Shown here one piece after another: positions 1-64,000 of a stretch of DNA of 64,000 nucleotides. The notes under the pieces were generated by a model. It was not told the DNA's origin, searched no databases, and saw nothing but the letters and a program-made list of their open reading frames with translations. The translations under genes were made by a program, and so were the position numbers. This DNA is from a virus, in IMG/VR virus record IMGVR_UViG_3300025941_000001, positions 29,825 to 93,824 of that record. One strand, 5' to 3'. How positions within the stretch are numbered: position 1 is the first letter of the stretch; every line of letters begins with the position of its first letter.

Positions 1-2006
1 GCAACGCCGATCTCGACCTTGCCGATGATCTTTCCGTCACCGCCCGCGATGAGCGAATACGAAATGATCTTGCCCGTGGCGGTGCCGCCGGGCAAGCGCT
101 GATCGTTGAGCGTCGCGTTCTTGCGACACGAGAGACCGACCGCCTGTTCGAACGGGCAACTCCAACCAATCGTGACAGCCCGAGCGCGGTAGCGCAGCCG
201 GGCACGTGCCTTGCTGATGAGGTACTCAATCGAGCGCAGGCCCCGGGGCGTCGGAAAGAACGAGCGCGCCCGAACGTCATCGGCGGTGCCGCCAGCCGGA
301 ATAGACAGGCCCGGAGGATTGGGGCCGAGCACGGTCCATACCACGGACCCGTCGCTGATGTGCGAGCCGACGCTCGTCGAGAACGCGGGCGCGCGGATCA
401 GCGCGACCTTACGCGGAGCCGGAGGTGCTTCAACGTTCGTCGTAGCCGGAGGCGTATACGTGATGACCTCGTAGGTATCGTTCGTTCGGCCTTGTTGCGT
501 GCAGATGTAGTAACTGACTTGCGTCGGCACGGGCTCGAAGTCGCCGATGTTGTCGTTGAAGACTTGGTTTTGCATGAGCACGATCTGCCCGAGCGGAATG
601 GCCGACGCTGCCGACCAGCGCGGCGCAATCGTCGGCAAGCTCGTGCCCAAGCTGGCCCAATGCACGGTGCCGTCAATCGTAACTGTGCCCGGGATGTCGC
701 TGAATACCGGCTCGGTCGCGCCCGCCGTCCCTGCCTGAACGCAAATCTGGAAAGCCAAACCGCCCGGCGTCGTCGGGTTGTTCGGCGTGATGATCTGGGT
801 CAGGCCGACCGGCTGGCTCGCGAAGTTCGTCCACGCCGAGATTTCGAGAAGAGGTTGCCCCACTTCCACGGCTTGGATGGAGAGCAACTCGGTGTTCTGA
901 CTGACGGTCGGAGCCGCGAGGACCGACTGAGTATTCGCGATGAGATCGAACGCTAGCAACTCGGTGAAGTCGCGCTCGGCGTCGAAGCGGATTGTCATGT
1001 CCATGCTGACCGACCAAAGCGGCACAACGATGCCGCTGCTCGTCAGCGTCATCGGAATGTTCTGCGGCGGGTCGGAAGTCGGGAAGCAAAGCCCGCTCTG
1101 GAAATACCCGGCGAGCGCAACCGTCATCGGGTTCGGCGACATGAGCGCCGGGCCGCTGGAGTTGGTCGTCGCGGACGAGTTCGAACACTGGCCCGGGTTC
1201 GGGTCGGTGTTCGTCCACGAGTAGCTATACGACGCGGTCGGGGTTTGCGTGACGAAGAACACGTCGGTCGTGAAGCTCGACTGGCACTTGTAGCCCGCGC
1301 CGATGCTCGTGCCCGGCTTTGGCCAATCGCTGAGCAGGCTGTCGCCCGTATAGCTCTGCATGTTGAGCGTCGGGACTTCAAACGTCCCGGACGAGCGCTG
1401 GGTCCAGTGCGCGCCGGTCTCGACGCGGACGTTCGTCAGCGGCGGTTGTCCGAGATTGAGCGAGACGCTTTCGTAGAGCGCGTCCAGCACATCGAATACG
1501 ACGGTGCCGTCTTCGCCGTTGAGCACATCCGACGCGGTGATGTCCAGCGTCGTGCGGTCAATATGCCAGAGCGCCGACCAGCCTTCGAGAACCGTGTCCG
1601 GATCATCGCGCTTGGTCGCGTCGATCCAGAGCGGATCATAATAGGGCGCAGTCTTCATGGTTTCGGCGAGCCGCTGCTTGTTCGCGATGAACTGCGGCGA
1701 GCGCGCAACGAGTTGGATACTGACCTTCTCCCGGAACAGGTTCGTCGGCACGCCGACGAGGATGCCGAAGAAGAGCGGGACCAAGGTGCCGTTGTTGTCC
1801 CACGCAAGCCATGCCCACACATTGCGGCCGGGATTGAGCAGGCCGATGCGCGGGTTCCTGATGACCATGTCCAGCGACGGGACTTGACCTTCCTCGTGCT
1901 TCAATTCGAACGAGACGATGTCCTCGTCGAACACGTTCATCGTGCTCGGGTTGAACGTCGTCGCGTTCTCAGGGACCCACGCGAAGGTGAATGGGAGATT
2001 GGACAT
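1..2006 (-). CDS. Large tail/virion protein, 3' end outside window
   Basis: An open frame of 668 codons runs from an ATG at 2006 off the left edge with no stop, so the product is at least 668 residues. It begins MSNLPFTFAWVPENATTF and is rich in Thr, Pro and beta-branched residues with blocks such as YEVITYTPPATTNVEAPPA, a composition usual for tail-tip or fibre-associated proteins. The ATG shares its A with the stop of the gene upstream (TAATG), so the two are translationally coupled. Position downstream of the tape measure supports a distal-tail or baseplate role. No enzyme motif was seen. Family is not recognised; tail function is inferred from position and composition. Confidence 0.7.
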   Translation of the reverse strand, partial: MSNLPFTFAWVPENATTFNPSTMNVFDEDIVSFELKHEEGQVPSLDMVIRNPRIGLLNPGRNVWAWLAWDNNGTLVPLFFGILVGVPTNLFREKVSIQLVARSPQFIANKQRLAETMKTAPYYDPLWIDATKRDDPDTVLEGWSALWHIDRTTLDITASDVLNGEDGTVVFDVLDALYESVSLNLGQPPLTNVRVETGAHWTQRSSGTFEVPTLNMQSYTGDSLLSDWPKPGTSIGAGYKCQSSFTTDVFFVTQTPTASYSYSWTNTDPNPGQCSNSSATTNSSGPALMSPNPMTVALAGYFQSGLCFPTSDPPQNIPMTLTSSGIVVPLWSVSMDMTIRFDAERDFTELLAFDLIANTQSVLAAPTVSQNTELLSIQAVEVGQPLLEISAWTNFASQPVGLTQIITPNNPTTPGGLAFQICVQAGTAGATEPVFSDIPGTVTIDGTVHWASLGTSLPTIAPRWSAASAIPLGQIVLMQNQVFNDNIGDFEPVPTQVSYYICTQQGRTNDTYEVITYTPPATTNVEAPPAPRKVALIRAPAFSTSVGSHISDGSVVWTVLGPNPPGLSIPAGGTADDVRARSFFPTPRGLRSIEYLISKARARLRYRARAVTIGWSCPFEQAVGLSCRKNATLNDQRLPGGTATGKIISYSLIAGGDGKIIGKVEIGV

Positions 2007-2476
2007 TAGATTTCCTCGGCGTCAAGCGTCCAGCCAATGACGTTCTTCCATTCGTCGAAATGCTGTTCGTGTGTGACGACACGCATCTCAAGAACCGGCC
2101 GGTAGAACGTATAGCCGCCCTCGACGTACTGAGAGCCGGAGACGGGGTTGCGTCCGTGCGGACCATTGCCGCCGGACGTGAGGTAGCAGAACACGAGCGC
2201 GCACTCGACGGTGATGTGCATGCCGGGCCAAACGTTGTCGAGCGGCGGGGCGGTCGAGTTGTCCGGCGCGCTGATCTTCGTAGAATACTTTCGGAACTGC
2301 GGAGCCGACAGGTCAATGAGCGTGCCGTTGATCGTGCGCTCCAATTGCGACGCCGCGCCGATCACTTCGGCGGTCTGCGACAACCCGCGCGCCTGATAGA
2401 GCATGTTGCCAAAGCTGGAGATCGTCAACAGCGTGTCGCTGTCAGCCGGGAGAATGTTATGGAATTGCGCTGGCAT
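2006..2476 (-). CDS. Tail-associated protein, unknown family
   Basis: A 156-residue soluble protein (starts MPAQFHNILPADSD) lying one base after the tape measure stop and fused by TAATG to the large tail gene after it. No signal peptide or membrane helix. Genes directly after a tape measure in siphophages usually encode the distal tail protein or other tail-tip parts, so a tail role is likely from order alone. The protein contains a YVEGGYTFYRPVLEMRV stretch that suggests beta structure. I do not recognise the family. Confidence 0.7.
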   Translation of the reverse strand: MPAQFHNILPADSDTLLTISSFGNMLYQARGLSQTAEVIGAASQLERTINGTLIDLSAPQFRKYSTKISAPDNSTAPPLDNVWPGMHITVECALVFCYLTSGGNGPHGRNPVSGSQYVEGGYTFYRPVLEMRVVTHEQHFDEWKNVIGWTLDAEEI

Positions 2477-2477
2477 G

Positions 2478-4772
2478 TTACCCTACCCATGAAGGCTTGG
2501 AGCCTGCGGCCGAAGTCTGGCGCGAGACTGCATAGTTGGCGAGGTCGTCAATCGTGCTCTTCGGCCCACGCAAACCATTGAAGGTGCGCTCGCCGATTGT
2601 CAGGTTAAGCGTGCTCGTCGGCCCGTTGCTCAGGCCGCCCGTGAGGCGCGACGGCGCAGCGACGCCGCCGCCCTGCGCGAAGCCGGGAAGCTGCATGTTG
2701 TTCAAGGCATGGAACAGCCCGGTGCCGTACTGTTGGACCGCCGCCGCCTTGATGACGAACTCGCCGCGCGACAGACGCGCGAGAATGCTGTCGCTCGTGG
2801 TCGTGCCCGGCCCGTCGATGGGACCGCCGGTCGCATGCCCCTTGACATCGCCGCCTTCGCTGGGCGTGTTCGCCTGCCCGCTGCTCGGCAGTTTGATCGC
2901 GGTCGCGCGATCAATTGCCGCGAGGCCCTTGATGATCTGCCCGATGATCTCGACCACGGTGGTCAGGAATTTGATGATCGCGTTGTCCTTGACCTTCTCC
3001 CACGCCTTACCCGCGATATCGACGATCTTTTCCCAGTTGGCGCGAAGAAGACCGACAGCGGTGATGACGAGACCGACAGCCACAACCATAACGCCGATTG
3101 GCCCGGTCGCGAGAGTGATGGCGACGCCAATGCCGATGATGATGCCCTTGAGGATCGTAGCCTGCTCTACGACGCCGCCGCCGAACAGCTTCGCGAACCA
3201 CGTCGCGGTATCTGCCAATGCCTTGACAGCCGCAGACAGTCCGGCTCCGAGGGCCGAGAGGCCGTCGATGAAGCCGTGAAGCAACCCGGTGTTACTCTCT
3301 ATGCTATCGCGGAGCCCGTTCAAGAACACGGTGAATGCGGGGGCGATAGCGAGCGCGAACCTCTGCGACAGGATGCTTATGGTCAAGTTGAGATTGGCCA
3401 GCGCGCCCCGGAAATGTTCTAGGTCATCGCGGGCTTTCTTGGTATCGAGTTCTTTGGTCGCGGCGTTGAGGTGCTCCAGCGCCCCGGTGTTGTGCTCCAA
3501 CACGTGCAGAATTTCAGATGCCGAAGCTCCGAGCGCCTGCATCGACGTGCCAGCGAGACGATTGACGATGGCCAATCGCTGTTGCCGAGTGATCAGGTGG
3601 TCGGTGTCCGCCGCAAAAGTGCGGCTCAGTTGGATGAGCGTCTCGTACCCAAGCTTGTCTGGGTTCTTGTTGCCCTCTTTTGCCTGAGCGATGATCGCGT
3701 TGGTCAAGTGCTGGACGGAAACCTCAGCCAGATTGACAGACTTGGCGGCCTCCTTGTTGCCCGCGACGATACCATCAAGCGCATCACGGATGCTGGCAAT
3801 ATTGGAAAGAGCGACCTTCTCCGCCCTTTGCTCCGCCTCAGCGCGTTGAATGATCGCTTCCTTGACGGCGTTCTGATCTTTGATACGCTGCTCGATGTCT
3901 TCGCGCGCATTCTTCGCGGCGCGACGAGCGAGGTCCTCCACGTCTTGTTCAAGCTGACGCTGCTTGAGTGAAGCCTGCGCGGCCTTCTCTTGCTGGGCCA
4001 GACGAGCGTCGGCCTCGGCCTTGCGCGCGGTATCGACCGCTTGCTGGGCCTGAGCGATGGCGAGACTTTCCTTCTCGGAAGCCGAGGGAGGCGTGCCCTT
4101 GGCAGTGGCGAGAGCCTGCACGGCAGACAACACGCCCAACTCCGCGCCGCGCACGGACTGGGCCGCGCCGAGTTGTTCGGACGCGGCGTGCTGGGCGGCG
4201 AAGGTCAGCTTGATGTACGCGGCTTCGAGCGCGTTGCTGTCGCGCGACATCTGCGCGAAACGTTCGGACGAGTTCTCGCTCAGGGCGGTTTGCGCCTCGC
4301 GCACACGCTGGATAGCGGTCGAGACGCGCAGCGTCGCCGCGTCATTCTCGGTCGCGTAGGTCTTGATGCTCTCGGCGATCTGTGGCCACTCACGCGCGAT
4401 GGTGATCGTGAGACGATTGGCGAACCGCTCAAACTGCTCGACCTTGACGCCTGCGCCTGCGAACGTGGCTTCGATATCTTGAAGCTGGCCAGCGGTCACG
4501 CCGAATGCGTCGGCGAGCAACGCGGTCTTCTGGGTCAATTCGGTTTGCTCTTCGATGAACTGGGTCGTCGCGGCGGTCACGCCAGAGATGACTTTCTCCA
4601 GCCCACTAAGAGCAAGTCCGGCGAGCGCGAACGAGGTCGCGCCCTTCTCGAATGCCGAGGTGAGCTTCTCAAAGCTCTCAGCGCCTTCCTCGCCAATCTT
4701 CTTGATCGACGAGATGAACTCGGTGTCGCCTTTGAGCAGAATTTCTGCGATAAGTGGATCAAGCTCAGCCAT
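2478..4772 (-). CDS. Tape measure protein
   Basis: A 764-residue protein expected to set tail length and to exit with the DNA at infection. The first 60% is helical with long Ala/Gln/Glu/Lys coiled-coil stretches. A strongly hydrophobic segment (ILKGIIIGIGVAITLATGPI and the following residues) lies at roughly 540-590. Near the C-terminus (about 646-690) is ATGGPIDGPGTTTSDSI followed by ARLSRGEFVIKAAAVQQYG, a glycine-rich signature of many siphophage tape measures. Length would predict a short tail, on the order of 110-120 nm at 1.5 angstrom per residue (inference). It overlaps the gene upstream by 8 bases and follows the frameshifted chaperone, the usual order. Confidence 0.93.
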   Translation of the reverse strand: MAELDPLIAEILLKGDTEFISSIKKIGEEGAESFEKLTSAFEKGATSFALAGLALSGLEKVISGVTAATTQFIEEQTELTQKTALLADAFGVTAGQLQDIEATFAGAGVKVEQFERFANRLTITIAREWPQIAESIKTYATENDAATLRVSTAIQRVREAQTALSENSSERFAQMSRDSNALEAAYIKLTFAAQHAASEQLGAAQSVRGAELGVLSAVQALATAKGTPPSASEKESLAIAQAQQAVDTARKAEADARLAQQEKAAQASLKQRQLEQDVEDLARRAAKNAREDIEQRIKDQNAVKEAIIQRAEAEQRAEKVALSNIASIRDALDGIVAGNKEAAKSVNLAEVSVQHLTNAIIAQAKEGNKNPDKLGYETLIQLSRTFAADTDHLITRQQRLAIVNRLAGTSMQALGASASEILHVLEHNTGALEHLNAATKELDTKKARDDLEHFRGALANLNLTISILSQRFALAIAPAFTVFLNGLRDSIESNTGLLHGFIDGLSALGAGLSAAVKALADTATWFAKLFGGGVVEQATILKGIIIGIGVAITLATGPIGVMVVAVGLVITAVGLLRANWEKIVDIAGKAWEKVKDNAIIKFLTTVVEIIGQIIKGLAAIDRATAIKLPSSGQANTPSEGGDVKGHATGGPIDGPGTTTSDSILARLSRGEFVIKAAAVQQYGTGLFHALNNMQLPGFAQGGGVAAPSRLTGGLSNGPTSTLNLTIGERTFNGLRGPKSTIDDLANYAVSRQTSAAGSKPSWVG

Positions 4773-5298
4773 TGCCGCCGCCCTTCAACTGCGCGTTCAA
4801 GATGTCCGGAAATTCCTCCATCACTCGCTTCTCGATTTCCGCGATGTGGAATTTCTTCGGAATGTTCACGCTGGGGACGCCGAAGTATTTCGGTGCGCGA
4901 TCTTTGATGGCAAACAAGAGCGGAGGTCCGCCCGCGTGCCGGTTGACAGAGAACAGTTTGTCGCCGTAGTCCTTCGGCTCGATGCCGACTGCATCGGTGC
5001 CGCTGATCGGAAGCCATAGGAGGGGCTTGCCGTGGATGGTGCCGCCGCTTTCGAAGATGTCCGCGCCGGGCGCATCGATCTTGGTCGTGATCGTGTGATC
5101 GCTGACCGTGACGCTCAAGCTGTTGAGGTACTGAGACCCGAAGTTGCCAGCGCCCGCGATGTCCGCCGAAATCTGTTGTTTCAGCATGGACGCGATCATG
5201 TTCTCCGCAGTCTTGAGCGCCGCGCTATACTTCTCGGCAGTCTCGTTGAGCCCCTTCTTGAACTCTTCGGTGTTGATGCGGAATGAAAGCTCCACCAC
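4765..5298 (-). CDS. Tail protein between chaperone and tape measure
   Basis: A 177-residue protein starting with GTG at 5298 (MVELSFRINTEEFKKGLNET). It has a helical N-terminus, then a beta-rich segment with GKPLLWLPISGT and AGGPPLLFAIKDRAPKYFG. The pattern resembles minor tail or tail-completion proteins with an HK97-gp10-like opening (EEFKKGLNETAEKYSAALK), but I cannot assign a family with confidence. It sits between the chaperone frameshift extension (ends 5302) and the tape measure, overlapping the latter by 8 bases, so the three are co-translated. Confidence 0.75.
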   Translation of the reverse strand: MVELSFRINTEEFKKGLNETAEKYSAALKTAENMIASMLKQQISADIAGAGNFGSQYLNSLSVTVSDHTITTKIDAPGADIFESGGTIHGKPLLWLPISGTDAVGIEPKDYGDKLFSVNRHAGGPPLLFAIKDRAPKYFGVPSVNIPKKFHIAEIEKRVMEEFPDILNAQLKGGGNG

Positions 5299-5301
5299 GG
5301 T

Positions 5302-5472
5302 TCACAATTCCTTGTCCCATGTATCGAACTGTTTCTTGAGCGCCTTGTCATCCCCGCTGCTACCGAGGTTGAGCAGGCCGAGCATGTAGTAGAGATCTCG
5401 GAGCGCTCGCTTCTCAGCGAGGAAGGCATACGCCGCCATCTGTCGCGGCGTGTAGCCCCAGACTACGGCTGG
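5302..5472 (-). CDS. Tail assembly chaperone, -1 frameshift extension
   Basis: This 56-codon frame has no start codon of its own and is open only in the -1 frame relative to the preceding chaperone gene. It encodes a domain beginning PAVVWGYTPRQMAAYAFLAE and ending FDTWDKEL. The join lies at a run of six C residues (5476-5471) just before the upstream TAG: after decoding CCC at 5474-5472 the ribosome would re-read 5472 as part of CCA. Ribosomal slippage would produce a 209-residue fusion, the counterpart of lambda gpGT. Such paired chaperones recruit the tail tube protein to the tape measure. Slippage is inferred from gene order and frame. Confidence 0.72.
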   Translation of the reverse strand, partial: PAVVWGYTPRQMAAYAFLAEKRALRDLYYMLGLLNLGSSGDDKALKKQFDTWDKEL

Positions 5473-5930
5473 GGGGTGACCGGCGGCGATGAGGGCCTCG
5501 ATGTTTGCTGCAATTTCATATCCGGCACCTTTGAAGAGAGGTCGGAGTTTGCTGCGTTGGCGAGGGTCATAATCCTCTGGGCGAAAGGGGCGAAGCCTTT
5601 CGTGAAGGTCATACCTCCCACGGCTTCGAGAAGGTCCATCTGGTATTCGAACCCGATCTCGCTCGCGCGCTCTTCGGCTTCCTTATCGCCGAGTTGCCCG
5701 ACCGCTGCCGCGATGATCGCGGCGACGGCGTCGGGGGCGACGGTGATGAATACGCCGAGGTCGAACTTTTCCCCGGTGACCATGCCCAAAATCTTCGGGA
5801 AGCGCTTGATGATTTCGAGGCCGGTCTTGGCACTGATGCCTTGAACGGTGAGGTAACTGTCCCCGACCGGGATATCCTTGGACATCGGGACGAGGTCGGT
5901 CAGGTTGAGACCGGGCTTCTTCTTGCTCAT
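5463..5930 (-). CDS. Tail assembly chaperone, short form (gpG-like)
   Basis: A 155-residue protein starting MSKKKPGLNLTDLVPMSKDI. I chose the second ATG (5930) because AAGGA lies 7 bases before it, whereas it is almost adjacent to the first (5936). The protein is predominantly helical and ends ..SSPPVTPQP at a TAG at 5463, directly after a C6 slippery run. Its position between the tail tube and the tape measure, plus the out-of-frame extension, is the hallmark of siphophage tail assembly chaperones. Sequence similarity to lambda gpG is not apparent and none is expected. Confidence 0.82.
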   Translation of the reverse strand: MSKKKPGLNLTDLVPMSKDIPVGDSYLTVQGISAKTGLEIIKRFPKILGMVTGEKFDLGVFITVAPDAVAAIIAAAVGQLGDKEAEERASEIGFEYQMDLLEAVGGMTFTKGFAPFAQRIMTLANAANSDLSSKVPDMKLQQTSRPSSPPVTPQP

Positions 5931-5975
5931 GATCATTTCCTTGTATCAGCGGGGGAGACTGATGCGGTACGCTTA

Positions 5976-6230
5976 TCAGACGGTCCGAGGGTGCGGGGGC
6001 GGCCCGGCGGCGACGCCGCGCAGGGCGTTCGGATTGGTGACAGCGGCCTCGTCGTCGAACTCTTCTGCGGCGGCCTCGGGGGCGTCCTGCGGGGCCTCTG
6101 GAGCGGGGTCTTCCTCCGGGGCGACTTCCGGTGCCTTTTCCTGCGGCTCGCTCTGGACGCCTGCGCCAGCGTCGGCGGGGGCGGTTTCAGGGGCGATATC
6201 TTCCGGGGGCATTTCGGGGGCGTCGGTCAT
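5976..6230 (-). CDS. Acidic Pro/Ala/Glu-rich small protein
   Basis: An 84-residue protein (MTDAPEMPPEDIAPETAPAD) made almost wholly of Ala, Pro, Glu and Asp, so likely disordered and strongly acidic. AAGGA precedes the ATG by 10 bases, which supports translation. It lies between the tail tube and chaperone genes. Possible roles are a linker or a decoration or tail accessory protein; no family recognised. Confidence 0.65.
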   Translation of the reverse strand: MTDAPEMPPEDIAPETAPADAGAGVQSEPQEKAPEVAPEEDPAPEAPQDAPEAAAEEFDDEAAVTNPNALRGVAAGPPPHPRTV

Positions 6231-6328
6231 GGGGGGTATCCTTTTTCAGGGGGCGGGTTTATCCGTGATAGGTTTTCACGGTGCGGAACGGTATTTCACG
6301 TTCCCGGGGGACAAAACCATAAGGCCGG

Positions 6329-6358
6329 GGCCTGATCTCCCGGGCGGGAAATCAGGCC
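6329..6358 (-). terminator. Hairpin after tail tube gene
   Basis: Inverted repeat starting 7 bases after the tail tube stop: GGCCTGAT at 6329-6336 pairs with ATCAGGCC at 6351-6358, and TCCC/GGGA continue the stem inside after one mismatch, leaving a 4-base loop. Only a weak T-run follows on the minus strand, so termination may be partial and the hairpin may instead protect the abundant tail tube message. Confidence 0.55.
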
Positions 6359-6364
6359 AGAGGC

Positions 6365-6934
6365 TTAGAAGGCAACCGAGGGCGAGTTCGGCAGCGAGAC
6401 GGTCGCCGTGCCGAAGGTTCCGGCCGCTTGGTCGAACAGAACGTCACCTTCGAGTTCGATGACGCCCCACGTGTTGGCGATCAGGCCGAGGGCCTTCGAG
6501 GGCGACAGCTTGACGAGCGGGAACTCCACGGTCCAGATGGGGCCGATGTCGTTGGTGCCGACGAACTTGACCGCCCCGTAAATGACCGGGTTGGAGAAGA
6601 TGTCGATCACGTCCGGGGTCGGAGACGGCCCGCCGGTCGGAAGACCGAGCAGCGCGAAGCCCATGTTGCGCGCGGTCATCTCTTCGAGTTGCATGTTGAG
6701 CGTACCAGCGAGTTCGATGACGGCGGTGAAGTCCTTCACGCGCACGCCGGTCCGGCTGGAGAAGTGGTCGAGTTGCGTGACCTTCGCCAAGAACTCAAAC
6801 TGCGGGACGTTGCCGCAATCGACGAAGGCGGTCTCGCCGAGCAACTTGATGCTGACGATGCCCTTGCCGATGTAATAGTTGCCGATGTTCGGGCTAACAA
6901 GGGAGCCGGGGATGTGTTCGTTTCCAATGGGCAT
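6365..6934 (-). CDS. Major tail (tube) protein
   Basis: A 189-residue protein starting MPIGNEHIPGSLVSPNIGNYY. The segment VTQLDHFSSRTGVRVKDFT is the recognisable part: siphophage tail tube proteins carry a similar LDHFSS.tG.rvkD stretch. The rest is beta-rich as expected for the tube fold, and the length is normal for the family. It lies between the neck genes and the chaperone, the canonical place, and is followed by a stable hairpin. Hexameric rings of this protein would stack to form the tail tube. Confidence 0.88.
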   Translation of the reverse strand: MPIGNEHIPGSLVSPNIGNYYIGKGIVSIKLLGETAFVDCGNVPQFEFLAKVTQLDHFSSRTGVRVKDFTAVIELAGTLNMQLEEMTARNMGFALLGLPTGGPSPTPDVIDIFSNPVIYGAVKFVGTNDIGPIWTVEFPLVKLSPSKALGLIANTWGVIELEGDVLFDQAAGTFGTATVSLPNSPSVAF

Positions 6935-6945
6935 GGTTCTCTCCG

Positions 6946-7452
6946 TTAGGCATTCACGAGTTCATCGGGTATAAACGGATAGCCGAACGTGATCGACAAA
7001 CCCATCTGCCCTTTCATCTGGCGATTGCGCGCCAAGTCGGTGTAGCAACCGTCGAAAACAATTGACCCTGCGGAGCCGGTGAAGGTCGCGAGGTCCGGAT
7101 CATGAAGGATCAAATTCAAGATCGCTGCACGAGCCAAATTCAAATCTTCTCCTACGTTCGTGTTCTGCGGCTTGCGCACATCGAGCACGACGTAAATCTC
7201 TGGCGTCATCTTCATCATGCCGGGTCCGGAGCGTTCGCTTCGTCCCGACATCTGGGGGAAGCGTGGGTCCTTGACTTCGTCGGCATCCAAGAGGATGATA
7301 CCCGGAACCTTCTCTTTCGGAAGCTCATCGCGATTGTGCACGATGTTGCCCGCCGCGATATGGGTCCCGTCCGTAAGCGTAACGTCGAGGTTCGACAAAA
7401 TCTCGAAGAGCCTCGCCAAGATCAGTGCTCGCCTATCCGCCTTTGCCGTCAT
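6946..7452 (-). CDS. Tail terminator / neck protein candidate
   Basis: 168 residues from an ATG at 7452 that overlaps the previous stop (ATGA), preferred over upstream in-frame codons. Begins MTAKADRRALILARLFEILS, a helix followed by a beta region with IPGIILLDADE-like and TPEIYVVLDVRKPQN stretches, an alpha-beta layout like lambda gpU-type tail terminators. It is directly upstream of the tail tube gene, which is where tail terminators lie. Assignment is by position and general fold impression. Confidence 0.65.
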   Translation of the reverse strand: MTAKADRRALILARLFEILSNLDVTLTDGTHIAAGNIVHNRDELPKEKVPGIILLDADEVKDPRFPQMSGRSERSGPGMMKMTPEIYVVLDVRKPQNTNVGEDLNLARAAILNLILHDPDLATFTGSAGSIVFDGCYTDLARNRQMKGQMGLSITFGYPFIPDELVNA

Positions 7453-7826
7453 TGACGCACCGTAAATTCCCAGAGTGCCGTTATCCCGGCGGGCGCAGTC
7501 TTCTTCGGCTTGCACGTCATCGGCAAGATTTCGTCGATCACTGGCGGGTCCGCTGGGGGTTGAACGAACGTCACCAATTGATCCTGCTCGTTGTCAGGCG
7601 GCATCAGTTGCACTTCCGAGTTTTTCGCCGACATGATGACCTTGCGGTCGGTCGGGTTGGCGAGATCGGAAGGCTTCTCACGCGGGATGTACTCGATGAT
7701 GACAACCCGACATGGGCGGTCCTCGGGGCTACTTCCTGCGCGACGGAGTACGGCGTCCATACCAAAGAAAGTGATAAGTTCGTCCGCGTCCGTAATCGCC
7801 TGATCATAGTCAAATTTCGTGGCCAT
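7449..7826 (-). CDS. Head-tail joining / stopper protein candidate
   Basis: 125 residues starting MATKFDYDQAITDADELITF. An internal ATG at 7826 was chosen because AGGA lies about 10 bases upstream; the longer frame (7853) has no ribosome site. The protein is mixed alpha-beta with CRVVIIEYIPREK in the middle. Location between the adaptor (7869-8774) and terminator candidate fits a head-closure protein. A copy of the late promoter-like motif (7848-7864) lies just upstream. Confidence 0.65.
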   Translation of the reverse strand: MATKFDYDQAITDADELITFFGMDAVLRRAGSSPEDRPCRVVIIEYIPREKPSDLANPTDRKVIMSAKNSEVQLMPPDNEQDQLVTFVQPPADPPVIDEILPMTCKPKKTAPAGITALWEFTVRQ

Positions 7827-7847
7827 TCTATGTGATCCTATGGTGCC

Positions 7848-7864
7848 GAACAACTAGCAACTTC
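7848..7864 (-). promoter_or_regulatory. Late promoter-like motif, copy A
   Basis: Minus-strand GAAGTTGCTAGTTGTTC in the 42-base gap before the gene starting at 7826. It matches the five-copy consensus GAAsTTGCTAGTTGTT. The downstream box seen in other copies is weak here (CATAGAATG), so this may be the poorest promoter of the set. Confidence 0.5.
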
Positions 7865-7868
7865 GGGC

Positions 7869-8774
7869 TTACCGGATGACCGTCCGGCTGCCGCCCTGAC
7901 TGAGCAGTCCGGCCTTCGAGAGGATGCGGTCCACGTGCGGGAACGAAGCGAAGAAGCCGAGCCCGAACTTCGTATCGTAGGAGACGATGGTTTCGAGAGG
8001 GCCGACTTTCTTGGTGACAGACGAGGCCACGCCGCCATTGCCGACGAGGGCCGGGTCGTAGTCAGGCTGGAGATTGACGCCGTTGAGCACGCGAATGGCA
8101 AGCTCCGAACACGCGGCTTTGAGCGCCCTCGGAATGCCGTTGACCGTGTTCCCGTTGAGGTCCACGAGACCCTGACGCGGAAACTCGGTGCTCTGATTTG
8201 TCGTGCTGGAAACGAGGAACGGGCTGGAGATCAGCGCGTAGGGCGTAAGCCATCCTTCGAGGAAGTAGGCGTTCGCGCCGGGCAACACGCTGCCCATGCT
8301 CTGGAGACGCTTGACGCCGCCGAACCGATACTTCTGATCAAGGTAGTCGGTGCTTTGCACGATGGCGGCTTGGATGGCCGTGTCGGTCACAGCCGGGATG
8401 GAGTTGCCCCGGCTATCGTGATACTGCCGAAACTCGTCGATGGTCTCGTAGGCGTTGGCCGCGTTGATCTCGATGACGAGCGACTGCTCGCCGACGTTCG
8501 CGCCGGTCTGCCATGTGATCGTGCCGTTCGCAGGCCAATCGGCCATATTGGCGTTCGGGGCTGTGACGGAAAATTCGCTCGCGCTGAGAACCTGACAGAC
8601 GGTGAACGTCAACGACTGAAACGTCTCGTTGGAGAAGCCATCTTGATTGTTGAAGACGCCCTCATAGAGCCCGGTGTCTCCGACTTCAATGGGCGCGATG
8701 ACCGGCGACGGCGACGGCAACAACGTGAGTTGCGCCACGGTGCCGGTTTCGTTTTGGACGGAGAAGACGGCCAT
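7869..8774 (-). CDS. Head-tail adaptor, DnaT-like family
   Basis: 301 residues. The C-terminal two thirds has the layout of the phage family often labelled DnaT-like ssDNA-binding protein: NAYETIDEFRQYHDSRGN, then QSTDYLDQKYRF, STEFPRQG and a late helix IPRALKAACSELAIRVLNG. Despite the label, these sit in head-tail connector positions and probably act as adaptors. The N-terminal ~100 residues (MAVFSVQNETGTVAQLTL) form an extra beta-rich domain not usual in the family. It follows a hairpin terminator and precedes the stopper candidate. Confidence 0.75.
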   Translation of the reverse strand: MAVFSVQNETGTVAQLTLLPSPSPVIAPIEVGDTGLYEGVFNNQDGFSNETFQSLTFTVCQVLSASEFSVTAPNANMADWPANGTITWQTGANVGEQSLVIEINAANAYETIDEFRQYHDSRGNSIPAVTDTAIQAAIVQSTDYLDQKYRFGGVKRLQSMGSVLPGANAYFLEGWLTPYALISSPFLVSSTTNQSTEFPRQGLVDLNGNTVNGIPRALKAACSELAIRVLNGVNLQPDYDPALVGNGGVASSVTKKVGPLETIVSYDTKFGLGFFASFPHVDRILSKAGLLSQGGSRTVIR

Positions 8775-8794
8775 TGAATATTCCCCAGCGTTAA

Positions 8795-8823
8795 AGCGCC
8801 GCCTGCACTATGCGGGCGGCGCT
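8795..8823 (-). terminator. Terminator between 8830 gene and adaptor
   Basis: A 12-base stem (AGCGCCGCCTGC at 8795-8806 with its near complement at 8812-8823, one G-T pair) and 5-base loop, 7 bases past the stop at 8830. On the minus strand it is followed by only a short T stretch (TTTAA), so efficiency is uncertain. Confidence 0.6.
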
Positions 8824-8829
8824 CTGTGA

Positions 8830-9549
8830 TCAGTAGTTGACCGCTGCTTTGCGGGGGAGGAACGCGGGAGCCGGAGTGTGGCCCCGGCCGTTTCGACCGT
8901 TGTCCCGCTTGCGGTCCATCAGCGTCGCATCGACCGGGTTCTGAGCCATGTTCGGCTCAAAGCGGCTGCCGGTGATCCGCTCGCGCAGAACCTCTTGCTG
9001 ACGCTCAAGATGCTGCTTGATGTTGGCGGCGACCGAGATCGCCGGATACTTCGAAGCGTAGAGCGTGAGCGCCCGGTTCAACCGAGCCTCGGCCGCGACG
9101 AGCAAACGCTGCGCGTCCGCGATCTTGTTCTTCGCATCAGTGACGCCAGCCTCGGCGTCATCGACACGGCCCTTGGCGATAAGTCGGAGCCGTTCGTATT
9201 CGTCCTTTGCGTCGAGCGGATCATCGCGGTCTTCATCCGGGTCCGGAGGTCCCATGATCTTCGCGGCTACAACTGCCGCCGGAGACACGCCGTTGGCCGC
9301 AGCCTCGGCATTGATGGCATCGAGCCCGCCGGTTTCATCGCCGGGTTGTTCGTCCTCGGCGACACTATCCGAGGTCTTGCGCGCGAAGCCCGGGAGGGCG
9401 TCGTTGATCTGCGCTCGGGTGATGTCCTTGTCGTTGCAGAGCCGTTGCACTTCGGCGACGAGCGGAGCGCCGTCATCAGTCCAGAGCTTGTCGTCCTTGT
9501 GATCGAAAGATTGCAGGGCCTCTGCGATAGCTGCTTTGGGGGTCGTCAT
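8830..9549 (-). CDS. Putative virion accessory protein with coiled coil
   Basis: 239 residues, soluble. The N-terminal ~60 residues contain KLWTDDGAPLVAEVQRL, a stretch common in phage head-region proteins of unknown role. Residues about 120-190 (ERLRLIAKGRVDDAEAGV onward) are heptad-like and likely coiled coil; the C-terminus is basic (DRKRDNGRNGRGH). It lies between the coat region and the neck genes. Could be a head completion or internal protein; function unknown. Confidence 0.65.
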   Translation of the reverse strand: MTTPKAAIAEALQSFDHKDDKLWTDDGAPLVAEVQRLCNDKDITRAQINDALPGFARKTSDSVAEDEQPGDETGGLDAINAEAAANGVSPAAVVAAKIMGPPDPDEDRDDPLDAKDEYERLRLIAKGRVDDAEAGVTDAKNKIADAQRLLVAAEARLNRALTLYASKYPAISVAANIKQHLERQQEVLRERITGSRFEPNMAQNPVDATLMDRKRDNGRNGRGHTPAPAFLPRKAAVNY

Positions 9550-9583
9550 AGTTTCACCTCATGGTGCGGGGGACAAATCGATG

Positions 9584-9605
9584 CCCGGGGCTCGAAAGCC
9601 CCGGG
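9584..9605 (-). terminator. TTCG-loop hairpin after repeat protein gene
   Basis: Perfect 9-base stem CCCGGGGCT / AGCCCCGGG (9584-9592, 9597-9605) closing a loop that reads TTCG on the minus strand, an exceptionally stable tetraloop. It lies between the stop at 9670 and the start at 9549. No T-run follows, so RNA stabilisation is as likely as termination. Confidence 0.5.
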
Positions 9606-9669
9606 CCGGGAAGCGACAGCGCGAGCCGAAAGTGTCCCCCTCTTAGCCCGCTGCCGTCGCCGTCCCGTT

Positions 9670-10365
9670 TCACGGAATGGCAGCGAGACTGGCGGCGGCG
9701 GAGACCGTTCGCGCGCCATACTTGGTGACCTTCGCGAAGATGACTGCGGCGGTGCTCGACAGGCGCGTTGCCTGCGCATCGAGATACGCGCCAAGCTGAC
9801 CGCCGGTCGCGCCGCTGGAATTGCGCCTCTTCGCAAGCGAGGCATAACGCTGATGGAGGTTGTACTCGCGGGGCGAGGGACCAGTCTGACCGGATACGTT
9901 GCTTGGCATTGGAACAGTCTCCCTACTTTGCTGCGGCGAGAGCTTCCCGCCGGTCTTGAAACTCGCTCTGTCTTCGACTTCGACCGAAACCCACTGACCC
10001 CAAAGACCGCGCACGGCCCTCGCAACCATTTGGTCCCGTGTCCCGGTTACCCGGAGCGGTCCCCACGAACCGCTGTATCCTTTTCCTTTGGCCCTATCCG
10101 GCTTCTCCGTCGAAGCGAACTGGCCCGAGGTGCCGACTGATCCTTGAGCCGCTGCGGCGTCGCGCAACTCAGTGACCTTGAGCGGTCCCCAAATCCCTGC
10201 CGAGCCTTTGAGCCTCGCAATGTCTGCCCGCTCGACTGGGCCGACACTTCCTTGCGCGCCGTCGTATCCGCGAAGCGCGGCCTGATCTCGCGTCTCGGTG
10301 ACCTTGAGCGGTCCCCAGATGCCGACCGAGCCCCTGAGCCGCGCGATGTCGGCTCTCTCCGACAC
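9670..10365 (-). CDS. Repeat protein downstream of major capsid gene
   Basis: 231 residues from GTG at 10365 (GAGG upstream). The N-terminal ~140 residues are six to seven imperfect 20-22-residue repeats built on RD(x)A..G..GIWGPLKVTE; repeats 1 and 3 are nearly identical, with ADIARLRGSVGIWGPLKVTE against ADIARLKGSAGIWGPLKVTE. The regular G/W/V pattern suggests short beta hairpins. The C-terminal ~80 residues lack repeats. It starts immediately after a strong terminator, so it is either read through or has its own promoter. A decoration or head-fibre role would fit its place after the coat gene, but is inference. Confidence 0.68.
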   Translation of the reverse strand: MSERADIARLRGSVGIWGPLKVTETRDQAALRGYDGAQGSVGPVERADIARLKGSAGIWGPLKVTELRDAAAAQGSVGTSGQFASTEKPDRAKGKGYSGSWGPLRVTGTRDQMVARAVRGLWGQWVSVEVEDRASFKTGGKLSPQQSRETVPMPSNVSGQTGPSPREYNLHQRYASLAKRRNSSGATGGQLGAYLDAQATRLSSTAAVIFAKVTKYGARTVSAAASLAAIP

Positions 10366-10380
10366 GACATTCGACGCCTC

Positions 10381-10417
10381 AAAAAGAAAAGAGGCGGCGG
10401 TTTGTCCGCCGCCTCTT
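10381..10417 (-). terminator. Strong intrinsic terminator after coat gene
   Basis: Perfect 12-base GC-rich stem (10389-10400 with 10406-10417) with a 5-base loop, followed on the minus strand by TTTTCTTTTT. It lies 33 bases after the coat protein stop and is the clearest intrinsic terminator in the window. Confidence 0.9.
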
Positions 10418-10450
10418 GGTTCACGCTAATTCACGCTATTCGCGGGAGCC

Positions 10451-11548
10451 TTAGCTCTCGCGGGTGATCAGGCGAGCCAGCTTGATCTGCTTGCGCTCCG
10501 GGAACACTCGGACCCACGAGTTGGAATGGGCGAGGTTGTTCGTGGTCGCGGCGTTGGTCGGGCCACCTTCGGTCGCCGGGCTGCCGACGTAGGCATGACC
10601 GACCGGATGGATACACCACTCGACGCGGTTGTAGAGCGTATCGCTGCCCGCGCCGTTACCACGGTCCGGGTTGCGGAAGACTTCGGTCGGGACGATGGGC
10701 GTACCCACGCCGAGACGGAACGAGGCAGGGCCGACCAGCCACGTATGGTAGATGCCTGCGGCGGTCTGCGCGCCGTTGGAAGCATCGCCCGCCGGGTTGG
10801 GCATACCGTCGTCCACGATCACGCGGCGGCCGAGGAAGGTCGGAATGTTGACCTTGCCTTCGCTATCCGGGATGAAGTCGATCAGGTTGTTCTTCTGGGC
10901 GGTGGAGTACACGATGGAGTGCATGAACACTGCCGTCACGTCCTCGGCCGCGTCGCCGAGCAGGGTCGCGGTGTCGATGAACGCCGACGCCGAGAAGTTG
11001 GTCACGCCAGCCGTGAAGCTGGAGCCCTTGATATCGTGGGTCAGGTCGTTCTGATGACCGTAGGCGGCATTGATGCCAAGCTGGCCGGAGCGACCGAGGG
11101 TCGGGTCGGCAAGCGCGTTGTTGGCGAAGATGCCGTTGGCGACCGCGACGAACGCACGCTGCAACCGGCGGACCCAGTAGTCGGACACGCGGCTCGCGAT
11201 GCTCTGCATCGGGTCGGACCCGGCCAGAGCGGTCGCCAGACGCATCGTGCTCCACGAGGCGTTACGGCTCAGACGAACCGCGACTTCGGCGGAGGTCTGG
11301 GTGATGTTCGGGGTCGAAGACGTGTTCGGGTCATCGCTCGACACGTTCTCGGCGGGGTCGCCGATGTCCTGCCAAGACGGGACCGTGAAGGTCAGGCCGC
11401 CGCCAGCGAGCAGGTTGTCGAGGAAGTCATCACGCGCGGCGACGCCGCTCTGGATGATCGCGGTCTTCTCCATCGTCAACTGTTGGGTATACGGCGTGAA
11501 GACGGCGGGGACGATAACGTCGCTGATCTGGGTGGACACGTTGACCAT
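10451..11548 (-). CDS. Major capsid (coat) protein
   Basis: 365 residues starting MVNVSTQISDVIVPAVFTPY; GGAG lies 7 bases before this ATG, so the 39-codon in-frame extension upstream is rejected. Motifs of the siphophage coat family are visible: GVAARDDFLDNLLAGGG, TVPSWQDIGDP, SRNASWSTMRLATALAGSDPM and SDYWVRRLQRAFVAVANGIF. Length is normal for an HK97-fold coat protein without a delta domain; a separate scaffold gene lies upstream. Flanked by terminators and preceded by late promoter copy B with a ~120-base leader, so it probably forms a single-gene, highly expressed unit. Confidence 0.93.
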   Translation of the reverse strand: MVNVSTQISDVIVPAVFTPYTQQLTMEKTAIIQSGVAARDDFLDNLLAGGGLTFTVPSWQDIGDPAENVSSDDPNTSSTPNITQTSAEVAVRLSRNASWSTMRLATALAGSDPMQSIASRVSDYWVRRLQRAFVAVANGIFANNALADPTLGRSGQLGINAAYGHQNDLTHDIKGSSFTAGVTNFSASAFIDTATLLGDAAEDVTAVFMHSIVYSTAQKNNLIDFIPDSEGKVNIPTFLGRRVIVDDGMPNPAGDASNGAQTAAGIYHTWLVGPASFRLGVGTPIVPTEVFRNPDRGNGAGSDTLYNRVEWCIHPVGHAYVGSPATEGGPTNAATTNNLAHSNSWVRVFPERKQIKLARLITRES

Positions 11549-11589
11549 GATAATCTCCGATGGCTTGTGGGGTGGAAGCTTTTTCAAGC

Positions 11590-11605
11590 ACCTCCCCATG
11601 GAGGT
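11590..11605 (-). promoter_or_regulatory. Leader hairpin of coat gene
   Basis: ACCTCC-CCAT-GGAGGT, a perfect 6-base stem with a tetraloop in the untranslated leader about 40 bases before the coat ATG. It may stabilise the leader; no direct overlap with the ribosome site at 11555-11559. Confidence 0.35.
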
Positions 11606-11675
11606 ATCTTGGCTGATGCTGATGGGGTCACGACTGCCCTGCATAGGGGCGCGAAGCCATTGCAAATTCTGGCGT

Positions 11676-11716
11676 GAGATTATCGCACTAAATTCCGGAA
11701 AACAACTAGTAAGTTC
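11676..11716 (-). promoter_or_regulatory. Late promoter-like motif, copy B (coat gene)
   Basis: Box 1 GAACTTACTAGTTGTT (11716-11701) and box 2 GATAATCTC (11684-11676). The spacing from GTTG to box 2 is 22 bases, identical to copy E. It lies between the terminator at 11723-11753 and the coat gene, exactly where a promoter is needed. Confidence 0.65.
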
Positions 11717-11722
11717 TCGCGC

Positions 11723-11753
11723 AAAAACGCGCCCCGTTTTTGACAGGGCGCGC
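11723..11753 (-). terminator. Intrinsic terminator after 11774 gene
   Basis: Stem ACGCGCCC (11727-11734) with GGGCGCGC (11746-11753), seven pairs plus one G-T, followed on the minus strand by TTTTTGCG. It insulates the coat gene from the upstream virion genes. Confidence 0.75.
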
Positions 11754-11773
11754 TCTCATTCGTGAGGCAGATT

Positions 11774-12217
11774 TTAGTCTGCGCCGGAGCCGTCAGGCAG
11801 CGTCACAACCCAGCTTGTGATCGCAACAGTAGCGTGCTGCACGATGGAAGTCGTGTTGAGGATCATGTCGGCGGCAGAGGTGCCGACCGTACCCTGCACG
11901 ATGCAGACGCCCGCACTGTCGTAAGCGCGGAAGTAGCCTGCGGTGCCGGTCGCCGCCGCATCGGTGTCCGACGTGATGGCATTGGCCGTAGCAGTCGCGA
12001 GGCCATTCGAACCCGGATCAGTTGAGGCGGGAAACGCCGTTGTGCTGAGCGTGAGCGTCGAAAGCAGCGTGCCGCTGTCGGCGGTCTCGCACGTTGCTGG
12101 CATGGAGCCCGAGAAGATTTTGATGTGACCGGGGGTGCCGCCCACATTCAACTTCGCCAGCAACGCGTCCAGCGCAGCGCGAGCCGAAAGCATAGAGACC
12201 ATAGGATTAGCAGCCAT
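11774..12217 (-). CDS. Small virion protein next to coat gene
   Basis: 147 residues, beta-rich, beginning MAANPMVSMLSARAALDALL with HIKIFSGSMPATCETADS, then ANAITSDTDAAATGTAGYFRA. This order is one I associate with a widespread siphophage family of about 130-150 residues encoded near coat genes, thought to be capsid or fibre accessory proteins. GGAGGGAG precedes the start by about 7 bases. Biochemical role unknown. Confidence 0.72.
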   Translation of the reverse strand: MAANPMVSMLSARAALDALLAKLNVGGTPGHIKIFSGSMPATCETADSGTLLSTLTLSTTAFPASTDPGSNGLATATANAITSDTDAAATGTAGYFRAYDSAGVCIVQGTVGTSAADMILNTTSIVQHATVAITSWVVTLPDGSGAD

Positions 12218-12247
12218 AGTTTTTCTCCCTCCTAGTAAGCTGGGCGT

Positions 12248-14350
12248 TTAACTGTCGAGGTAGCGGTACGAGTACCACTTACCGCTACCCGGCGTGCCCA
12301 GTAAGCCGCCGAGAATTGATTGACCGAAGCCTTGAAGGTTCATCACGATTGGCCCTTCGATAATAAGCTCGGCGTCCACGATATTTCCGAAGCCGCCTTG
12401 CTCGGTCTGGCCGAGGTTCGTGACGATGGTGCCGGAGAAAGTCTCTTCTCCGACCGCCGCAAAACTGGCGGGCGACAGGTTTGTGACAATAGGTCCGAAG
12501 ATAGCTGCCTCAAACGCGTCCACGCGTTGCGAGATGCCGCTGAGCACGGTGTTGACCGAGCCGACGATGATCTCCGCTTCAACGGCCAACTGACTGATGC
12601 CGGACAACGCTGTCGTTACATTGCCCGAGACCGAATAGATCGACGAGCCGTTGAGCGTTTGACCGATACCCGACAGCGTAGTTTGGATCGTGCCAGTGAA
12701 ACTCAGACTTGTCGATGAACCCGAAAGGCTTTGACTGATCTTGGTCAAGTTCGTCGCGATGGTGCCACTCGCGCCAGCCGTTTGCGTCCCGGACAGCGAT
12801 TGACTTGCGCCTGTCAGTGTCGTCGTGATTGTGCCCGACGAGTTCTGCGAGAAGTTGGCCGTGCCATTGGTGTCGCCCGACAGCGCGTCCGTGGACAACG
12901 TCCATTCGAGCGTGCTGTTCGTAGCCCACGTTTGCGTGCCAGAGCCCGATTGCGGGGCGGTCGTCCAAGCCAGTGCGTTCTGGCATGGCCCCGTCGTGCT
13001 GTTGCCAGTGGTGATGTGAGCGCTGCCGAACGTGTACCCGGCCGGTGCGCTACTGACATTCGTATTGCCCGTGGCCCCGTATTGACAGAGAAGGCCGAGC
13101 ACAAGATCGCTCGCCGACGAGAGCGCCCATGTCTTGCTCGGGAGCGTCGGAGTGAAGGCGTTGTCGTAGGTCGAATAGAGCCCGAGCGCCGTGTTCACGT
13201 CCCATGGTGCAGTCGGGGTCATCGACCCGATGAACGTGGCCCATGTAGTAAGCGTTCCGGAGGCTTGGTTCGCGGTGTTGGACAGCGCGATGCTGACCGT
13301 CACGTTGGAGCCGTGCGCGGCAGTTACGTTGGCCCACCAAACTTCTTGCGTGACGAACTCGACCCCGTTGCTCAAACCTTGGAATGGCGTGGCATCAAAT
13401 TGGAGTGCGCTGCGCCTGTGCCACGTATGGCCCGCGCTATCTGTGACGCCCGTGATCGGAACGTAGCCGAGGCCCACGCCGCCTTGCGTCAGGATATTAG
13501 CGACGATGATGCACGGGGCCGTATTCGTGAACGTGAACGTGGCGGGCGAGCCGGTGCCCGAGTTATTGTTGCCTGACGACAGGTTGCGAAGGTTCGCGAG
13601 ATCAATTGTCCCTGCGCTGGCCGACGAGCCGGTCGAAGTGCCGGAAAGCGCATCGCCCGTGAAGATGAACGATTGCTTCGTCTGAGTAGCCGCCAGCGTC
13701 GCAGTGCCCGCCGTGGCCTGCGTTTTGCTTTCGAAAAACATATGGAATTGGTTCGGCGACGTGCCGTTTGTTTGGTTGTTTTGCGCTGTCATACCCGTGC
13801 CAGCGGCGGATAAGGTCGAGTTGTTCGTCGAAGTCACTTCCGAGAGTAGCGCAATGAACTCGGAGTTGTTCTGAGACGTAGTCGCGCTCAGCGTGATCGC
13901 CGCCAGTGTAGACACTGGGTCGCCATAAGTCTGAGCCGAAGTGAGCAGGCCGGAGTTCGTATCCCATGGCGCGGAGGGCGTCGTGCTGCCCGTGATGCAT
14001 TGATAGAGGAACTGATACTCGACGCAAGCGCCATTGTTCGTGAGATTGAACGTGAGATTGCGGTTGGTCGAAGACACATCGTTCTTCCACCAAATTTCCT
14101 GCACGATGTAGTTCGCGTTCGCCGTGCTGCCAGCGCCCAGCCATGCCGATTGGAAGCGCACGCGCTTGCGGAGGTTCCACGTGCCGCCCGACGCATCCGT
14201 GATGCTGGACGTAGACGTGAACGAGCCGTTCGAATAGTACGAGATGAACATGATCGACACGCCGTTGGCATTGTTGACAATGCCTGCGGTGATCGTTGAG
14301 CCCGGAGTTGCGCCGGAGCCGTTCGAACTATTTGCATACGCGAGTGCCAT
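12248..14350 (-). CDS. Large two-domain virion surface protein with C-terminal repeats
   Basis: 700 residues, very rich in Ser, Thr, Asn and Gly, with no signal peptide. Two related domains of about 240 residues lie in tandem: WNLRKRVRFQSAWLG.. with IVQEIWWKNDVSSTNRNLTF, and WHRRSALQFDATPFQG.. with FVTQEVWWANVTAAHGSNVT. From about residue 500 there follow roughly eight repeats of GTIxTxLSGxSQSLSG spaced 22-27 residues apart. Such layouts are common in phage head fibres or adhesins. The ATG overlaps the stop of the 14350-14814 gene. Function as a surface fibre is inferred. Confidence 0.7.
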   Translation of the reverse strand: MALAYANSSNGSGATPGSTITAGIVNNANGVSIMFISYYSNGSFTSTSSITDASGGTWNLRKRVRFQSAWLGAGSTANANYIVQEIWWKNDVSSTNRNLTFNLTNNGACVEYQFLYQCITGSTTPSAPWDTNSGLLTSAQTYGDPVSTLAAITLSATTSQNNSEFIALLSEVTSTNNSTLSAAGTGMTAQNNQTNGTSPNQFHMFFESKTQATAGTATLAATQTKQSFIFTGDALSGTSTGSSASAGTIDLANLRNLSSGNNNSGTGSPATFTFTNTAPCIIVANILTQGGVGLGYVPITGVTDSAGHTWHRRSALQFDATPFQGLSNGVEFVTQEVWWANVTAAHGSNVTVSIALSNTANQASGTLTTWATFIGSMTPTAPWDVNTALGLYSTYDNAFTPTLPSKTWALSSASDLVLGLLCQYGATGNTNVSSAPAGYTFGSAHITTGNSTTGPCQNALAWTTAPQSGSGTQTWATNSTLEWTLSTDALSGDTNGTANFSQNSSGTITTTLTGASQSLSGTQTAGASGTIATNLTKISQSLSGSSTSLSFTGTIQTTLSGIGQTLNGSSIYSVSGNVTTALSGISQLAVEAEIIVGSVNTVLSGISQRVDAFEAAIFGPIVTNLSPASFAAVGEETFSGTIVTNLGQTEQGGFGNIVDAELIIEGPIVMNLQGFGQSILGGLLGTPGSGKWYSYRYLDS

Positions 14351-14814
14351 TACACGGGCTCACTGACAAAGAGACATCGAAGACCGGCCATAGCCGCGTC
14401 TGGCACTTCGGGCATCACAAGCCATAGGGGCGTGTGAGCAGGGATGGTTCGGTCGGCAAAGTCCAGCGTCGCATGTTGAGTGACGCCTTCGAAGTGCGCG
14501 GTGCCGATCACGTTGGCTCCGGTGCCGAGAAAGCCCGCGAGATTGTCCGTGAGGACGATGTCGCATGACCCGGCCGTTGGAAACGTGCACGAGACCGAAC
14601 TCAAGAGATCGCTCAGGCCGTTGAAGTAGTGCTCTCCGGTTTCGTTGAGCGCCAACTCGAAAGACTGAAACGACGTGAACGGGAACAGCGCCTCACTGTT
14701 GAGCCCGAGCACATGATATCGAACGAGCTTCCCCTTCTTGTTCCAGATATCGCTCTGGCGCAAATAGAAATCGTCGTTCAAGTCGTTGATGTAGAACTCG
14801 CCATTGACTGTCAT
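14350..14814 (-). CDS. Virion-region protein, unknown
   Basis: 154 residues, soluble and beta-rich (MTVNGEFYINDLNDDFYLRQ). Contains SCTFPTAGSCDIVLTD and ends CLFVSEPV. Coupled by overlaps to both neighbours, so it is made together with the two-domain surface protein and may be its partner. No family recognised. Confidence 0.65.
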   Translation of the reverse strand: MTVNGEFYINDLNDDFYLRQSDIWNKKGKLVRYHVLGLNSEALFPFTSFQSFELALNETGEHYFNGLSDLLSSVSCTFPTAGSCDIVLTDNLAGFLGTGANVIGTAHFEGVTQHATLDFADRTIPAHTPLWLVMPEVPDAAMAGLRCLFVSEPV

Positions 14815-15056
14815 TCTGGGGGTCCGTCTCCGCTTGAGCCCGCTCCGATAATACTCCCGCCGCCGCCTCCGCCCTTTTGGATGATCCAGTGACGTTCAAG
14901 GACGGTCGAGACGGGACGAGGTTTGAGCGCGCCGAGCGTAGCGCCCGCCTGTCGCGCCTTGCGCGCGGCGACAGAGACGCCGTACTTTTTGACGTATTCG
15001 CCTTGCGCGGTGAGGTTCCAATTCTCCGGAGCCCAAGGATTGGCAACGTTCGTCAT
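14811..15056 (-). CDS. Small NPW/WNLT-motif protein, scaffold-tail paralogue
   Basis: 81 residues. Residues 6-46 (NPWAPENWNLTAQGEYVKKY onward) match the C-terminal ~40 residues of the scaffold gene immediately upstream (NPWSKAGWNMTKQGALVRQL), position for position at N-P-W, W-N, T, Q-G, A, A, A-G, G-A and K-P. The rest is a Gly-rich tail with IIQKGGGGGGSIIG. The shared motif suggests both proteins dock to the same partner, perhaps the coat or portal. Own promoter copy C and terminator lie just upstream. Confidence 0.7.
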   Translation of the reverse strand: MTNVANPWAPENWNLTAQGEYVKKYGVSVAARKARQAGATLGALKPRPVSTVLERHWIIQKGGGGGGSIIGAGSSGDGPPE

Positions 15057-15070
15057 CGGTGACTACCTCG

Positions 15071-15108
15071 CAAAGAAAAAGCGTGCCGCGATATTACTCG
15101 CGACACGC
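15071..15108 (-). terminator. Intrinsic terminator after scaffold gene
   Basis: Eleven-base stem with one mismatch (15081-15091 with 15098-15108), 6-base loop, followed on the minus strand by TTTTTCTTTG. The downstream box of promoter-like copy C lies inside its loop and stem, so terminator and promoter are superimposed. Confidence 0.75.
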
Positions 15109-15130
15109 CGGGATTGATACTAGCAACTTC
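15090..15130 (-). promoter_or_regulatory. Late promoter-like motif, copy C
   Basis: Box 1 GAAGTTGCTAGTATCA (15130-15115) and box 2 AGTAATATC (15098-15090) with the same 22-base spacing as copies B and E. It lies right after the scaffold stop. Transcripts starting here would begin downstream of most of the hairpin and so would not be terminated by it. Confidence 0.5.
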
Positions 15131-15132
15131 GC

Positions 15133-15996
15133 TTACGCCGCGTCAGCGGCGGGCTTAGTTGCGCCGATAAACGACCCGGCTTGCGCCGCGATCTCGCCAG
15201 CTTTCACTTCGCCAAGCTGACGCACGAGCGCGCCCTGCTTGGTCATGTTCCAGCCTGCCTTCGACCATGGGTTGTTCGACCCGCCGTAAGTGCCCTTCGG
15301 TCCGCCGCCTCCGCCGGAGCCGCCGCCGACCGATGCAGGCCACCAATGCGGTGCCTTCTCGACCATGTCGCGGAGCCATTCCTTGGGGGTCAGGCCCGGG
15401 ACGGTGCCGGGGACATCCTTGGTGATGATGCGCCCGTCCTCGGTCTTCTCGAAGATGCGGGAGCCGCGCAGAACCACGTCGTCGAGGGCGGTGACTTGCA
15501 CCTTCTCGGCCACGGCAGCATCACGGACAGTGCGCTCGATGCTGTCCATGGTGATGGAGCCTTTGAGGTTGGTGACTTCGCCATCCTTCTCCATGACGAG
15601 CTTTTTCTGTGCGTCGAGTTGACGCTCCAGATTGGACTTGTCGCGCTCCAGCGGAGCGACAGCCTGCTTGACGCGGGCCGCGATGATCGGCTCAAGCTTC
15701 TCTTGGTCGAGGTGACCATCCTTGTTGATGGCTTCGAGTTGAGCCTTCACAGTTTCAAGCTCGTTGGCCTGAGCGTGGAAAGCCTCGGCGTCAACGCCAT
15801 CGAACGAAGCGAGTGCGGTCTTCGTCGCCTTGTGGTCGGCCTTTTCCTTGCGGAGGGCTTCCTGCACGCGCTCGACATCCGCTTGCGTCTTCACGCCTTG
15901 GATGCCGGTCAACTCCCACTTGCCGTTGCGTTCCGTATAGAGGTCCGCATAGCCCTCCGGAATGTCTTCGGCGGTATCATAGATTGTCTTCAACAT
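15133..15996 (-). CDS. Capsid scaffolding protein
   Basis: 287 residues. The N-terminus (DIPEGYADLYTERNGKWELT) is the typical opening of a large phage scaffold family; residues about 40-150 are charged heptads predicted as coiled coil. A Gly-rich linker at about 225-238 leads to a C-terminal NPWSKAGWNMTKQGAL motif shared with the next gene. Position between the portal block and coat gene supports the role. GGAGAAATCC precedes the ATG. Confidence 0.85.
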   Translation of the reverse strand: MLKTIYDTAEDIPEGYADLYTERNGKWELTGIQGVKTQADVERVQEALRKEKADHKATKTALASFDGVDAEAFHAQANELETVKAQLEAINKDGHLDQEKLEPIIAARVKQAVAPLERDKSNLERQLDAQKKLVMEKDGEVTNLKGSITMDSIERTVRDAAVAEKVQVTALDDVVLRGSRIFEKTEDGRIITKDVPGTVPGLTPKEWLRDMVEKAPHWWPASVGGGSGGGGGPKGTYGGSNNPWSKAGWNMTKQGALVRQLGEVKAGEIAAQAGSFIGATKPAADAA

Positions 15997-16025
15997 AGGA
16001 TTTCTCCATTACTGCCAACATCGGA

Positions 16026-16367
16026 TCATTCCGATGAGGACCCGGCCATCCGGGATTTGCGTTTGTGGAGCAATCCTTTGCCGAGGCGAAGGATATGCTG
16101 CCGGGTGATCTCCGTCGCGCCGTTGGCTCCGTTCAAGCGACGAGAACCGATGACGCGATGGGCGATATCAGTGTTGTCCTCGCCAGCGGTGAGGCCAACA
16201 CTAATTGCGGTATGGATGCGCTCGGCATCCTGAGCAGCGATGTTGCGCGCCCAGTGCGCAAGCTCGTGCCCGTGTATCTTGAGCACCTTCTTTTTGCCGG
16301 TGCGGAAGCGATGCTTGTCCCACGCGCCGCCGTCGTGCTCGTGATCTCCAATCTCTGGGTCGCTCAT
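16026..16367 (-). CDS. Short MuF-like head morphogenesis fragment
   Basis: 113 residues. The part from about 40 on (HWARNIAAQDAERIHTAISV, then DIAHRVIGSRRLNGANGATE and ITRQHILRLGK) matches the signature of MuF/SPP1-gp7-type minor head proteins (small-residue.G....GADG.TE.TR). Full MuF proteins are 250 or more residues; here only the signature section remains, with a His/Asp-rich start. Place after the portal gene block agrees with that family. It could be a compact functional version or a remnant. Confidence 0.62.
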   Translation of the reverse strand: MSDPEIGDHEHDGGAWDKHRFRTGKKKVLKIHGHELAHWARNIAAQDAERIHTAISVGLTAGEDNTDIAHRVIGSRRLNGANGATEITRQHILRLGKGLLHKRKSRMAGSSSE

Positions 16368-17353
16368 TTGCGTCCCTCATTCTCGGTCCAGTCCGGCATC
16401 AGCCCGATCTTCTGCGGCGCGAAGACCGTGTGCTCGGCGTCGGCGGTTCGGTTAGTTGCGCCGTGCGGGCCGTAGTTGACCCATGAGTTCTGTCCGCGCG
16501 TCTCCGATGTCATCGCTTTGCGCGCGAGGTCCGAATACATCGAGGCGTGAGAGCGCCAAGCGTTCTCTTCTCCCTCGGCGCGAAAACCATTGCCTTCTTT
16601 CAAGTGCCCCATCATGTCGTGCACGATGCGGAAAACGTCGTTGACGACCACGTGCCTGCCGTCGATCACTTCGCCGGTCGGCCGGAGCATCGGGTTCGTC
16701 TCGGCCTTGTCGTTGCTCTTGTCGGTCTTGTTGCCGTAGCCGAGGTCCGTGGGAAAGCCCCACCAATGATTGTTCTCGCTCACATCCATCGCCGCGAGAC
16801 GCGGCGAGAGCGCATAGGGGTCCTTCTGTCCGGGCTTGACCCACTCGACCTTGAGCCCGGTCTGCTTGATCACGTCCCACTGAGCGAGCGTCTCTTTCGC
16901 CATCGCCTCGTAGCTGGCCTTGACCTCGGGGTTGTTCGGGTCATCCTTCATCTTGTCGTATTCGTCGGCGATCTTCGCGGCGCGCTCTTTGTCGAGCTTC
17001 GCGTACTCGGTCGGCGGCGAGTACGGCATCCCGGCCTTGTCCATGTAGGCCTTCGCCGCGTCGCGGAGCCGACCGATGGGACCGGGGACGTACCACTGAT
17101 CGCCCAGTTGAATAGGCTTTTGCGGCAGTCCGACGAGCGGCTTCGCGCCCGCTGCAACTTTCTCCGCCTGCGCCTGCGCTTCCTCGGGCGTGCTCGCGCC
17201 CGCGTGCGCGGCCGGACCGATGGGTCGCTGTTCCGGCGGGTGCATCGGCTGTTGCGTGACAGCCGCGCTCGCTGCCGCTACGCCCTTGAGCGGAACGTCT
17301 TGCGTGCCGAACTCGCCGTGGTTGTTGCGAGCCTGTGCGGGGTTATATGTCAC
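16364..17353 (-). CDS. Head-region protein with conserved His-rich domain of unknown function
   Basis: 329 residues. After a disordered N-terminus (to ~85), the domain carries FRIVHDMMGHLKEGNGFRA, GEENAWRSHASMYSDLARKA, ETRGQNSWVNYGP and FAPQKIGLMPDW. These clustered His, Asp, Glu and Asn residues look like a metal or substrate site. I recall related domains in large phage polyproteins, with no established activity. It overlaps the genes on both sides and lies between portal and MuF-like fragment, where phages often carry virion-borne or injected effectors. Enzymatic role is inference. Confidence 0.65.
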   Translation of the reverse strand: MTYNPAQARNNHGEFGTQDVPLKGVAAASAAVTQQPMHPPEQRPIGPAAHAGASTPEEAQAQAEKVAAGAKPLVGLPQKPIQLGDQWYVPGPIGRLRDAAKAYMDKAGMPYSPPTEYAKLDKERAAKIADEYDKMKDDPNNPEVKASYEAMAKETLAQWDVIKQTGLKVEWVKPGQKDPYALSPRLAAMDVSENNHWWGFPTDLGYGNKTDKSNDKAETNPMLRPTGEVIDGRHVVVNDVFRIVHDMMGHLKEGNGFRAEGEENAWRSHASMYSDLARKAMTSETRGQNSWVNYGPHGATNRTADAEHTVFAPQKIGLMPDWTENEGRK

Positions 17354-17594
17354 TGGGCAGATGCTCTCTCAAATGGCGAAACGCCGCCTTGATGTGATGA
17401 TGGCGGAGCGCAACGATCTTTTTCGTCAACTCGTCTCGGGTCAGCATGGCATCGCTGACCTTTGTTCGATTGACGCCCGCCACGTCCATCAAGTTCGTCT
17501 CGATGAGGTCGCGAATTTGCGGTTCGCAACCATCAAGGATGTCGATGGCCTCGTGAAAGGTCTTTACGATGTGCGCTCCGGCCGGATCACTCAT
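17343..17594 (-). CDS. Small helical protein after portal
   Basis: 83 residues, all-helical (MSDPAGAHIVKTFHEAIDIL), ending REHLPSDI. ATGA overlap with the portal stop and 11-base overlap with the following gene. Position suggests a head assembly accessory; family unknown. Confidence 0.65.
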   Translation of the reverse strand: MSDPAGAHIVKTFHEAIDILDGCEPQIRDLIETNLMDVAGVNRTKVSDAMLTRDELTKKIVALRHHHIKAAFRHLREHLPSDI

Positions 17595-19306
17595 GCGCCG
17601 CCTTTGGTCTTCCCGGCCGACGCGCCCTTCTTGCCGACCTTGCGCTTCAACGGAACAGGTGACCCACGCGTATGGCCCTTTGGACTTTGACTGTTCGGTT
17701 TGATCGGAACGTTCGAATTGGGAGGCGCAGTCGATGCAGGCCCAGCCGGAGGTGCAGTACCGGCGGGAGGTGCAGTGGCTCCGGGCGTGCCCGCAGCCGG
17801 ATCAGAGATAGGGTCGTTGCCCTCATCCAAGAATGTATCATCGGTGACAGACTGTTGGAACGGCCCAACCATCGTGCCGAGCATCGACGCGGCTTCCTCT
17901 TCGATCTGTGCGTTCTCTTCTTCAAAATCCATCTCCGTCATGTCGTTAAGCTTCATCATGCGGTGCATAGAACGAAGAGACAGGGGCAGGCCCAGTTGCT
18001 TCGCTTGCATGAAGGCAAGCAGAGCAGCGCCAGCGACAGTCTGATCGGCGAAGTCGGTCGTCGGTTTGACACTGACTTCATCCGGGTCTTCTCCAACCCA
18101 CTCGGCCGCGTACTTGAGCGCTCGCTCAAGCCCGGCTCCGGCGGCCTTCGCCACGGACGAGATCGTGGTCGTGCGCGCCGCCAGTCGAATGCGGAGCGCC
18201 TCGCCGCTCTGGCCAGTGTCAGTGCCGACATCCAAAAACGCGTTGCCCTCTTGGGCCGCGCGCATCTTGTCGTTCTCCAGCGATTGACGCATCTCGCCGA
18301 GACCGGCGGCCGAAACGCCGATGTACTTCGCGTCGCCGCCGATGCGGAGGTCGATCACGCCCTTGTTGCCGACGCGCAGAGTGTTGGGCGCGGCTTCATC
18401 GACGTTGCCGCCGATGATGACGAGGGTGTTCTGGCCCTGCAAGTAGAGCGTCTGCCGGTAGTCGGCTTCGCCGCGATAGATCGCGAGCGACAGGTTCGAC
18501 AGGCCGAGCAATGGGGAAATCTCGGGCTCGGGCACGAGATCGTTCGCGCCGATGAAGACGAACGGGATTTCGTCGAGCGTCTTGCCCGCGATGCTAGGAT
18601 AGATGAAATCCGTGAGTTGCGGCATGTTCGTGTCATTGACCTTTACGGCGACGCCGAACGGCGCGCCCGGGGGCGGACGCTCCCATCCGCTATCAAGCTC
18701 CGCCTGTCCGCCACGAGTGAGGACGCGGTACTTGCGCTCGGTCTTCCACGTGAAGCCCTCACGCCGATAGCCGCTCTCGTCGAGCACGACGAGTTCAAGC
18801 TCTTGCATGCCTTCGTCCAGTTTCCCCGCGTCCCAGTTGATGATGCGCTCGGGATTGTAGAACGAAATGTAGGGAGTTGCCTTGTCGGCATCGACGCCCT
18901 GCGGCGTATCGACAAGCAGGCCGCAGCGCCCGTAGACGAGTTGCGCGACGTTGATCCTGCGGAGCAACGCTTGCAAACCTTCGCCCTGCACGGTCGCCTT
19001 CGTCATCATGTCTTCGAGTTTCTTCGGCAGCACGATCTCGGCGGGCTTGTTGTGCATGATGCCGACCATGGCTTTGACGGCATCCTTGACCACGTCATGG
19101 TAGTAGGCGCGCAACAGATACGCCTCGTAGTCTTTCCAGCCGGGGGAGGTCGGCGTCGTCATCCCGTCCTGCACCATGCCCTCGGTCGCCGGGAGATAAT
19201 CGAGACGCTTCGATTTCACCGCGCGCTCGCCCGCGTAGGTGTCGCTCATCTGTATCCATTCGCCGAGCCGCTCGACGTATTCGGGATGCTTGTCCGGGAG
19301 TGCCAT
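17591..19306 (-). CDS. Portal protein (DUF4055 type)
   Basis: 571 residues forming the dodecameric DNA gate at one capsid vertex. The N-terminus (DKHPEYVERLGEWIQMSDTY) and the core DLVPEPEISPLLGLSNLSL plus AIYRGEADYRQTLYLQGQN are characteristic of DUF4055 portals. The last ~90 residues are Pro/Ala/Gly-rich and then strongly basic (PLKRKVGKKG), probably flexible. It follows the large terminase directly, as usual. A promoter-like element lies at 19333-19360. Confidence 0.92.
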   Translation of the reverse strand: MALPDKHPEYVERLGEWIQMSDTYAGERAVKSKRLDYLPATEGMVQDGMTTPTSPGWKDYEAYLLRAYYHDVVKDAVKAMVGIMHNKPAEIVLPKKLEDMMTKATVQGEGLQALLRRINVAQLVYGRCGLLVDTPQGVDADKATPYISFYNPERIINWDAGKLDEGMQELELVVLDESGYRREGFTWKTERKYRVLTRGGQAELDSGWERPPPGAPFGVAVKVNDTNMPQLTDFIYPSIAGKTLDEIPFVFIGANDLVPEPEISPLLGLSNLSLAIYRGEADYRQTLYLQGQNTLVIIGGNVDEAAPNTLRVGNKGVIDLRIGGDAKYIGVSAAGLGEMRQSLENDKMRAAQEGNAFLDVGTDTGQSGEALRIRLAARTTTISSVAKAAGAGLERALKYAAEWVGEDPDEVSVKPTTDFADQTVAGAALLAFMQAKQLGLPLSLRSMHRMMKLNDMTEMDFEEENAQIEEEAASMLGTMVGPFQQSVTDDTFLDEGNDPISDPAAGTPGATAPPAGTAPPAGPASTAPPNSNVPIKPNSQSPKGHTRGSPVPLKRKVGKKGASAGKTKGGA

Positions 19307-19332
19307 GGTTGATCCTATCTGGGGGCGATGCG

Positions 19333-19360
19333 GTCTAGCACCGTTAACCCTGTTTGTAAA
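19333..19360 (-). promoter_or_regulatory. Promoter-like element before portal gene
   Basis: Minus strand TTTACA, 16 bases, then CTAGAC preceded by TG (extended -10 style). The spacer contains GGTTAAC, a heptamer shared with the spacers before the primase and the DUF2815 gene and with the 38 kb repeats. Confidence 0.45.
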
Positions 19361-19375
19361 TAGCCCTTGACAGAA

Positions 19376-20971
19376 TTAAGCGCCTGTGCGTCCGGACTTC
19401 ATAGTCCGAACCTCGAAGCGGAGCATGTATCGCGTTTCGTCGCCGTTATGATCTTCGCTCTCGTCGTCAACGTCGTCGATCTTCAACTCGTCACGCGGGA
19501 GGACAGGGACGCAACGAAGCCATTGAGGGCATTCGGTGGTGATGAACAGGCCGGGCGTTTCCCGGAAGCCGCCCGGGGGCCGCTTGGTCGCCTTGAGGGC
19601 TTTACGGATTTGCTCCCATCCCTGCTCACGCGAGCCCGCGCCCTTGTCGGCGCGTTCCCAGAAAATGCCGCGATGCTTGACGCCGTTGATCGTGACCGGC
19701 TTCTCGAAGTCGTTCGCGATGGTGACCTCGGAGCCGTTCGTGTTGTCGTCGAAGATTTGCGTGTCGGCCGGGCCGCGCGAGACGCGGGTCCACGATGCAT
19801 CGGCTGCGCGCAGGCCCCACTTGATCTCGCGCTCGATGATGCCCTTCGCGATGTCGGGGATGAGCATGCGCGAGCCTTCGTTCGCGACGCCGCGCCAGCC
19901 GTACCATTCCTTGAACCGAAACTTGTCGCCGCGCAGGGTCGAGCGCACGCGTCCATCGCGAAGCTTGAGATCGGTGCCGTCGCTGACAGCGTACCAGCCG
20001 ACCGAGAACGGCTTCGACGAACCGTGGTCGTATGCGCGATAGATTTTCCAGCCCGCCGGAATGTCGAACGGCTCCATGACGACCGTGTCGCGATATTCAT
20101 ACCAGATGTCGTCGAACATGCCGCCCGCGACGATGTCCCACGACCCATCGAGCCACGCTGCCTTTTCCGATGCGTTGCGCGCAGCGGCGGCGATACGGCC
20201 TTTGTACTCGGGGTCGGCGTGCAAGAGCAATTGGTTCTCGTCGAGATACCCGTGGATGGCGCGACGCGGCGGTTCCTTGTTGCCCTCGGCGTCAATATCT
20301 CCGACGATGAGCGGACCGACGCACGGACGCGTGCCGTTCGGCCCCATCTCGCCGTTGATCGGCAGCCGCCAGCGCGCCTTGACCCAGTTGTGGCCGACGC
20401 CGTATGGGTTCGTCGTCGCACGGATTTTGCGCGGCATGCCCTTGATGGTCGAACGCGAGCACGAGAACATGCTCTTGTAGCAATCCGGGTTCGGCCAGTT
20501 GGTCAACTCTTCCCAACCAATCCACGGATAAGCGTGGCCGTGGTAGTTGTCGTAGTCGCTGCGAACGTTGAAGTGCGCGAAGTAGAGACGCTCGCCCGTG
20601 GGCCACTCCCACATCGTCTTCACTTCGTTGTAAATCGCATCGGGCCAGATGCGCTTGATCCATTTCTTCGACTTCTCGATGATGTCGCGCAACTGCGGAT
20701 GGGTCTGACGGAAGAGGATGCCTTTCCATTCCGCGCCGTGGCCTTTACCGATCTCTTGACAGAAATCCATGATGAGCGCGTCGGTCTTGCCCGGGCCGCG
20801 CGTACCCTCGTAGAGAACCTCGACAGTCGGATCAGCGAGAAAGAACGTTTGCGAGCCGGGTTGGGGAGCCCAAGCGACTTGCTTCAACACGCCGTTAGCG
20901 TCCCGCACATACGGGACGTACTCGCCGTTGATCGACTTGAAAGTCTCGACTGATCCGGTAAGCTCAAACAT
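19376..20971 (-). CDS. terL: Terminase large subunit
   Basis: 531 residues; the packaging motor and headful or site nuclease. Walker A is EGTRGPGKTD (55-64) and Walker B WIGWEELT (150-157) with the catalytic Glu; TTNPYG at 187-192 is the coupling motif. The nuclease domain starts with IYRAYDHGS (Asp 315), and further acidic residues follow in RGPADTQIFDDN. Length and domain order are complete. It overlaps the small subunit gene by 8 bases. Confidence 0.95.
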   Translation of the reverse strand: MFELTGSVETFKSINGEYVPYVRDANGVLKQVAWAPQPGSQTFFLADPTVEVLYEGTRGPGKTDALIMDFCQEIGKGHGAEWKGILFRQTHPQLRDIIEKSKKWIKRIWPDAIYNEVKTMWEWPTGERLYFAHFNVRSDYDNYHGHAYPWIGWEELTNWPNPDCYKSMFSCSRSTIKGMPRKIRATTNPYGVGHNWVKARWRLPINGEMGPNGTRPCVGPLIVGDIDAEGNKEPPRRAIHGYLDENQLLLHADPEYKGRIAAAARNASEKAAWLDGSWDIVAGGMFDDIWYEYRDTVVMEPFDIPAGWKIYRAYDHGSSKPFSVGWYAVSDGTDLKLRDGRVRSTLRGDKFRFKEWYGWRGVANEGSRMLIPDIAKGIIEREIKWGLRAADASWTRVSRGPADTQIFDDNTNGSEVTIANDFEKPVTINGVKHRGIFWERADKGAGSREQGWEQIRKALKATKRPPGGFRETPGLFITTECPQWLRCVPVLPRDELKIDDVDDESEDHNGDETRYMLRFEVRTMKSGRTGA

Positions 20972-21764
20972 CGTCGTCGCCGCCCTCTTCGAATGTCACG
21001 GTCGGACGCCCGGTCTTGCGGTAGTTGCTCTCGATTTCGTTGAGGTCGGTAGCCGCAATCGTTCGCATCGGGACCACGAGCACGCCGCCGCGCACGTTGA
21101 CATCGACGCTGGCCTTGTTGCCATAGGTCTTCGACATGCGGGTCTTGAGGATGAACATCGCAAGGTCCGGGTCCATCTTGTAGACAGTCTCCGGAACGGG
21201 AGCGCCGAACTCGTCGGTGAGATAGTTATCCGGGACAAGCTCGGGCAAGCCGAGATCGCGCGCATCCGCGAGCTTCTTTGGGTCGTACTTGTATTGCACA
21301 CGTCCCTGATAGACGAGCGTCTCGTCGTAGCCGGTCGCGCGCTTGATCGTCGCAGCCTCGACCTTCTGGACGCCCGCCTCCATGGCGATGTCCCACGCTT
21401 CATGGAAGCGCACGGTGTTGTCGTCGGTGCCATTCTCGTCGTCGTCGCCCATGACGATGTCGAAGCCATCCCCCGGTGCGCCTTCGAATGATTTCTGGAG
21501 CCAATATTTCAACGTCGTGTAGTTGATGCCGAGCCGACGCGCGACATCAGCGCCGACCGGCATTTCGGTCGCGTAGCTCAGCGCACGGTTGAGGCGTTCG
21601 GGGGTGTTCTTGCGGGCTGCGCGATTGACAGGGTAAGATCGCGAGCGCTCTAGGACGGCTTTGCCTGATCGGTCGAGGGGCACTGCGCCGTCAAGTAGGT
21701 TCTCTTCGGGCTCGGCGACCGGGTCGGGGCCAAGCATCTCATCAAGCTCTTTGTCGCCGCTCAT
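20964..21764 (-). CDS. terS: Terminase small subunit
   Basis: 266 residues from the ATG at 21764, chosen because AGAGGA lies 9 bases upstream; the GTG at 21788 has no such site. A helix-turn-helix is visible (VARRLGINYTTLKYWLQKS), and the C-terminal half keeps the terminase-small pattern with KKLADARDLGLPE and DLAMFILKTRM. It would bind the packaging site and recruit the large subunit. The immediate adjacency and overlap with terL supports the call. Confidence 0.85.
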   Translation of the reverse strand: MSGDKELDEMLGPDPVAEPEENLLDGAVPLDRSGKAVLERSRSYPVNRAARKNTPERLNRALSYATEMPVGADVARRLGINYTTLKYWLQKSFEGAPGDGFDIVMGDDDENGTDDNTVRFHEAWDIAMEAGVQKVEAATIKRATGYDETLVYQGRVQYKYDPKKLADARDLGLPELVPDNYLTDEFGAPVPETVYKMDPDLAMFILKTRMSKTYGNKASVDVNVRGGVLVVPMRTIAATDLNEIESNYRKTGRPTVTFEEGGDDDV

Positions 21765-21836
21765 GCGGTGGTTCCTCTCAGTATTCACCGCACAAGCGAT
21801 GGAGCGCGCACATGCGCGCCTCGTCCTATACGGGTT

Positions 21837-21861
21837 CGCGCATAATCTCAGATTATGCGCG
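21837..21861 (-). terminator. Perfect hairpin upstream of terminase genes
   Basis: Eleven-base perfect stem (CGCGCATAATC with its complement) and a 3-base loop, 20 bases past the stop of the exported-protein gene. There is no T-run. It may be a weak terminator, or a recognition site near the terminase small subunit gene, where packaging sites are often found. Confidence 0.45.
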
Positions 21862-21880
21862 TTCGCGTATCATTCGGTCG

Positions 21881-22258
21881 TCAGATTGATCCGTCTTCGA
21901 GAATGGACGGATAGAGGCGGGCCGGAAGCGCGCCGTAGTTCATCGCGCAGCCTTTGACAAAGCGCACGACCAAAATCATCGGGCTGTCTTCTTTCATGCG
22001 ATAGAACATGAAGGTCGTATCGTCGGGCAACTTGAAGTCCGCGCCCATATAGTTCTTGGCGAAGTTCTTGGCCTCGTCGCCCTCGACTTTCTTGAGAGCG
22101 ATGCCCTGTTTGCCGACCTTGTCTTCGAGCGACTTGGTGACGCTCTCATACGAGAAGCATGTAGCCTCCGCCGGTTTCGCCGCCGACTTGGGCGGGGTCT
22201 TGGCGAAGGCTGGAGTGATGGCGAGCAGCGCAACGAGGGACAACGATGCGAGCTTCAT
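21881..22258 (-). CDS. Exported small protein (signal peptide)
   Basis: 125 residues with a clear Sec signal peptide: MKLASLSLVALLAITPAFA, cleavage expected after AFA. The mature part is about 106 residues with two cysteines, which could form a disulfide in the periplasm, and FMFYRMKEDSPMILVVRFV in a beta region. GAGG lies 6 bases before the ATG. A phage-encoded periplasmic protein could act in superinfection exclusion or envelope modification; no family recognised. Confidence 0.72.
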   Translation of the reverse strand: MKLASLSLVALLAITPAFAKTPPKSAAKPAEATCFSYESVTKSLEDKVGKQGIALKKVEGDEAKNFAKNYMGADFKLPDDTTFMFYRMKEDSPMILVVRFVKGCAMNYGALPARLYPSILEDGSI

Positions 22259-22261
22259 GGT

Positions 22262-22582
22262 TCACCTCTGATAGTTGCCGCCCATGGCGCGCTTGGTCGC
22301 GGCCCTGACGTTGTTCGTCGGGAAACTGATCTTGCTGTCGCGCGCCTTCATGCCGGGGTGCGTCGTGATCGGCGTCTGATCGACCTTGCGGGTCTGCCAG
22401 TCGCCAGCATCGGCACTCGGGTCCGCCGGGAGACCATAGTCGCGATCCATGCGCGTGCTCTGGCCGGGAAGGTCGCTCGACGGTCCCTGATAGCCGTTCT
22501 GGCCGTAGCCATTCTTGGCCTTCTGCTTGGAACCTATGAGGGCGTCGGAGCCCGCAGCTTGAGCGTCAATTGGGTCGGTCAT
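22262..22582 (-). CDS. Small polar protein of late accessory block
   Basis: 106 residues, Gly/Gln/Asp-rich, disordered-looking (NGYGQNGYQGPSSDLPGQST) with a basic C-terminus (RAATKRAMGGNYQR). AAGGA precedes the ATG. Three bases separate it from the exported-protein gene. Function unknown. Confidence 0.62.
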   Translation of the reverse strand: MTDPIDAQAAGSDALIGSKQKAKNGYGQNGYQGPSSDLPGQSTRMDRDYGLPADPSADAGDWQTRKVDQTPITTHPGMKARDSKISFPTNNVRAATKRAMGGNYQR

Positions 22583-22600
22583 TGGTCAAATCCTTCGGGG

Positions 22601-22945
22601 TTAGCGGCCGAGGTTCGACGCCTCGGTGAGCACAGCATGGCCGAGGTTGCCGTTGACCGACTGGCCGTTGGCGTCCTTCATGCCCCACTTCGCGGGCGCG
22701 TCCGGAAACTTCTTGAGCTTCGGCGACGGGCTCAGCGGGTTCGCCGGGTCCGCGTCGGGGCCGACGCCGGGATTGGCCGGGCTCACGCCCGCCATCTCAG
22801 CGGTGCGGTCGCGCATGCCATACGTGGTCGGGAATTTCGTCTGGGGCCGCTTTGCAGCGCCATCGCGCGCAATGTTGGTGTTGGTCAGGTCCTTCATGCC
22901 TTGCTTGGCAGGGGCCGCAGTGCCGCCGTTCGTCTGATACGCCAT
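22601..22945 (-). CDS. Small Pro/Gly-rich protein with repeated GMKD motif
   Basis: 114 residues, basic and low complexity. It contains QGMKDLTN at about 15 and WGMKDANG at about 86, internal echoes of the MKD start shared by the tagged genes upstream. Promoter-like copy D lies 64 bases before the ATG, and GAGG 8 bases before it. Possibly a virion protein; family unknown. Confidence 0.62.
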   Translation of the reverse strand: MAYQTNGGTAAPAKQGMKDLTNTNIARDGAAKRPQTKFPTTYGMRDRTAEMAGVSPANPGVGPDADPANPLSPSPKLKKFPDAPAKWGMKDANGQSVNGNLGHAVLTEASNLGR

Positions 22946-22983
22946 GATGAGGTCCTCGCGTGCGCAGATGTGATTTCGCCGCC

Positions 22984-23024
22984 AAGCTTACTAGGCTTGA
23001 CGGCGACAAACAACTAGCATGTTC
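22984..23024 (-). promoter_or_regulatory. Late promoter-like motif, copy D
   Basis: Box 1 GAACATGCTAGTTGTT (23024-23009) and a weaker box 2 AGTAAGCTT (22992-22984) at the conserved 22-base spacing. It abuts the stop of the 23025 gene and would drive the 22945 start and possibly the terminase operon. Confidence 0.5.
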
Positions 23025-23222
23025 TCAGCACGCGCTTATCGGGGATGTCGGCCCCATCGGGCCTGTCGTAGGCGGTCCGTTCGCTCCCGGAGCCGCTCCC
23101 GTGCCCGGGCTGCCCGGAAGGACCGGAGCAGGGTCGCGAAGGGGCGCACGCTGGCTTTTAGGATGGCCATTGGCCAGCGCTCGCGCCGCGTCGTCGTTGT
23201 CAACAGTGATCGGGTTTGCCAT
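23025..23222 (-). CDS. Small Pro/Gly-rich protein
   Basis: 65 residues (MANPITVDNDDAARALANGH) with a C-terminal half of PG and PT repeats (GPPTTGPMGPTSP), probably disordered. GGGGGAG lies 6 bases before the start. It ends beside promoter copy D. Function unknown. Confidence 0.58.
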   Translation of the reverse strand: MANPITVDNDDAARALANGHPKSQRAPLRDPAPVLPGSPGTGAAPGANGPPTTGPMGPTSPISAC

Positions 23223-23225
23223 CGG

Positions 23226-23675
23226 TTACTCCCCCGTGCCGCCTGTCCGGATTTCTTTTCCATGCTTGACATCCCAGATGGCGATTTGGTTGTGCTTGCG
23301 GCCAGTGTTGACGGCCTCACGCTTGCTTCTGATGTTGTGGGATACGTCGAGATATGTTTTGCCGGTTTCCTTGTCGGTCCAGCCGCCGATGTGCGCTCGT
23401 GGATCACGCAACACGTCGGCGTGCGCGTTGGCATATTGCGAGATGATTTCGTGGCCCTGCGGACCGCTCAGCGCCTTCTCGGAAACGATTTGCGTGTGGC
23501 CGGGTATCGAAACCATAAAGCCGTTCGACGGCATGCGCCCGTTCGTCGGTCGAACCGAGAAGCCGCCGGGGTTGCCGGTGACAGTCTTGATCACGCTGGG
23601 ATGGAGCGGGAGCTTGCCGATTTTGGCGACGCCCGAGTTGTGGGCGTTGGAGCCGTGGCCGAGTGCGTCTTTCAT
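23226..23675 (-). CDS. MKDALGHGSN-tagged protein 1 (polyvalent-protein-like domain)
   Basis: 149 residues; first ten MKDALGHGSN. After a ~25-residue linker comes a domain with GGFSVRPTNGRMPSNGFMVS, PGHTQIVSEKAL, DPRAHIGGWTDKETGKTYLD and KHNQIAIWDVKHGKEIRTGG. I recall this domain as a recurrent module of large phage polyproteins that enter the host with DNA, with no fixed function. A late-expressed, tagged free-standing copy fits an injected or capsid-borne protein (inference). Three bases separate it from its neighbour. Confidence 0.72.
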   Translation of the reverse strand: MKDALGHGSNAHNSGVAKIGKLPLHPSVIKTVTGNPGGFSVRPTNGRMPSNGFMVSIPGHTQIVSEKALSGPQGHEIISQYANAHADVLRDPRAHIGGWTDKETGKTYLDVSHNIRSKREAVNTGRKHNQIAIWDVKHGKEIRTGGTGE

Positions 23676-23676
23676 G

Positions 23677-24009
23677 TCAGAGCCATTTCGATTTCTTGAT
23701 GGGATGTTCGTTGCCTTGGTAACGTTTGCGCGCCTCGCGCTCGTCGATCAGCGAGCGGAGGTGCGCGGTATTGGCGCGATACTCATCGAAGATCGGATGG
23801 CCGGTCATTTGCATGATCTCGTTGCCCTTGACCATGCCGTGACCCATGTCGATGAGCTTGCTGTTGATCTCGCTGCTCTTCGCCTGCGCCTTCTCATACG
23901 CCTTGAGCAGGGCAGCACGCGGCAACTCCGAAATAGGTTTCGGCTTGCGCGGCAACGTCTCGATGCCAGTGTTGTGCGCGTTGGAGCCGTGACCGAGCGC
24001 GTCCTTCAT
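23677..24009 (-). CDS. MKDALGHGSN-tagged protein 2
   Basis: 110 residues; tag MKDALGHGSNAHN shared over 13 residues with protein 1. The body is helical and basic (RAALLKAYEKAQAKSSEINS) and ends HPIKKSKWL. ATGA overlap with the next tagged gene. No family recognised. Confidence 0.7.
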   Translation of the reverse strand: MKDALGHGSNAHNTGIETLPRKPKPISELPRAALLKAYEKAQAKSSEINSKLIDMGHGMVKGNEIMQMTGHPIFDEYRANTAHLRSLIDEREARKRYQGNEHPIKKSKWL

Positions 24010-24296
24010 TTGAACCCCCGACGAGCGTCGCGATCTGTCTTCATCTCTTTCTTGAAATTCTTGACCATGAACCCATTGTGATCTCGGAGCGCGGAGACAG
24101 CCCGATCAAGATTGGCCTTCTCCATCCGGTATTCGGTTGAGGTTCTGATGTGCTCCGGCGGCAGCCCCAAGGGGCCTCTTGGGTACTTATCCATGGCACG
24201 AGCATGCTGCTCAACGGTCGCGGTCAGGCCCGCGTTGTGCGCGCGATGGAATGCATAGTCATGGGCATTGCTGCCGTGGCCGAGAGCGTCCTTCAT
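24006..24296 (-). CDS. MKDALGHGSN-tagged protein 3
   Basis: 96 residues; tag followed by HDYAFHRAHNAGLTATVEQH and a helical basic body ending RDARRGFK. Overlaps genes on both sides by 4 bases. Function unknown. Confidence 0.7.
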   Translation of the reverse strand: MKDALGHGSNAHDYAFHRAHNAGLTATVEQHARAMDKYPRGPLGLPPEHIRTSTEYRMEKANLDRAVSALRDHNGFMVKNFKKEMKTDRDARRGFK

Positions 24297-24529
24297 TTGA
24301 TCCTCACACGCGAGTTGGGATTGTCAACGCGATGAAACTGGGCGATCTTCTCGGCGACAGCGCGACGGCGCGAGCCGCCGACCTTCTGCCAGATGTTGCC
24401 CGAGGTCGTGACCTTCTGCCCGGCCGCCGTGACGCCGTGGAAAGCGATGTGCTTCTCGACCTTGAACTGATGGCGCGGCGACTTGAAAGCTCCGCGTCCG
24501 TTGCTGCCGTGTCCGAGTGGGTCTTTCAT
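24293..24529 (-). CDS. MKDPLGHGSN-tagged protein 4
   Basis: 78 residues, the shortest tagged member, with Pro for Ala in the tag (MKDPLGHGSN). The body is highly basic (pI clearly high) with QFKVEKHIAFHGVTAAGQKV and GGSRRRAVAEKIAQ, so a nucleic-acid-binding role is possible. Linked by ATGA overlaps on both sides. Confidence 0.7.
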   Translation of the reverse strand: MKDPLGHGSNGRGAFKSPRHQFKVEKHIAFHGVTAAGQKVTTSGNIWQKVGGSRRRAVAEKIAQFHRVDNPNSRVRIK

Positions 24530-24765
24530 GGCGTCCTCTTCATGCTGTTATAGCCCCGCTCCCACTCCGCCGCAAGTGCCCCGTCATTTGGGGTTAACAA
24601 TTCGTTGTGCGGGTTCTCCGCCGGACGCCCGAGCCGCCGGGCCTCGCGTCCCTTGTAGAAGGCGATCTCCAGCGGGGACATGGACGGCGTCGGCGTGAAC
24701 TTCGAATGCGGCACCAAAATGGAAACGCCGACCGAGTGGGTCGGCTTTGGAAATCGTTGGGCCAT
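24526..24765 (-). CDS. Untagged RMF-like small protein
   Basis: 79 residues, the only untagged gene inside the tagged array. The segment AFYKGREARRLGRPAENPH followed by AAEWERGYNSM resembles the ribosome modulation factor pattern (G..A...G......P......W..G), which in bacteria dimerises and silences ribosomes. Similarity is by pattern only. It shares stop and start bases with the tagged genes around it. Confidence 0.6.
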   Translation of the reverse strand: MAQRFPKPTHSVGVSILVPHSKFTPTPSMSPLEIAFYKGREARRLGRPAENPHNELLTPNDGALAAEWERGYNSMKRTP

Positions 24766-25253
24766 TAGCGCCCCTTGAGCAGCCGGTGGATTGCACTTGC
24801 TTCCTTACCGCCGATACGCCGCCCGCTGCGGTTCGACGAAGCAATGGCCTTGTTGACCGCGTCGGGGCTGTAACCATGACGACCGAGCGTGCTGTCCGGA
24901 GACGGGTTGCTCGGCCGCATGGTCGGGCCTGTGCCCTTCGACGCACCGTAATCGTGCATGCTGTCGTGGATTGGGGCCGGTGCCGACTTCGGTCCGCTCG
25001 CGAGCGAGGCCTTTGCGTCCTGATCGGCGTAGCGCTGCAACTGGAACTGGGCGGTCGCGTGAGCGTCGGCGATGTCGTCCGTGTGACTGTCGGCCTTCGA
25101 TTGATAGACGCCGTTGTGGAAAAATTTAACGACCTTCTCGCCCCACTCCGGGTTGTTGTAGACCTTCGCCGAGTGCGGTCCGTTGACATGCGTCTTGATC
25201 AGACGCATTCCCCTCGTGCCCGTGTCGCTGCCGTGGCCCTTTGCGTCCTTCAT
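24765..25253 (-). CDS. MKDAKGHGSD-tagged protein 5
   Basis: 162 residues; tag MKDAKGHGSD. A domain at about 20-75 has HSAKVYNNPEWGEKVVKFF and SKADSHTDDIADAHATA, which looks like a folded beta-alpha unit, followed by a Pro/Ser-rich linker and a basic helical C-terminus (SAIHRLLKGR). The ribosome site GAGGA lies at the base of a hairpin (25262-25292). Confidence 0.7.
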   Translation of the reverse strand: MKDAKGHGSDTGTRGMRLIKTHVNGPHSAKVYNNPEWGEKVVKFFHNGVYQSKADSHTDDIADAHATAQFQLQRYADQDAKASLASGPKSAPAPIHDSMHDYGASKGTGPTMRPSNPSPDSTLGRHGYSPDAVNKAIASSNRSGRRIGGKEASAIHRLLKGR

Positions 25254-25261
25254 GATCAGTC

Positions 25262-25292
25262 CTCGTTGTTGAGATCGCCCGCAGACAACGAG
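25262..25292 (-). promoter_or_regulatory. Hairpin overlapping ribosome site of tagged gene 5
   Basis: CTCGTTGT / ACAACGAG, 8 perfect pairs with a 15-base loop, in the 69-base gap before the gene at 25253. Its 3' arm shares GAG with the Shine-Dalgarno sequence, so folding could limit translation. Confidence 0.35.
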
Positions 25293-25322
25293 CCATGGTA
25301 GCGTGTAGCCGCTGCGCTCTTG

Positions 25323-25796
25323 TCACTTGTTGTGATACCGGATATCGAACCCGTGTTGGTATGAGGTGGACACGCTCCGAGCTTTTGGATGCTTCGCGAA
25401 AGCCTCGGCTGCCGCCGCTTCGCGAGTGGCGTGCGGGCCGTACTCGCCGAGCTTGGAGCCGTTCTTCGACGAGACCCGAGCATATAGCGGGCGAACGCCG
25501 CTCGCTACCATGCTGTCGTGCGTCGGAGCCGGGTCCGATTTCGGGGTGCCGCTGTGAAGCTGATCCGCTGGCGCGTCCGACTTGCCGCCGCGCGCCCGAT
25601 ACGCGAGCACGGTCGAGGCGTCGTTGACTTGGTCCGCGTACTTGTTGATGCCGCGCTGATCGCCCATCTCTTGCGCGTTGCGACCGGCCTCGTGAGCATC
25701 CCGTTGGATGTAACGAAGCTCATCGTTCGTCTTCGCGTGATAGGCGTGACCCGGAATTGGTCGCGCGTTGGAGCCGTGTCCCAGTGCGTCCTTCAT
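25323..25796 (-). CDS. MKDALGHGSN-tagged protein 6
   Basis: 157 residues. After the tag, residues 13-75 (AYHAKTNDELRYIQRDAHEA onward, to DQVNDASTVLAYRARGG) form a helical domain I have seen in phage proteins of no known function; a second part with GEYGPHATREAAAAEAFAKH resembles a small alpha-beta insert. The two domains flank a Pro/Asp linker, so this member looks modular. ATGA overlap with gene 7. Confidence 0.7.
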   Translation of the reverse strand: MKDALGHGSNARPIPGHAYHAKTNDELRYIQRDAHEAGRNAQEMGDQRGINKYADQVNDASTVLAYRARGGKSDAPADQLHSGTPKSDPAPTHDSMVASGVRPLYARVSSKNGSKLGEYGPHATREAAAAEAFAKHPKARSVSTSYQHGFDIRYHNK

Positions 25797-26203
25797 GACT
25801 TGAACTTTCCAAGACCGCCTGCGAAGTGTCCGCCATTGAACCGAGGCGCGGGCGACTTCTTGGTGCTCATGGTCATCCCGGTGTTGGATGACGCTGCACG
25901 ATACTTGCCCAGTTGCTTCGAGGTGTTGATTTTGGTGATCTCGCGCGTGGACTTGTTCTTGTAGCTCGTGTTCGGCTGCGATGCCTTCACGAACAGGTCG
26001 CGTCGAAATCCCGGATTGGTCGTTGCAAGGTGATTGGCCATGGCCTCGACGCGAGCGTCGTGCCCGGCCGGATCATTGACAGCCTTGGAGCGGAGGTCGG
26101 CGGCGATCTGCTCGAAGTGACGCCGACCGAGCTTGGCCGGGAGCGCCTTGATCATCGCCGAATGAACTCCGGCGTCGGAGCCGTGGCCGAGTGCGTCTTT
26201 CAT
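25793..26203 (-). CDS. MKDALGHGSD-tagged protein 7
   Basis: 136 residues. The body has FEQIAADLRSKAVNDPAGHD and EAMANHLATTNPGFRRDLFV, a helical unit, then a basic Ser/Lys/Asn-rich tail ending GLGKFKS. Asp replaces Asn at tag position 10, as in protein 5. Function unknown. Confidence 0.7.
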   Translation of the reverse strand: MKDALGHGSDAGVHSAMIKALPAKLGRRHFEQIAADLRSKAVNDPAGHDARVEAMANHLATTNPGFRRDLFVKASQPNTSYKNKSTREITKINTSKQLGKYRAASSNTGMTMSTKKSPAPRFNGGHFAGGLGKFKS

Positions 26204-26206
26204 GGT

Positions 26207-26482
26207 TCACATTCCTTTGCGGCCGACTTCGCCATTGCGAATGCGCGTGACGAGGTTGCGATTGTACTCGCGTTCTGGAGATCGATCATTCCACGTCTGG
26301 AGCGGGGCCTTGATCATCGTTTTGCCCATCGCGCTCATGAGCGCTGCGCTTGCCGAGGCGTTCGACGACTGCGGGATGCCGCCGCCCTTGAGCGAGGTCA
26401 CGTGCGTCAATCGCGCCCTGAGCGCATCGAGCATTGCGCCGTCGCCGGAGCCGTTGCTCCCGTGGCCGAGTGCATCCTTCAT
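26207..26482 (-). CDS. MKDALGHGSN-tagged protein 8
   Basis: 91 residues; transcriptionally first of the tagged genes. Tag is followed by GSGDGAMLDALRARLTHVTS and a basic C-terminus (NRNLVTRIRNGEVGRKGM). Three bases separate it from gene 7. No domain recognised. Confidence 0.68.
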   Translation of the reverse strand: MKDALGHGSNGSGDGAMLDALRARLTHVTSLKGGGIPQSSNASASAALMSAMGKTMIKAPLQTWNDRSPEREYNRNLVTRIRNGEVGRKGM

Positions 26483-26494
26483 CGGAGGGCTCCG

Positions 26495-26734
26495 TCAGAC
26501 GTTGTGGTAGGTGCTGTCGTGCTTGCCGAGAACGGCGTCGGCCTTGTGCCTGATCTTCGCGGCCTGCTCGGGGGACAGCTTGCCTTTCGCGACCATCTGG
26601 GTCGCACGGGCCTTGGCGTTCGCGGCATGCGATGGGTCGTTGACCGGGTACTTCCCGGGCTGGCCCTTCTTGCCGGGCAGCGCGAATTTTCCCTTGGGCA
26701 GCGCGTTGCGTTTCTTGGCTGTGAGTTTGGCCAT
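26495..26734 (-). CDS. Small basic KKRNALPK protein
   Basis: 79 residues from the ATG at 26734 (GGAGG 7 bases upstream); the longer frame to 27025 is rejected. MAKLTAKKRNALPKGKFALP followed by RKYPVNDPSHAANAKARATQ-like sequence (here GKYPVNDPSHAANAKARATQ) and a C-terminal helix is a widespread phage family (DUF6582-like) of unknown function. Very basic, probably binds nucleic acid. It heads the late accessory operon below promoter copy E. Confidence 0.78.
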   Translation of the reverse strand: MAKLTAKKRNALPKGKFALPGKKGQPGKYPVNDPSHAANAKARATQMVAKGKLSPEQAAKIRHKADAVLGKHDSTYHNV

Positions 26735-26765
26735 GGCGGCCTCCGGATGTCTCGATCTGGGGCGA

Positions 26766-26806
26766 GAGATTATCCCAGACGAGACCCCGGGGCAACTAGC
26801 AATTAC
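26766..26806 (-). promoter_or_regulatory. Late promoter-like motif, copy E
   Basis: Box 1 GTAATTGCTAGTTGCC (26806-26791) and box 2 GATAATCTC (26774-26766). Box 2 and the following CGCC are the same as in copy B, and the spacing is identical. It is placed to drive the KKRNALPK gene and the tagged array. Confidence 0.62.
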
Positions 26807-27120
26807 ATCAGGTCCGCGAACTCGTCGGTCGCCGGGTTGGCGTCGGCTGTCTCTTGCGGGATGGAGCCGGTGCTCCGAGCCTCGGCCGCATCGGTGTCCC
26901 GCTTCGTCGGGGGCCGAGCTTTCACGCTGCCGGTCGTCATCGCGAGCATCAATGCCTTGACCGGGTCCACGTCTTCGGCGAACGAGACGCCGAACTTCGA
27001 GGACATCGCGTAGGAGCCGCGCCACTTCGTTCCGTTCTGCGATGGCGTCAGACTGATGTGGCTGATCTCGCCGCGCGCAGCGAGGTTGCGGATTGCATCT
27101 TCAAGCGTGAGGGTCGTCAT
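26803..27120 (-). CDS. Small protein with C-terminal ADLM tail
   Basis: 105 residues from the ATG at 27120 (GGAG 9 bases upstream). N-terminus MTTLTLEDAIRNLAARGEIS then KWRGSYAMSSKFGVSFAED. It ends DEFADLM, resembling the ends of three other proteins in this window (36645, 44716, 52603). Function unknown. Confidence 0.66.
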   Translation of the reverse strand: MTTLTLEDAIRNLAARGEISHISLTPSQNGTKWRGSYAMSSKFGVSFAEDVDPVKALMLAMTTGSVKARPPTKRDTDAAEARSTGSIPQETADANPATDEFADLM

Positions 27121-27268
27121 CGGGCGCGTCTCCAGTGATGGGCCGGTAGGGCTTCGGCTCAGGGGTTGCAGGTTTGGGCTTGGCACGGAAGTCCTCCCAC
27201 GCCTTCCGACGTTCCTCTTGCGAGATGATCAGGAACGTCGGGATGCCGTCATTTGTTGCGTTCGGCAT
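27101..27268 (-). CDS. Short charged protein (55 aa)
   Basis: MPNATNDGIPTFLIISQEER then KAWEDFRAKPKPATPEPKPY, ending DAPDDDPHA at a TGA at 27101. It overlaps the genes on both sides by about 20 bases in other frames, as elsewhere in this compact region. Too short to classify. Confidence 0.5.
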   Translation of the reverse strand: MPNATNDGIPTFLIISQEERRKAWEDFRAKPKPATPEPKPYRPITGDAPDDDPHA

Positions 27269-27521
27269 ACTCGCGTGCCTTCTGTTGTCGCTCGCGACGG
27301 AGATCGGAAAACTTCGCGAGCAAATCGCTTAACAGGTCGAGCGCCTCGTCTTCTGAGAAGTGCGCGACGTAGTCAGCGATGGTGACCGTGATCTCAGTCC
27401 CTATCGCCTTGACGAAGCCGCCTTGCGGCGGAGCCCAGACGATGTGAGTGCCGACCGAAGGTTGACCCTCGGCGATGACACGCTTGACCGTTCGAATAGA
27501 CCGTTTGCGGATTTCAGCCAT
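27249..27521 (-). CDS. Small hypothetical protein
   Basis: 90 residues from the ATG at 27521 with GGAG 10 bases upstream. An N-terminal part MAEIRKRSIRTVKRVIAEGQ precedes a beta segment (HIVWAPPQGGFVKAIG) and a charged C-terminal helix (FSDLRRERQQKAREYAERNK). Unknown family. Confidence 0.62.
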   Translation of the reverse strand: MAEIRKRSIRTVKRVIAEGQPSVGTHIVWAPPQGGFVKAIGTEITVTIADYVAHFSEDEALDLLSDLLAKFSDLRRERQQKAREYAERNK

Positions 27522-27825
27522 TGCCGTCTGTCTCCGGGTTGTAGTTTTGCCAGCCCGCGTCATACGCGCATTTGACGTACTCGTCAAACACTTCGTCGGC
27601 CTCGGGCTTGAACTTGCACAGTCGGTGAAACTCCGGCCATGTCTTCGGCGTGTCGCCGGGCGAGCACTCTTCGACGCCCGGAACGAACATGCAAACCTTG
27701 ACCGCTCGGTCGCTCAGCCATTGGATGCGAACGTCGCCAAGCTCCATCGCCTTCCCGTGCCCACGCTTGAGCATCAGTATGCGAACGGCGTCGCCCGGGT
27801 ACTGTGGCTCGGTCCACAAACTCAT
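27514..27825 (-). CDS. Small hypothetical protein
   Basis: 103 residues starting MSLWTEPQYPGDAVRILMLK; start fixed by ATGA overlap and GAGG 7 bases upstream. Contains three cysteines (VCMFVPGVEECSPGD, CKFKPEAD). Possible metal binding, not convincing. Unknown family. Confidence 0.62.
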   Translation of the reverse strand: MSLWTEPQYPGDAVRILMLKRGHGKAMELGDVRIQWLSDRAVKVCMFVPGVEECSPGDTPKTWPEFHRLCKFKPEADEVFDEYVKCAYDAGWQNYNPETDGNG

Positions 27826-28109
27826 TTGTTCGCCTCGGTGTTGATCCACTCTCGCGCTATTTCGAGGGTGTCAGCTTTCAATTCAGCATCGCCTCCACCA
27901 TGAACGAAAAACGGTCCAGTGTAAACTCCGTCTACGGTTCGCCCGTTCTCGAAGGTCGAGATCGTGAAGCCGCGATAGAGAAGCTGATCGTAGTCGCCCG
28001 GGTATTGATGCGTTGCGGTGTATAGGATCATGTCGGCGGGTTTTTGGACCCGCCAACCATTGACGCTGACTAGGTCCGTGTCGATCTTCACGCGGCCATC
28101 TGCACTCAT
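27822..28109 (-). CDS. Small hypothetical protein
   Basis: 95 residues from the ATG overlapping the previous stop (28109); another ATG at 28118 is possible. Beta-rich middle (MILYTATHQYPGDYDQLLYR, GFTISTFENGRTV) and acidic helix at the end (LEIAREWINTEANK). Unknown family. Confidence 0.58.
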   Translation of the reverse strand: MSADGRVKIDTDLVSVNGWRVQKPADMILYTATHQYPGDYDQLLYRGFTISTFENGRTVDGVYTGPFFVHGGGDAELKADTLEIAREWINTEANK

Positions 28110-28375
28110 CGCCGACATCCCATGGCAGGATGCACGATGCGGCCTTCGTCGGTCCACATGACGACCGGCGAGCAGACGCGCTGCTCGTGGCGGGCTTTGC
28201 CGATCTCCGATTGCGTCGCCGGAGGTCCGACGATAATCATCCCGGAGTTGGTGCCGAGGTTCCAGCCGTAGTAGTGGTGATTGACGCTAAAGCCGGAACG
28301 GTTCCAGTCGTCGTATGCCTTCGCGGGGGACACGACGCTGACCGCGACGAGCGCGGCCAATATCAACTTCTTCAT
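28106..28375 (-). CDS. Exported small protein (signal peptide)
   Basis: 89 residues with signal peptide MKKLILAALVAVSVVSPAKA, cleavage after AKA. The mature ~69 residues contain two cysteines (QRVCSPVVMW, AMGCRR), NHHYYGWNLG and SGMIIVGPPATQ. AAGGA sits 6 bases before the ATG. Second exported protein of the leftward region; a periplasmic role is likely, target unknown. Confidence 0.7.
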   Translation of the reverse strand: MKKLILAALVAVSVVSPAKAYDDWNRSGFSVNHHYYGWNLGTNSGMIIVGPPATQSEIGKARHEQRVCSPVVMWTDEGRIVHPAMGCRR

Positions 28376-28647
28376 TTGAGGTCCTTTCGTTGCCAGACTT
28401 TGAATTTGTAGTGTCCCTTCGTGCTGGCGAGAAGGTACTTGCAAACTTCGTTGCCGACAGAGTACGGGACGCCGCCGGTGTAACTGAAATCTCCCGTCAC
28501 GCCGTAGGGGCGATGCGTGATGACTTCGGTGTCGGTGATCTGGGTCACGACGGCGGTGCCGAACGGACCATCGAAAACTTCGATGACATCCGCGAGCCGA
28601 AGCTCAGTGAGATCGACCGTGATCGGAAACTTGATCTTGTCAGCCAT
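28372..28647 (-). CDS. Small hypothetical protein
   Basis: 91 residues starting MADKIKFPITVDLTELRLAD; GGAG lies 6 bases before the ATG at 28647, so the TTG at 28653 is rejected. Predicted beta barrel-like alternation (VIEVFDGPFGTAVVTQI). ATGA overlap with the exported-protein gene. Confidence 0.6.
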   Translation of the reverse strand: MADKIKFPITVDLTELRLADVIEVFDGPFGTAVVTQITDTEVITHRPYGVTGDFSYTGGVPYSVGNEVCKYLLASTKGHYKFKVWQRKDLK

Positions 28648-28855
28648 GTTCAACTCCCATCATGCGCGCGGCGAATTGCTTGCCCTCATCGACCCATTGC
28701 GCGAGCGAAAGGTCGTTGAGCCTCGCCACCATGACTGACAGCGTATCATAACGCTTGCCGTCATCGAAGACGAAGTAGAGATAGCCCTTGCCCTTGACAA
28801 GCTCCAAAGGGAGCTTGCTGGCGGAGAACACGTTGTTGACGGTTCGCAGTTGCAC
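28640..28855 (-). CDS. Small hypothetical protein
   Basis: 71 residues beginning with GTG at 28855, one base after the upstream stop. MQLRTVNNVFSASKLPLELV, then YLYFVFDDGKRYDTLSV and a helix ending AARMMGVEHG. Unknown family. Confidence 0.55.
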   Translation of the reverse strand: MQLRTVNNVFSASKLPLELVKGKGYLYFVFDDGKRYDTLSVMVARLNDLSLAQWVDEGKQFAARMMGVEHG

Positions 28856-28856
28856 G

Positions 28857-29213
28857 TCACGCCTCGGCTTTCGCTTTGCCGCAGTATTTCTGAGAAGCGA
28901 CCGCCTCGGCGACGCTCCAGCTAAACGCATCCGGCGCGACGAGCTTGCGCCATTCGAAGTTGTCCGGCCCGAACCAAATCTTGACGGCGACCGGATGGTC
29001 GAAGTCGGCAGCGGTGACCCGCTTCTCGCCGACGACCTTCGAGAGCGAACCGTAAGAGCAGAAGCCGACTTCGGTGGTCGTGCCCTGCACATACTTGCGG
29101 TTCTTGTTGAGAACCATGCCGCCGGTTCCGAGCCATGTTTTGCCGTTGCCCTCGTAGTCGGTCATTTCCTTGCGGGTTTCAAGGTTGAAAAAGTAAACGC
29201 GAAATTGTGACAT
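28857..29213 (-). CDS. Hypothetical protein, first leftward gene of divergent pair
   Basis: 118 residues starting MSQFRVYFFNLETRKEMTDY at 29213 with GAGAGG 8 bases upstream. The sequence alternates short strands and ends with a helix (SVAEAVASQKYCGKAKAEA). It is transcribed away from the 29423 gene across the inverted-repeat region and is likely co-regulated with it. Confidence 0.64.
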   Translation of the reverse strand: MSQFRVYFFNLETRKEMTDYEGNGKTWLGTGGMVLNKNRKYVQGTTTEVGFCSYGSLSKVVGEKRVTAADFDHPVAVKIWFGPDNFEWRKLVAPDAFSWSVAEAVASQKYCGKAKAEA

Positions 29214-29245
29214 CTGTCTGGCCTCTCGTTGCTGATGACCCGGAT

Positions 29246-29384
29246 GTAGCGCATCCCGGATGAGCCCGCAAGCCGAACCGTGTGACGTGGTTAACACTTC
29301 GATAACGCCCGGCTGGCCGGGGTTTTAACCGTGCGTAAACCATAGGCCGAGGTGTCGCTTGCGGGTCCATCCGGGATGCGCTAC
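29246..29384. promoter_or_regulatory. Divergent control region with 28-base inverted repeat
   Basis: GTAGCGCATCCCGGATGAGC.. at 29246-29273 and its reverse complement at 29357-29384 match at 26 of 28 positions, 83 bases apart. The centre contains GGTTAACACTTCGATAAC, nearly identical to the promoter at 58940, and a CGGCTGGCCGG palindrome. Genes start outward on both sides (29213 minus, 29423 plus). Likely a bidirectional promoter with paired operator sites. Confidence 0.6.
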
Positions 29385-29422
29385 GTCATGGTCATGCCCA
29401 ATCCCGGGCTGGAGCGCAAGCG

Positions 29423-29689
29423 ATGCCGAAATTCTCTGCCACTTCTATCGCCGACCTCTTCACCGCTGAGCGCGACGCGGGTCGCGTCGCTCGCCGGGTC
29501 GAGTACATCGTCGCCTGCGAAGCGAGCGATGGCTCTTGGTGCGAGTTCGATGGCGACGACTACTTCCATGCGAAGCGTCTCGCCGACAACGCGGTCGATG
29601 TTCTCGGCGCGCGTGGCTGCTCGGTCTGGCGCGTGCGCCTGATGGACGGCGAAGTCGTGAAGCCGAAATGCTATGAGGTGTTCGCGTGA
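29423..29689 (+). CDS. Small hypothetical protein, first gene of plus island
   Basis: 88 residues (MPKFSATSIADLFTAERDAG), with GGAG 8 bases before the ATG. Contains EASDGSWCEFDGDDYFHAKR and ends CYEVFA. The first of six overlapping plus-strand genes set inside a leftward region. Unknown family. Confidence 0.65.
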   Translation: MPKFSATSIADLFTAERDAGRVARRVEYIVACEASDGSWCEFDGDDYFHAKRLADNAVDVLGARGCSVWRVRLMDGEVVKPKCYEVFA

Positions 29690-29859
29690 CACAAGCTGTT
29701 CCTTTCTGTGCCGACCGTTGGCTCGCCTTCTACGTCGGCCGTGATGGCAAGATGCGCGTCGCTCGCGACGCGCGTGGCCTGCCAATCGAATGTGAAACCG
29801 AGCAACTCGCGCTCTCGGTCGCACGATATCGCCGCAAGCGCATGAGGATTTGGAAATGA
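29686..29859 (+). CDS. Short hypothetical protein (57 aa)
   Basis: Starts at GTG overlapping the previous TGA (GTGA) and stops in ATGA with the next gene. Begins MTQAVPFCADRWLAFYVGRD and ends with a basic helix RYRRKRMRIWK. Coupling on both sides supports it. Confidence 0.58.
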   Translation: MTQAVPFCADRWLAFYVGRDGKMRVARDARGLPIECETEQLALSVARYRRKRMRIWK

Positions 29860-30194
29860 CCACGTATCCGGCCCTCTGTCGGCGCAAGCCAAAGGCCCAT
29901 TGGGAGGTCGTCGCCGGGCTGGAGTGGACGCGCAAGCGCGACGGCTTCGACAACTCAGGGCGGCCGATGTATGACTACGAGGCCCACCACGGAAGCGTGC
30001 ACTTCCACATCACGCGCGCCACGGACGCGGGCTTCGGTATCAGCGTGCACGATAGCGACGCGAAGCAATATCTGACCCATCACTTCGGCTTCGAGTGGCG
30101 ACGCACGCTCAAAGCCTGCCATGCTCGCGCCGTCGAGATCATGGACGCAATTCGAAGGAAAGAACATGACGCACGTGGAAAAGCTGGTAGCTGA
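29856..30194 (+). CDS. Small hypothetical protein
   Basis: 112 residues, MTTYPALCRRKPKAHWEVVA. His- and aromatic-rich centre (YEAHHGSVHFHITRATDAGF) and a C-terminal helix with Cys/His (KACHARAVEIMDAI). Could bind metal; no family recognised. ATGA overlap with the gene before. Confidence 0.62.
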   Translation: MTTYPALCRRKPKAHWEVVAGLEWTRKRDGFDNSGRPMYDYEAHHGSVHFHITRATDAGFGISVHDSDAKQYLTHHFGFEWRRTLKACHARAVEIMDAIRRKEHDARGKAGS

Positions 30195-30483
30195 CGGCGT
30201 CGTCGAGGTTCGCGACGGCAGGGTCTATCTGACCCGACAAGCGTGGAACGATGCAGTGAAGGGCACGCCCTACGAAGAGCGCGGTCTGTATCACTTCGTC
30301 GGCTTCAAGGATGATCGATACCTGACGGCGGTGAAGACATTCGGCAAGCCGGATTTCGTTCACCGCTTTTGGGACCGAAGAGCCCGGGACGAGGTCGCCC
30401 CGGGAGACGTGGTCTTCTTCGCCGAGGGAGACGAGACCCAGCCCGTGCGCGAGTTCGCGTTCGACGACAGCGCCAACTTTTGA
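30166..30483 (+). CDS. Small hypothetical protein
   Basis: 105 residues from the ATG at 30166 with AAGGA 7 bases upstream, overlapping the previous gene by 29 bases. MTHVEKLVADGVVEVRDGRV with a later VAPGDVVFFAEGDETQPVRE. Beta-rich. Unknown family. Confidence 0.62.
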   Translation: MTHVEKLVADGVVEVRDGRVYLTRQAWNDAVKGTPYEERGLYHFVGFKDDRYLTAVKTFGKPDFVHRFWDRRARDEVAPGDVVFFAEGDETQPVREFAFDDSANF

Positions 30484-30491
30484 GGACCGTC

Positions 30492-30674
30492 ATGGAAAAC
30501 GAGATGTTCACGTTCGTCGTGCTCACGACCGAAAGTCATCGGGTCGAGCATCGTTATCACTCACGCGAACAGGCCGACCGGCTCTTCGACCGGCTGACCC
30601 TTGAGCCCGGCGCAATCTCCGTCGCGTTCTACTGCGCGTCGGTCGGGGGTTGCGTCAATGCTTGGCACGCTTGA
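30492..30674 (+). CDS. Short hypothetical protein (60 aa)
   Basis: MENEMFTFVVLTTESHRVEH then SREQADRLFDRLTLEPGAIS; a strand-turn-helix layout with three late cysteines absent from neighbours (YCASVGGCVN has two). GAGG lies 7 bases before the start. Unknown family. Confidence 0.58.
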   Translation: MENEMFTFVVLTTESHRVEHRYHSREQADRLFDRLTLEPGAISVAFYCASVGGCVNAWHA

Positions 30675-30861
30675 AGACGAGATCACGCTGGAGCTTGCTA
30701 GGCTCCGGCGTGCGGCCCTCGCGCGAGCGCGCGAGCGCGCAGCTTCCCAGCAACTGGGCGAGGCATGGATTGGGCTCGAAGCGCCTTCCGCGCCGCCTCC
30801 AGAGACCGCCGGTAGTCGGCGAGCATCTGATCGAACATCATGTTCGACGGAGCGGCCCTAG
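30658..30861 (+). CDS. Short helical protein at convergent end
   Basis: 67 residues, MLGTLEDEITLELARLRRAA then a charged helix and a disordered Pro/Ser C-terminus. The last 164 bases overlap a minus-strand gene, so the true extent is uncertain; either the tail is genuinely overlapping or the gene is a chance frame. Confidence 0.42.
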   Translation: MLGTLEDEITLELARLRRAALARARERAASQQLGEAWIGLEAPSAPPPETAGSRRASDRTSCSTERP

Positions 30862-31090
30862 CTGCGCCCGGGGTCCGCTCCAGAAGCGAGATCGCCGCAG
30901 CTAGACTAGCTGTCACCGCGACGAACGGGTCCCGTGTCTTTTCGCGGGTCTTATTTTCGGAATTTACGAAATGTGTCATCTCGGTCCGGAACCGGCGGAG
31001 ACGCCGGGCTTGACCGAGCAAGCCCGAGACTGTGATGTCTCGGGCTATCTCGTCCATCGAGCGCAGGATTTGCTCGGGGGTCCGTCTCAC
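30698..31090 (-). CDS. Helical protein, convergent with plus island
   Basis: 130 residues (MRRTPEQILRSMDEIARDIT), all-helical and very basic toward the C-terminus (KLRARALARGPHAGA). ATGA-type overlap with the 31087 gene upstream. The 3' half overlaps the plus gene at 30658. Unknown family. Confidence 0.58.
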   Translation of the reverse strand: MRRTPEQILRSMDEIARDITVSGLLGQARRLRRFRTEMTHFVNSENKTREKTRDPFVAVTASLAAAISLLERTPGAARAAPSNMMFDQMLADYRRSLEAARKALRAQSMPRPVAGKLRARALARGPHAGA

Positions 31091-31485
31091 GCCGACTGTT
31101 CCCCGGTTACCACCTTCTTGAGCCGTTTGCCGACGCTGGCGAGCCCGCCCAGAAGCCCGACAGGGGCCGGGGCCGGGACAGCGCCCCGCTTGACCGAGCG
31201 ATACGGGTAGGGCTTGCTGCGCGGCACGCCGGTATACTGGCGGCCGACGAAGATCGGGGTCGGCCTCCGGTCGCCGACCGGCTTCGCCGGAACCTGCGGC
31301 AGCGTCTCGGTGAGCCGCACGGTGTTGAGCCGCTTGCCGCTCTCATCCGTGATGCGCTTGACGAGGGTCCGGCCTCGGACGCCCTTGGTCGTGATCATGT
31401 CGCCCTTATCCGCGACGAACGCCTTGGCGTTGCGGTACGGCCTGAGCGGCGACTTGTTGATTTTCTTCCGACGTGTCTTGGCCAT
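31087..31485 (-). CDS. Small strongly basic protein
   Basis: 132 residues, MAKTRRKKINKSPLRPYRNA, with KGDMITTKGVRGRTLVKRIT and a Gly-rich stretch (APAPVGLLGGLASVGKRLKK). Net charge is very positive, so nucleic-acid or ribosome contact is possible. Unknown family. Confidence 0.64.
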   Translation of the reverse strand: MAKTRRKKINKSPLRPYRNAKAFVADKGDMITTKGVRGRTLVKRITDESGKRLNTVRLTETLPQVPAKPVGDRRPTPIFVGRQYTGVPRSKPYPYRSVKRGAVPAPAPVGLLGGLASVGKRLKKVVTGEQSA

Positions 31486-31512
31486 TGGCCGACCCTCCGT
31501 TGCTGATGAAGC

Positions 31513-31743
31513 TTACTGTTGAATGCCGCCCGACCCGTGATCCGGCGTCTCCGGCGGCAGCGTGAGCGTGAAGTCCACTGCGGGCTTCGCGATCTCGTCG
31601 GCGTAGTCCTTCAACCATGGGCCGACTGCGTTCTGGAGCGCCATGAAATGCTTCGCTTGCGCCGCCGGTTCATTCGGCGAAAAGCTCGCGAGGATCATCA
31701 GGTGAAGTCCGCGCAGGATCAGTTGTTCGGCTGACGTGGCCAT
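31513..31743 (-). CDS. Small helical protein
   Basis: 76 residues, MATSAEQLILRGLHLMILAS, helical with a short polar C-terminus (PPETPDHGSGGIQQ). AAGGA lies 9 bases before the ATG. Overlaps the end of the 31670 gene by 74 bases. Confidence 0.6.
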   Translation of the reverse strand: MATSAEQLILRGLHLMILASFSPNEPAAQAKHFMALQNAVGPWLKDYADEIAKPAVDFTLTLPPETPDHGSGGIQQ

Positions 31744-31876
31744 GTGGGTTCTTCCTTCGTTGGACGGTGCAATAGATTGAGCCGGGCTCGACGCGAGCGT
31801 AGGTGATCTCTACTAGACCCGCATCGACGATGAGGTCAAGAAGTTTTTCACGGTCGCTCGCGTCGAGGCATTTCAT
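31670..31876 (-). CDS. Short hypothetical protein (68 aa)
   Basis: MKCLDASDREKLLDLIVDAG then VEITYARVEPGSIYCTVQRR. The ATG overlaps the upstream stop (ATGA). The C-terminal third overlaps the next gene in another frame and is low in structure, so the functional part is probably the first 48 residues. Confidence 0.5.
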   Translation of the reverse strand: MKCLDASDREKLLDLIVDAGLVEITYARVEPGSIYCTVQRRKNPHGHVSRTTDPARTSPDDPRELFAE

Positions 31877-32160
31877 AGGTCGTCGTACTTTCCCTGTTCG
31901 ATCTCTGTGACGCGCCCGGAGCCGATGTTGTGTCGGCGTCCCATCTTCGCGCGGCTCAGCCCTGCGTATCGCGGGTCGGCGAGATCGCGTAGAACCGCGT
32001 CTCGAATTTCCTTGTTGACCCGATTGCACTCGACACGGGCATGACGAATAGACTTGTCTCGCTTCATCAGCACGAGTGCTTCCGCTAGATCATCTAGCGG
32101 CCGGAGACCGGTGAGAACTTCGTCAACGATCTCCCGCGCTTTGGGGACATCACTGGGCAT
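31873..32160 (-). CDS. Putative HTH regulator
   Basis: 95 residues, helical (MPSDVPKAREIVDEVLTGLR). The C-terminus LSRAKMGRRHNIGSGRVTEI looks like a helix-turn-helix (A.MGRR..IG..RV..I), with EQGKYDDL after it. Could regulate the leftward genes. Overlaps neighbours at both ends by 1-4 bases. Confidence 0.58.
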   Translation of the reverse strand: MPSDVPKAREIVDEVLTGLRPLDDLAEALVLMKRDKSIRHARVECNRVNKEIRDAVLRDLADPRYAGLSRAKMGRRHNIGSGRVTEIEQGKYDDL

Positions 32161-32987
32161 CAGTCGCCTCCGCCTCCGCCGCCGCCGCCGCCGCTGTCGC
32201 CTCCGCCGGAGGACGATGAGCCGCTGTCGTAGCTCGATGAGCTATAGGACGACGAGCTATCGCTCACGCTCGGTGCGCTCGGGGCCGTGTAACTCGGTGC
32301 AGGCTCCGGCATCGGTTCACTGCGCGCGGCATAGCCGCCGACCGTGTCGCCGGGCTGATACTTCGGGTCCTGATCCGACGAACCCTTAAAGCTCGCCGGA
32401 TCACTGAGCGGATCAGCACTCGCGCTGGCCACGATACCGACAGCAACAGCCGTGGCGACCGGGTCGTTCGTCCACGAGCCCGAGGCTCCAGCGCCCGCAT
32501 ACTCGCCGCCCTGTCCGTTGTAGGGCTTCTCGGGGTCGATGGCGATGCCGCTGGAGACGTGACAGTACGACGACTGATGGTCAGCAAAAAGGACCTCGTA
32601 AAGGATCAGGTACGTGATCCAATCCGTGCCATTGTCCGGCTGCTTGCGGGGTTGGTCCCACGCATGAGCAACTGCGTTCTGGATACCCGCGATGTTGAGC
32701 GCGGGCTTACCGAGCCATCGGCGTTCGATGTTGACGCGCTCCAGTTGACGCGGCGTCAGATAGATGGTCGATGGCACATACGGCGCGGCAAGCGTCGGGC
32801 TCTTGCGCATCGGACGCATCCTGCGACGATGACCAAACGTTCCGGGGCTCCGCTCTTCGCGCTTGATCTGGGCGAAGGTGGTGACGTGTCCGTCAACCTT
32901 CGGCTTGGCGAGCGGCGACCGAGGGCGCGTCAAGACCATGATCACGATGGCGACAGCGAAAACTAAGAACACGAGAAGTAACTCCAT
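32160..32987 (-). CDS. Membrane-anchored protein with Ser/Gly-rich tail
   Basis: 275 residues from the ATG at 32987. One N-terminal membrane helix (ELLLVFLVFAVAIVIMVL), a soluble middle with LTPRQLERVNIERRWLGKPA and ADHQSSYCHVSSGIAIDP, and a C-terminal low-complexity tail that shifts from Ser/Tyr to pure Gly with Asp. Bacterial membrane proteins with such Gly tails exist, but I know of no function. Largest gene of the leftward early region; possibly acts at the inner membrane. Confidence 0.68.
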   Translation of the reverse strand: MELLLVFLVFAVAIVIMVLTRPRSPLAKPKVDGHVTTFAQIKREERSPGTFGHRRRMRPMRKSPTLAAPYVPSTIYLTPRQLERVNIERRWLGKPALNIAGIQNAVAHAWDQPRKQPDNGTDWITYLILYEVLFADHQSSYCHVSSGIAIDPEKPYNGQGGEYAGAGASGSWTNDPVATAVAVGIVASASADPLSDPASFKGSSDQDPKYQPGDTVGGYAARSEPMPEPAPSYTAPSAPSVSDSSSSYSSSSYDSGSSSSGGGDSGGGGGGGGGD

Positions 32988-32989
32988 AG

Positions 32990-33196
32990 CTAGGTCCCTT
33001 CGATGATCTTCCATTGATAGGATGCGCGCTGAGCGTCGTGAAACGCAACCCGATGTGCGCGCTCGCCCTTCGGGTTGAAGTAGTAGAGCAGTTTGTCTTC
33101 CTTCACATACCGCATTGTCCAGCCGACCGTCATCGTCGCGTCGTCACGGACGGCGACGCCACTCTCGGCCGCTTTGATCGCCGCGTTCAAGTCCAT
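32990..33196 (-). CDS. Small protein, distant Tad2/DUF2829-like pattern
   Basis: 68 residues. MDLNAAIKAAESGVAVRDDA resembles the start of DUF2829 (Thoeris anti-defence 2) proteins (F.eAl..l..G..v.R..W), and the end YQWKIIEG resembles their final DW.iv strand. The middle differs and the key Trp after the first motif is missing, so the match is weak. Coupled to the short membrane gene upstream by a 10-base overlap. Confidence 0.5.
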   Translation of the reverse strand: MDLNAAIKAAESGVAVRDDATMTVGWTMRYVKEDKLLYYFNPKGERAHRVAFHDAQRASYQWKIIEGT

Positions 33197-33276
33197 GAGT
33201 GCACAAGGCTCCAGACAAGCAAGATCGTCGGGCCGACGATGGTCACGGCGTAGGTTCGTAGCTGCATTTCGGTCAT
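33187..33276 (-). CDS. Mini membrane protein (29 aa)
   Basis: MTEMQLRTYAVTIVGPTILL followed by VWSLVHSWT: a single hydrophobic helix. ATGA overlap with the next mini-gene upstream and overlap with the gene downstream argue that it is translated. Confidence 0.42.
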   Translation of the reverse strand: MTEMQLRTYAVTIVGPTILLVWSLVHSWT

Positions 33277-33353
33277 CGGATCATCCAGTATGAGACCGCA
33301 CCGCCGACGATGACGAGCGCGAAGATGATCGCGATAGCTGTTTCAAATGGCAT
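33273..33353 (-). CDS. Mini membrane protein (26 aa)
   Basis: MPFETAIAIIFALVIVGGAV then SYWMIR: one membrane helix. Overlaps the 33343 gene by 11 bases and the next mini-gene by ATGA. No family can be assigned at this size. Confidence 0.42.
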   Translation of the reverse strand: MPFETAIAIIFALVIVGGAVSYWMIR

Positions 33354-33597
33354 CGTCAAGTCCTTTCGCGCGAGCGTCCCATCCGGCCGCGAAGCCATCC
33401 TTGATCGCTGCGACCACGACCGAGTTGTATCGGTTGGCGTAGTGAGCCTCGACGATGAACCGGCTACAGGCCTCGTCCCGAGCGCTACGCACGGGGACGG
33501 GAGTGCGGCCGGGCTGTTCGGGGAGCGGCGGCACGGGCATGCGCCACGGTTCGTTTCTGGGGGCTGGCGGGCCTACTCGGTCTGACATGGTTTGCAT
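33343..33597 (-). CDS. Small hypothetical protein
   Basis: 84 residues (or 81 from MSDRVG at 33588); no ribosome site was seen for either. A Pro-rich N-terminus (PWRMPVPPLPEQPGRTPVPV) precedes a helical part with FIVEAHYANRYNSVVVAAIK and GFAAGWDARAKGLDD. Overlaps the end of the 33485 gene. Confidence 0.55.
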   Translation of the reverse strand: MQTMSDRVGPPAPRNEPWRMPVPPLPEQPGRTPVPVRSARDEACSRFIVEAHYANRYNSVVVAAIKDGFAAGWDARAKGLDDAI

Positions 33598-33805
33598 CCA
33601 CGGTTAGGAGGTGACGACACTTGACGCACGTGATCATGTCCGACTGCGTCGAGCAGAAAAATTGATTTCCGTTTCGCGCGATGAGATCGTAGCGCGTCGG
33701 ACCGGCGGCCGAGACTACGGGATGATCGATGGTCCGGCCGCAGCGTGTTCGTACCGTTGGCACCTCGCCAGTCGGGACTGGGTCGATGACCATGTGCACG
33801 ATCAT
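33485..33805 (-). CDS. Small Cys/His-containing protein
   Basis: 106 residues from the ATG at 33805. RTRCGRTIDHPVVSAAG and NQFFCSTQSDMITCVKCRHL form a C..C..CxxC pattern suitable for one zinc. The basic C-terminus (SPQKRTVAHARAAAPRTARP) overlaps the next gene and may be unimportant. Possible nucleic-acid or protein adaptor. Confidence 0.55.
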   Translation of the reverse strand: MIVHMVIDPVPTGEVPTVRTRCGRTIDHPVVSAAGPTRYDLIARNGNQFFCSTQSDMITCVKCRHLLTVDANHVRPSRPASPQKRTVAHARAAAPRTARPHSRPRA

Positions 33806-33818
33806 GGCGCGCTTAGGT

Positions 33819-34070
33819 TTATTCGGGTGCGTTGTCACGATGACACTCCTGACATTCCCACTGAGCGCCGTCAGGCGTCGCGTTCTCGCGTTGGCGTTTC
33901 CACCAATTGCAAGTGACGCAACAGAAGACCATGCTGTCGAGCGCCTGCAAAAATCTTTGATCGTCCACGACAGCGGCGACGGTCTCGTCGTTGTCGGCGA
34001 GGTCCTCAAGGCTGTCGGTAGTGTATTCGAGCTTCTGCGCCGCCTTAGCCGCGAGCGCGATCACGTCGGA
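33819..34070 (-). CDS. Small zinc-ribbon-like protein
   Basis: 83 residues from GTG at 34070, chosen because GGAGG lies 6 bases upstream. Helical N-terminus (DVIALAAKAAQKLEYTTD), then CCVTCNWWKRQ and WECQECHRD: two CxxC pairs, so a treble-clef or ribbon zinc site is likely. Role unknown. Confidence 0.6.
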   Translation of the reverse strand, partial: SDVIALAAKAAQKLEYTTDSLEDLADNDETVAAVVDDQRFLQALDSMVFCCVTCNWWKRQRENATPDGAQWECQECHRDNAPE

Positions 34071-34468
34071 CACGTCGAGCCTCCGATGTTCATGCACGTG
34101 CACTTGGGATAGCGACAGGGATCATTCGTGTTGCGCTCTCCGCACTTCGAGACGTTCGGCGGGATGACCCGGCCGTTGGCGACCTCGTAGTCGAAATAGG
34201 CTGGTGGCGAAAAGCGGCACGCAGCCTCGTGACCGACCATGTTGTCAGGGCACGTGCACGGCCTGACAGGCTTGATCGCAAAAGCACGCTCGCCTTTGTT
34301 GTATCGCGCCTCCGGGACCCAGCGCGCGTATCGCCACGGACGCGTGTCGTAGGCGTCCTCGACGCGACGGTAGTGAACCCATTCAAGCCATACCGTTCCG
34401 TCCGGGGTCCACTTCGGGGTCCACGCAAAGCACACGCCGCGATCTGGGGTCGGCTTGTTGATGATCAT
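34061..34468 (-). CDS. Cys-rich hypothetical protein
   Basis: 135 residues, MIINKPTPDRGVCFAWTPKW. Eight or more cysteines, notably PCTCPDNMVGHEAACRF and DPCRYPKCTCMNIGGSTC near the C-terminus. Trp-rich N-terminal half. Likely binds metal. ATGA overlap upstream, GAGG 9 bases before the start. Confidence 0.64.
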   Translation of the reverse strand: MIINKPTPDRGVCFAWTPKWTPDGTVWLEWVHYRRVEDAYDTRPWRYARWVPEARYNKGERAFAIKPVRPCTCPDNMVGHEAACRFSPPAYFDYEVANGRVIPPNVSKCGERNTNDPCRYPKCTCMNIGGSTCPT

Positions 34469-34779
34469 GACGTAGTTACCTCGACGGTTTTGTCGGACGA
34501 CAGAACAGCGGTGACGCCCGAGACATCGATCTCGTGAAACTTGTCCGGCCGGAAGTAGAGCCGGAGCATCGCGTGATGACCCGCACGCACGACCTCCAGC
34601 GAGAGAACCCTGTCCGTGATGATACGGAGCCCGTTGAAGCCTACGCGCACTGGAGCGGCCTCGGTCAATTGCACGGGCTCGTCGAGATCGTGATCGTCGG
34701 CGATGCCCCAGAGCGACGCGGTCGCGACAGCCCAGACGCGGCAGCGCGGATCATGGCGTGCATTGATAGCGCCCCTCAT
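34465..34779 (-). CDS. Small hypothetical protein
   Basis: 104 residues, MRGAINARHDPRCRVWAVAT. Beta-rich C-terminal part (HHAMLRLYFRPDKFHEIDVS, TAVLSSDKTVEVTTS). Unknown family. Confidence 0.6.
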   Translation of the reverse strand: MRGAINARHDPRCRVWAVATASLWGIADDHDLDEPVQLTEAAPVRVGFNGLRIITDRVLSLEVVRAGHHAMLRLYFRPDKFHEIDVSGVTAVLSSDKTVEVTTS

Positions 34780-34783
34780 AGCA

Positions 34784-34930
34784 TCATCCCACTATCCCGA
34801 TGATGAGCAGGCCCACGGCGATGGCGCGCAGGATCAGCACACGCGTATCCATTCGATTGGTCTCGCCCTGCATCCGCATCAGCATCAGTTGGCGACGATG
34901 ACGTTCCTGTTGAAGCTCGAAGTCGTCCAT
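34784..34930 (-). CDS. Mini membrane protein (48 aa)
   Basis: MDDFELQQERHRRQLMLMRM, a charged helix, then MDTRVLILRAIAVGLLIIGI as a single C-terminal membrane helix. GGAG lies 8 bases before the ATG. Tail-anchored layout; role unknown. Confidence 0.6.
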   Translation of the reverse strand: MDDFELQQERHRRQLMLMRMQGETNRMDTRVLILRAIAVGLLIIGIVG

Positions 34931-34934
34931 CGTT

Positions 34935-35132
34935 TTAGCTCCAGAGCCGAGCAGCCATGTAGGCGAAGACGCCGCATGCGATCAGCGAGCACGCGATGTG
35001 GACGCCGAGCTTGTTGCGCGCTCGAAACTCCGGCGCAGGCCGGAACAGCTTCACGACGAAGAACAGGGCGAGCGCCCAGAACGGGAGCGAAGCAACTTGC
35101 CAAGCGGTGAGGCCGAAGTCGAGAACGTTCAT
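34935..35132 (-). CDS. Small two-helix membrane protein
   Basis: 65 residues from ATG 35132 (AAGGA 9 bases upstream; an ATG at 35138 in an ATGA overlap is the alternative). Helices: VASLPFWALALFFVVKLF and VHIACSLIACGVFAYMAARL. Unknown function in the inner membrane. Confidence 0.6.
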   Translation of the reverse strand: MNVLDFGLTAWQVASLPFWALALFFVVKLFRPAPEFRARNKLGVHIACSLIACGVFAYMAARLWS

Positions 35133-35134
35133 GG

Positions 35135-35383
35135 TCATCGTTCCTTTTGTTTGATCGTCGAGACAGGATACCAGCGCCGCGTTATGCCGCACTCGACCTC
35201 GTCGAACCCACTGACCGGGTCGTCGATGGTGAAGCACAATCCGTGGTGTTCGTCAAGCTTCAATGCTTGCACGGTGCCAGCTTCGCCGTTGAACGTGGCG
35301 ATAGCTTTGCCCACGAGATCGCGCTCGGCCTGATGAAGCCAATCCACAATGCGGAGGGCAGCGCTTTCGTAGACGTGGCTCAT
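35135..35383 (-). CDS. Small hypothetical protein
   Basis: 82 residues from ATG 35383 (GGAG 5 bases upstream, ATGA overlap). MSHVYESAALRIVDWLHQAE, then GKAIATFNGEAGTVQALKLD: a helix followed by a small barrel-like strand set. Unknown family. Confidence 0.6.
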   Translation of the reverse strand: MSHVYESAALRIVDWLHQAERDLVGKAIATFNGEAGTVQALKLDEHHGLCFTIDDPVSGFDEVECGITRRWYPVSTIKQKER

Positions 35384-35961
35384 TCGATCTCCAGTCCTGA
35401 GAAGCGAGCACCGAGCGCGTCCTTCGGCTCGTCGAACTCGTCCGTGAGTGTATCGCTCGGGAAGCTGACCTCGACCGGCGGCTTCCATCGCCTCGCGTTC
35501 GGGCCGACCTTGATCCGCTCGCGCAGCCGGTCCGGCAACGGCGGGGCCGGGGTAAGCGCGACCTCTGGGTCGGAGCCCGCACGCTTGACATCCTTGGCCG
35601 CGACGACGCCAAGGTGCGCGGTCACTGCGATCTTATCCCGGACAGGGCCGAAGTCGGCCGAGCCCTCGGTCGTGAACTTGATCAGGCCCTCGCGGTAGAG
35701 GTACTCGCCGAAACGCGCAGCGAGCCCGCGCTCGATGGGCATCTGTAGCTTTGCGAAGTCCGACGCCGGGTATGTGGTCGTGACCTTCGTCGCCCGCACA
35801 CGCTTGAACGGCACCATGCAACACTGGGGGCATGGAAATTCCTTGAACGTCGGGTTCGTTATTGAGACCTCGGTCTCTGCCGCTTCCCCGGATAGCTCCA
35901 TCAATGGCCATACCGCGAGGTTGACGGTCTTCTCGCCTCGGCAAACATCACAGTACGGCAT
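35380..35961 (-). CDS. Zinc-finger-like protein with RFSGLEIE tail
   Basis: 193 residues. CDVCRGEKTVNLAVWPL at the N-terminus and CPQCCMVPFKRV at ~43 could bind one zinc. The last residues GARFSGLEIE are close to the ends of the early plus-strand proteins at 39341 and 39598 (NRFSGLDL, NRFSGLDIE). The shared tail suggests a common partner. Main body unrecognised. Confidence 0.64.
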   Translation of the reverse strand: MPYCDVCRGEKTVNLAVWPLMELSGEAAETEVSITNPTFKEFPCPQCCMVPFKRVRATKVTTTYPASDFAKLQMPIERGLAARFGEYLYREGLIKFTTEGSADFGPVRDKIAVTAHLGVVAAKDVKRAGSDPEVALTPAPPLPDRLRERIKVGPNARRWKPPVEVSFPSDTLTDEFDEPKDALGARFSGLEIE

Positions 35962-36130
35962 TGAGATCGTCCTCGAAGTAGAGGTTGCCGAACAGGATGG
36001 AGGTCACGACGAACGCGCCGCCGAGGAAGGCGTGCGAGCCCCAGAGTGTCCCGGAGAAGATCGCGACGACAGGATCAACGACGCCGTGAAACACGGCGAG
36101 CCAGACGAGGTAGTCCGCGATCAGTTTCAT
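35948..36130 (-). CDS. Small two-helix membrane protein
   Basis: 60 residues from ATG 36130 (ATGA overlap). MKLIADYLVWLAVFHGVVDP and FLGGAFVVTSILFGNLYF are hydrophobic. Ends EDDLNAVL. Unknown function. Confidence 0.58.
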   Translation of the reverse strand: MKLIADYLVWLAVFHGVVDPVVAIFSGTLWGSHAFLGGAFVVTSILFGNLYFEDDLNAVL

Positions 36131-36321
36131 CGCACGTGTCCCGTTAAAAACATCACAGCGGTTATCCCGAGCACGAGCGCCGAGAGCGAGACCCACGCAA
36201 GCGAGATGCCTGTGATCCGCCAGAAAGCACGCTCGCGCTCCAGCCGCTTCCCGATGCGTCGGTTGCGCGCCGCGATGCGAAGCTGCTTGGCGAGATCGAA
36301 GTCGTCAGAATGGTCGGCCAC
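36127..36321 (-). CDS. Small membrane protein
   Basis: 64 residues from GTG 36321, overlapping the previous stop. A charged helical N-terminus (DLAKQLRIAARNRRIGKRLE) precedes one or two membrane passes (ISLAWVSLSALVLGITAVMF). Unknown function. Confidence 0.55.
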   Translation of the reverse strand: MADHSDDFDLAKQLRIAARNRRIGKRLERERAFWRITGISLAWVSLSALVLGITAVMFLTGHVR

Positions 36322-36604
36322 TTTTCCCGCCCGCTCGTTTGTGCGCGCGGCTTCCCGCGACGAAGCACGTGACCACGAACCCAAAGCCGAACCACGCCGA
36401 CGCGGCGGCCATCCACCACGGATGGTCGGCGAACGGCGCAGCAATGGCGAAGACCGCGCAGAGCGCAAGCAGCACGCGAGCAGCAATGGCTTCGCGCTGC
36501 ATCTGGAGCCGCAACAGTTGCGTGGCTGGGTCCGGAAACACTGGCGAAAGCTTGCGCTTCTCAGCGAAGAACTTCTGATCGTTGTTGAGGTGGTCGAGCG
36601 GCAT
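36305..36604 (-). CDS. Small two-helix membrane protein
   Basis: 99 residues, MPLDHLNNDQKFFAEKRKLS, then AARVLLALCAVFAIAAPFAD and MAAASAWFGFGFVVTCFVAG as two membrane helices with a short loop, and a basic tail. One of six membrane proteins in this stretch. Confidence 0.62.
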   Translation of the reverse strand: MPLDHLNNDQKFFAEKRKLSPVFPDPATQLLRLQMQREAIAARVLLALCAVFAIAAPFADHPWWMAAASAWFGFGFVVTCFVAGSRAHKRAGGKSGRPF

Positions 36605-36644
36605 GCGGATTGCTCCATAGCGGTGATCGGCCCCATGGCCGATC

Positions 36645-36911
36645 TCACATCAGGCTGTCGATATCCGCCTGTCGGCGGGCCTCGGCGTCGTCGCTGTCTA
36701 AGCCATCACTGGCGGGCTTGTCAAGCTGAGCCTGCAAATATTTTCGAGCCTCCCGCTGCTCGGTCGCGATGATCCGCGCGCAGTGAACGCATCCGCCGCC
36801 CGCGACGTAGCGAACATAGGTGCCGCACTTCGCGTGACGCGAGCCGGTGTAAGTGCGCAGGCCCAGCGCGAGCGCGTTCTGGCGGTCTTCGTTGATCGGT
36901 CGTCCTGTCAT
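36645..36911 (-). CDS. Small zinc-binding-like protein with DSLM tail
   Basis: 88 residues. HAKCGTYVRYVAGGGCVHCA resembles the CxxG..RY...G.C..C metal knuckle seen in small phage HNH-associated proteins, though no HNH core follows. It ends ADIDSLM, one of four D-x-L-M-like ends in this window. AGGA lies 9 bases before the ATG. Confidence 0.6.
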   Translation of the reverse strand: MTGRPINEDRQNALALGLRTYTGSRHAKCGTYVRYVAGGGCVHCARIIATEQREARKYLQAQLDKPASDGLDSDDAEARRQADIDSLM

Positions 36912-36913
36912 GG

Positions 36914-37102
36914 TCAGTCATCCTCGTAGCATGCGACGCACTTGCCGTTGAGCCCGGCGAGGCATGGAACGTCCTTGCCATGGCACGCGGAGCCGTTGCG
37001 ATTGTGAGACTTGCGAACCGGCTTCGCCCCGTGGCACTCCCATCGAGCGGCGTCGCTCGGCGCGAGCTTCGCGTGCTGCGGAGCATCTGATTTGTCAGTC
37101 AT
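36914..37102 (-). CDS. Short Cys/His-rich protein (62 aa)
   Basis: MTDKSDAPQHAKLAPSDAAR, then ECHGAKPVRKSHNRNGSACH and CLAGLNGKCVACYEDD. Five cysteines and several histidines, probably a zinc site. ATGA overlap with the gene before. Confidence 0.58.
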   Translation of the reverse strand: MTDKSDAPQHAKLAPSDAARWECHGAKPVRKSHNRNGSACHGKDVPCLAGLNGKCVACYEDD

Positions 37103-37290
37103 GACTTCTCGTCCTTCTTCGGTTGCGCGTAGTCGTTGCGCGCCGTCAGTGAACCGTGCGACAGGATGTAGTGGTTCGGCGGGATGGTCGCATTGTGGAA
37201 CGCGCCCTGCAACATCCCGGCCTTCAATCGCTTCATCGCGTGCTTGCGTTGCGCGGCCGATGGCTGCGAATGCTCGATGACTATTTTCAT
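37099..37290 (-). CDS. Short hypothetical protein (63 aa)
   Basis: MKIVIEHSQPSAAQRKHAMK then AGMLQGAFHNATIPPNHYIL. GAGGGA sits 8 bases before the start at 37290. Basic, with a C-terminal KKDEKS. Unknown family. Confidence 0.58.
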   Translation of the reverse strand: MKIVIEHSQPSAAQRKHAMKRLKAGMLQGAFHNATIPPNHYILSHGSLTARNDYAQPKKDEKS

Positions 37291-37601
37291 TTTGGGTTCC
37301 CTCGCCGCGTGACGGAGCCGGGCTCGATGGTGATCGACCCGTTGACGCCGATGCGCTTGCCGCCGCAATAGATGTCACCGCCGCCCGTGGGCATCGGTTG
37401 CGCGACCGCATAGCACGTCATGTCGTAGCCGAGCTTCGCCGCTCGGTCGTAGAGGCTCTTCGGCAGATAGACCGGATAGCTTGTTGGGCCGGGCCACGTC
37501 GGCAGCGCTTCCATGATCTTCTGCATCGCCTGCGGCACGAGGTAACTATCCGGGACGCCCGCGATGATGTGCGGCGTGAGACCCTTCTCTCGATGGCTCA
37601 T
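37287..37601 (-). CDS. Small hypothetical protein
   Basis: 104 residues from ATG 37601 in an ATGA overlap. MSHREKGLTPHIIAGVPDSY, PVYLPKSLYDRAAKLGYDMT and GGDIYCGGKRIGVNGSITI. Looks folded (alpha-beta). Unknown family. Confidence 0.62.
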   Translation of the reverse strand: MSHREKGLTPHIIAGVPDSYLVPQAMQKIMEALPTWPGPTSYPVYLPKSLYDRAAKLGYDMTCYAVAQPMPTGGGDIYCGGKRIGVNGSITIEPGSVTRRGNPK

Positions 37602-37819
37602 ATGATGATCTCGCCCGCTGTCGGCTCGCGTCCGGGATAGTGCACGCCCGCGCGCTGCTCGTCCGTGATCGTCGCGTTGATCACGCTGATGCGCTCGTCG
37701 GTCTTGCGGACTTGCTCTCGCATGTCGTCGCGGACGAACGTCGAGCGCGCCTCGTAGCCGAGCGCCCGCATGATGGCGCGCTGATTTTCGAGGATCAGCT
37801 TCTCGCTGTCGGTGTTCAT
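37598..37819 (-). CDS. Small helical protein
   Basis: 73 residues from ATG 37819 (GGAGG 10 bases upstream). MNTDSEKLILENQRAIMRAL, then a charged helix REQVRKTDERISVINATITD and a short polar end. Unknown family. Confidence 0.6.
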   Translation of the reverse strand: MNTDSEKLILENQRAIMRALGYEARSTFVRDDMREQVRKTDERISVINATITDEQRAGVHYPGREPTAGEIII

Positions 37820-38025
37820 TGGCGTGCGACCTCCGGCGGCATGTCGAGCTTCCACGCATTGGCGCGAAGCTCGGCGCGGAGATCGTTGCGCATCTCCGGC
37901 TCGTGATCGCCGACGCAAACATGCGTTTCGGATTTCAGGAAGTGGTGCGTCAGCGCCTTGGCGCGAGCGATGTGGACATCGTTGTCAACGCGGAATGCCG
38001 GATGGAGCTTCTTGCGATAGGGCAT
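37816..38025 (-). CDS. First leftward early gene, small protein
   Basis: 69 residues from ATG 38025 (GAGG 5 bases upstream). MPYRKKLHPAFRVDNDVHIA, then THHFLKSETHVCVGDHEPEM; His-rich. It is the first gene below the TTGACA-N17-TAGGGA promoter, so probably the earliest leftward product. Function unknown. Confidence 0.62.
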   Translation of the reverse strand: MPYRKKLHPAFRVDNDVHIARAKALTHHFLKSETHVCVGDHEPEMRNDLRAELRANAWKLDMPPEVARQ

Positions 38026-38056
38026 GATCGCCTCTGTGGCAGGGGACGGGAGTTTT

Positions 38057-38085
38057 TCCCTAATTGAGAACCTGTCCGGTGTCAA
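38057..38085 (-). promoter_or_regulatory. Leftward early promoter
   Basis: Minus strand TTGACA (38085-38080), 17-base spacer, TAGGGA (38062-38057), 31 bases before the first leftward ATG. It has a consensus -35 and the TAGG-type -10 seen at several early promoters here. Confidence 0.72.
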
Positions 38086-38267
38086 GCTCGAATTTTTCTT
38101 AATCCCATATTTTTATTTTTCTAAATTTCGGTTCAAAAACGAGGAAGTGTGTGGAAGCTAGGGGGCATAGGCAGTCCCGACCTCGCTCGAAATCTGGGTC
38201 CTACCCCGTAACTCGCCCGGCCCCATTTTAGCACGTACCGGGGGTCGCGTCAACGCATGAGTTCGCG

Positions 38268-38522
38268 TTAACCTTAATAGTTAAGGTTAATAGGTTCATC
38301 ACTTACTATGTGATGTATGTCACGTATAGTATCGTCTATTAACCTTAATAGTTAAGGTTAATGCCACATAGGTAGTATAGTGGGGTAGACATACCCCTGT
38401 GTACGTGGTAGCAGGAGCATATTAACGTTAATAATCAACCATTTAGCCCCCTACAGGGGGTGTTAATCTAAAGAATTAAGGTTAATCTCGCGTGCGGGAT
38501 TAAGGTTAATGGTTAAGGTTAA
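38268..38522. repeat. TTAAGGTTAA repeat cluster (iteron or operator array)
   Basis: Seven exact copies of TTAAGGTTAA or its complement: two at 38268-38290 and two at 38339-38361, each pair a perfect inverted repeat around TAG; single direct copies at 38476, 38500 and 38513, the last two 13 bases apart. A variant TTAACGTTAA lies at 38422-38431. The two inverted repeats are 71 bases apart. Such density of a 10-mer is far beyond chance. Confidence 0.9.
38382..38397. repeat. Short perfect hairpin in control region
   Basis: GGGGTA-gaca-TACCCC, 6 pairs and a tetraloop, between the second large inverted repeat and the TTAACGTTAA variant. Could be part of an origin structure. Confidence 0.4.
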
Positions 38523-38929
38523 CGCGCCACGTCGAGGCGTTAATCATAACTCTAAATTAGTGCCTTCGTCCCTGACGCTAGGAGGCGGAGCCATCCCTCA
38601 CAAAAGGGCCATTACTCAGCAACTCAGCACTTTGCCTCACTCCTATACTATAACAATCTTATACTGGGTAAAGGGCTATGTACTGAGATAGTGAGAAATG
38701 TGGTCGTTCTCAATGGGATAAGCTGACAATTCCGGTGAGAACAGTATTTGAGAAGCTGAGAAATGACAAACCTCCACACGGGCGAATACGCGAGCAATGA
38801 CAAGGCCGTAGCAAGGGATTTAGGTTTATTGCGGCCCCAACCGTAGAGCGCAAAAAGTGGAAAAAGACCCCTGAAAAACGGCCTCGTCGATGCAAGAAAC
38901 CCAATGTTTATGCGGGTCGGCGAAAACGG

Positions 38930-38958
38930 TTGACAGCATGAAAACGGCCTGTTAAGGC
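38930..38958 (+). promoter_or_regulatory. Rightward early promoter
   Basis: TTGACA (38930-38935), 17-base spacer, TAAGGC (38953-38958), about 75 bases before the first rightward gene. Mirror counterpart of the leftward promoter at 38057. Confidence 0.6.
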
Positions 38959-39033
38959 GTTTTGAGGTCGATATCTCAGACTTTTCTCACTACTTGCTCA
39001 GGTCTTTCTCAGACTATTTCTAAGGTCGAACTC

Positions 39034-39300
39034 ATGCACCCATATCGCGGAGCCCATCGCAGACTTGACCGGCTGGCCATCGGTGAAAGCTCCCTGCTCA
39101 GGACCCCGGCCGGGATGAGCTTGCAAGATCATCGGCGGAGTGTTACGAACGCGGTGAACCATCTCAACCGATCACGCGACCGGCCGGGACGGCTCAAGGT
39201 CAGGGCTGAATTGCACGGTGTCCGCGTCACGAGGGTCCAACCCATGACGATGGACGAGGCGGTTTCCGCGCTCGACCGTCTCGTGCCACTCAAGATTTAG
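39034..39300 (+). CDS. First rightward early gene, small basic protein
   Basis: 88 residues from ATG 39034 (AAGG 8 bases upstream). MHPYRGAHRRLDRLAIGESS, RSVTNAVNHLNRSRDRPGRL, and a C-terminal MTMDEAVSALDRLVPLKI. Basic central section could bind DNA. As first early gene it may be a regulator; unproven. Confidence 0.6.
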   Translation: MHPYRGAHRRLDRLAIGESSLLRTPAGMSLQDHRRSVTNAVNHLNRSRDRPGRLKVRAELHGVRVTRVQPMTMDEAVSALDRLVPLKI

Positions 39301-39340
39301 ATCAATGCCGCGCATCGGCCGCCGCCCCGGGGAGAAACCA

Positions 39341-39601
39341 ATGGCTTCGTTACTGTCCACCATGACCACGGTGATCGGCCGTTTGCCGGAGAGGGTCAAA
39401 GTCGAAATTTATAGGATGGCGAACGCGGCCCCTGAGCGCGGCATGTCCGTGATCGTGGACGGCGTCAGCAATTACGAGGCGCGGAGCATCATCGACCACG
39501 TGATCAGGTTGGAGCAAGCGCGCGGCGAGCGCGAGGTGTTGACACCAACGAAATATGGAAATAGGTTCTCCGGCCTCGACCTCGACGGCGACAGCAAATG
39601 A
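39341..39601 (+). CDS. Small protein with NRFSGLDL end
   Basis: 86 residues from ATG 39341, where GGAG lies 6 bases upstream (ATG 39305 lacks one). MASLLSTMTTVIGRLPERVK, a helical body, and a C-terminus GNRFSGLDLDGDSK related to the ends of the 39598 and 35380 proteins. ATGA overlap with the next gene. Confidence 0.62.
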   Translation: MASLLSTMTTVIGRLPERVKVEIYRMANAAPERGMSVIVDGVSNYEARSIIDHVIRLEQARGEREVLTPTKYGNRFSGLDLDGDSK

Positions 39602-40278
39602 GCCTCTTTCGCAGCAAATCAAAATCAGGGCCACGGCTCGTTGCCATCACGGTCAACAAGTACGCGACGCCCACGCTTGAGAACGCGGCATGCCCGTTCT
39701 CGGTCGGCGTGATGAACCTGACCCAAGCCGAGGCTGACAAGCTGTCTGAGTACGCGGTGCAGCTACAGTGTGATCGGTCGATCACGGCGACCGAGATGCG
39801 CGAGCGCGAGAAGAACGTTATGATCGGCAACAGCCCGGCCTATTCGAACATGGTCAGCGATGTCGAAGCCAATCTCAAGCGCGAGATCGAACGCGTGAAA
39901 GCTGAGCGAGCACTAAAGCGCGCGGAGCGCAACGCGTATGGTGATGCTCCCGGCTTCGCCAACGGCGGCGAGGTGCCGAACGCGTTCAACGATAAGATGG
40001 AGGCCATCGGTCGCGCGTTGAAGGAAGGCATGATCAGCGCGGACGCGGCGATGGCGGCGATGAAAGAGTTTGGCCAAGTCGTCGGTGACGGCGGCTATGA
40101 CTACGGCGGCGACCCGGATGGGCTCAAGTTTCCCACGAACGAGAGCGTCTATGCGGCTGCCGGTGAGAGGTTGCGCCGTGAAGCGCTCGCTGATATAGAG
40201 CGCGCGGACGCACGCAAGCAGAAAGCGATTGAAGACGCGAAGCCGAGGAACAGGTTCTCAGGATTGGACATCGAATGA
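39598..40278 (+). CDS. Helical protein with NRFSGLDIE end
   Basis: 226 residues. An N-terminal part MSLFRSKSKSGPRLVAITVN with LENAACPFSVGVMNLTQAEA, then a long charged helix (about 85-115), GFANGGEVPNAFNDKMEAIG in the middle and another helix near the end. The tail PRNRFSGLDIE is shared with two other proteins. Unknown family; largest gene of the early rightward block after the exonuclease. Confidence 0.68.
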   Translation: MSLFRSKSKSGPRLVAITVNKYATPTLENAACPFSVGVMNLTQAEADKLSEYAVQLQCDRSITATEMREREKNVMIGNSPAYSNMVSDVEANLKREIERVKAERALKRAERNAYGDAPGFANGGEVPNAFNDKMEAIGRALKEGMISADAAMAAMKEFGQVVGDGGYDYGGDPDGLKFPTNESVYAAAGERLRREALADIERADARKQKAIEDAKPRNRFSGLDIE

Positions 40279-40655
40279 GCAAGCGCATCAGAAGCAAAAG
40301 CAAATACCGCACGGCGCGTCGGCGTAGCGAACGGCGCGTCAACTTCGACATCGAGACGAGGGGCGTAATGGGCGACAGCCACATCGGTCGGCTGGATCAA
40401 TTGCTGACCTACGCGGTCGCGGCCGGGATGACAGCGGGCGACGAGGTCGTGATCGTGCACATGGGCGATCACATCAACGATTGTCGTCTCAAGCCGCACC
40501 ACCTCCCCATGGACGAGGCCCACATCAAGCGATGCAACCAAGAGATCGCGCGCATGTTCGCACCTCGCATGGACTGGCCGTCTATCCGTGATGAGCGGCG
40601 AGACCCGGCGACCGGGCGCATCATGCCCGTTCGCGTTAACGATGAGGACGAGTGA
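40275..40655 (+). CDS. Hypothetical protein with basic N-terminus
   Basis: 126 residues, MSKRIRSKSKYRTARRRSER at the start, followed by a folded-looking part (GDEVVIVHMGDHINDCRLKP) and DWPSIRDERRDPATGR. ATGA overlaps on both sides. Unknown family. Confidence 0.63.
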   Translation: MSKRIRSKSKYRTARRRSERRVNFDIETRGVMGDSHIGRLDQLLTYAVAAGMTAGDEVVIVHMGDHINDCRLKPHHLPMDEAHIKRCNQEIARMFAPRMDWPSIRDERRDPATGRIMPVRVNDEDE

Positions 40656-40780
40656 TGCGCGAGTTCGTGCTCGGAATGCTTTTTGCGCTTGCCATCATCG
40701 GTTGGATGGTCTATGTGGACCCACTCATCAGCGCGCACGTATGGTGCGCGGTGAGCCAAAGCGAACGGTGTTTTCGATGA
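40655..40780 (+). CDS. Mini membrane protein (41 aa)
   Basis: MREFVLGMLFALAIIGWMVY then DPLISAHVWCAVSQSERCFR. One membrane helix and two cysteines on the presumed outer side. Start overlaps the previous TGA; stop overlaps the next ATG. Confidence 0.55.
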   Translation: MREFVLGMLFALAIIGWMVYVDPLISAHVWCAVSQSERCFR

Positions 40781-40992
40781 GCAAGCAGCGAACAGAATAC
40801 CGCGATGATGCCACTGACAAGCTTGTCGCTCTCGTGCGCGAACACGTGCAAGGCCATCATATGGGCGAGCTTGTCTTCCTGCCCCAGTGCGGACGGTGTT
40901 ACGTCACGGCGGTCGAGCCCGCATCGATTGAGCGGATCAACAACAACGCCGAGGACTGCATAGCGGTCCACGTGATCAGGGTGCGAGCATGA
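40777..40992 (+). CDS. Small hypothetical protein
   Basis: 71 residues, MSKQRTEYRDDATDKLVALV, with FLPQCGRCYVTAVEPASIER in a strand-rich end. ATGA coupled. Unknown family. Confidence 0.6.
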   Translation: MSKQRTEYRDDATDKLVALVREHVQGHHMGELVFLPQCGRCYVTAVEPASIERINNNAEDCIAVHVIRVRA

Positions 40993-41204
40993 GCGAGCAG
41001 TGGGGAACGATCAGCGCGACCAAGTACGGCGAGACGGTTGACTTTCCGCTCTACCCGGGGCAGAACTCATTCGGCGAGGCCGACGTGTTCGTTGCGAATT
41101 GCAAGGCCACGATGCGTCGCGAGTTCATGGCGCTGCGCGGCTATCCGCTCTACGCCGTCCAGCAATGGCTTGTTGATCGCGGCTATACATACGAGGTGAA
41201 GTGA
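40989..41204 (+). CDS. Small hypothetical protein
   Basis: 71 residues, MSEQWGTISATKYGETVDFP then NSFGEADVFVANCKATMRRE. ATGA start and TGATG stop overlaps. Unknown family. Confidence 0.6.
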   Translation: MSEQWGTISATKYGETVDFPLYPGQNSFGEADVFVANCKATMRREFMALRGYPLYAVQQWLVDRGYTYEVK

Positions 41205-41338
41205 TGAAACTTACAAACCCTGTTCGGTTTGCCTGCATCGTCGGTGGCGCTCTCATCAGCTTCATGATATCGACTGAGGTCGGTTGGGCATTCCTCGCTG
41301 GCGCTACGGTGGCCAGCTTTAGTGTGGAGTTTAGGTAA
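41204..41338 (+). CDS. Mini membrane protein (44 aa)
   Basis: MKLTNPVRFACIVGGALISF, MISTEVGWAFLAGATVASFS, ending VEFR: two short hydrophobic segments. TGATG overlap with the gene before. Confidence 0.52.
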   Translation: MKLTNPVRFACIVGGALISFMISTEVGWAFLAGATVASFSVEFR

Positions 41339-41339
41339 C

Positions 41340-41582
41340 ATGGCGAAGTGCATTCAACTCGTCGGTCAGGGCGTCCCGGTTCGTATGAGCGATGAGGACG
41401 CGTTCCAAGTGGTCGAGCGTGACCACGATGGGCAGTATTGCCCCAAGCGCGTGTGGAAAGAAGAGCGCGCATCCGAGTATCGTGTGAAGGAAGGCGACAA
41501 CTGCCTAGCGAAGCTCGTGGGCGACAGGATCACGAGCGCGACGACGCTGGCGCGGAGCGATCAACATGCGCGTAGACGTTAA
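41340..41582 (+). CDS. Small hypothetical protein
   Basis: 80 residues from ATG 41340. MAKCIQLVGQGVPVRMSDED, FQVVERDHDGQYCPKRVWKE and a basic end. Looks like a short beta-barrel-like domain. Unknown family. Confidence 0.58.
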   Translation: MAKCIQLVGQGVPVRMSDEDAFQVVERDHDGQYCPKRVWKEERASEYRVKEGDNCLAKLVGDRITSATTLARSDQHARRR

Positions 41583-41736
41583 GGCACTGCGCCTCCAAGC
41601 GTGGCGCGCGGAAGAGTTCTACGCGGAGTTCATTCGCTACGCGAAGAGCATCGGCTGTCGCGTCAACGGTGAAGAGATCATCAGCGACGATGATCAGGCG
41701 CAGAAGCTCGCCAATTGGTGGAAGGACAGAACATGA
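41566..41736 (+). CDS. Short helical protein (56 aa)
   Basis: MRVDVKALRLQAWRAEEFYA and a second helix DDDQAQKLANWWKDRT. Overlaps the genes on both sides (17 and 4 bases). Confidence 0.55.
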   Translation: MRVDVKALRLQAWRAEEFYAEFIRYAKSIGCRVNGEEIISDDDQAQKLANWWKDRT

Positions 41737-42041
41737 CGTTCATCGCAGAGGGCGGCGGTCGCACGGTGACCAACGGCTCGGTCTATGACGCGCGCAAAGT
41801 GTATCAGGTCGTGGCCAATGTGGTGCTCGACGAGGTCCGGAGCGTCTACGGTACGGGCGAGGTCGAGAAGACAGTCAAGCAAGTGACCGAGCAGCGCGTG
41901 TATCACTTCATTGCCGCGAACGAGGCATTGGCCCGGGTACTCTACGACGAGAAGTTCGCCAGCCCGTCGTGGCGGCACACGCTCATCAGTATCACGCCGC
42001 TGTTCTGTATCGACGGCGAGATCAATTGGGGACACAAGTGA
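41733..42041 (+). CDS. Small hypothetical protein
   Basis: 102 residues, MTFIAEGGGRTVTNGSVYDA, VYGTGEVEKTVKQVTEQRVY and a short hydrophobic end (HTLISITPLFCIDGEINWGH). Unknown family. Confidence 0.6.
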   Translation: MTFIAEGGGRTVTNGSVYDARKVYQVVANVVLDEVRSVYGTGEVEKTVKQVTEQRVYHFIAANEALARVLYDEKFASPSWRHTLISITPLFCIDGEINWGHK

Positions 42042-42042
42042 T

Positions 42043-42258
42043 ATGAGCACGAACATCCACGTTAACTCCATCACTGCTACCATCACGGATACCGGCTACC
42101 CTGTCTGGGTCAATCTCACGCACGAGACGGCGGGCTGCTCGCACTTCTTTGGCACGATGAGCCATCGAGAGCTTGTCGATCTCAAGTTCGCAGTCGAGCG
42201 CTCAATCGCGGCTGCACGCGAGGCGTTGCCCGAGGGTCACAAACACGAGGTTGATTGA
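42043..42258 (+). CDS. Small hypothetical protein
   Basis: 71 residues, MSTNIHVNSITATITDTGYP then HFFGTMSHRELVDLKFAVER; a strand pair followed by a helix. Unknown family. Confidence 0.58.
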   Translation: MSTNIHVNSITATITDTGYPVWVNLTHETAGCSHFFGTMSHRELVDLKFAVERSIAAAREALPEGHKHEVD

Positions 42259-42259
42259 C

Positions 42260-42445
42260 ATGCGCGAAGTGAACATGGGCGACGGAAAGATACTGCACAT
42301 GCCTGACACTGAGCAGCGCGAGGCGACGCCGATCTTCGTCCCGTATTGTCGTTGCCACGTGCGATTGGGTAACGACTACTACTTCTTGCCTCGCAACTCT
42401 TGCCTGTTCGGCACATGCGACAATCCCGAAGGTCGGCAGCCATGA
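42260..42445 (+). CDS. Short Cys-containing protein (61 aa)
   Basis: MREVNMGDGKILHMPDTEQR, then VPYCRCHVRLGNDYYFLPRN and CLFGTCDNPEG: CxC and CxxxxC pairs that could bind zinc. ATGA overlap with the next gene. Confidence 0.56.
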   Translation: MREVNMGDGKILHMPDTEQREATPIFVPYCRCHVRLGNDYYFLPRNSCLFGTCDNPEGRQP

Positions 42446-42552
42446 TCCTGCGCATCATATTCATAACCGTCTTCATCCTTGGCATCGGTGGGCTCGAAGC
42501 TCAGCTTCGAAACATCCACGAGGACCTCGTGCGATTGGAGCAACGGCGATGA
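42442..42552 (+). CDS. Mini membrane protein (36 aa)
   Basis: MILRIIFITVFILGIGGLEA then QLRNIHEDLVRLEQRR: one N-terminal membrane helix and a charged cytoplasmic helix. Coupled by ATGA and TGATG-type overlaps. Confidence 0.52.
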   Translation: MILRIIFITVFILGIGGLEAQLRNIHEDLVRLEQRR

Positions 42553-42800
42553 ACCTGTCCAGCGCAGAACTGATGGTCGAGTACCGTGCGAAGCTCAAGA
42601 CGCTGCGCAAGGCGCGCGAGGCATGCGACCCCGGGCACAACACGGTCAGCGTCAAGACGTGGTATCACGGCGAAGAGTTCGATCTCGCTGCGTTGCTATC
42701 AAAGGCGAGCGTGCGCGCTCAGCTTGCCATCATGCTCGACCGTGAGATCGCCGCGCTCACGCGAGATATCGAAGCGCACGGCGTCAACGTGGATGAATGA
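42549..42800 (+). CDS. Small helical protein
   Basis: 83 residues, MNLSSAELMVEYRAKLKTLR, mostly helix, ending HGVNVDE. Overlaps neighbours by 4 bases each. Unknown family. Confidence 0.58.
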   Translation: MNLSSAELMVEYRAKLKTLRKAREACDPGHNTVSVKTWYHGEEFDLAALLSKASVRAQLAIMLDREIAALTRDIEAHGVNVDE

Positions 42801-43246
42801 TCATGGGCGTGCAGGATGACTACAACGAGGCGTGGGAGGCTGGCGAGCGCGCCGGTCGGCGTGACGAGATCGAACGGTGCGCGATGCTGTGCACGATGCG
42901 CGGCGACATCAGCCGGGAGACGGCGAAGCGTCTGCGCGCCGAGGGCTCGTACACCACGCGCGCCATCTGGCCCCCGTTCAAGAAGTCAACCCACGTGCAT
43001 CCGAAGTGGGAGAAGAACGCGGAATGGTTTGATCTCGTCGCCAAGGCGTTCGATACTCTGGCGCGCGGCGTTCGTCTGGGATGGGACCCGCGCAAGCTGG
43101 AGCCCAAGACCGACGAGGTCGTCGATCTCCAAGTGTTCATCCCGTGTCAGCACTGCATCGAGCCGATGGACTGTGCATCGGTGCAGACGTGCGAGCACGG
43201 TGTCCCTGACCGTATGGTGACGCATGTCCGCACCAAGACAAAGTGA
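42797..43246 (+). CDS. Hypothetical protein with C-terminal Cys/His cluster
   Basis: 149 residues from ATG 42797 (ATG 42803 also possible). A charged helix GERAGRRDEIERCAMLCTMR, then Lys/Trp-rich KSTHVHPKWEKNAEWFDLVA, and a C-terminal CQHCIEPMDCASVQTCEHG likely to bind zinc. Overlaps the next gene by 23 bases. Confidence 0.62.
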   Translation: MIMGVQDDYNEAWEAGERAGRRDEIERCAMLCTMRGDISRETAKRLRAEGSYTTRAIWPPFKKSTHVHPKWEKNAEWFDLVAKAFDTLARGVRLGWDPRKLEPKTDEVVDLQVFIPCQHCIEPMDCASVQTCEHGVPDRMVTHVRTKTK

Positions 43247-43610
43247 AGCCGCCCGGCTTCTCACGATCTCGCCTAGCCTGCCTGACCGCAACGTGGCTGC
43301 GATGATCGCGGCCATGATGCTTGAGATTGACCGTCAGCCCTATTGGTTCTCAATCAACCATGACACTCGCCCGCCCGCGTGCCGAGCCTGTCGGCTCGAC
43401 TACGATTGGAATTTGAAGGGTCGCGTCGGCATAAAGACGATGGACCGAGAACGAGCCCGGCGATGGATCACGCATGCGCTGTTGCTCCAGTATCAGGTAT
43501 CGCGTGAAGGCGGAAAGCCATTGACATCGTCGCTGGAGATTGCTAGACGGCGAGCAGCCAACCATCAACGTCCCCCATCGGAGAACACGGATGACGATAT
43601 TCCCTTCTGA
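43224..43610 (+). CDS. Small protein with SSB-like DDDIPF tail
   Basis: 128 residues. Body MSAPRQSEAARLLTISPSLP then CRACRLDYDWNLKGRVGIKT and a helical ERARRWITHALLLQYQVSRE. The last nine residues, ENTDDDIPF, match the acidic tip by which bacterial SSB recruits RecQ, PriA, ExoI and others. No OB fold is evident, so this is not an SSB. Role as decoy or recruiter is inference. Confidence 0.66.
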   Translation: MSAPRQSEAARLLTISPSLPDRNVAAMIAAMMLEIDRQPYWFSINHDTRPPACRACRLDYDWNLKGRVGIKTMDRERARRWITHALLLQYQVSREGGKPLTSSLEIARRRAANHQRPPSENTDDDIPF

Positions 43611-44286
43611 CGGTCGCCCGCCCCGCGTTGATCGAACCGATCTCTCGCCCAACGCGAAGCGCGTGGAGGTGTCGGACCCGACCCTCGCTGCGTTCCACGC
43701 GCCGAGAGACGAGCCTGTGCCGACGTATGACCACGTGATGATCGACATCGAGACTTTGTCCCTGTCGAAGCATAACGCGCTGATCCTGTCGGTTGGCATG
43801 GTCGAGTTCACGCCCGAACCACTGGAAGCGCCGAGATTTGGAAACCGCGCGCTCATCATCCCCAACATCGAGCAGCAACTATTGCTCGGTCGCGAGGTCA
43901 GCAAGGGCACGCAAAAGTTCTGGCGTGAGCAGAAGCCCGAGGCCTCGGCGCACTGGGCAGTCTATGGCGGCGAGCGTGCGTCCATCCGAACGATGTGCAA
44001 GCTAATCAAGACGTTCTGCGCGAACTCGTCGCGCGTGTGGGCCAACGGCACGCAATTCGATCTGACCAATCTCGAAGTGATCAACGAGCAACTCGGCGCT
44101 GAGAGCGTCGGCGATCTCTGGCACTATCAGGCCCCGCGTGACATGCGGACCTTCTGTCGCGAGAACCCAACAACCCGGCTCGTCCCTATCGGGGACGCGC
44201 TCGACATTCCGGGAGTACCTCATGAGCCAGTCTACGACTGCATCTCCCAAGCGTGGAAAGTCTGGAGCCACTGGCCCCAAGCCTAA
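43591..44286 (+). CDS. DEDDh 3'-5' exonuclease (Rv2179c-like)
   Basis: 231 residues from ATG 43591 (GGAG 7 bases upstream). Exonuclease residues are all visible: VMIDIETLS (D52, E54), ANGTQFDLTNL (D157), VPHEPVYDCISQ (H211, D216). Internal WREQKPEASAHW and the overall length agree with the Rv2179c-like exoribonuclease family found in phages. It may degrade RNA or short DNA; substrate is not predictable here. It overlaps the stop of the DDDIPF gene by 20 bases, so the two are coupled. Confidence 0.85.
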   Translation: MTIFPSDGRPPRVDRTDLSPNAKRVEVSDPTLAAFHAPRDEPVPTYDHVMIDIETLSLSKHNALILSVGMVEFTPEPLEAPRFGNRALIIPNIEQQLLLGREVSKGTQKFWREQKPEASAHWAVYGGERASIRTMCKLIKTFCANSSRVWANGTQFDLTNLEVINEQLGAESVGDLWHYQAPRDMRTFCRENPTTRLVPIGDALDIPGVPHEPVYDCISQAWKVWSHWPQA

Positions 44287-44464
44287 ACTCTTGACCGGCG
44301 CGGACCGAAGGAAGTTCTTCGATCTCATCGACAAGACTAGCTCGCGCTACAACGGCGAGCGTGTGGTGGCTCGGCTCCAGTTGAACGCGTTCGTCATCAA
44401 GAAGGGCGAGGACATCTGCAAAGCCACGTACCTCGACGAAAAGGACAAGAGGAAACGCAAATGA
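44222..44464 (+). CDS. Small basic protein
   Basis: 80 residues from ATG 44222 (GGGAG 6 bases upstream), MSQSTTASPKRGKSGATGPK, then FFDLIDKTSSRYNGERVVAR and a Lys/Arg-rich end. Overlaps the exonuclease by 65 bases in another frame. Unknown family. Confidence 0.6.
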   Translation: MSQSTTASPKRGKSGATGPKPKLLTGADRRKFFDLIDKTSSRYNGERVVARLQLNAFVIKKGEDICKATYLDEKDKRKRK

Positions 44465-44715
44465 CCACGTTCCGTGAGAAGTCAGATATCGGCAGCGTGA
44501 AGATCAGCCTAGGCCCGGTGTTCTCTGTCAATCCGCAGTGCGTGGAAAGGATCGTGACATTGCCCGAGAGCATCGGCGACCCCACATGGATCAATGTCCA
44601 TTGCTATGGTGACATCGTGCTCCAAACTGAGCTTGAGAGCCCGCAGACGTGCAAGGACCTCGTCGCGGAGTTCATCGCAGCCAACCCGGCTATCCGAGTT
44701 GAAGAGTTCAAATAG
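44461..44715 (+). CDS. Small hypothetical protein
   Basis: 84 residues, MTTFREKSDIGSVKISLGPV, with WINVHCYGDIVLQTELESPQ; AGAGGA lies 7 bases upstream. Beta-rich. Unknown family. Confidence 0.6.
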   Translation: MTTFREKSDIGSVKISLGPVFSVNPQCVERIVTLPESIGDPTWINVHCYGDIVLQTELESPQTCKDLVAEFIAANPAIRVEEFK

Positions 44716-44949
44716 ATGACCCGCGTTCCCGCCAAGGACTTCGAGCCCGCTCGGCTCATACAGGACTACATCGACGAAGAGCGAGCCCGATGCGCTGCTC
44801 TCGTGCGAGCGTATCGCCCTTGGCATAGCCGCGAGTTCCTGTCATACTGCATCGAGAACTCGGTGCAGCTTGCCGACCGCGACGCGGCCCGGAAACGGTT
44901 CGATGAGTTGAAGACCGACGATGACGACGACATAGAGGACCTAATGTGA
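44716..44949 (+). CDS. Small helical protein with acidic IEDLM tail
   Basis: 77 residues, MTRVPAKDFEPARLIQDYID, helical, ending TDDDDDIEDLM. The acidic tail with terminal DLM recurs in three other proteins of this window. Starts directly after the previous stop. Confidence 0.6.
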   Translation: MTRVPAKDFEPARLIQDYIDEERARCAALVRAYRPWHSREFLSYCIENSVQLADRDAARKRFDELKTDDDDDIEDLM

Positions 44950-45263
44950 TGCGTGGACATGGCCCAGTGACGACCAACGAACGACAGGCGGCCCGGCCGG
45001 AATGGCTTGAGCCTATCCGTGATGGGATGAACAAGCACCGCCGGTTCATCTGGATCAAACGGGGAGGCACGGCGAGTTCCTCGGGCTCCGGCCCGCAGGG
45101 GCGCAAAGCCACTCGCCGAGCCCTTCTATCGCGTGCCATGGCCGAGCGCGCCGGAGTGGCGCAGGCCGTCACCGCGCGACAGGCGGCCCGCGTGGCCGAG
45201 AAGGCGAGGCCTCTGGCGATCATCTGGCCGGACCGGGCGAAGGAGGGCTGGCCCCATGCGTAA
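44949..45263 (+). CDS. Small basic protein
   Basis: 104 residues, MRGHGPVTTNERQAARPEWL, Arg/Ala-rich (RATRRALLSRAMAERAGVAQ-like helix). GAGG 10 bases upstream. Possibly nucleic-acid binding. Unknown family. Confidence 0.56.
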   Translation: MRGHGPVTTNERQAARPEWLEPIRDGMNKHRRFIWIKRGGTASSSGSGPQGRKATRRALLSRAMAERAGVAQAVTARQAARVAEKARPLAIIWPDRAKEGWPHA

Positions 45264-45510
45264 GTTAAGCGAACCGACGCTGCAATGGTTCGAAAGCTAC
45301 GAGGTCCGCGAGGGCAAGGACGGCAAGCCGGGCATCTATATCCGGGACTACAACTGCCGACTGGCCACATTCAACGCCAACACGGCGGCGCTCCAGACGC
45401 GGCTCAAGCTTCTCTTCGAGCGTGCCAATGCGCCCAAGATCAAACCGAAACGCAAACGCAAGCCGCCCCCGATCAATGAGGCGTGGGGACCCGGCTCGGG
45501 GAATTGGTGA
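45256..45510 (+). CDS. Small basic protein
   Basis: 84 residues from ATG 45256 (GGAGG 9 bases upstream). MRKLSEPTLQWFESYEVREG, then YIRDYNCRLATFNANTAALQ and a Lys/Pro-rich end. Unknown family. Confidence 0.6.
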   Translation: MRKLSEPTLQWFESYEVREGKDGKPGIYIRDYNCRLATFNANTAALQTRLKLLFERANAPKIKPKRKRKPPPINEAWGPGSGNW

Positions 45511-45513
45511 TCC

Positions 45514-45657
45514 ATGGCAGACGTGATTGAGATGACAGGTCGTCAGCGGCGCATGATCCGCAAGGCGACCGAGGACTACGTCGCCACTCGTGAAGAGCGC
45601 GAGCGGCTGATGCGCGCCATCATCGAATTGTATTGGGCGCATCGCGATGGCAAATAG
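45514..45657 (+). CDS. Short helical protein (47 aa)
   Basis: MADVIEMTGRQRRMIRKATE then REERERLMRAIIELYWAHRD. One or two amphipathic charged helices. Overlaps the next gene by 11 bases. Confidence 0.54.
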   Translation: MADVIEMTGRQRRMIRKATEDYVATREERERLMRAIIELYWAHRDGK

Positions 45658-46063
45658 CAGCGTCATTTGGTGCGACCGAGGTTGGATGCCGTATCACTAC
45701 GGCTTCTGTCCCAACAAGCGTTCGTGGGACGACGAGATGAAGCGTCTCGCCATCCCCGAGCGGGTGCCGTATCCCGAACTCTACGACGGCCGGTGCACGC
45801 ACTTCACCAACACTCATGATCACAACGCGTGCTCTATCGTGACGATCAGGCCCGGCAATAAATCCGCGCTCGAAGTGATCAGCATGTTGACGCACGAGGC
45901 CGTGCACGTTTGGCAGGCGATGCGCGATGCCATCGGCGAGACGCATCCGTCGAGCGAGTTCGAAGCGTATTCCATCCAAGCCATCTCGAAGAACCTGATC
46001 AAGGCCTACGAACAGGGCCGGTGCAAATTGGTTTTGAGAGGCAAGAAAGGTCGGGGTTTCTGA
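45647..46063 (+). CDS. Putative zinc protease-like protein (HEAVH)
   Basis: 138 residues. HEAVH at 83-87 within LTHEAVHVWQAMRDAIG, followed by a conserved acidic SEFEAYSIQAISKNLI that could give the third zinc ligand. The N-terminus contains CDRGWMPYHYGFCPNK. I have seen this layout in phage proteins annotated only as hypothetical. Metallopeptidase activity is inferred from HExxH; the substrate is unknown. Confidence 0.66.
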   Translation: MANSSVIWCDRGWMPYHYGFCPNKRSWDDEMKRLAIPERVPYPELYDGRCTHFTNTHDHNACSIVTIRPGNKSALEVISMLTHEAVHVWQAMRDAIGETHPSSEFEAYSIQAISKNLIKAYEQGRCKLVLRGKKGRGF

Positions 46064-46248
46064 TGTCTGCGCCATCCTCTCTTGAGTGTCAGTGCCCGAT
46101 CTCCTACACAGTGAAGTCGCTCCCGGATGGACGCCGGGTCGCTCAGTGGGATCAAGAGCCGCCGAGCCTGATGCAGATGTGCTTTGGCCGGTGCCAGCGC
46201 TGCGGCCTCCCCTATCATACCGAGTTCTCGACCGACGAGCCCGTGTGA
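46063..46248 (+). CDS. Short Cys-rich protein (61 aa)
   Basis: MSAPSSLECQCPISYTVKSL and MCFGRCQRCGLPYHTEF: CxC, CxxxCxxC arrangement suited to zinc. TGATG overlaps on both sides. Confidence 0.58.
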   Translation: MSAPSSLECQCPISYTVKSLPDGRRVAQWDQEPPSLMQMCFGRCQRCGLPYHTEFSTDEPV

Positions 46249-46610
46249 TGTATCGCATCTGGCTTGATACCGCGTGCACGGTTTGCGCGCTCGTGTCCTA
46301 TGAGGACTACGAGTGGGCGCTCCAGTGGAAATGGCAAATCACGTGGGACCGGCACAAACGTAAGGCCTACGCCACGCGCTCGGCGAGCACGCACGGCGGG
46401 CGTCGGATCAAATACTATCTGCACAAGGAAGTGCTCAAGCGGTCGATGAAGCTCCCGCCCTCGGCCAAGCATACCATGGGCGACCACGGCGACGGTAACA
46501 GCCTGAATTGTGAGCGGTGGAACCTTGACTGGGCGACGCCCTCCCAGAACCGCAGAACAGCCCGCCCATGCGCCCGGCCGGAGCCGGTCCCGGAAGACAT
46601 CCCCTTTTAA
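46248..46610 (+). CDS. HNH endonuclease-like protein with DIPF tail
   Basis: 120 residues. The order QWKWQITWDRHKRKAYATRS, YYLHKEVL (H59), MGDHGDGNSLNCERWNLDWA (D79, H80, N84) and TPSQNRR is the phage HNH fold of the homing-endonuclease type. It ends PEPVPEDIPF, the second SSB-like tip in the window; few free-standing HNH proteins carry one. It may cut DNA at sites bound by SSB, or be recruited to forks; both are inference. Confidence 0.76.
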   Translation: MYRIWLDTACTVCALVSYEDYEWALQWKWQITWDRHKRKAYATRSASTHGGRRIKYYLHKEVLKRSMKLPPSAKHTMGDHGDGNSLNCERWNLDWATPSQNRRTARPCARPEPVPEDIPF

Positions 46611-46615
46611 GCAAA

Positions 46616-46641
46616 TCGCCCAGCGCTTGCGCGCCGGGCGA
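46616..46641 (+). terminator. Hairpin after early rightward block
   Basis: TCGCCC-a-GCGC / GCGC-c-GGGCGA, ten pairs around one mismatch with a TTGC loop, 6 bases after the HNH stop. No T-run, so a rho-independent role is uncertain. Confidence 0.55.
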
Positions 46642-47079
46642 GATGAGGCCGTTCTGTTGCGAGGTGGCCCGGACCCCAGCCGGTTACGCCGCGAGGCGCA
46701 TTTCGACAGGGAAATTGTCGTTGTTTGCGACAGTTTCAGGGTGACCCGATAACGGCGGTATCATGCCGAGTTCACTCTACGACTTCCATTGGCGTCCATC
46801 GAGCCTATTTCGGCCCCATCAGAGACAGCGCGAGACCCTTCGTAGAGGCGTCGCGACTTGAGCGCACGGTATCCATACCGCTTCGCGCTGTCCGTGGTGG
46901 AGCCGCCGGGTACTGCCCCCGGGTCTGACCGCCTGACATCGTAACATTCAGAACCATCGCTCGCACTGGTCAACCACACGCTACCCATCCTGTCCGCGTC
47001 GGCTCTGTGAACCGTCATTGACAGGCCAAAGCCTTGTCCGTTGCGTGCGAGCGTGACGAGAATAGCGCGTCTAATCTCG
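46642..47079. other. Gap between convergent units
   Basis: About 440 bases between the rightward early block and the end of the leftward primase gene. A minus-strand frame of 85 codons (46761-47018, MTVHRADADRMGSVWLTSAS) is present but its codon use and Ser/Arg-rich composition differ from neighbours and it has no clear ribosome site. CGACAG-type short repeats occur near 46706-46735. I found no tRNA or other recognisable RNA. Confidence 0.5.
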
Positions 47080-47082
47080 TCA
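47054..47082 (-). terminator. Hairpin at end of primase gene
   Basis: TGACGAGA (47054-47061) pairs with TCTCGTCA (47075-47082), eight pairs with a 13-base loop; the 3' arm includes the primase stop codon. Possible terminator without a T-run. Confidence 0.4.
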
Positions 47083-49428
47083 TGTCAAGGTGGGATCAGT
47101 AAATTCCTCTGACGCGTCGCCGCCGTCATCGTCTGGGATGATCGCTTCGAGCGGCTGATTTTTCCCGGCTTTGATCTTGTCGTCTTCATAGATTTTGCCT
47201 GCGCTCGCGCGTGGCATCGCCGTGAGGATGCCGCCGGAGCCGTTAATCGCTATGAGACGGGGACGCTTGCCGCTCGGCGTCAGACATTGTCCGAGGTCGG
47301 AACCGGATAGCTCAGTGAGCAAAAATTTCTTGATGGTGCTGTGAAGCCGGAAGCCCTTGGTCTCCAGCCTCTTCGGCAACATCAGGATCACGTCTTCGAC
47401 CGTGACGGCGCGAGCCGACAATGGCCACTCGCCGCGATTGTCATTGAGCCAATGCTCAAGATCGCCCATAGCCGCCCGCTTCATCCCGGCCTTCGCTTCG
47501 GTGCGAGGTGCCGGTTGCTGGCCGCTGTAGCCCGCGAGATCGCGATTGAGCAGCGAGTACATCACTGCGCCCATCGCGGCCGGGTCATCAAGTTTGGCGA
47601 ACAGCCGGTCGAAGTATCCACTGGCCGACTTGGCTCGCGCCTCTTCCTCGGTGCGGTCGGTGCGGATCACGAGGTATCGGCGGTCGGTGTTGTCGAGGTC
47701 GAGCGCGGCGTCGTCATTGGTGAATGCGAGCACGCCGAAACAGCTATCGACCATCATGCTGTCGATGCCTTTCTTCTCGACGTTGATGCGGTCCTCGGTG
47801 ATGATGTCGTGCAACGCCTCCTTGACCGCGCGCTTATCAGAGGCGCGCAACTCTTCGATCACGATGAGCTTGCACTGGAGCGCCCACGCATTGAACCGGC
47901 CCGAGAGGCCGTTCTGCGGAACGATGGAGACGTTCGCCGGATGCAGGATGCGCGACAGCACTCGACCGATGAAGCTCTTGCCCGTGCCGTTGACCTCGCC
48001 TTGGATAATCAGTGCGTGCTTCGGTTTCTTTTCGAGGTTCTGCAACAGCCAAGCCATCCAATTCAACAAATGGTTTCGGTAGGTCTCGTCAGGGAAAAGG
48101 TATTCGAGATGCTCATTCCACCACGTCAAGTCGCCTTCGGCAGCTTCGATGTCCGGCTGGCGATACAGATTGAAGGTCTGGCCGAACTCAAGCGACTGCG
48201 GCTGACCGGGCTTGAACCCGACGCGCAAGAACTGTTGAAGCCCGCCCTTCTTTTCGCGGAAGAGCTTGTCCGAGCCGCTGCCTGTCTTCGGCGCGAGGAT
48301 GCTGTTGAACGCGCTGTCGAACGACTTCACGTCCCAGACATCCCGGTCATTGTTATTGAGCGGGTCAGTTTTGCAGATGAACCGCTTCATGTTGATGATC
48401 CAAACCCACTGATCAATGATCTCGTTTTTGGTCTTCGGCCGACCCGGGTCGTCACCGCGCGACTTATCACGGGCACGAGCGGCGTCGCGCTCTTTCTTCT
48501 GCGCCTTGATCTTCTTTTTGCTGCCCATCGGCGTGATCGGTGGCGGGGGATCATCAGAGAAGTCAGCCTCGGCGGTTTTGCCGCCGACCTTCGAGAGGTT
48601 CGCGTAGGTGTAGGCTCCGGCCATCTTCTTTTCGAGGTCTTCCATGTCCCACGGCGGTTCGCATCGCGGGTTGAAATACTCGTTGAGAAGCTGTGCACCA
48701 AGCTGTTGCGAGATGCCGAGGTCCTTCAAGTAGTACGCGGCCTTGAGCAGCGCGAAGTCTCCGCCCGAGCCCTGAATTGAAGGCTCGGCATCGCTCTTCA
48801 AGAAGTCAATCGCGGTGTCGATGTTCGCTTGCTTGTCGAGTTCGACCACGACCTCGCCCGCGTCCGTGATGCGGGACTTGGTCTTCGCTGTTTTGATCGT
48901 GTCGTAAATCCATTCGGGGCAGCGAACCGCCTCGGCGTTGTTGCCGACGTAACTCGTGCCATCATCGAACGTGCAGCCGGGGATGAGCGTATAGTTCGGA
49001 CTGTCGATGTCTTTGCCGATGCCGTTCTCGCCCAGAGCCATGATGTGCTCGGGATGCGTGTCGTCGGCCCAACCTTCGTAGACCATGTGGAAGCCGCCGG
49101 ACGGCGTCGTGGTGCGCTCGGTCTCCGGCCAACCGTACATCAAGTCCAAATCATCATACGTGATCTGCCCGGTCTTGCCTTTGGCTGCGTTCGTGTCTAC
49201 GTCGGCGACGAGCAATTTGGATTTGCGATGCGCGACGCCCCAGTTACAGCCGGGCCACTGAGCCTCCCACGCGCGCAACTGCTCGGGGTCGTTGCTTGCG
49301 TCCTCAAGATTGTTCTTGATGGTCGGCGGAAACTTCGCGCCCGGCTTGATTGGAAACAAAAACCGACGCTGAAAATGTCGGTCAATGTAGTCCACGGCAA
49401 GGCTGAGAGTGCGTTGTCGAACTGGCAT
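47080..49428 (-). CDS. Primase-polymerase / SF3-type helicase
   Basis: 782 residues from ATG 49428 (AAGG 5 bases upstream). The N-terminal Prim-Pol domain has FPIKPGAKFPP (about 25-35), the catalytic VADVDTN (D76, D78) and a conserved His in GGFHMVYEG. A linker with a Lys-rich stretch (about 300-330) leads to the helicase: Walker A GEVNGTGKS (477-485), Walker B LIVIEE (521-526), sensor FGVLAFTND (564-572) and an Arg finger in TDRRYLVI. It would prime and unwind the phage fork. It is the only minus-strand gene in the 39-64 kb region, with its own promoter at 49459. Confidence 0.92.
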   Translation of the reverse strand: MPVRQRTLSLAVDYIDRHFQRRFLFPIKPGAKFPPTIKNNLEDASNDPEQLRAWEAQWPGCNWGVAHRKSKLLVADVDTNAAKGKTGQITYDDLDLMYGWPETERTTTPSGGFHMVYEGWADDTHPEHIMALGENGIGKDIDSPNYTLIPGCTFDDGTSYVGNNAEAVRCPEWIYDTIKTAKTKSRITDAGEVVVELDKQANIDTAIDFLKSDAEPSIQGSGGDFALLKAAYYLKDLGISQQLGAQLLNEYFNPRCEPPWDMEDLEKKMAGAYTYANLSKVGGKTAEADFSDDPPPPITPMGSKKKIKAQKKERDAARARDKSRGDDPGRPKTKNEIIDQWVWIINMKRFICKTDPLNNNDRDVWDVKSFDSAFNSILAPKTGSGSDKLFREKKGGLQQFLRVGFKPGQPQSLEFGQTFNLYRQPDIEAAEGDLTWWNEHLEYLFPDETYRNHLLNWMAWLLQNLEKKPKHALIIQGEVNGTGKSFIGRVLSRILHPANVSIVPQNGLSGRFNAWALQCKLIVIEELRASDKRAVKEALHDIITEDRINVEKKGIDSMMVDSCFGVLAFTNDDAALDLDNTDRRYLVIRTDRTEEEARAKSASGYFDRLFAKLDDPAAMGAVMYSLLNRDLAGYSGQQPAPRTEAKAGMKRAAMGDLEHWLNDNRGEWPLSARAVTVEDVILMLPKRLETKGFRLHSTIKKFLLTELSGSDLGQCLTPSGKRPRLIAINGSGGILTAMPRASAGKIYEDDKIKAGKNQPLEAIIPDDDGGDASEEFTDPTLT

Positions 49429-49458
49429 GTGGACCTTTCCGGGGCGGGGCGATGTGCG

Positions 49459-49487
49459 TCCTAGCACAATTTCGTTAACCAATGCAA
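49459..49487 (-). promoter_or_regulatory. Primase promoter
   Basis: Minus strand TTGCAT (49487-49482), 17-base spacer containing GGTTAAC, CTAGGA (49464-49459) preceded by TG. Lies 31 bases before the primase ATG, back-to-back with the rightward promoter at 49503. Confidence 0.6.
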
Positions 49488-49502
49488 GCCCTTTGAGGCC
49501 TC

Positions 49503-49531
49503 TTGACAATCGGGTACTAGATGCGGTAGGC
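49503..49531 (+). promoter_or_regulatory. Rightward promoter of modification/replication block
   Basis: TTGACA (49503-49508), 17-base spacer, GTAGGC (49526-49531). Divergent from the primase promoter 16 bases away and about 95 bases before the Mom-like gene. Confidence 0.55.
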
Positions 49532-49625
49532 CTCGACTTCGACTGTCGTCTAGGAGTAGGACACTCTGGCACCCCCAGAGAGACGGGAGGCGCGACCACT
49601 TCCCCGGTTGATCCAAGGGTTCTCG

Positions 49626-50216
49626 ATGTATCTCGATATCATCAACTCAAAAGAGGCGAACGAGATCATCAACGGCAAGCACTATCTCGGCCGTGTCGTT
49701 TATCAGCCATCGTTCTGTTTCGCCACTGCCGAGCGCGATGCTGTTGCGATCTATTCGCCGCCGGTCGCAGCCCACTTCAAGAACGTGCTGACGAAACCGC
49801 TAGAACTTGTGCGTCTGTGGCAGAGTGATGATCAGTCGCGCAAGGTTGGCGCTGTGCTCGCGACTTCGATGCGCGCAGTCCGCAAGCTCTCGCCTGAGAG
49901 CGATTGCATTTTCAGCTACGCCGACCCCGGCGCTATCAACCCTCGCACTGGCGAGCCTCACACTGGCGTCGTCTACAGGGCTACCGGATGGACGTATCTT
50001 GGCACGTCGCGCGTGACTGACTATTGGCTCGACGAGTTCAATGAAGCTGTATCTTCGCCGGTCATGTATCGCCGACACAAGACGAAGAGCCGCGTGAAGC
50101 TGACCGCGATGGGCTATCGCCTCGTCGAGAAGCCGCCAAAGCACCTCTACGTTTACGGGCTGCGGAAGACGCCTGCCGAGGTGCGGTCGATCATCGGCGG
50201 ACAGTACGAGAGTTGA
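49626..50216 (+). CDS. Mom-like DNA modification enzyme (GNAT fold)
   Basis: 196 residues from ATG 49626. FSYADPG (96-102) followed by HTGVVYRATGWTYLGTS (112-128) is the signature of phage Mom-type GNAT proteins; KHYLGRVVYQPS (18-29) and LVRLWQSDDQSRKVGAVLA (61-79) match their substrate and core segments. In phage Mu, Mom converts adenine to a carbamoylmethyl form that resists restriction. Homology here is by motif, so another acyl-type modification is possible. First gene of the rightward replication block, which suits early protection of new DNA. Confidence 0.7.
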   Translation: MYLDIINSKEANEIINGKHYLGRVVYQPSFCFATAERDAVAIYSPPVAAHFKNVLTKPLELVRLWQSDDQSRKVGAVLATSMRAVRKLSPESDCIFSYADPGAINPRTGEPHTGVVYRATGWTYLGTSRVTDYWLDEFNEAVSSPVMYRRHKTKSRVKLTAMGYRLVEKPPKHLYVYGLRKTPAEVRSIIGGQYES

Positions 50217-50234
50217 CCCAGCCGATTTTTCTGC

Positions 50235-50240
50235 TTGACA
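50235..50240 (+). promoter_or_regulatory. TTGACA box before ParB-like gene
   Basis: Perfect TTGACA in the 134-base gap, but the sequence 17 bases on is TTTTTC, not the TAGG type seen elsewhere. A weak or regulated promoter at best. Confidence 0.35.
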
Positions 50241-50267
50241 CGATAGTCGGCTTGTGGTTTTTCGCGT

Positions 50268-50300
50268 CTGTCTCCATCGCCTCGAAGGCACCGGAGACAG
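50268..50300 (+). promoter_or_regulatory. Leader hairpin of ParB-like gene
   Basis: CTGTCTCC / GGAGACAG, eight perfect pairs, with an inner GCC-TCGAA-GGC stem, 50 bases before the ATG. The inverted repeat could be the gene product's own binding site or an RNA element. Confidence 0.45.
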
Positions 50301-50350
50301 CAACGAGCAACGCCCGTGGGGCACCGCTCAGCGATGAAGGGTTACACAAA

Positions 50351-51424
50351 ATGGCATCCCCAACCATAACTAATGGGATCGAGATCGAAACGTCGAAGAT
50401 GTTTATCGACGCTGTCGAAATGAAGATATTCCCGGGCAACGTGCGCCGGGCTCATGGCCCCGAAGGCAACGGATATCAGCGTGATCCGTACAAGCGCATC
50501 AAGTGGCTGGCCAAACGCTCTAAGACCTTTAACCGCTCTCTGCTTCGCACCATCGAAGTGTCCCCGCGTGCTGATGGTACTTTCGCCATCATCGACGGCG
50601 GCGGGCGCTGGGTGATGTCGCAGTTGGCGCGAGGGGTCACAAAACTTCATTGCCGCGTGCACCACAACCTCACACGCGAGCAAGAAGCTCAACTGTTTCA
50701 CGACTTCGACCGCGAGATTTATCGCTTGCGGGGCATTGACGGCTTCCTCGCGTTGATGCGCGCGGGCGATGTCACTGCCAATGTGATCGCCAAAATGGTC
50801 GAACCGTTCCGTGTCGCGGTCTCGGGCAAGAACACGATCAAGTGCGTCGGGCAGTTTGCAGCCACGATGCAGACGCCCCACGGTCAGCGCGTGTTGGATA
50901 CAACGAGCACGCTCATCGCTAAGAACTGGTGCGGCTACGACAAGGCCACGGGGACCTTCGCATCTCCGTGCTCCATTGATGGTCTCCTGTTCATGTCGGT
51001 TGCCCTTGTGGTGGACGCCGTCAACGAGGCCATCGAAGCCGAGGGTTGGGATGCGTCCGTCGAGAAAGCCTACAAGGGGTATCTCGACCTCGTCCTGTCG
51101 AAAAACTCGGCGGCCAACGTCGTCGCGTATCTCAAGAAAAACTACCCGACTGAAAAGACCGTTCCCGCTACGCTCATCGCGGCAAAATGGCTCGCCAAAA
51201 AGACCCGGGCGTTTGCGATCAAGGACGGCAACGAAGTGTTGACAGACGGCATGATTGACGGCCGCCTGTATGAGGCCTACTCCGAGCCGCGTACCTACGG
51301 CAACCGCATGGAGGCCGAACGCAAGGCCGCCGAGGGTGCCTCCGAGGGCGTGATCAAGGGCAAGGTCAAGTCGAGGAAGGCCAAGAAGGTCGCCGACGAC
51401 CACGACGACGCCTTCCTCGAATAA
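50351..51424 (+). CDS. ParB-like domain protein (DUF6551-like)
   Basis: 357 residues from ATG 50351. An N-terminal ParB/Srx-type domain is recognisable: YQRDPYKRIKWLAKRSK then TIEVSPRADGTFAIIDGGGR (the GG-R/H box), VHHNLTREQEAQLFHDFDRE. The helical C-terminal half has AANVVAYLKKNYPTEKTVPA and ends in a Lys-rich acidic tail. Related phage proteins may partition or regulate DNA, or act as CTP or ATP switches; nothing here proves nuclease activity. Alone between a hairpin leader and a terminator, so probably a single-gene unit. Confidence 0.78.
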   Translation: MASPTITNGIEIETSKMFIDAVEMKIFPGNVRRAHGPEGNGYQRDPYKRIKWLAKRSKTFNRSLLRTIEVSPRADGTFAIIDGGGRWVMSQLARGVTKLHCRVHHNLTREQEAQLFHDFDREIYRLRGIDGFLALMRAGDVTANVIAKMVEPFRVAVSGKNTIKCVGQFAATMQTPHGQRVLDTTSTLIAKNWCGYDKATGTFASPCSIDGLLFMSVALVVDAVNEAIEAEGWDASVEKAYKGYLDLVLSKNSAANVVAYLKKNYPTEKTVPATLIAAKWLAKKTRAFAIKDGNEVLTDGMIDGRLYEAYSEPRTYGNRMEAERKAAEGASEGVIKGKVKSRKAKKVADDHDDAFLE

Positions 51425-51439
51425 CGATTGACAATCGAC

Positions 51440-51472
51440 CCCCTTTGGTTTAGGAGCCAAAGGGGCTTTCTT
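51440..51472 (+). terminator. Intrinsic terminator after ParB-like gene
   Basis: CCCCTTTGG / CCAAAGGGG, nine perfect pairs with an 8-base loop (51440-51465), followed by CTTTCTT. 15 bases after the stop at 51424. The loop contains TAGGAG and a TTGACA lies 12 bases before the stem, so promoter and terminator overlap here. Confidence 0.78.
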
Positions 51473-51499
51473 ATCCCCCTAACCCAACGGAGAACCCCC

Positions 51500-51862
51500 A
51501 TGGGCGTAGACCCATCGTTTCTGTTTGACGTAGTCTTCATCGACACGCCGCCCGAGCGCATCGCGCGTCCGGCTCGGCCCCAGCGCAAGAAGCGCAATAA
51601 GCCGATGAAGGTCAGCATGCTGTTGCACTTCTACGCATGCGCCGAGCCGTTCGCTCCGGAGAAGTGCCGCACCTCCCCGGCCTACACGCAATTCGTCAAA
51701 GAGCTTCTGCACGACGGGCTCATCGAGCGCCCGTCGAAGCGCGAGCGCTTGGAGAACCCGGGCTGGGCATACCGCACGACGGCGAAGGGCGACGCGCTCG
51801 TCAACGCCATCTGCACAGTGCAGAACCCGGTCGAGCGGGTTCACTGGGTCATCCCCGAGTGA
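51500..51862 (+). CDS. Winged-helix-like small protein
   Basis: 120 residues from ATG 51500 (GGAG 7 bases upstream). MKVSMLLHFYACAEPFAPEK, SPAYTQFVKELLHDGLIERP and GWAYRTTAKGDALVNAI give the three-helix plus wing pattern of MarR/PadR-like or phage wHTH domains. Could regulate the replication block. GTGA overlap with the next gene. Confidence 0.62.
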   Translation: MGVDPSFLFDVVFIDTPPERIARPARPQRKKRNKPMKVSMLLHFYACAEPFAPEKCRTSPAYTQFVKELLHDGLIERPSKRERLENPGWAYRTTAKGDALVNAICTVQNPVERVHWVIPE

Positions 51863-52266
51863 AGTGCGCGTGCGGGACGATATTCGAACCGCACGGCAAT
51901 TCGAAAACGTGCTCGCCGGAGTGTAGTGCGAAACGCACCAAGCTCCGCGAGCGCGCATACTGGGCTGCGCATCCCGAGACGCGTGCGCTCGCTCAATTCA
52001 GGCGTCGTGAAGTGGCCGAGAAGATCGCCGCCAAGCGTTTCAATACCAAGCTCGACCGGCTCGTGAAACTTCTTTTCAAACTCACTGGAGAACAACCTCA
52101 TGACGGCAATCGAACAGGGCAACGCGGGGAAACTCGCCGACCATCTGATCGCGACCGAGGTCGCGATACAGGACAAGATGTGGGGCGACGCAAACGAACG
52201 CGCCGACACCACGGGCGATCAAATGATGACTGCCGCTATGGCGCAACTCGTGTTGCTCCAGCGTAA
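51859..52266 (+). CDS. Zinc-knuckle protein (start at GTG)
   Basis: 135 residues; MKCACGTIFEPHGNSKTCSP then ECSAKRTKLRERAYWAAHPE is the CxC...CSPEC knuckle followed by a basic helix common in phage and bacterial small proteins. The C-terminal ~55 residues overlap the 52100 gene in another frame and are Arg-rich shadow-like, so the functional part is the first ~80. Confidence 0.58.
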   Translation: MKCACGTIFEPHGNSKTCSPECSAKRTKLRERAYWAAHPETRALAQFRRREVAEKIAAKRFNTKLDRLVKLLFKLTGEQPHDGNRTGQRGETRRPSDRDRGRDTGQDVGRRKRTRRHHGRSNDDCRYGATRVAPA

Positions 52267-52516
52267 GCTCGCGGGAGACCCGAGCGACGAAGCCGTCAAG
52301 CTGGCGCAAGAGTTCTATCCGTCGGATTGGAATGGCTTCCGTGACTACGGTTCGAACGTTGCGAACCTCGTGGTCGCCGCTGCCTTCTTGCGCAGCGAAA
52401 TCAAGCGGCGCATTCTCGGCGGTGAAGACACGACGCGCGCCAAGCGCGGCGAAGCCTACAAGGGACCCGACCTTCCGTATGTGTCGTCAGAAGAGGCTGC
52501 CGCCTCGCTCCAGTGA
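52100..52516 (+). CDS. Helical hypothetical protein
   Basis: 138 residues, MTAIEQGNAGKLADHLIATE, with QMMTAAMAQLVLLQRKLAGD and NVANLVVAAAFLRSEIKRRI as helices. GGAG 9 bases before the ATG. Conserved-looking but no family recognised. Confidence 0.64.
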   Translation: MTAIEQGNAGKLADHLIATEVAIQDKMWGDANERADTTGDQMMTAAMAQLVLLQRKLAGDPSDEAVKLAQEFYPSDWNGFRDYGSNVANLVVAAAFLRSEIKRRILGGEDTTRAKRGEAYKGPDLPYVSSEEAAASLQ

Positions 52517-52533
52517 AAATACTGCGCCTAACC

Positions 52534-52565
52534 CGCTTGACAGGTGACTGTCGAGCGGGGTAGGA
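52534..52565 (+). promoter_or_regulatory. Promoter inside hairpin
   Basis: TTGACA (52537-52542), 17 bases, GTAGGA (52560-52565). The -35 box is within an 11-pair stem (CCCGCTTGACA with TGTCGAGCGGG, one G-T), 18 bases after a stop codon. It can act both as hairpin and promoter. Confidence 0.5.
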
Positions 52566-52602
52566 CCGCGCCATTGAAATTTCAAACCCGGAGTGTCCCC
52601 CA

Positions 52603-53085
52603 ATGTCCGACGCACTGCTCACACGAATTGCGGAGGGTATCGACGCCCTGCGCGCCGATATCAAGAAGCTCGGCGGTGCATCCGCTGGCGCTACTCCGTC
52701 GAAGCCCGGCCCGGATGCCGCCGCTGCCAAGGCCGCCGCCAAGAAGGCCGCCGACGAAAAAGCCGCCGCTGACAGGGCCGCCGCCGACAAGGCCGCCGCT
52801 GCATCCAAGACCACAACCAAGCCGACCAGCGGTCCGGCCGCAGGCACCAAGGCTCCGGGCGGCAAGCATACCGTCGAGCAGGTTCGGGAGATCATCCGCA
52901 AGGTTGCCGCCGACGCCAACCTCGGCAAGCAGACGGCCAAGGATATTCTCGCCGACGATGGCGGCGTGGAAAAGGTCGTCGATCTCAAGCCCGAGAACTA
53001 CGACAAGGTCTATGAAGCGTGCGAGGTCGCGCTCAAGGCCGAAGGCGGCGGCGCTCCGGCGTCCGACGATGACGATTTGATGTAG
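52603..53085 (+). CDS. Three-part helical protein with DDDDLM tail
   Basis: 160 residues: a short N-terminal helix (MSDALLTRIAEGIDALRADI), a 45-residue Ala/Lys/Asp repeat, a Thr/Pro/Gly linker and a C-terminal domain TVEQVREIIRKVAADANLGK with DGGVEKVVDLKPENYDKVYE. The C-terminal unit is one I have seen in phage ssDNA-associated proteins of unknown role. It ends SDDDDLM. Single gene between promoter and terminator. Function unknown. Confidence 0.68.
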   Translation: MSDALLTRIAEGIDALRADIKKLGGASAGATPSKPGPDAAAAKAAAKKAADEKAAADRAAADKAAAASKTTTKPTSGPAAGTKAPGGKHTVEQVREIIRKVAADANLGKQTAKDILADDGGVEKVVDLKPENYDKVYEACEVALKAEGGGAPASDDDDLM

Positions 53086-53100
53086 GGTTGCGCGGCCGGA

Positions 53101-53145
53101 GGGCGGCACAGATAGGTCGCGATTGTGCCGCCCCACTTTTCCTCT
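53101..53145 (+). terminator. Intrinsic terminator
   Basis: GGGCGGCACA (53101-53110) pairs perfectly with TGTGCCGCCC (53124-53133); 13-base loop; followed by CACTTTTCCTCTT. 15 bases after the stop at 53085. Confidence 0.78.
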
Positions 53146-53161
53146 TGCTTGAGATATTACC

Positions 53162-53746
53162 ATGAAGACCGATCTGACGTTCATCAAGCCATTCGTCGCG
53201 AACGCCCTCCAAGACGACCGGCGAGAGTGGACTGTCCAAGGGTTCGGCTTCTTGCGCACGTACTTCGGCCCGGCCGACGCCCCGAAGAAATTTCGGCTCA
53301 ACCTCTGGCACAGCCGGTTCACGGTGCCGAACGTCTCGACAATCCACGATCATCCGTGGGACCTCACGTCCCTGATCATCGCTGGCCAGATGGTCAATCA
53401 ACGGTATCGCATCGGCCACGCATCGCTCGACCGCACGCATCATTACACGACGATCAAGACCGGCGTCGGCGGCGGGCTGGAGCGCAACGACATGCGCGAC
53501 TGCGCGCTCATCAAGTACCCCTCAGAAATCTATCGTCCCGGCGACAGCTATAAGCAACACGCCGAGGAAATTCACGAAACGATTTTCGCGGACGGCACCG
53601 TCACGCTCAACGAGCGCATCGGCGATACCGAGCACGCTCGCGTGTTCTGGCCGTACCAAACCGACTGGGTCGATGCATTCCCGCGCCCGGCTACGCGCGA
53701 GGAAGTTGCCGACACGGTCCTCATGTCGCTCAGGGAGTGGTTCTAA
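53162..53746 (+). CDS. Cupin-like fold protein
   Basis: 194 residues. STIHDHPWDLTSLIIAGQMV matches cupin motif 1 (H.H...E/D...G) and YKQHAEEIHETIFADGTVTL resembles motif 2. Similar phage proteins are annotated only as hypothetical. Metal-dependent oxygenase or isomerase chemistry is possible but the substrate is unknown. Starts a long operon in which each stop overlaps the next start. Confidence 0.66.
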   Translation: MKTDLTFIKPFVANALQDDRREWTVQGFGFLRTYFGPADAPKKFRLNLWHSRFTVPNVSTIHDHPWDLTSLIIAGQMVNQRYRIGHASLDRTHHYTTIKTGVGGGLERNDMRDCALIKYPSEIYRPGDSYKQHAEEIHETIFADGTVTLNERIGDTEHARVFWPYQTDWVDAFPRPATREEVADTVLMSLREWF

Positions 53747-54045
53747 TGGCCACGGAAAAACGACAGGTCTCCATTGTCGGCTCCAGCTTCTATCCGGGAG
53801 CGGCTGACTGGCTGCCTCGGCTCGGTCCGGGACAGATAGTCCGGTTGGAGCGCGAGCCCGACAACAAGTACGACGAGAACGCCATCAGCGTTCACATCTT
53901 TCAACAGCAACTTGGTCATCTGCCGCGAGGGTTCGCAGCCGAAGTCGCGCCACTGATCGATGCTGGCAAATCGATCAAGGCATGGAAGTCGCGGGACCCG
54001 CGCTTCGCAGGCTCCGGCGTCCTCGTGGTGGAGTGGGAAACGTGA
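53746..54045 (+). CDS. HIRAN domain protein
   Basis: 99 residues that are nearly all HIRAN: VSIVGSSFYPGAADWLPRLG, IVRLEREPDNKYDENAISVH, QLGHLPRGFAAEVAPLIDAG. HIRAN domains (as in HLTF and Rad5) bind 3' ends of ssDNA at stalled forks. As a free-standing domain it may sense or protect fork ends. GGGAG 8 bases upstream; GTGA overlap with the SprT-like gene. Confidence 0.82.
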   Translation: MATEKRQVSIVGSSFYPGAADWLPRLGPGQIVRLEREPDNKYDENAISVHIFQQQLGHLPRGFAAEVAPLIDAGKSIKAWKSRDPRFAGSGVLVVEWET

Positions 54046-54446
54046 GCGTCAAGACTGTCAAGGTCATCAAGCCGACCGGCCTATTTCTGACCGAAGACGT
54101 GCTCCGCAACACTTACGGGCTGTTGCATTCGTGCGAGCCGTTCTGCTACTGGGGCTTGCCCGAGAAGCATGACGTGATCTTCAAAGTGATGAAGATGCGC
54201 GACACGGCTGGCGATCACTCGTATGACAAGGCCAAGCGCATTCACACAATCCGGATTAGCTCGCGATGTGTCGCGACCTATCATCGGCTCGGCATGATCA
54301 TGGGCCACGAGATGGTGCACGTTGCCGAGGTCGAACTCAAGACCGTCACGCCCGGGGCGATGCACAACCTCGCCTTCCTGCGCATGTCCAACGAGGTCTG
54401 CGGCTGTCATGGCTTCGACCGTCACGACTTCGCGGAGATCGAATGA
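54042..54446 (+). CDS. SprT-like zinc metalloprotease
   Basis: 134 residues from GTG 54042. HEMVH at 89-93 within MIMGHEMVHVAEVELKTV, and HNLAFLRMSNEVCGCHGFD after it can give the third ligand, as in SprT/Spartan. Length suggests a catalytic core only. In eukaryotes SPRTN removes DNA-protein crosslinks ahead of forks; coupling to a HIRAN gene makes a similar repair role attractive but unproven. Confidence 0.7.
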   Translation: MSVKTVKVIKPTGLFLTEDVLRNTYGLLHSCEPFCYWGLPEKHDVIFKVMKMRDTAGDHSYDKAKRIHTIRISSRCVATYHRLGMIMGHEMVHVAEVELKTVTPGAMHNLAFLRMSNEVCGCHGFDRHDFAEIE

Positions 54447-54784
54447 CCCCCGAGCAAGCCGCCGAGATCATCAACTCAACCGAGCCGGGCTGGCGCGTTC
54501 TCGCGGTCGCGGTGCCGACCCGCGCGCTCCGCGTCATCGGGGATGACCTCGGGCTCAAGTTTCGCGTCGAGCAACTCGACCCGGGCACGGGGCCGTTGAA
54601 GGGCGTCTACACATGGAGGCCAGTCTCCACGCACGCGGGCGATGAGAGCTTCGAGAGCTTCGGCCCGGCGATACAGGATATGTGCACCAAGCAGGTTCGG
54701 CTCAAGGAAAAGATCAAGCTCGCTCAACACGAGAGCCGCATGGCTCGCATCAAGGCAGAGAACCCGCATGGCACAGCCCACTAG
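54443..54784 (+). CDS. Small hypothetical protein
   Basis: 113 residues, MTPEQAAEIINSTEPGWRVL, beta segment LGLKFRVEQLDPGTG and a charged C-terminal helix (QVRLKEKIKLAQHESRMARI). ATGA overlap with the SprT-like gene. Unknown family. Confidence 0.62.
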   Translation: MTPEQAAEIINSTEPGWRVLAVAVPTRALRVIGDDLGLKFRVEQLDPGTGPLKGVYTWRPVSTHAGDESFESFGPAIQDMCTKQVRLKEKIKLAQHESRMARIKAENPHGTAH

Positions 54785-55025
54785 CGCCGCAGTCGTCCGG
54801 CACATCACGCGGGATCACGTCATCATCGCGCCTGAGAAGGGCTATACGGTGACCGTGTTCAACCTCGCCGAGGGTAACGTCGAAGCTATCGTCGCCGCCG
54901 ATGATGGCTCTGAAACCATTCGCCTGCTCGTCGCAGGCCCCGGCCCTGACCAAACGATGTCGATCAAGACCGACAAGAGCGGCGTCGTCGATATTGTCTA
55001 CACTGCAACCGAGGAACAGCCATGA
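54768..55025 (+). CDS. Small beta-rich protein
   Basis: 85 residues, MAQPTSAAVVRHITRDHVII then YTVTVFNLAEGNVEAIVAAD. Looks like a small beta sandwich; acidic end TATEEQP. Unknown family. Confidence 0.6.
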   Translation: MAQPTSAAVVRHITRDHVIIAPEKGYTVTVFNLAEGNVEAIVAADDGSETIRLLVAGPGPDQTMSIKTDKSGVVDIVYTATEEQP

Positions 55026-55384
55026 GCAGCCTTCTACAGCACGCCAAGTTCGAACTCCGCAACGCGGGCCTCTTCGACGCCGACGCCGACTACGGCGGCG
55101 ATGTCGCCGTGCAGGCCACGTCCCTGATGGAGGTGTTCGCGGCGTATGGACATTCCGGCGGAAGCGCCGAGCAAACGCTCAAGGTCTTCGAGACGCTCGC
55201 CCGGGGTCTGCCACTGTCGCCGCTGACCGGCGATGATAGCGAGTGGGAGAAAGAGCGGCCCGGCACGGGGATGCAACAGAACGCGCGCTGCATCCACGTG
55301 TTCAAGGACAATGAGATGTCGTGGGATGTTCGTTTCGGTCGCAAGCCGATCACGTTCCCCTACGCCCCGCCGGAGAAGTTTTAA
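55022..55384 (+). CDS. Conserved phage protein of unknown function
   Basis: 120 residues, MSSLLQHAKFELRNAGLFDA then SLMEVFAAYGHSGGSAEQTL and LARGLPLSPLTGDDSEWEKE. The segments GHSGGSA and PLSPLTGDDSEW recur in a protein family found in phages of very different hosts, usually near replication genes. No activity known to me. Confidence 0.72.
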   Translation: MSSLLQHAKFELRNAGLFDADADYGGDVAVQATSLMEVFAAYGHSGGSAEQTLKVFETLARGLPLSPLTGDDSEWEKERPGTGMQQNARCIHVFKDNEMSWDVRFGRKPITFPYAPPEKF

Positions 55385-55536
55385 TGGCCACATTCATCGG
55401 GGCGATAGTGTGGGCGGTCGCGGTCTTCATCGTCGCCGGTCTTCTGTCGCTCCCAATCTCATGGCAACTCATCACGTTCGGCGTCGCGTGCAGCATGGTA
55501 AGCGACATGATCCGGGATGTGGTCAAAAAGGATTAA
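55384..55536 (+). CDS. Mini membrane protein (50 aa)
   Basis: MATFIGAIVWAVAVFIVAGL then SWQLITFGVACSMVSDMIRD. Two hydrophobic segments. Sits between a cytosolic gene and the DUF2800 gene; GGAG 8 bases upstream. Confidence 0.6.
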   Translation: MATFIGAIVWAVAVFIVAGLLSLPISWQLITFGVACSMVSDMIRDVVKKD

Positions 55537-55537
55537 C

Positions 55538-56821
55538 ATGGCCCACGCAAAGCTTTCGCCCTCGGCCTCGCATCGGTGGATGAATTGTCCCGGCTCCATC
55601 GCCCTCATCGGCGATGATAGCTCGACGACAAATCAGGCGGCGATGCTCGGCACCGCCGCGCACAAGCTCATCGAAATCATGATCCAGAACGATCATCACG
55701 AGGCGCGCGAGTACCACGGCTCGACCTTCCTCGTGAAGGCGGACGGCGACGAAGAGACCGAGTATTATCCGCCCGGCACGCCCGCGCTCGACCCCGAGCA
55801 AGCGCGTCCGGGATGGTTCATGTTCATCGCCGACGAGAAGATGATAGAAGGCGTGCAGCAAACCATTGACGAGGTGGACCGGCTCAAGATGGAGATGTGC
55901 GAAGGGACGGAAGTCTTCTCCGAGCGCTATCTCGACGGCTCGTGGCTCGACGAACGTCTCGGCGGCACGGCCGACGTGACCTTGGTCGAGCCGTTCGGCT
56001 GGATCAACCTCGTCGATCACAAGAACGGCTATATCCTCGTCGAGGCCAAGGACAACGATCAGCTAAAGCAGTACGGTGTCTTTTTGTTGCACGAGCATCC
56101 CGACGCCGAGGGCGTCACGGTGACGATCTCGCAACCGAACGCGCCGCACGCCGAGGGGCTGATCCGCTCGGAACGCTTCACCGCTGATGAGTTGAAGCTC
56201 TACGAAATCCAGATGAAGCAAGCGGCCGAGGCAACCTCGTTGCCGAACGCCCCGCTGCGCGCTGGCGATTGGTGCCTTTGGTGCCCGGCCAAGACGCGGT
56301 GCAAGGCCTATGACGCAATGCTGCTCGAAGAGGCTGGCATCGACTTCGCCGAGGAAGAGCCGCCCGCGATGCTCCCGACGCCGGTCACGACCGCCGACCT
56401 CGCGCACAAGATGGAATGGGTCCCCGTGATCGAAGCGTGGATTGGCAACATCAAGGCCGACATCCAACGCGAGCTTGAGAACGGCAACGAGGTGCCCGGC
56501 TGGAAACTCGTGCGCGGTCGCTCGAAGCGCCGATGGATGAGCGAGGCCGCTGTCAAGGAAAAGCTGATCGACGAACTGGGTCTGGCCGAGGCCGATCTGC
56601 TCGTCGAGCCCAAGCTCAAGACGCCTGCGCAAATCGAGAAGCTCGGCGTCGGCAAGGAACAGCGGAAGGCGGTCAAGGCCGCCGTCAGTGAATTGGCGTT
56701 CATGCCCAACGGCGCGCTCGCCATCGCACCGTCGTATGATCCGCGCGAGGCCGCGAGCGCACTCGATGACGCGGCCAACGAGTTCATGACTGACGAGGAT
56801 GATGGGGATGACTTCTCATGA
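55538..56821 (+). CDS. DUF2800 PD-(D/E)XK nuclease
   Basis: 427 residues starting MAHAKLSPSASHRWMNCPGS. GTAAHKLIE (38-46) gives the conserved His; a later NLVDHKNG then VEAKDNDQLKQYG carries the D...ExK nuclease core and the QLKQY helix. C17 and the C-terminal WCLWCPAKTRC can bind an Fe-S cluster, as in Cas4/AddB-type nucleases. DUF2800 genes are typically followed, as here, by DUF2815 and a family A polymerase. Likely a recombination or replication exonuclease. Confidence 0.88.
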   Translation: MAHAKLSPSASHRWMNCPGSIALIGDDSSTTNQAAMLGTAAHKLIEIMIQNDHHEAREYHGSTFLVKADGDEETEYYPPGTPALDPEQARPGWFMFIADEKMIEGVQQTIDEVDRLKMEMCEGTEVFSERYLDGSWLDERLGGTADVTLVEPFGWINLVDHKNGYILVEAKDNDQLKQYGVFLLHEHPDAEGVTVTISQPNAPHAEGLIRSERFTADELKLYEIQMKQAAEATSLPNAPLRAGDWCLWCPAKTRCKAYDAMLLEEAGIDFAEEEPPAMLPTPVTTADLAHKMEWVPVIEAWIGNIKADIQRELENGNEVPGWKLVRGRSKRRWMSEAAVKEKLIDELGLAEADLLVEPKLKTPAQIEKLGVGKEQRKAVKAAVSELAFMPNGALAIAPSYDPREAASALDDAANEFMTDEDDGDDFS

Positions 56822-57042
56822 TCACGCAAGCTGACATCGACCGCGATCTCGCGCACGCTCAGGAGAATGGTTTCTTCACCGACATGAAGCGGTGCACGGT
56901 CGCCGAGATCGTGCTCGACCTTCAAACATACTCGCAAACATGCGAGGATGAGCCCGACGAAGTCTTGACGCCGCTAGTGCAAGCGTGGTATGACGCCCAA
57001 CTCTTTGGGGATAGCCAAGCTGGTAAGGCGGCGGACTGTTAA
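56818..57042 (+). CDS. Small helical protein overlapping tRNA
   Basis: 74 residues, MITQADIDRDLAHAQENGFF, helical with VAEIVLDLQTYSQTCEDEPD. The last 12 codons are read from the 5' half of the tRNA-Asn gene (57005-57079), which is unusual. ATGA overlap with the DUF2800 gene. The overlap may mean the stop was captured when the tRNA arrived. Confidence 0.6.
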   Translation: MITQADIDRDLAHAQENGFFTDMKRCTVAEIVLDLQTYSQTCEDEPDEVLTPLVQAWYDAQLFGDSQAGKAADC

Positions 57043-57079
57043 TCCGTGATCGTAGGTTCGAACCCTACTCCCCGAGCCA
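57005..57079 (+). tRNA. tRNA-Asn (GTT), CCA encoded
   Basis: Acceptor TTGGGGA / TCCCCGA, D-arm GCC..GGC, anticodon stem GCGGA / TCCGT with loop CTGTTAA (anticodon GTT), 4-base variable region, T-arm GTAGG-TTCGAAC-CCTAC, discriminator G and CCA at 57077-57079. All arms pair with only G-T wobbles. Supplies asparagine tRNA; the acceptor stem differs from what I expect of the host-type gene, so this looks phage-borne rather than an attachment remnant. Confidence 0.95.
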
Positions 57080-57099
57080 AATTCAAAGAGGGAGCCACC

Positions 57100-57447
57100 A
57101 TGCAGCCGACCACGACACGCGGAGCCCAGTATAATTTCCAGAAGCCGGAAAACTGGAACGACGAAGAGCAGGGCGCGTCCTGCGGCGATCTCCAAGTGCG
57201 CAAGCAGATGTCCGGACCGCAAGGCCGCATCGAATGCGTAAGCGCGTGGAAGCCCAGCGTCGAGGACCTCGCGCTGCTCAACCGTGGCGGCGTCGTCGAG
57301 CTTGCGATCTGTGCGCTTGATCAGCCGGTCGTCGGCATGTGCGTGGTCGAGCCTGTCGGCGGCATCCTCGAAAGCGATCAGGCATCGCTCGACCGAGCGA
57401 TCACAATCAACGAGCACGCCCATGGAGACGACAGCCATGGGGCATGA
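57100..57447 (+). CDS. Small hypothetical protein after tRNA
   Basis: 115 residues from ATG 57100 (GGGAG 6 bases upstream), MQPTTTRGAQYNFQKPENWN, then LALLNRGGVVELAICALDQP and VVGMCVVEPVGGILES. Compact alpha-beta. Ends HAHGDDSHGA within the next gene's start region. Confidence 0.64.
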   Translation: MQPTTTRGAQYNFQKPENWNDEEQGASCGDLQVRKQMSGPQGRIECVSAWKPSVEDLALLNRGGVVELAICALDQPVVGMCVVEPVGGILESDQASLDRAITINEHAHGDDSHGA

Positions 57448-58162
57448 CGAGCACGGCCCGGCGTATCCCGAGCCGCCCAAGGACAGTGTCCCGGTCCTGC
57501 TCTCGCGCGGTGAGTACCGCATCTCCCGGGAGGCATATGAACACTATGGAGCCGACATGCTCGAAGCCCTCAATCGTCCGCCGTATCGCTGCCCGATTTG
57601 TCGTGGTGATAGCTGGCGCTATGTTGAATGCGAGTATCCGGGTTGTCCTGATGGTCGTGATCGTGGACATCCGCATGCGGCGCTCCGGGAGACGTATGAC
57701 GGACCGGCACCTTCGAAGCATCCCGTAGCGCGGGTTCTGTTCGGCTGCGCGCTCGTCATCGCGCTCGTCATGTATATGATGTGGCCGCGCTCGGCTCCGG
57801 CTATGGATCACGGCTTCAACCCGGACAACGCGACCGTGAAGTGGATGGAGAGCCTCCAGCGTCCGAACACGCCCGGCTCGTGCTGCGGCAAGGGCGACGG
57901 CTACCCGGTCGAGGACTACTGGCCGAACCCGGACGGCTCGTGGACAGCGAAGATCGGCGACGGCTCAGCCATGAAGTATCCGGACGGCACGACCCGCGAG
58001 TATATCGCCAGCGGCACCGAGGTCATCGTGCCGAGAGAACTCGTCAATCCGTGGGATGACGACCTTGGCAACCCGACCGATGTCAGTTGGCTTTTCATGA
58101 CCGTTCACGCGGCCGAAGTTGGCACGATCTATTGCCTCATTCGGCATCCTCAAGGGGGATAA
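57437..58162 (+). CDS. Membrane protein with zinc knuckle inside and Cys domain outside
   Basis: 241 residues from ATG 57437 (GGAG 9 bases upstream; ATG 57422 possible). The N-terminal part has CPICRGDSWRYVECEYPGC, a DnaJ-like zinc knuckle. One membrane helix (VLFGCALVIALVMYMMW) lies at about 100-117. The C-terminal ~120 residues begin HGFNPDNATVKWMESLQRPN then SCCGKGDGYPVEDYWPNPDG, a domain I associate with exported phage or bacterial proteins with a conserved CCG. Topology would put it in the periplasm. Role unknown. Confidence 0.68.
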   Translation: MGHDEHGPAYPEPPKDSVPVLLSRGEYRISREAYEHYGADMLEALNRPPYRCPICRGDSWRYVECEYPGCPDGRDRGHPHAALRETYDGPAPSKHPVARVLFGCALVIALVMYMMWPRSAPAMDHGFNPDNATVKWMESLQRPNTPGSCCGKGDGYPVEDYWPNPDGSWTAKIGDGSAMKYPDGTTREYIASGTEVIVPRELVNPWDDDLGNPTDVSWLFMTVHAAEVGTIYCLIRHPQGG

Positions 58163-58164
58163 AA

Positions 58165-58317
58165 ATGACTTGTGAAAGTTGCGCGCGTCGTCGTGTTGAG
58201 ATGGCGATCATCGTGAAGGCCGGGCAGGAGTGGATCAAAAACCCAGCCGGTCCGAGGGTGGACGAGATCATCCTTCGTCTCCGCGCGGAAGCCATTGCCA
58301 AGGGGGAATTGAAATGA
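58165..58317 (+). CDS. Short hypothetical protein (50 aa)
   Basis: MTCESCARRRVEMAIIVKAG then NPAGPRVDEIILRLRAEAIA. CxxC near the start and a helical remainder. Small phage proteins with this opening are common. ATGA overlap with the PAP2 gene. Confidence 0.6.
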   Translation: MTCESCARRRVEMAIIVKAGQEWIKNPAGPRVDEIILRLRAEAIAKGELK

Positions 58318-58934
58318 CGTTGCTCGACCGTGTTCTGGAGCTTTGGATCACTGTCGTCATGATTGTCGGGGGATATCAGTTTTACTTCTGGGCGCAGCGC
58401 CAGACGTTTTTCGATGCCCGATACTTCGAGACGAAGTGGGATCAAAAGATCAACTTTGATCCGCGCTGGGTCTGGATTTATTCCGGGCTCTACTACCCGA
58501 TGATCCTGCTCGCCGCGCTGTCGGTGCCGACGTGGACCGAGTACGCCTACACGGTCGGCTGTTTTCTCTCACTGCTCGCCATACAGGTGACGTTCTTCGT
58601 CCTCTGGCCGGTCGCCATTCCAGCGACGTGGCGCGATGCGGCGCACGTGCACGAGGCGCGCGGCTCCAAGCCGCACTCGATGCGTATGCTCGACATGGTC
58701 TGGAGCTACGACAAGCTCCGCAATAGTCTGCCTAGCATGCACGTGAGCGTCGCCATGATGGTTGATCTAACCATCGGCCGCAACTGGCCGACCATGGGGA
58801 TCATCTGCGCGGCGTTCCCGTTGCTGATCGCGATCTCCGCGCTCAAAACCAAGCAGCACTATGTCGTGGATGTCGTCCCCGGGGCGCTGCTCGGGGCTGC
58901 AACATTTTTCGCTTGGCATCAATTTATCGCTTGA
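58314..58934 (+). CDS. PAP2-family membrane phosphatase
   Basis: 206 residues with about five membrane helices. The active-site motifs are present: SLPSMHVSVAM (His 143, PSMH in place of PSGH) and SALKTKQHYVVDVVPG (His 182, Asp 186). This spacing and the TKQHY form fit the lipid phosphatase / phosphotransferase branch. It probably removes or transfers a phosphate of a membrane lipid or isoprenoid carrier, which could alter the envelope during infection. PAP2 genes are uncommon in phages. Confidence 0.82.
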   Translation: MTLLDRVLELWITVVMIVGGYQFYFWAQRQTFFDARYFETKWDQKINFDPRWVWIYSGLYYPMILLAALSVPTWTEYAYTVGCFLSLLAIQVTFFVLWPVAIPATWRDAAHVHEARGSKPHSMRMLDMVWSYDKLRNSLPSMHVSVAMMVDLTIGRNWPTMGIICAAFPLLIAISALKTKQHYVVDVVPGALLGAATFFAWHQFIA

Positions 58935-58959
58935 CATAGGGTTAACACTTCGTTAATAC
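58931..58959 (+). promoter_or_regulatory. Promoter of DUF2815 gene with TTAA-N7-TTAA box
   Basis: TTGACA (58931-58936), 17 bases, TAATAC (58954-58959). The spacer reads GGGTTAACACTTCG and with the -10 forms TTAA-N7-TTAA (58942-58956), the CtrA-type half-site spacing. About 55 bases before the gene. Confidence 0.68.
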
Positions 58960-59013
58960 CCGTCCCTGCCAAGTCCAATTATCACATCACATCAAATCGA
59001 AAGGACGGACACC

Positions 59014-59640
59014 ATGGCAAACGCTGCTACAACTGCGCCCGGCAAAAAGGGCTCCCGCTTGCTGACCCCGAAGTTCCGCGTCAGCTTCCCCCAAGTCTTC
59101 GAGAAGGCCAGCTACAACAACGGGACCCCTCGGTTCTCGCTCGTCGGCCTGTTCTACCCGAAGCAATTCACCGACGCCGACAAGGCCAAGTGGGATGCCA
59201 TCAAGAAGAAACTCGGCGAGGTTTGCGTCGAGTTCTTCAAGAAGGACATCAAGACCATGAAGGAAGATCGGTCTTTCAAAATCCCCTTCCACAAGGGGAA
59301 CGAGAAGGACTATCAGGGCTACGGTGATCCGGACATGGTGTTCTTCTCCATGGCCAACTCGAAGCGTCGCCCGCAAATCCTCGACGTGTCGGGCAACGCC
59401 ATCACGGCCGAGAACTCGGAAGAGTTCTACGCCGGTTGCTGGGCTCGCGCCTCGGTCAACCCCTACGCCTTCAACAACATCGGCAAGGGTCTGGCCATCG
59501 GTCTGGGCAATATTCAGAAGCTCGGCGACGACGAGAGCTTCGAAGGCTTCACCTCGGCCGAGGACGATTTCGGCGATGATCCGGCCGAAGGTTTCGGCTC
59601 GGATGACGACGATCTCGGCGGTGACGACGATCTGGGCTAG
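59014..59640 (+). CDS. DUF2815 ssDNA-binding protein
   Basis: 208 residues, MANAATTAPGKKGSRLLTPK, AAGGA 8 bases upstream. Core features of DUF2815 are visible: RVSFPQVFEKASYNNG, FSLVGLFYPKQF, IPFHKGNEKDYQGYGDPDMV and SEEFYAGCWARASVNPYAF. These OB-fold proteins coat ssDNA and work with the DUF2800 nuclease. The C-terminus is a long acidic tail ending DDLGGDDDLG, comparable to SSB tails. Own promoter and downstream hairpin suggest high expression. Confidence 0.9.
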   Translation: MANAATTAPGKKGSRLLTPKFRVSFPQVFEKASYNNGTPRFSLVGLFYPKQFTDADKAKWDAIKKKLGEVCVEFFKKDIKTMKEDRSFKIPFHKGNEKDYQGYGDPDMVFFSMANSKRRPQILDVSGNAITAENSEEFYAGCWARASVNPYAFNNIGKGLAIGLGNIQKLGDDESFEGFTSAEDDFGDDPAEGFGSDDDDLGGDDDLG

Positions 59641-59704
59641 TCTCGGGCACAGTCCCGTAACGGCAAGCCGTATCCGCGCTGATGACACAGCCGGGAGACT
59701 ATTA

Positions 59705-59738
59705 GGGGCGCGATTTCGGTTCACCGATTTCGCGCCCC
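59705..59738 (+). terminator. Two-part hairpin after DUF2815 gene
   Basis: GGGGCGCG (59705-59712) with CGCGCCCC (59731-59738) and an inner CGGT / ACCG stem. An outer pair TAGTCTC / GAGACTA (59638-59644 and 59696-59702) may extend the structure. No T-run. Confidence 0.55.
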
Positions 59739-59745
59739 AACCATA

Positions 59746-59774
59746 TTGACAGCCTTTTGAGACAGTGCTTTGTC
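59746..59774 (+). promoter_or_regulatory. Possible promoter before 59808 gene
   Basis: TTGACA (59746-59751) then 17 bases and TTTGTC. The -10 is poor, so confidence is low; placement after a hairpin and before the polymerase operon is suitable. Confidence 0.35.
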
Positions 59775-59807
59775 ATGGCATTCTGTCCCCTCTGGAAAGG
59801 TCCTTCA

Positions 59808-60086
59808 ATGTCCCCAACCGAAACGAAGATTGAGCTTGTCACAGAGAGCATCGAGGCTCTCGTGCTCGCCGAGGTCATCGCTACCAACCCCGCGTGCTCC
59901 GAACACGAACGGCACATCGCCGTCAAGAATGTTCGCGACGCCCGCGAGTGCCTCTCGAAGGCGCTCAAGGAATTTCTGGCACCGACGCTGCGCGTCGTGC
60001 GAGTACAGGATCAGCGCATCGCTGGCGCTATCGAGCGCACGGTCACGCGCACCACGGTCGAAGATCGTCGGCCCAATCTCGCATGA
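59808..60086 (+). CDS. Small protein before DNA polymerase
   Basis: 92 residues from ATG 59808 (AAGG 7 bases upstream). MSPTETKIELVTESIEALVL, CSEHERHIAVKNVRDARECL and APTLRVVRVQDQRIAGAIER. Helical then basic. ATGA overlap with the polymerase, so co-translated; could be a processivity or accessory factor, unproven. Confidence 0.62.
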   Translation: MSPTETKIELVTESIEALVLAEVIATNPACSEHERHIAVKNVRDARECLSKALKEFLAPTLRVVRVQDQRIAGAIERTVTRTTVEDRRPNLA

Positions 60087-62635
60087 TCACTCTGGATTTC
60101 GAAACCCGTAGCGCCGCCGACCTCATCAAGTGGGGACAGCGACGCTATGCGCTCGATACGAGCACGCAAGCTCTCTGCTTGGCGTGGACGTTCGATCAAG
60201 AGGACGAGGTCCATCTCTGGCACCGCGATCATCCATGGATTAAGAAGAGCCCACGCCCTGACCGGCTCATCGAACGCATTAGGAGTGGCGAGAAGGTCGA
60301 GGCCCACAACGCGGGTTTCGAGTTCAATATCTGGAATGAAACACTTCGCCGGGAGTTTCCTGAGTTCGACGTGGAGTTGACAGTCGATCAGATGCACTGT
60401 TCGGCGGCGAAGGCCTCATGTCTGTCTCTGCCCCGGGGACTGGAGGACGCCATTCGCGCGGTCGGCCTGCCTGATCACAAGATCGCGGACGGCAAGCGCC
60501 TGATCAACAAGCTGTCGAAGCCAATGCCTCGGCGGGCTGTTATTGAAGTGCCCGGCGATACGTTCCGCGAAGTGATGCGGTCCCAGATGAACGAACTCTG
60601 GGAGCCCGGCGAGTACGTCACTGAGCAAACTGTCTACGGCATCGCGGATGAAGTAGCTGACGAATACGGAGACAGCGCGCCGGTCGCAATCCGCGAGGCG
60701 GTCCGGAATGACTTTCATCGCGCGGTCAAGACTGGCGTCCTGACATTCGTCGAAGACGGTCTCTATCGCTGGACCGAAAAGCCGCCCAAACCGATCAAGC
60801 TGACCGGCGTCAAACAGGTTTCCAGCAAGAGCCCAATCGAGTTCTGCGAAGAGGAAGAAGAGCACCGCAAAAACTGGGCCTATTGCAAGGGCGACGTGAT
60901 CGCCGAGCGCGGCCTGTCCAACTTTTGCCCGGAGATGTCCGAGCAAGAGCGTCGATACTGGCTGATGGACTTCCGGATGAACCTCCGGGGCATCAAGCTC
61001 GACAAGAAGGCGGCCCGCGTCGCGCTCGACATGGCCGCGAAAGAAACCGACAGGCTCAACGGCGAGCTAAAAGACATCACTGGAGGCGTTGTCGAGAAGG
61101 GCTCCCAACGTGCCGTCCTGCTTAAATGGGCGAACGGGCGGCTCGTAGAACTCGGTCGTGACCCGCTTGAGAACACAAAGGCTGACACGCTTTCATTCGC
61201 GCTCGACGGCGTCCCGACCAAGGCTGGCGACGAGGCCTTCGAGGCGGCCGAAGATCGCATGAAAGAGGCGTGGGACGCTCTCGGCGAGGAAGGCGCGCGG
61301 GTCAACCGGGCGCTGCGCATATGCATGGAGGTGAACCGCTCGTCGGTCGCCAAGTACAAGCGCATGGTGCAGTCGGTCTGCCCGGACGGACGCCTGCACG
61401 ATATCATGCTCTACAACGGAGCCGACCGCACTGGACGGTGGTCCGGCAAGGGCGTGCAGCCCCACAACTTCGTTCGCGGCTACGGCGCGGGATACAAGGG
61501 CCTCACTTCGGACGGGCTCGACGAGATGGGCGACGCGTGGCGCGATATCATGTCGCTCGACCGCGAACTCGTCACGCTCCAGTGGGGCGAGCCCATGGTT
61601 GCTCTGGCCAAAGCCTGTCGCGGCGCGCTGATCGCGAGCCCGGGCAAAGAACTCTACGCGGCCGACTTCAACGCCATCGAAGCTCGCAAGCTCGCGTGGC
61701 TGTCGGGCTGTGCTGACATGCTCGCGATGTTCGTTCCGGGCAAAGATATTTACTGCGACATGGCATCCGCCATCTATGGTCGCACCATCACGAAAGCCGA
61801 CAAGTCGGAGCGTAACCTCGGCAAGAAAGCCATCCTCGGGCTGGGCTACGCGATGGGCTGGGAGAAATTCCAAGCGACCGTCTACATGGATGAAGGCATC
61901 TGGCTCGACGATGAGTTCTGTCAGATGGTGGTCCGCGTCTATCGCAAAGACAAGTACCCCGAGGTCCCGGCGCTCTGGCGCGCGACCGAGAAGGCGGCTA
62001 TCGCGGCTGTCCTCGAAGGCGGCGAGCACTATTGCGGCGGCGATGAGTTCGGCATCGGGGCCGTCTCCTACTTCATGAGCGATGACGGCAACTTCCTGCA
62101 TTGCCGTCTGCCCTCGGGTCGTCTGCTCGCGTATCTCTATCCGCGCGTCAACATGCGTGTCACTTATCGCTTCGCCGCGCTCAATGCTCGCGGTCGGCCG
62201 ACGACTGTCAACTTCCCGGCGAAGAAGAGCGTCGCCCAGCATCGTGTCCGCTGGCACGCCGAGAAGATGGCCGCCAAGCAGAACAAAACGCTTCTGCCTG
62301 ATCCGCCAGAGAGCTTCATCTCGCCGCACCTCTCGTTCATGGGCCGCGATACCTACACCAAGCAGTGGAAGCGCTGCGGCACGCACGGCGGCTCGCTCGT
62401 CGAGAACTACGATCAGGCATCGTCGCGTGATCTGCTCGCCGAGGCTATGCTGCGCGTCGATGAGTTGCCCGAGTTCGATCTGCTTTTGTCCATCCATGAC
62501 GAAGTGATCGCAGAAGCGGCCAAAGGCACTTGCAAAGTTCACGAGTTTGAGGCAATCATGTCCGAGGTGCCGGACTGGGCACCGAACATGCCCATCACAG
62601 CCGAAGGTTGGGTCGGACCAAGACTAAGAAAATAG
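60083..62635 (+). CDS. DNA polymerase, family A with 3'-5' exonuclease
   Basis: 850 residues from ATG 60083 (ATGA overlap); the longer frame to 59894 is rejected. Proofreading domain: ITLDFETRSAADL (D5, E7) and EAHNAGFEFNIWNE. Polymerase motifs: A AADFNAIEARKLAWL (~527), B RNLGKKAILGLGYAMG (~575), C LLSIHDEVIAEA (~803). GADRTGRWSGKGVQPHNF before motif A is typical of phage enzymes of the DUF2800 cluster. Longer than T7 polymerase (704) because of an insert with a DEVADEYGDSAPVAI segment near 190-240. Replicates the phage genome. Confidence 0.95.
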   Translation: MITLDFETRSAADLIKWGQRRYALDTSTQALCLAWTFDQEDEVHLWHRDHPWIKKSPRPDRLIERIRSGEKVEAHNAGFEFNIWNETLRREFPEFDVELTVDQMHCSAAKASCLSLPRGLEDAIRAVGLPDHKIADGKRLINKLSKPMPRRAVIEVPGDTFREVMRSQMNELWEPGEYVTEQTVYGIADEVADEYGDSAPVAIREAVRNDFHRAVKTGVLTFVEDGLYRWTEKPPKPIKLTGVKQVSSKSPIEFCEEEEEHRKNWAYCKGDVIAERGLSNFCPEMSEQERRYWLMDFRMNLRGIKLDKKAARVALDMAAKETDRLNGELKDITGGVVEKGSQRAVLLKWANGRLVELGRDPLENTKADTLSFALDGVPTKAGDEAFEAAEDRMKEAWDALGEEGARVNRALRICMEVNRSSVAKYKRMVQSVCPDGRLHDIMLYNGADRTGRWSGKGVQPHNFVRGYGAGYKGLTSDGLDEMGDAWRDIMSLDRELVTLQWGEPMVALAKACRGALIASPGKELYAADFNAIEARKLAWLSGCADMLAMFVPGKDIYCDMASAIYGRTITKADKSERNLGKKAILGLGYAMGWEKFQATVYMDEGIWLDDEFCQMVVRVYRKDKYPEVPALWRATEKAAIAAVLEGGEHYCGGDEFGIGAVSYFMSDDGNFLHCRLPSGRLLAYLYPRVNMRVTYRFAALNARGRPTTVNFPAKKSVAQHRVRWHAEKMAAKQNKTLLPDPPESFISPHLSFMGRDTYTKQWKRCGTHGGSLVENYDQASSRDLLAEAMLRVDELPEFDLLLSIHDEVIAEAAKGTCKVHEFEAIMSEVPDWAPNMPITAEGWVGPRLRK

Positions 62636-62645
62636 GGGGACTGGA

Positions 62646-62858
62646 ATGTCACTGAAAACGCCCGAGGAAGAAATCGAGATCACGGATATCGAGGATGCGA
62701 CCGAGTACAGCATCGGCTACAACATCCCCGATGGAGAGATGAGCATCCGCTTCTATAACGAGTTCGGCGTCCTGAGTTCTTACGTCACGGACGCGGCCGG
62801 GGCCTACGAGTTGGCGAACAGGATTTTACGGGCATACGACAAACTCGAAGGACTGTAA
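62646..62858 (+). CDS. Small acidic protein
   Basis: 70 residues, MSLKTPEEEIEITDIEDATE, then GEMSIRFYNEFGVLSSYVTD and a helix ending DKLEGL. GGGGA upstream. Between polymerase and HD genes. Unknown family. Confidence 0.63.
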   Translation: MSLKTPEEEIEITDIEDATEYSIGYNIPDGEMSIRFYNEFGVLSSYVTDAAGAYELANRILRAYDKLEGL

Positions 62859-62861
62859 CCA

Positions 62862-63542
62862 ATGGTCAAACTGCATCCTCTCGCGCCTCCCGAGGCGTCA
62901 CCGCTCAGTCGGCCCACATCCAAGGGGCTCGGCGGCAAAGTCGATCATCGCACGGGCATGGATGACGAGGGGTATTACATCCGGACTTTCTCGGCGCGCA
63001 AGATGTACTTCGACCGCGTCGAAGAGCACGACTACGACATCCGGGATATCGCGCACGCGCTGGCCTCTCGCGTGCGGTGGACCGGCCATGTCAAGCGCAT
63101 CAACGGTCGCTTCATCTCCATAGGCCAGCACTCGTGCGTCGTGCACGACATCATCGCGAAGATGAAGAACGCGACGCCGTCGAAGCGCAAGCAAGGCCTC
63201 TTGCATGACGGCGCAGAGGCGTATATGCCCGACTTCCCGAGCCCACTGAAATGGTGGATGAGATCGAAAGGCAACGACGAACTCTTCAAGCTGGAGAACA
63301 GAGTGGACGAGGCGTTGTGCAAGAAATTGGGCATCCAATATCCGTGGGACCCGGAGATCAAGGAAGCCGATCTCATCGCCCTCGCAACCGAGAACAGGGA
63401 CTACATGCCGAAGGGCCACGAACGGTCCTTCATGTCGCCCCCGTTGAAGAGGCCCATCGTGCTCTGGGGTGTCGAGCGCACGAACCGCGAGTTTTTGAAG
63501 CGGTGGGAAGCAATCCTAACAGAAGAAAAGGCGCAGGCATGA
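62862..63542 (+). CDS. HD-domain phosphohydrolase (YfbR-like)
   Basis: 226 residues (AAGGA 9 bases upstream). Metal ligands: SIGQHSCVVHD (H90), GLLHDGAEAYM (H115, D116), IKEADLIAL (D170), all in the order of 5'-nucleotidase-type HD proteins. Likely removes phosphate from nucleotides to adjust dNTP pools, fitting its place after the polymerase. An N-terminal ~40 residues is disordered. Confidence 0.82.
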   Translation: MVKLHPLAPPEASPLSRPTSKGLGGKVDHRTGMDDEGYYIRTFSARKMYFDRVEEHDYDIRDIAHALASRVRWTGHVKRINGRFISIGQHSCVVHDIIAKMKNATPSKRKQGLLHDGAEAYMPDFPSPLKWWMRSKGNDELFKLENRVDEALCKKLGIQYPWDPEIKEADLIALATENRDYMPKGHERSFMSPPLKRPIVLWGVERTNREFLKRWEAILTEEKAQA

Positions 63543-63763
63543 GCACGGAACGTCCGTCAAAGGGGCTATTGGTTTTTCAGTGTGACGCGTGCTATGACGA
63601 GCAGCACGAGTTCTCGAAGGCCGAGGGTGACGACATCAACAACTTCGCCGAGTGTTGGCGCACGCTGCGCGAAGAGGGATGGACGATACAAGGCAAGGAC
63701 CACTTCTGTCCCGACTGCTCAGAAACGGCAAAGGCGGACCGTGACAATCCCTTCCGAAGATAG
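63539..63763 (+). CDS. Small zinc-ribbon protein
   Basis: 74 residues from ATG 63539. FQCDACYDEQHEFSKAEGDD and HFCPDCSETAK give two CxxC pairs about 45 residues apart. Start overlaps the previous TGA; the end overlaps the helicase start by 23 bases. Confidence 0.62.
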   Translation: MSTERPSKGLLVFQCDACYDEQHEFSKAEGDDINNFAECWRTLREEGWTIQGKDHFCPDCSETAKADRDNPFRR

Positions 63764-64000
63764 CGATGAATGGCTTGAGTGGTTTCTCGGTCCGGAGCCT
63801 GTCAAGTCGGCGTGGTCGCACCAAGCTCGGGAGTTCGACGAACACAAGGACGACCGATGCCGCGCGCTGCTCTGGACGATGCGAACGGGCAAGACGAAGG
63901 CCGTCATCGACAAAGCGCTCTATCAGTACGATCAAGGCAACATCGAAGGCGTAGTCGTCCTCGCGCCGAACGGCATTCACATCAACTGGGTCCTCAACGA
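63741..64000 (+). CDS. SNF2-like helicase, 5' part only
   Basis: 86 codons from GTG 63741 (MTIPSEDSDEWLEWFLGPEP), cut by the window end. WSHQAREFDEHKDDRCRALL followed by WTMRTGKTKAVIDKAL is motif Q/I of SNF2-type ATPases (Walker A TGKT), and VVVLAPNGIHINWV is motif Ia. In the DUF2800/DUF2815/polymerase cluster such a helicase is the usual next gene. Start chosen by the TGA overlap. Confidence 0.8.
   Translation, partial: MTIPSEDSDEWLEWFLGPEPVKSAWSHQAREFDEHKDDRCRALLWTMRTGKTKAVIDKALYQYDQGNIEGVVVLAPNGIHINWVLN

What the first reader, a model, noticed from the sequence alone, without database searches (positions are those of the whole stretch)
23226..26482. Eight adjacent genes share one N-terminal tag, MKDALGHGSN, on unrelated bodies
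Genes at 23226, 23677, 24006, 24293, 24765, 25323, 25793 and 26207 all begin MKD[AP][LK]GHGS[ND], then diverge completely in length (78-162 aa) and sequence. DNA behind the tags differs at synonymous sites, so the peptide itself is under selection. They overlap by 1-4 bases and form one late operon upstream of the terminase genes. At least three bodies carry domains I associate with phage polyproteins thought to enter the host. A common leader suggests capsid targeting, protease processing or co-injection of an effector set. One untagged RMF-like gene sits inside the array.
Basis: partly seen in the sequence, partly recalled or inferred. Interest (0 to 1): 0.88.

Follow-up and report, generated by a model that had tools for sequence, protein, structure and literature searches.

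The report
Shared tag on phage's injected-effector genes
Eight neighbouring genes of a soil phage start with the same ten-residue tag on unrelated small bodies, and the evidence suggests, without yet proving, that the tag is an undescribed label loading them into the phage head for delivery into bacteria; if so, it gives a simple way to find phage weapons against bacterial defences.

Summary
Eight co-directional genes upstream of the terminase begin MKD[AP][LK]GHGS[ND]. It is not local: 277 distinct tagged proteins were collected from viral contigs, up to 11 per contig, and every K[DEN]xxGHG[SATN] match in the fetched DNA lies at a gene start. Synonymous sites of the tag are as diverged as in the bodies, while its amino acids are about three times more constrained. 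Bodies are small (median 124 aa), basic (pI 9.9) and almost free of cysteine, and include ADP-ribosyltransferase, acetyltransferase and ParB-like domains. The array lies before the terminase, portal and scaffold genes.

The best clue is from relatives. The same body domains occur untagged, fused, in long proteins of other phages: an annotated internal virion protein of Synechococcus phage P60, and T4-like marine phages, where one domain often follows a [LI]xE site of T4 head-protease type and once a T4-like capsid-targeting leader. Those phages have the T4 head protease; tagged phages do not.

The tag most likely is a new, probably uncleaved, capsid-targeting leader that marks separate small effectors for packaging and injection. 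It works like the T4 leader but is not a member of that family. Virion location is inferred, not shown.

The parts
23226..23675 (-). tagged gene, 149 aa, body family M4 (NPGGFS...TGGTG); tag codons at 23646-23675
   Evidence: homologous domain in P60 internal virion protein gp34, Sebata gp107, E3 gp68
23677..24009 (-). tagged gene, 110 aa, body without relatives outside near-identical contigs; tag at 23980-24009
24006..24296 (-). tagged gene, 96 aa, body family M8 (phrog_7560, unknown function); tag at 24267-24296
24293..24529 (-). tagged gene, 78 aa, body family M6; tag at 24500-24529
24526..24765 (-). untagged RMF-like gene, conserved member of the array
   Evidence: Pfam RMF E 8.8e-7; homologs in the arrays of many other contigs
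24765..25253 (-). tagged gene, 162 aa, modules M2 (AKVY; phrog_7884) + M3 motif + M7; tag at 25224-25253
25323..25796 (-). tagged gene, 157 aa, modules M1 (LRYI) + M3 motif; tag at 25767-25796
25793..26203 (-). tagged gene, 136 aa, body family M5 (HFEQIA); tag at 26174-26203
26207..26482 (-). tagged gene, 91 aa, weak M3-like region; tag at 26453-26482
26495..26734 (-). conserved untagged gene at the upstream border of the array (phrog_16160)
22601..22945 (-). conserved untagged gene just downstream of the array, three GM[KR]D repeats
22262..22582 (-). conserved untagged gene between array and terminase
20964..21788 (-). terminase small subunit
   Evidence: phrog_4044 E 6e-10
19376..20971 (-). 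terminase large subunit
   Evidence: phrog_979 E 1e-27
17591..19306 (-). portal protein
   Evidence: phrog_145 E 2e-108
16364..17353 (-). portal-adjacent head cargo candidate with a different N-terminal motif (ARNNHGEFGT; RDxHGRWT in relatives)
   Evidence: phrog_3170 E 3e-14, a profile that also holds the M4 domain
15133..15996 (-). head scaffolding protein
   Evidence: phrog_206 E 2e-37
10451..11665 (-). major capsid protein
   Evidence: phrog_247 E 2e-100

Best explanation
The ten-residue leader MKDxxGHGS is a capsid-targeting signal, analogous to the T4 capsid-targeting sequence but unrelated in sequence. Each tagged gene makes a small basic effector. During late infection the exposed, disordered leader binds a shared component of the assembling head (scaffold, portal or capsid; not identified). 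The protein is enclosed with the DNA and leaves with it into the next host, where the body acts on host defence or metabolism. Shown by sequence: the shared leader, selection on the peptide, N-terminal exclusiveness, placement beside head genes, body composition, and the presence of the same domains in injected-type proteins elsewhere. Inferred: binding partner, packaging, injection, and that the leader is not cut off. Where T4-like phages string these domains together with head-protease-like sites between them, this lineage, without a recognised head protease, gives every module its own gene and tag.
For: (1) 277 distinct tagged proteins; all 350 motif matches in the fetched contigs are within three residues of a start, and copies read outside the array are also at gene starts. 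(2) In five body families pS of the tag (0.50-0.70) is like that of the body (0.60-0.68), while pN/pS is 0.13-0.20 in the tag and 0.37-0.57 in the body. 72 of 277 have an extra residue (A, P, S or T) before KD, which moves the DNA against the start codon but keeps the peptide. (3) Same gene order and strand in dozens of contigs: border gene, tagged array, small genes, TerS, TerL, portal, MuF, scaffold. (4) Tagged bodies have median pI 9.89 against 5.72 for 30 other genes of the window (p 4e-14), and tagged proteins hold 7 cysteines in 32,342 residues (0.022%) against 1.21% in early and 0.32% in structural genes; T4 ipI-III are likewise small, basic and Cys-free. (5) Pfam finds ART-PolyVal, Arr-ms, GNAT and ParB_N in tagged bodies, part of the repertoire of phage polyvalent proteins (PMC5512222). 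(6) Body M4 occurs in P60 gp34, annotated internal virion protein, next to an ART-like stretch, and in open frames of 600-1170 aa, two of which also hold 2H phosphoesterase and DUF7178 and one a GNAT domain. (7) Body M1 untagged: 46 distinct ORFs, 37 over 250 aa, some fused to M2, M5 or M7; a [LI]xE glutamate lies 6-12 aa before it in 24 of 48, expected 7, p 8e-9; L207 has MKTFKSFIVEG before M1, like T4 ipI MKTFKEF and ipII/III MKTYQEFIAEA. The nine contigs over 85 kb tested have the T4 head protease and gp23; 0 of 14 tagged genomes have that protease. (8) Tag residues are modelled as disordered ahead of a confident domain.
Against: No proteomics or expression data; no cultured phage with the tag was found. 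No binding partner is identified. The lineage looks like a long-tailed siphovirus, and ART-type injected proteins are commoner in contractile-tailed phages (PMC9503650). Many tagged proteins (109) matched none of the modules I defined. One M4 relative (L133) lacks the tag, so packaging may not need it, or that gene has changed role. Protease absence was tested with two families only, on records that may be incomplete.
Confidence: 0.73

Rival explanations
1. The tag is a propeptide: it targets the proteins to the head and is then removed by an unrecognised phage or host protease, as in T4.
For: T4 and P1 precedents (PMC7697877, PMC9024508); tag disordered and accessible.
Against: No [LI]xE or AxE site in the usual tag; no PF03420 in 14 tagged genomes and no PF04586; no head protease among the window's structural genes by PHROGs.
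Confidence: 0.12
2. The tag sends newly made proteins elsewhere, for example to the terminase or to a host site late in infection, and they are never packaged.
For: The array lies directly before the terminase genes; no virion data exist.
Against: Bodies recur in an annotated internal virion protein and in T4-like proteins with head-protease-like sites; cysteine-poor, basic composition matches packaged T4 proteins rather than terminase (1.15% Cys).
Confidence: 0.12
3. The tag is a translation or recombination device: a repeated start region that couples overlapping genes or lets modules be swapped by homologous recombination, with no role in the protein.
For: Genes abut or overlap; within-genome codon identity is above expectation (0.63 against 0.40); tag residue 5 tracks the contig, as gene conversion would give.
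Against: Synonymous sites are as diverged as in the bodies while amino acids are held; MA/MP/MS-KD forms shift the DNA against the start codon; the untagged RMF-like gene sits in the same tightly spaced array without the tag.
Confidence: 0.05
4. The eight genes are recent duplicates that share only the slowest part.
For: 24765 and 25323 share part of their bodies.
Against: Other bodies do not align and have different folds or families (ART, GNAT, M4 alpha/beta, helical M1), with separate untagged relatives in other phages.
Confidence: 0.02

Closest known systems
T4 internal proteins (ipI, ipII, ipIII) with the capsid-targeting sequence
   Same: Short shared N-terminal leader on otherwise unrelated small, basic, Cys-free proteins; several genes per phage; in T4 the leader is the only conserved part and the bodies inhibit host defence enzymes (PMC3012670, PMC12373910).
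   Different: Different leader sequence (MKTYQEFIAEA against MKDALGHGSN), no head protease or cleavage site found, scaffold-type siphovirus head, and most genes in one array before the terminase.
Phage P1 DarB and the Dar proteins
   Same: N-terminal signal that directs a protein into the head; 30 residues suffice for a reporter (PMC9024508).
   Different: Dar proteins show no common leader (PMC9024508) and DarB is a 250 kDa protein; here one leader is shared and the proteins are small.
Polyvalent proteins (Iyer et al. 2017, PMC5512222)
   Same: Overlapping domain repertoire (ART-PolyVal, GNAT, ParB-like) and late-gene neighbourhood.
   Different: Polyvalent proteins join 2-15 domains in one chain; here the modules are separate small genes, each with its own tag.
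Internal virion protein gp34 of Synechococcus phage P60
   Same: Contains the body domain of gene 23226 beside an ART-like stretch.
   Different: A 1,639 aa protein among the internal virion protein genes of a T7-like phage; the tag is absent from that genome.

Membership tests
T4-type capsid-targeting sequence / internal proteins | About 10-20 residue N-terminal leader conserved among otherwise unrelated proteins | tested here: met
   K2, D3, G6, H7, G8 invariant across 150 aligned representatives; whole alignment 7% mean column identity
T4-type capsid-targeting sequence / internal proteins | Leader sequence of the MKT[YF]xxF type | tested here: not met
   T4 ipI-III leaders read from NC_000866; the tag MKDALGHGSN shares only MK
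T4-type capsid-targeting sequence / internal proteins | Leader cut by the phage head protease after a glutamate | tested here: not met
   No Glu in the usual tag; PF03420 absent from 14 tagged genomes; actual processing not measured
T4-type capsid-targeting sequence / internal proteins | Small basic proteins | tested here: met
   Median 124 aa, median pI 9.89
T4-type capsid-targeting sequence / internal proteins | Present in the virion and injected | not testable with these tools
   No proteomics; inferred from relatives
Polyvalent proteins | Two or more disparate domains in one polypeptide | tested here: not met
   One complete tagged protein in the set exceeds 250 aa; most have at most one recognised domain, some two or three short modules
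Polyvalent proteins | Domain repertoire (ART-PolyVal, GNAT, ParB and others) | tested here: met
   Pfam on 150 tagged proteins
Polyvalent proteins | Encoded near virion genes | tested here: met
   Array next to TerS-TerL-portal-scaffold

The most novel reading that the evidence does not exclude
Several tailed-phage lineages, independently or by descent, use short [KR]D-x-x-G-[RH] motifs as address labels for head cargo. In this lineage there would be two: MKDxxGHGS for small effectors before the terminase, and MTFxPxEARDxHGRWTxGG for larger ones after the portal. The RDxxGRW form recurs before several domains inside long proteins of other phages. The same cargo domains would move between three delivery formats: T4 leader plus protease-cut polyprotein, RDxxGRW-punctuated polyprotein, and single tagged genes.
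Probability: 0.3. Interest if true: 0.9.

Novelty: new variant of a known kind. Interest (0 to 1): 0.8.

Why it matters
If right, ten residues identify a whole class of phage effectors from sequence alone, as the T4 leader did for internal proteins: 277 candidates here, most without a known family, and likely to be among the first phage proteins to meet the host. It would extend capsid targeting by a shared N-terminal leader to a siphovirus lineage without a recognised head protease, explain how unrelated effectors are collected into one head, and give a portable label for loading other proteins into phage particles. It also makes a question testable: which head component reads the label.

Tried and rejected
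Tandem duplication: rejected, bodies differ and have separate relatives. DNA-level element: rejected by diverged synonymous sites. Tag in cultured phages: none in Roseobacter RDJL3, Pantoea Vid5, P60, Sebata, E3 or T4; tblastn with bodies M1 and M2 against 50,697 phage records found nothing. Bacterial genomes: two stretches in 84,980 genomes, both Hyphomicrobiales MAG contigs. Literature: no paper in the held library prints MKDALGHGS, and the three GHGSN hits are on unrelated subjects. Fold of body M4: no convincing PDB relative, only viral proteins. The model of the M1 protein is weak (62.8) and was not searched. The M10 module drifted into M3 during iteration and was not used. Enrichment of [LI]xE before M2 was not significant (n 6). 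PADLOC gave one weak match, not followed.

Full report
Observation. The window is 64 kb of a 93.8 kb virus record. Eight genes on the - strand between 23226 and 26482 start with MKD[AP][LK]GHGS[ND]. Five junctions overlap by 4 or 1 bases and the other three within the array have gaps of 1, 3 and 69 bases. The untagged gene inside the array is RMF-like.

Extent. A degenerate search of the viral collection for the tag gave 70 stretches, and a second search for MA/MP/MS/MT-KD forms gave 55, partly the same contigs. From these and two bacterial-genome contigs I collected 277 distinct tagged proteins; 350 of 350 matches to K[DEN]xxGHG[SATN] in the fetched DNA sit within three residues of a start codon. 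An unanchored search of 13 whole tagged records, with the reversed pattern as control (0 matches), gave 4-13 copies each, with a few copies far from the array; those I read out are also at gene starts. The tag was not found in six named phage records, and only two contigs of bacterial genomes carry it, both Hyphomicrobiales MAGs.

Selection. In five body families compared between contigs, synonymous differences in the tag are as many as in the body, but amino-acid differences are 2.6-3.8 times fewer. K2, D3, G6, H7 and G8 are invariant in 150 representatives. A quarter of the proteins carry an extra residue before K. The peptide is what is conserved. Residue 5 (mostly K or L) depends on the contig more than shuffling allows (mutual information 1.13, shuffle maximum 0.78), which fits either a genome-specific partner or exchange of tags within a genome.

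Surroundings. The order is the same in dozens of contigs and on one strand: phrog_16160 gene, tagged array with or without the RMF-like gene, small conserved genes, TerS, TerL, portal, in several contigs a portal-adjacent cargo gene, MuF, scaffold, then capsid. The window also has a tape-measure protein and a major tail protein, so this is a long-tailed phage with a scaffold-type head. Among cultured phages the head genes are nearest to Roseobacter phage RDJL3 (terminase 58%, portal 47.5% identity).

Bodies. Complete tagged proteins are short (median 124 aa; one above 250), basic (median pI 9.89 without the tag, other genes of the window 5.72) and nearly free of cysteine (7 in 32,342 residues; early genes 1.21%, structural 0.32%). 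T4 ipI, ipII and ipIII, read from the T4 record, have no cysteine and pI 8.9-9.5. Pfam recognises ART-PolyVal (E 1.4e-12), Arr-ms, GNAT and ParB_N among the bodies. I defined modules M1-M13 by iterated HMMs; in tagged contigs these modules are nearly always tagged, apart from fragments at contig ends, some short genes with the M3 motif and a few paralogs. AlphaFold2 places a confident alpha/beta domain in gene 23226 behind a disordered leader. Foldseek finds the same fold in larger phage proteins, including one annotated with a zeta-toxin domain and one annotated as XkdF, and in no solved structure.

The same bodies without the tag. M4 (gene 23226) matches part of Synechococcus phage P60 gp34, annotated internal virion protein (E 7e-9), where by eye it follows an ART-like stretch. 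It also matches Sebata gp107, in the head gene region, whose other half resembles the window's portal-adjacent gene 16364-17353. In other contigs M4 lies at the end of open frames of 600-1170 aa; two of these also hold 2H phosphoesterase and DUF7178 domains and one a GNAT domain. M1 (gene 25323) occurs untagged in 46 distinct ORFs, 37 over 250 aa, fused with M2, M5 or M7 in several. These lengths are from the first Met of open frames and some are cut by contig ends. The nine such contigs over 85 kb that were tested all carry the T4 head protease and T4 capsid protein. A glutamate in a [LI]xE motif lies 6-12 residues before M1 in 24 of 48 (expected 7, p 8e-9). That T4 gp21 prefers [LI]xE is my own knowledge; that it and its relatives cut after Glu is in PMC5694885. 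In L207 the M1 domain follows MKTFKSFIVEG, close to T4 ipI (MKTFKEF) and ipII/III (MKTYQEFIAEA). So the tag stands where T4-like phages place a leader or a likely cleavage site, on the same cargo.

Mechanism. T4 leaders bring almost any protein into the head and are then cut (PMC7697877); T4 internal proteins Ip1-3 share nothing but that leader and inhibit different defence enzymes (PMC12373910). P1 DarB needs more than nine and at most thirty N-terminal residues (PMC9024508). The present tag has the same logic. A head protease of the T4 or HK97 type was not found in 14 tagged genomes, so the tag probably stays on. The receptor is unknown; scaffold, portal and capsid are candidates because they are the constant neighbours. 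Packaging and injection are inferred.

Novelty and limits. The held literature does not mention the sequence. Capsid targeting by a shared leader is known, so I file this as a new variant of a known kind: new sequence, a lineage without a recognised head protease, an array of separate modules. The main gap is that no virion data exist. Most bodies have no predicted function, and 109 of the 260-odd tagged proteins matched none of my modules.

Noticed in passing
16364-17353 and relatives in L011, L012, L026, L027, L048, L060, L064, L071: Genes just after the portal carry a second N-terminal motif, M(T/A)(F/Y)xPxExRDxHGRWTxGG (ARNNHGEFGT in the window), on bodies of about 330-800 aa, one ART-like. 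The same RDxxGRW motif precedes several domains of long proteins in L148, L151 and L156.
   Followed up: partly
14811-15056 and 15133-15996: The C-terminal part of the scaffolding protein (NPW...WNxTxQGxxV...QAGxxxGAxKP) is repeated as a separate 81-residue gene directly downstream.
   Followed up: no
24526-24765; homologs in L015, L022, L026, L036, L047, L058 and others: An RMF-like (ribosome modulation factor) gene is a recurrent, untagged member of the arrays, basic and Cys-poor; its role among late genes is unexplained.
   Followed up: partly
25323-25796, 24765-25253 and 72 tagged proteins in all: A second shared motif, A..LASGxPKSAPVPVHDSM, sits between modules of many tagged proteins and in a few short untagged genes.
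   Followed up: partly
L022, L036, L047: Untagged paralogs of tagged family M6 lie elsewhere in the same contigs, and two contain cysteine where tagged copies do not.
   Followed up: no
22601-22945: The conserved gene after the array has three GM[KR]D repeats, the last as WGMKDANG..., faintly like the tag.
   Followed up: no
L188, L191, L207: Marine T4-like phage proteins repeat EEVExIDE-like motifs between domains, as expected of a polyprotein cut by the head protease.
   Followed up: partly
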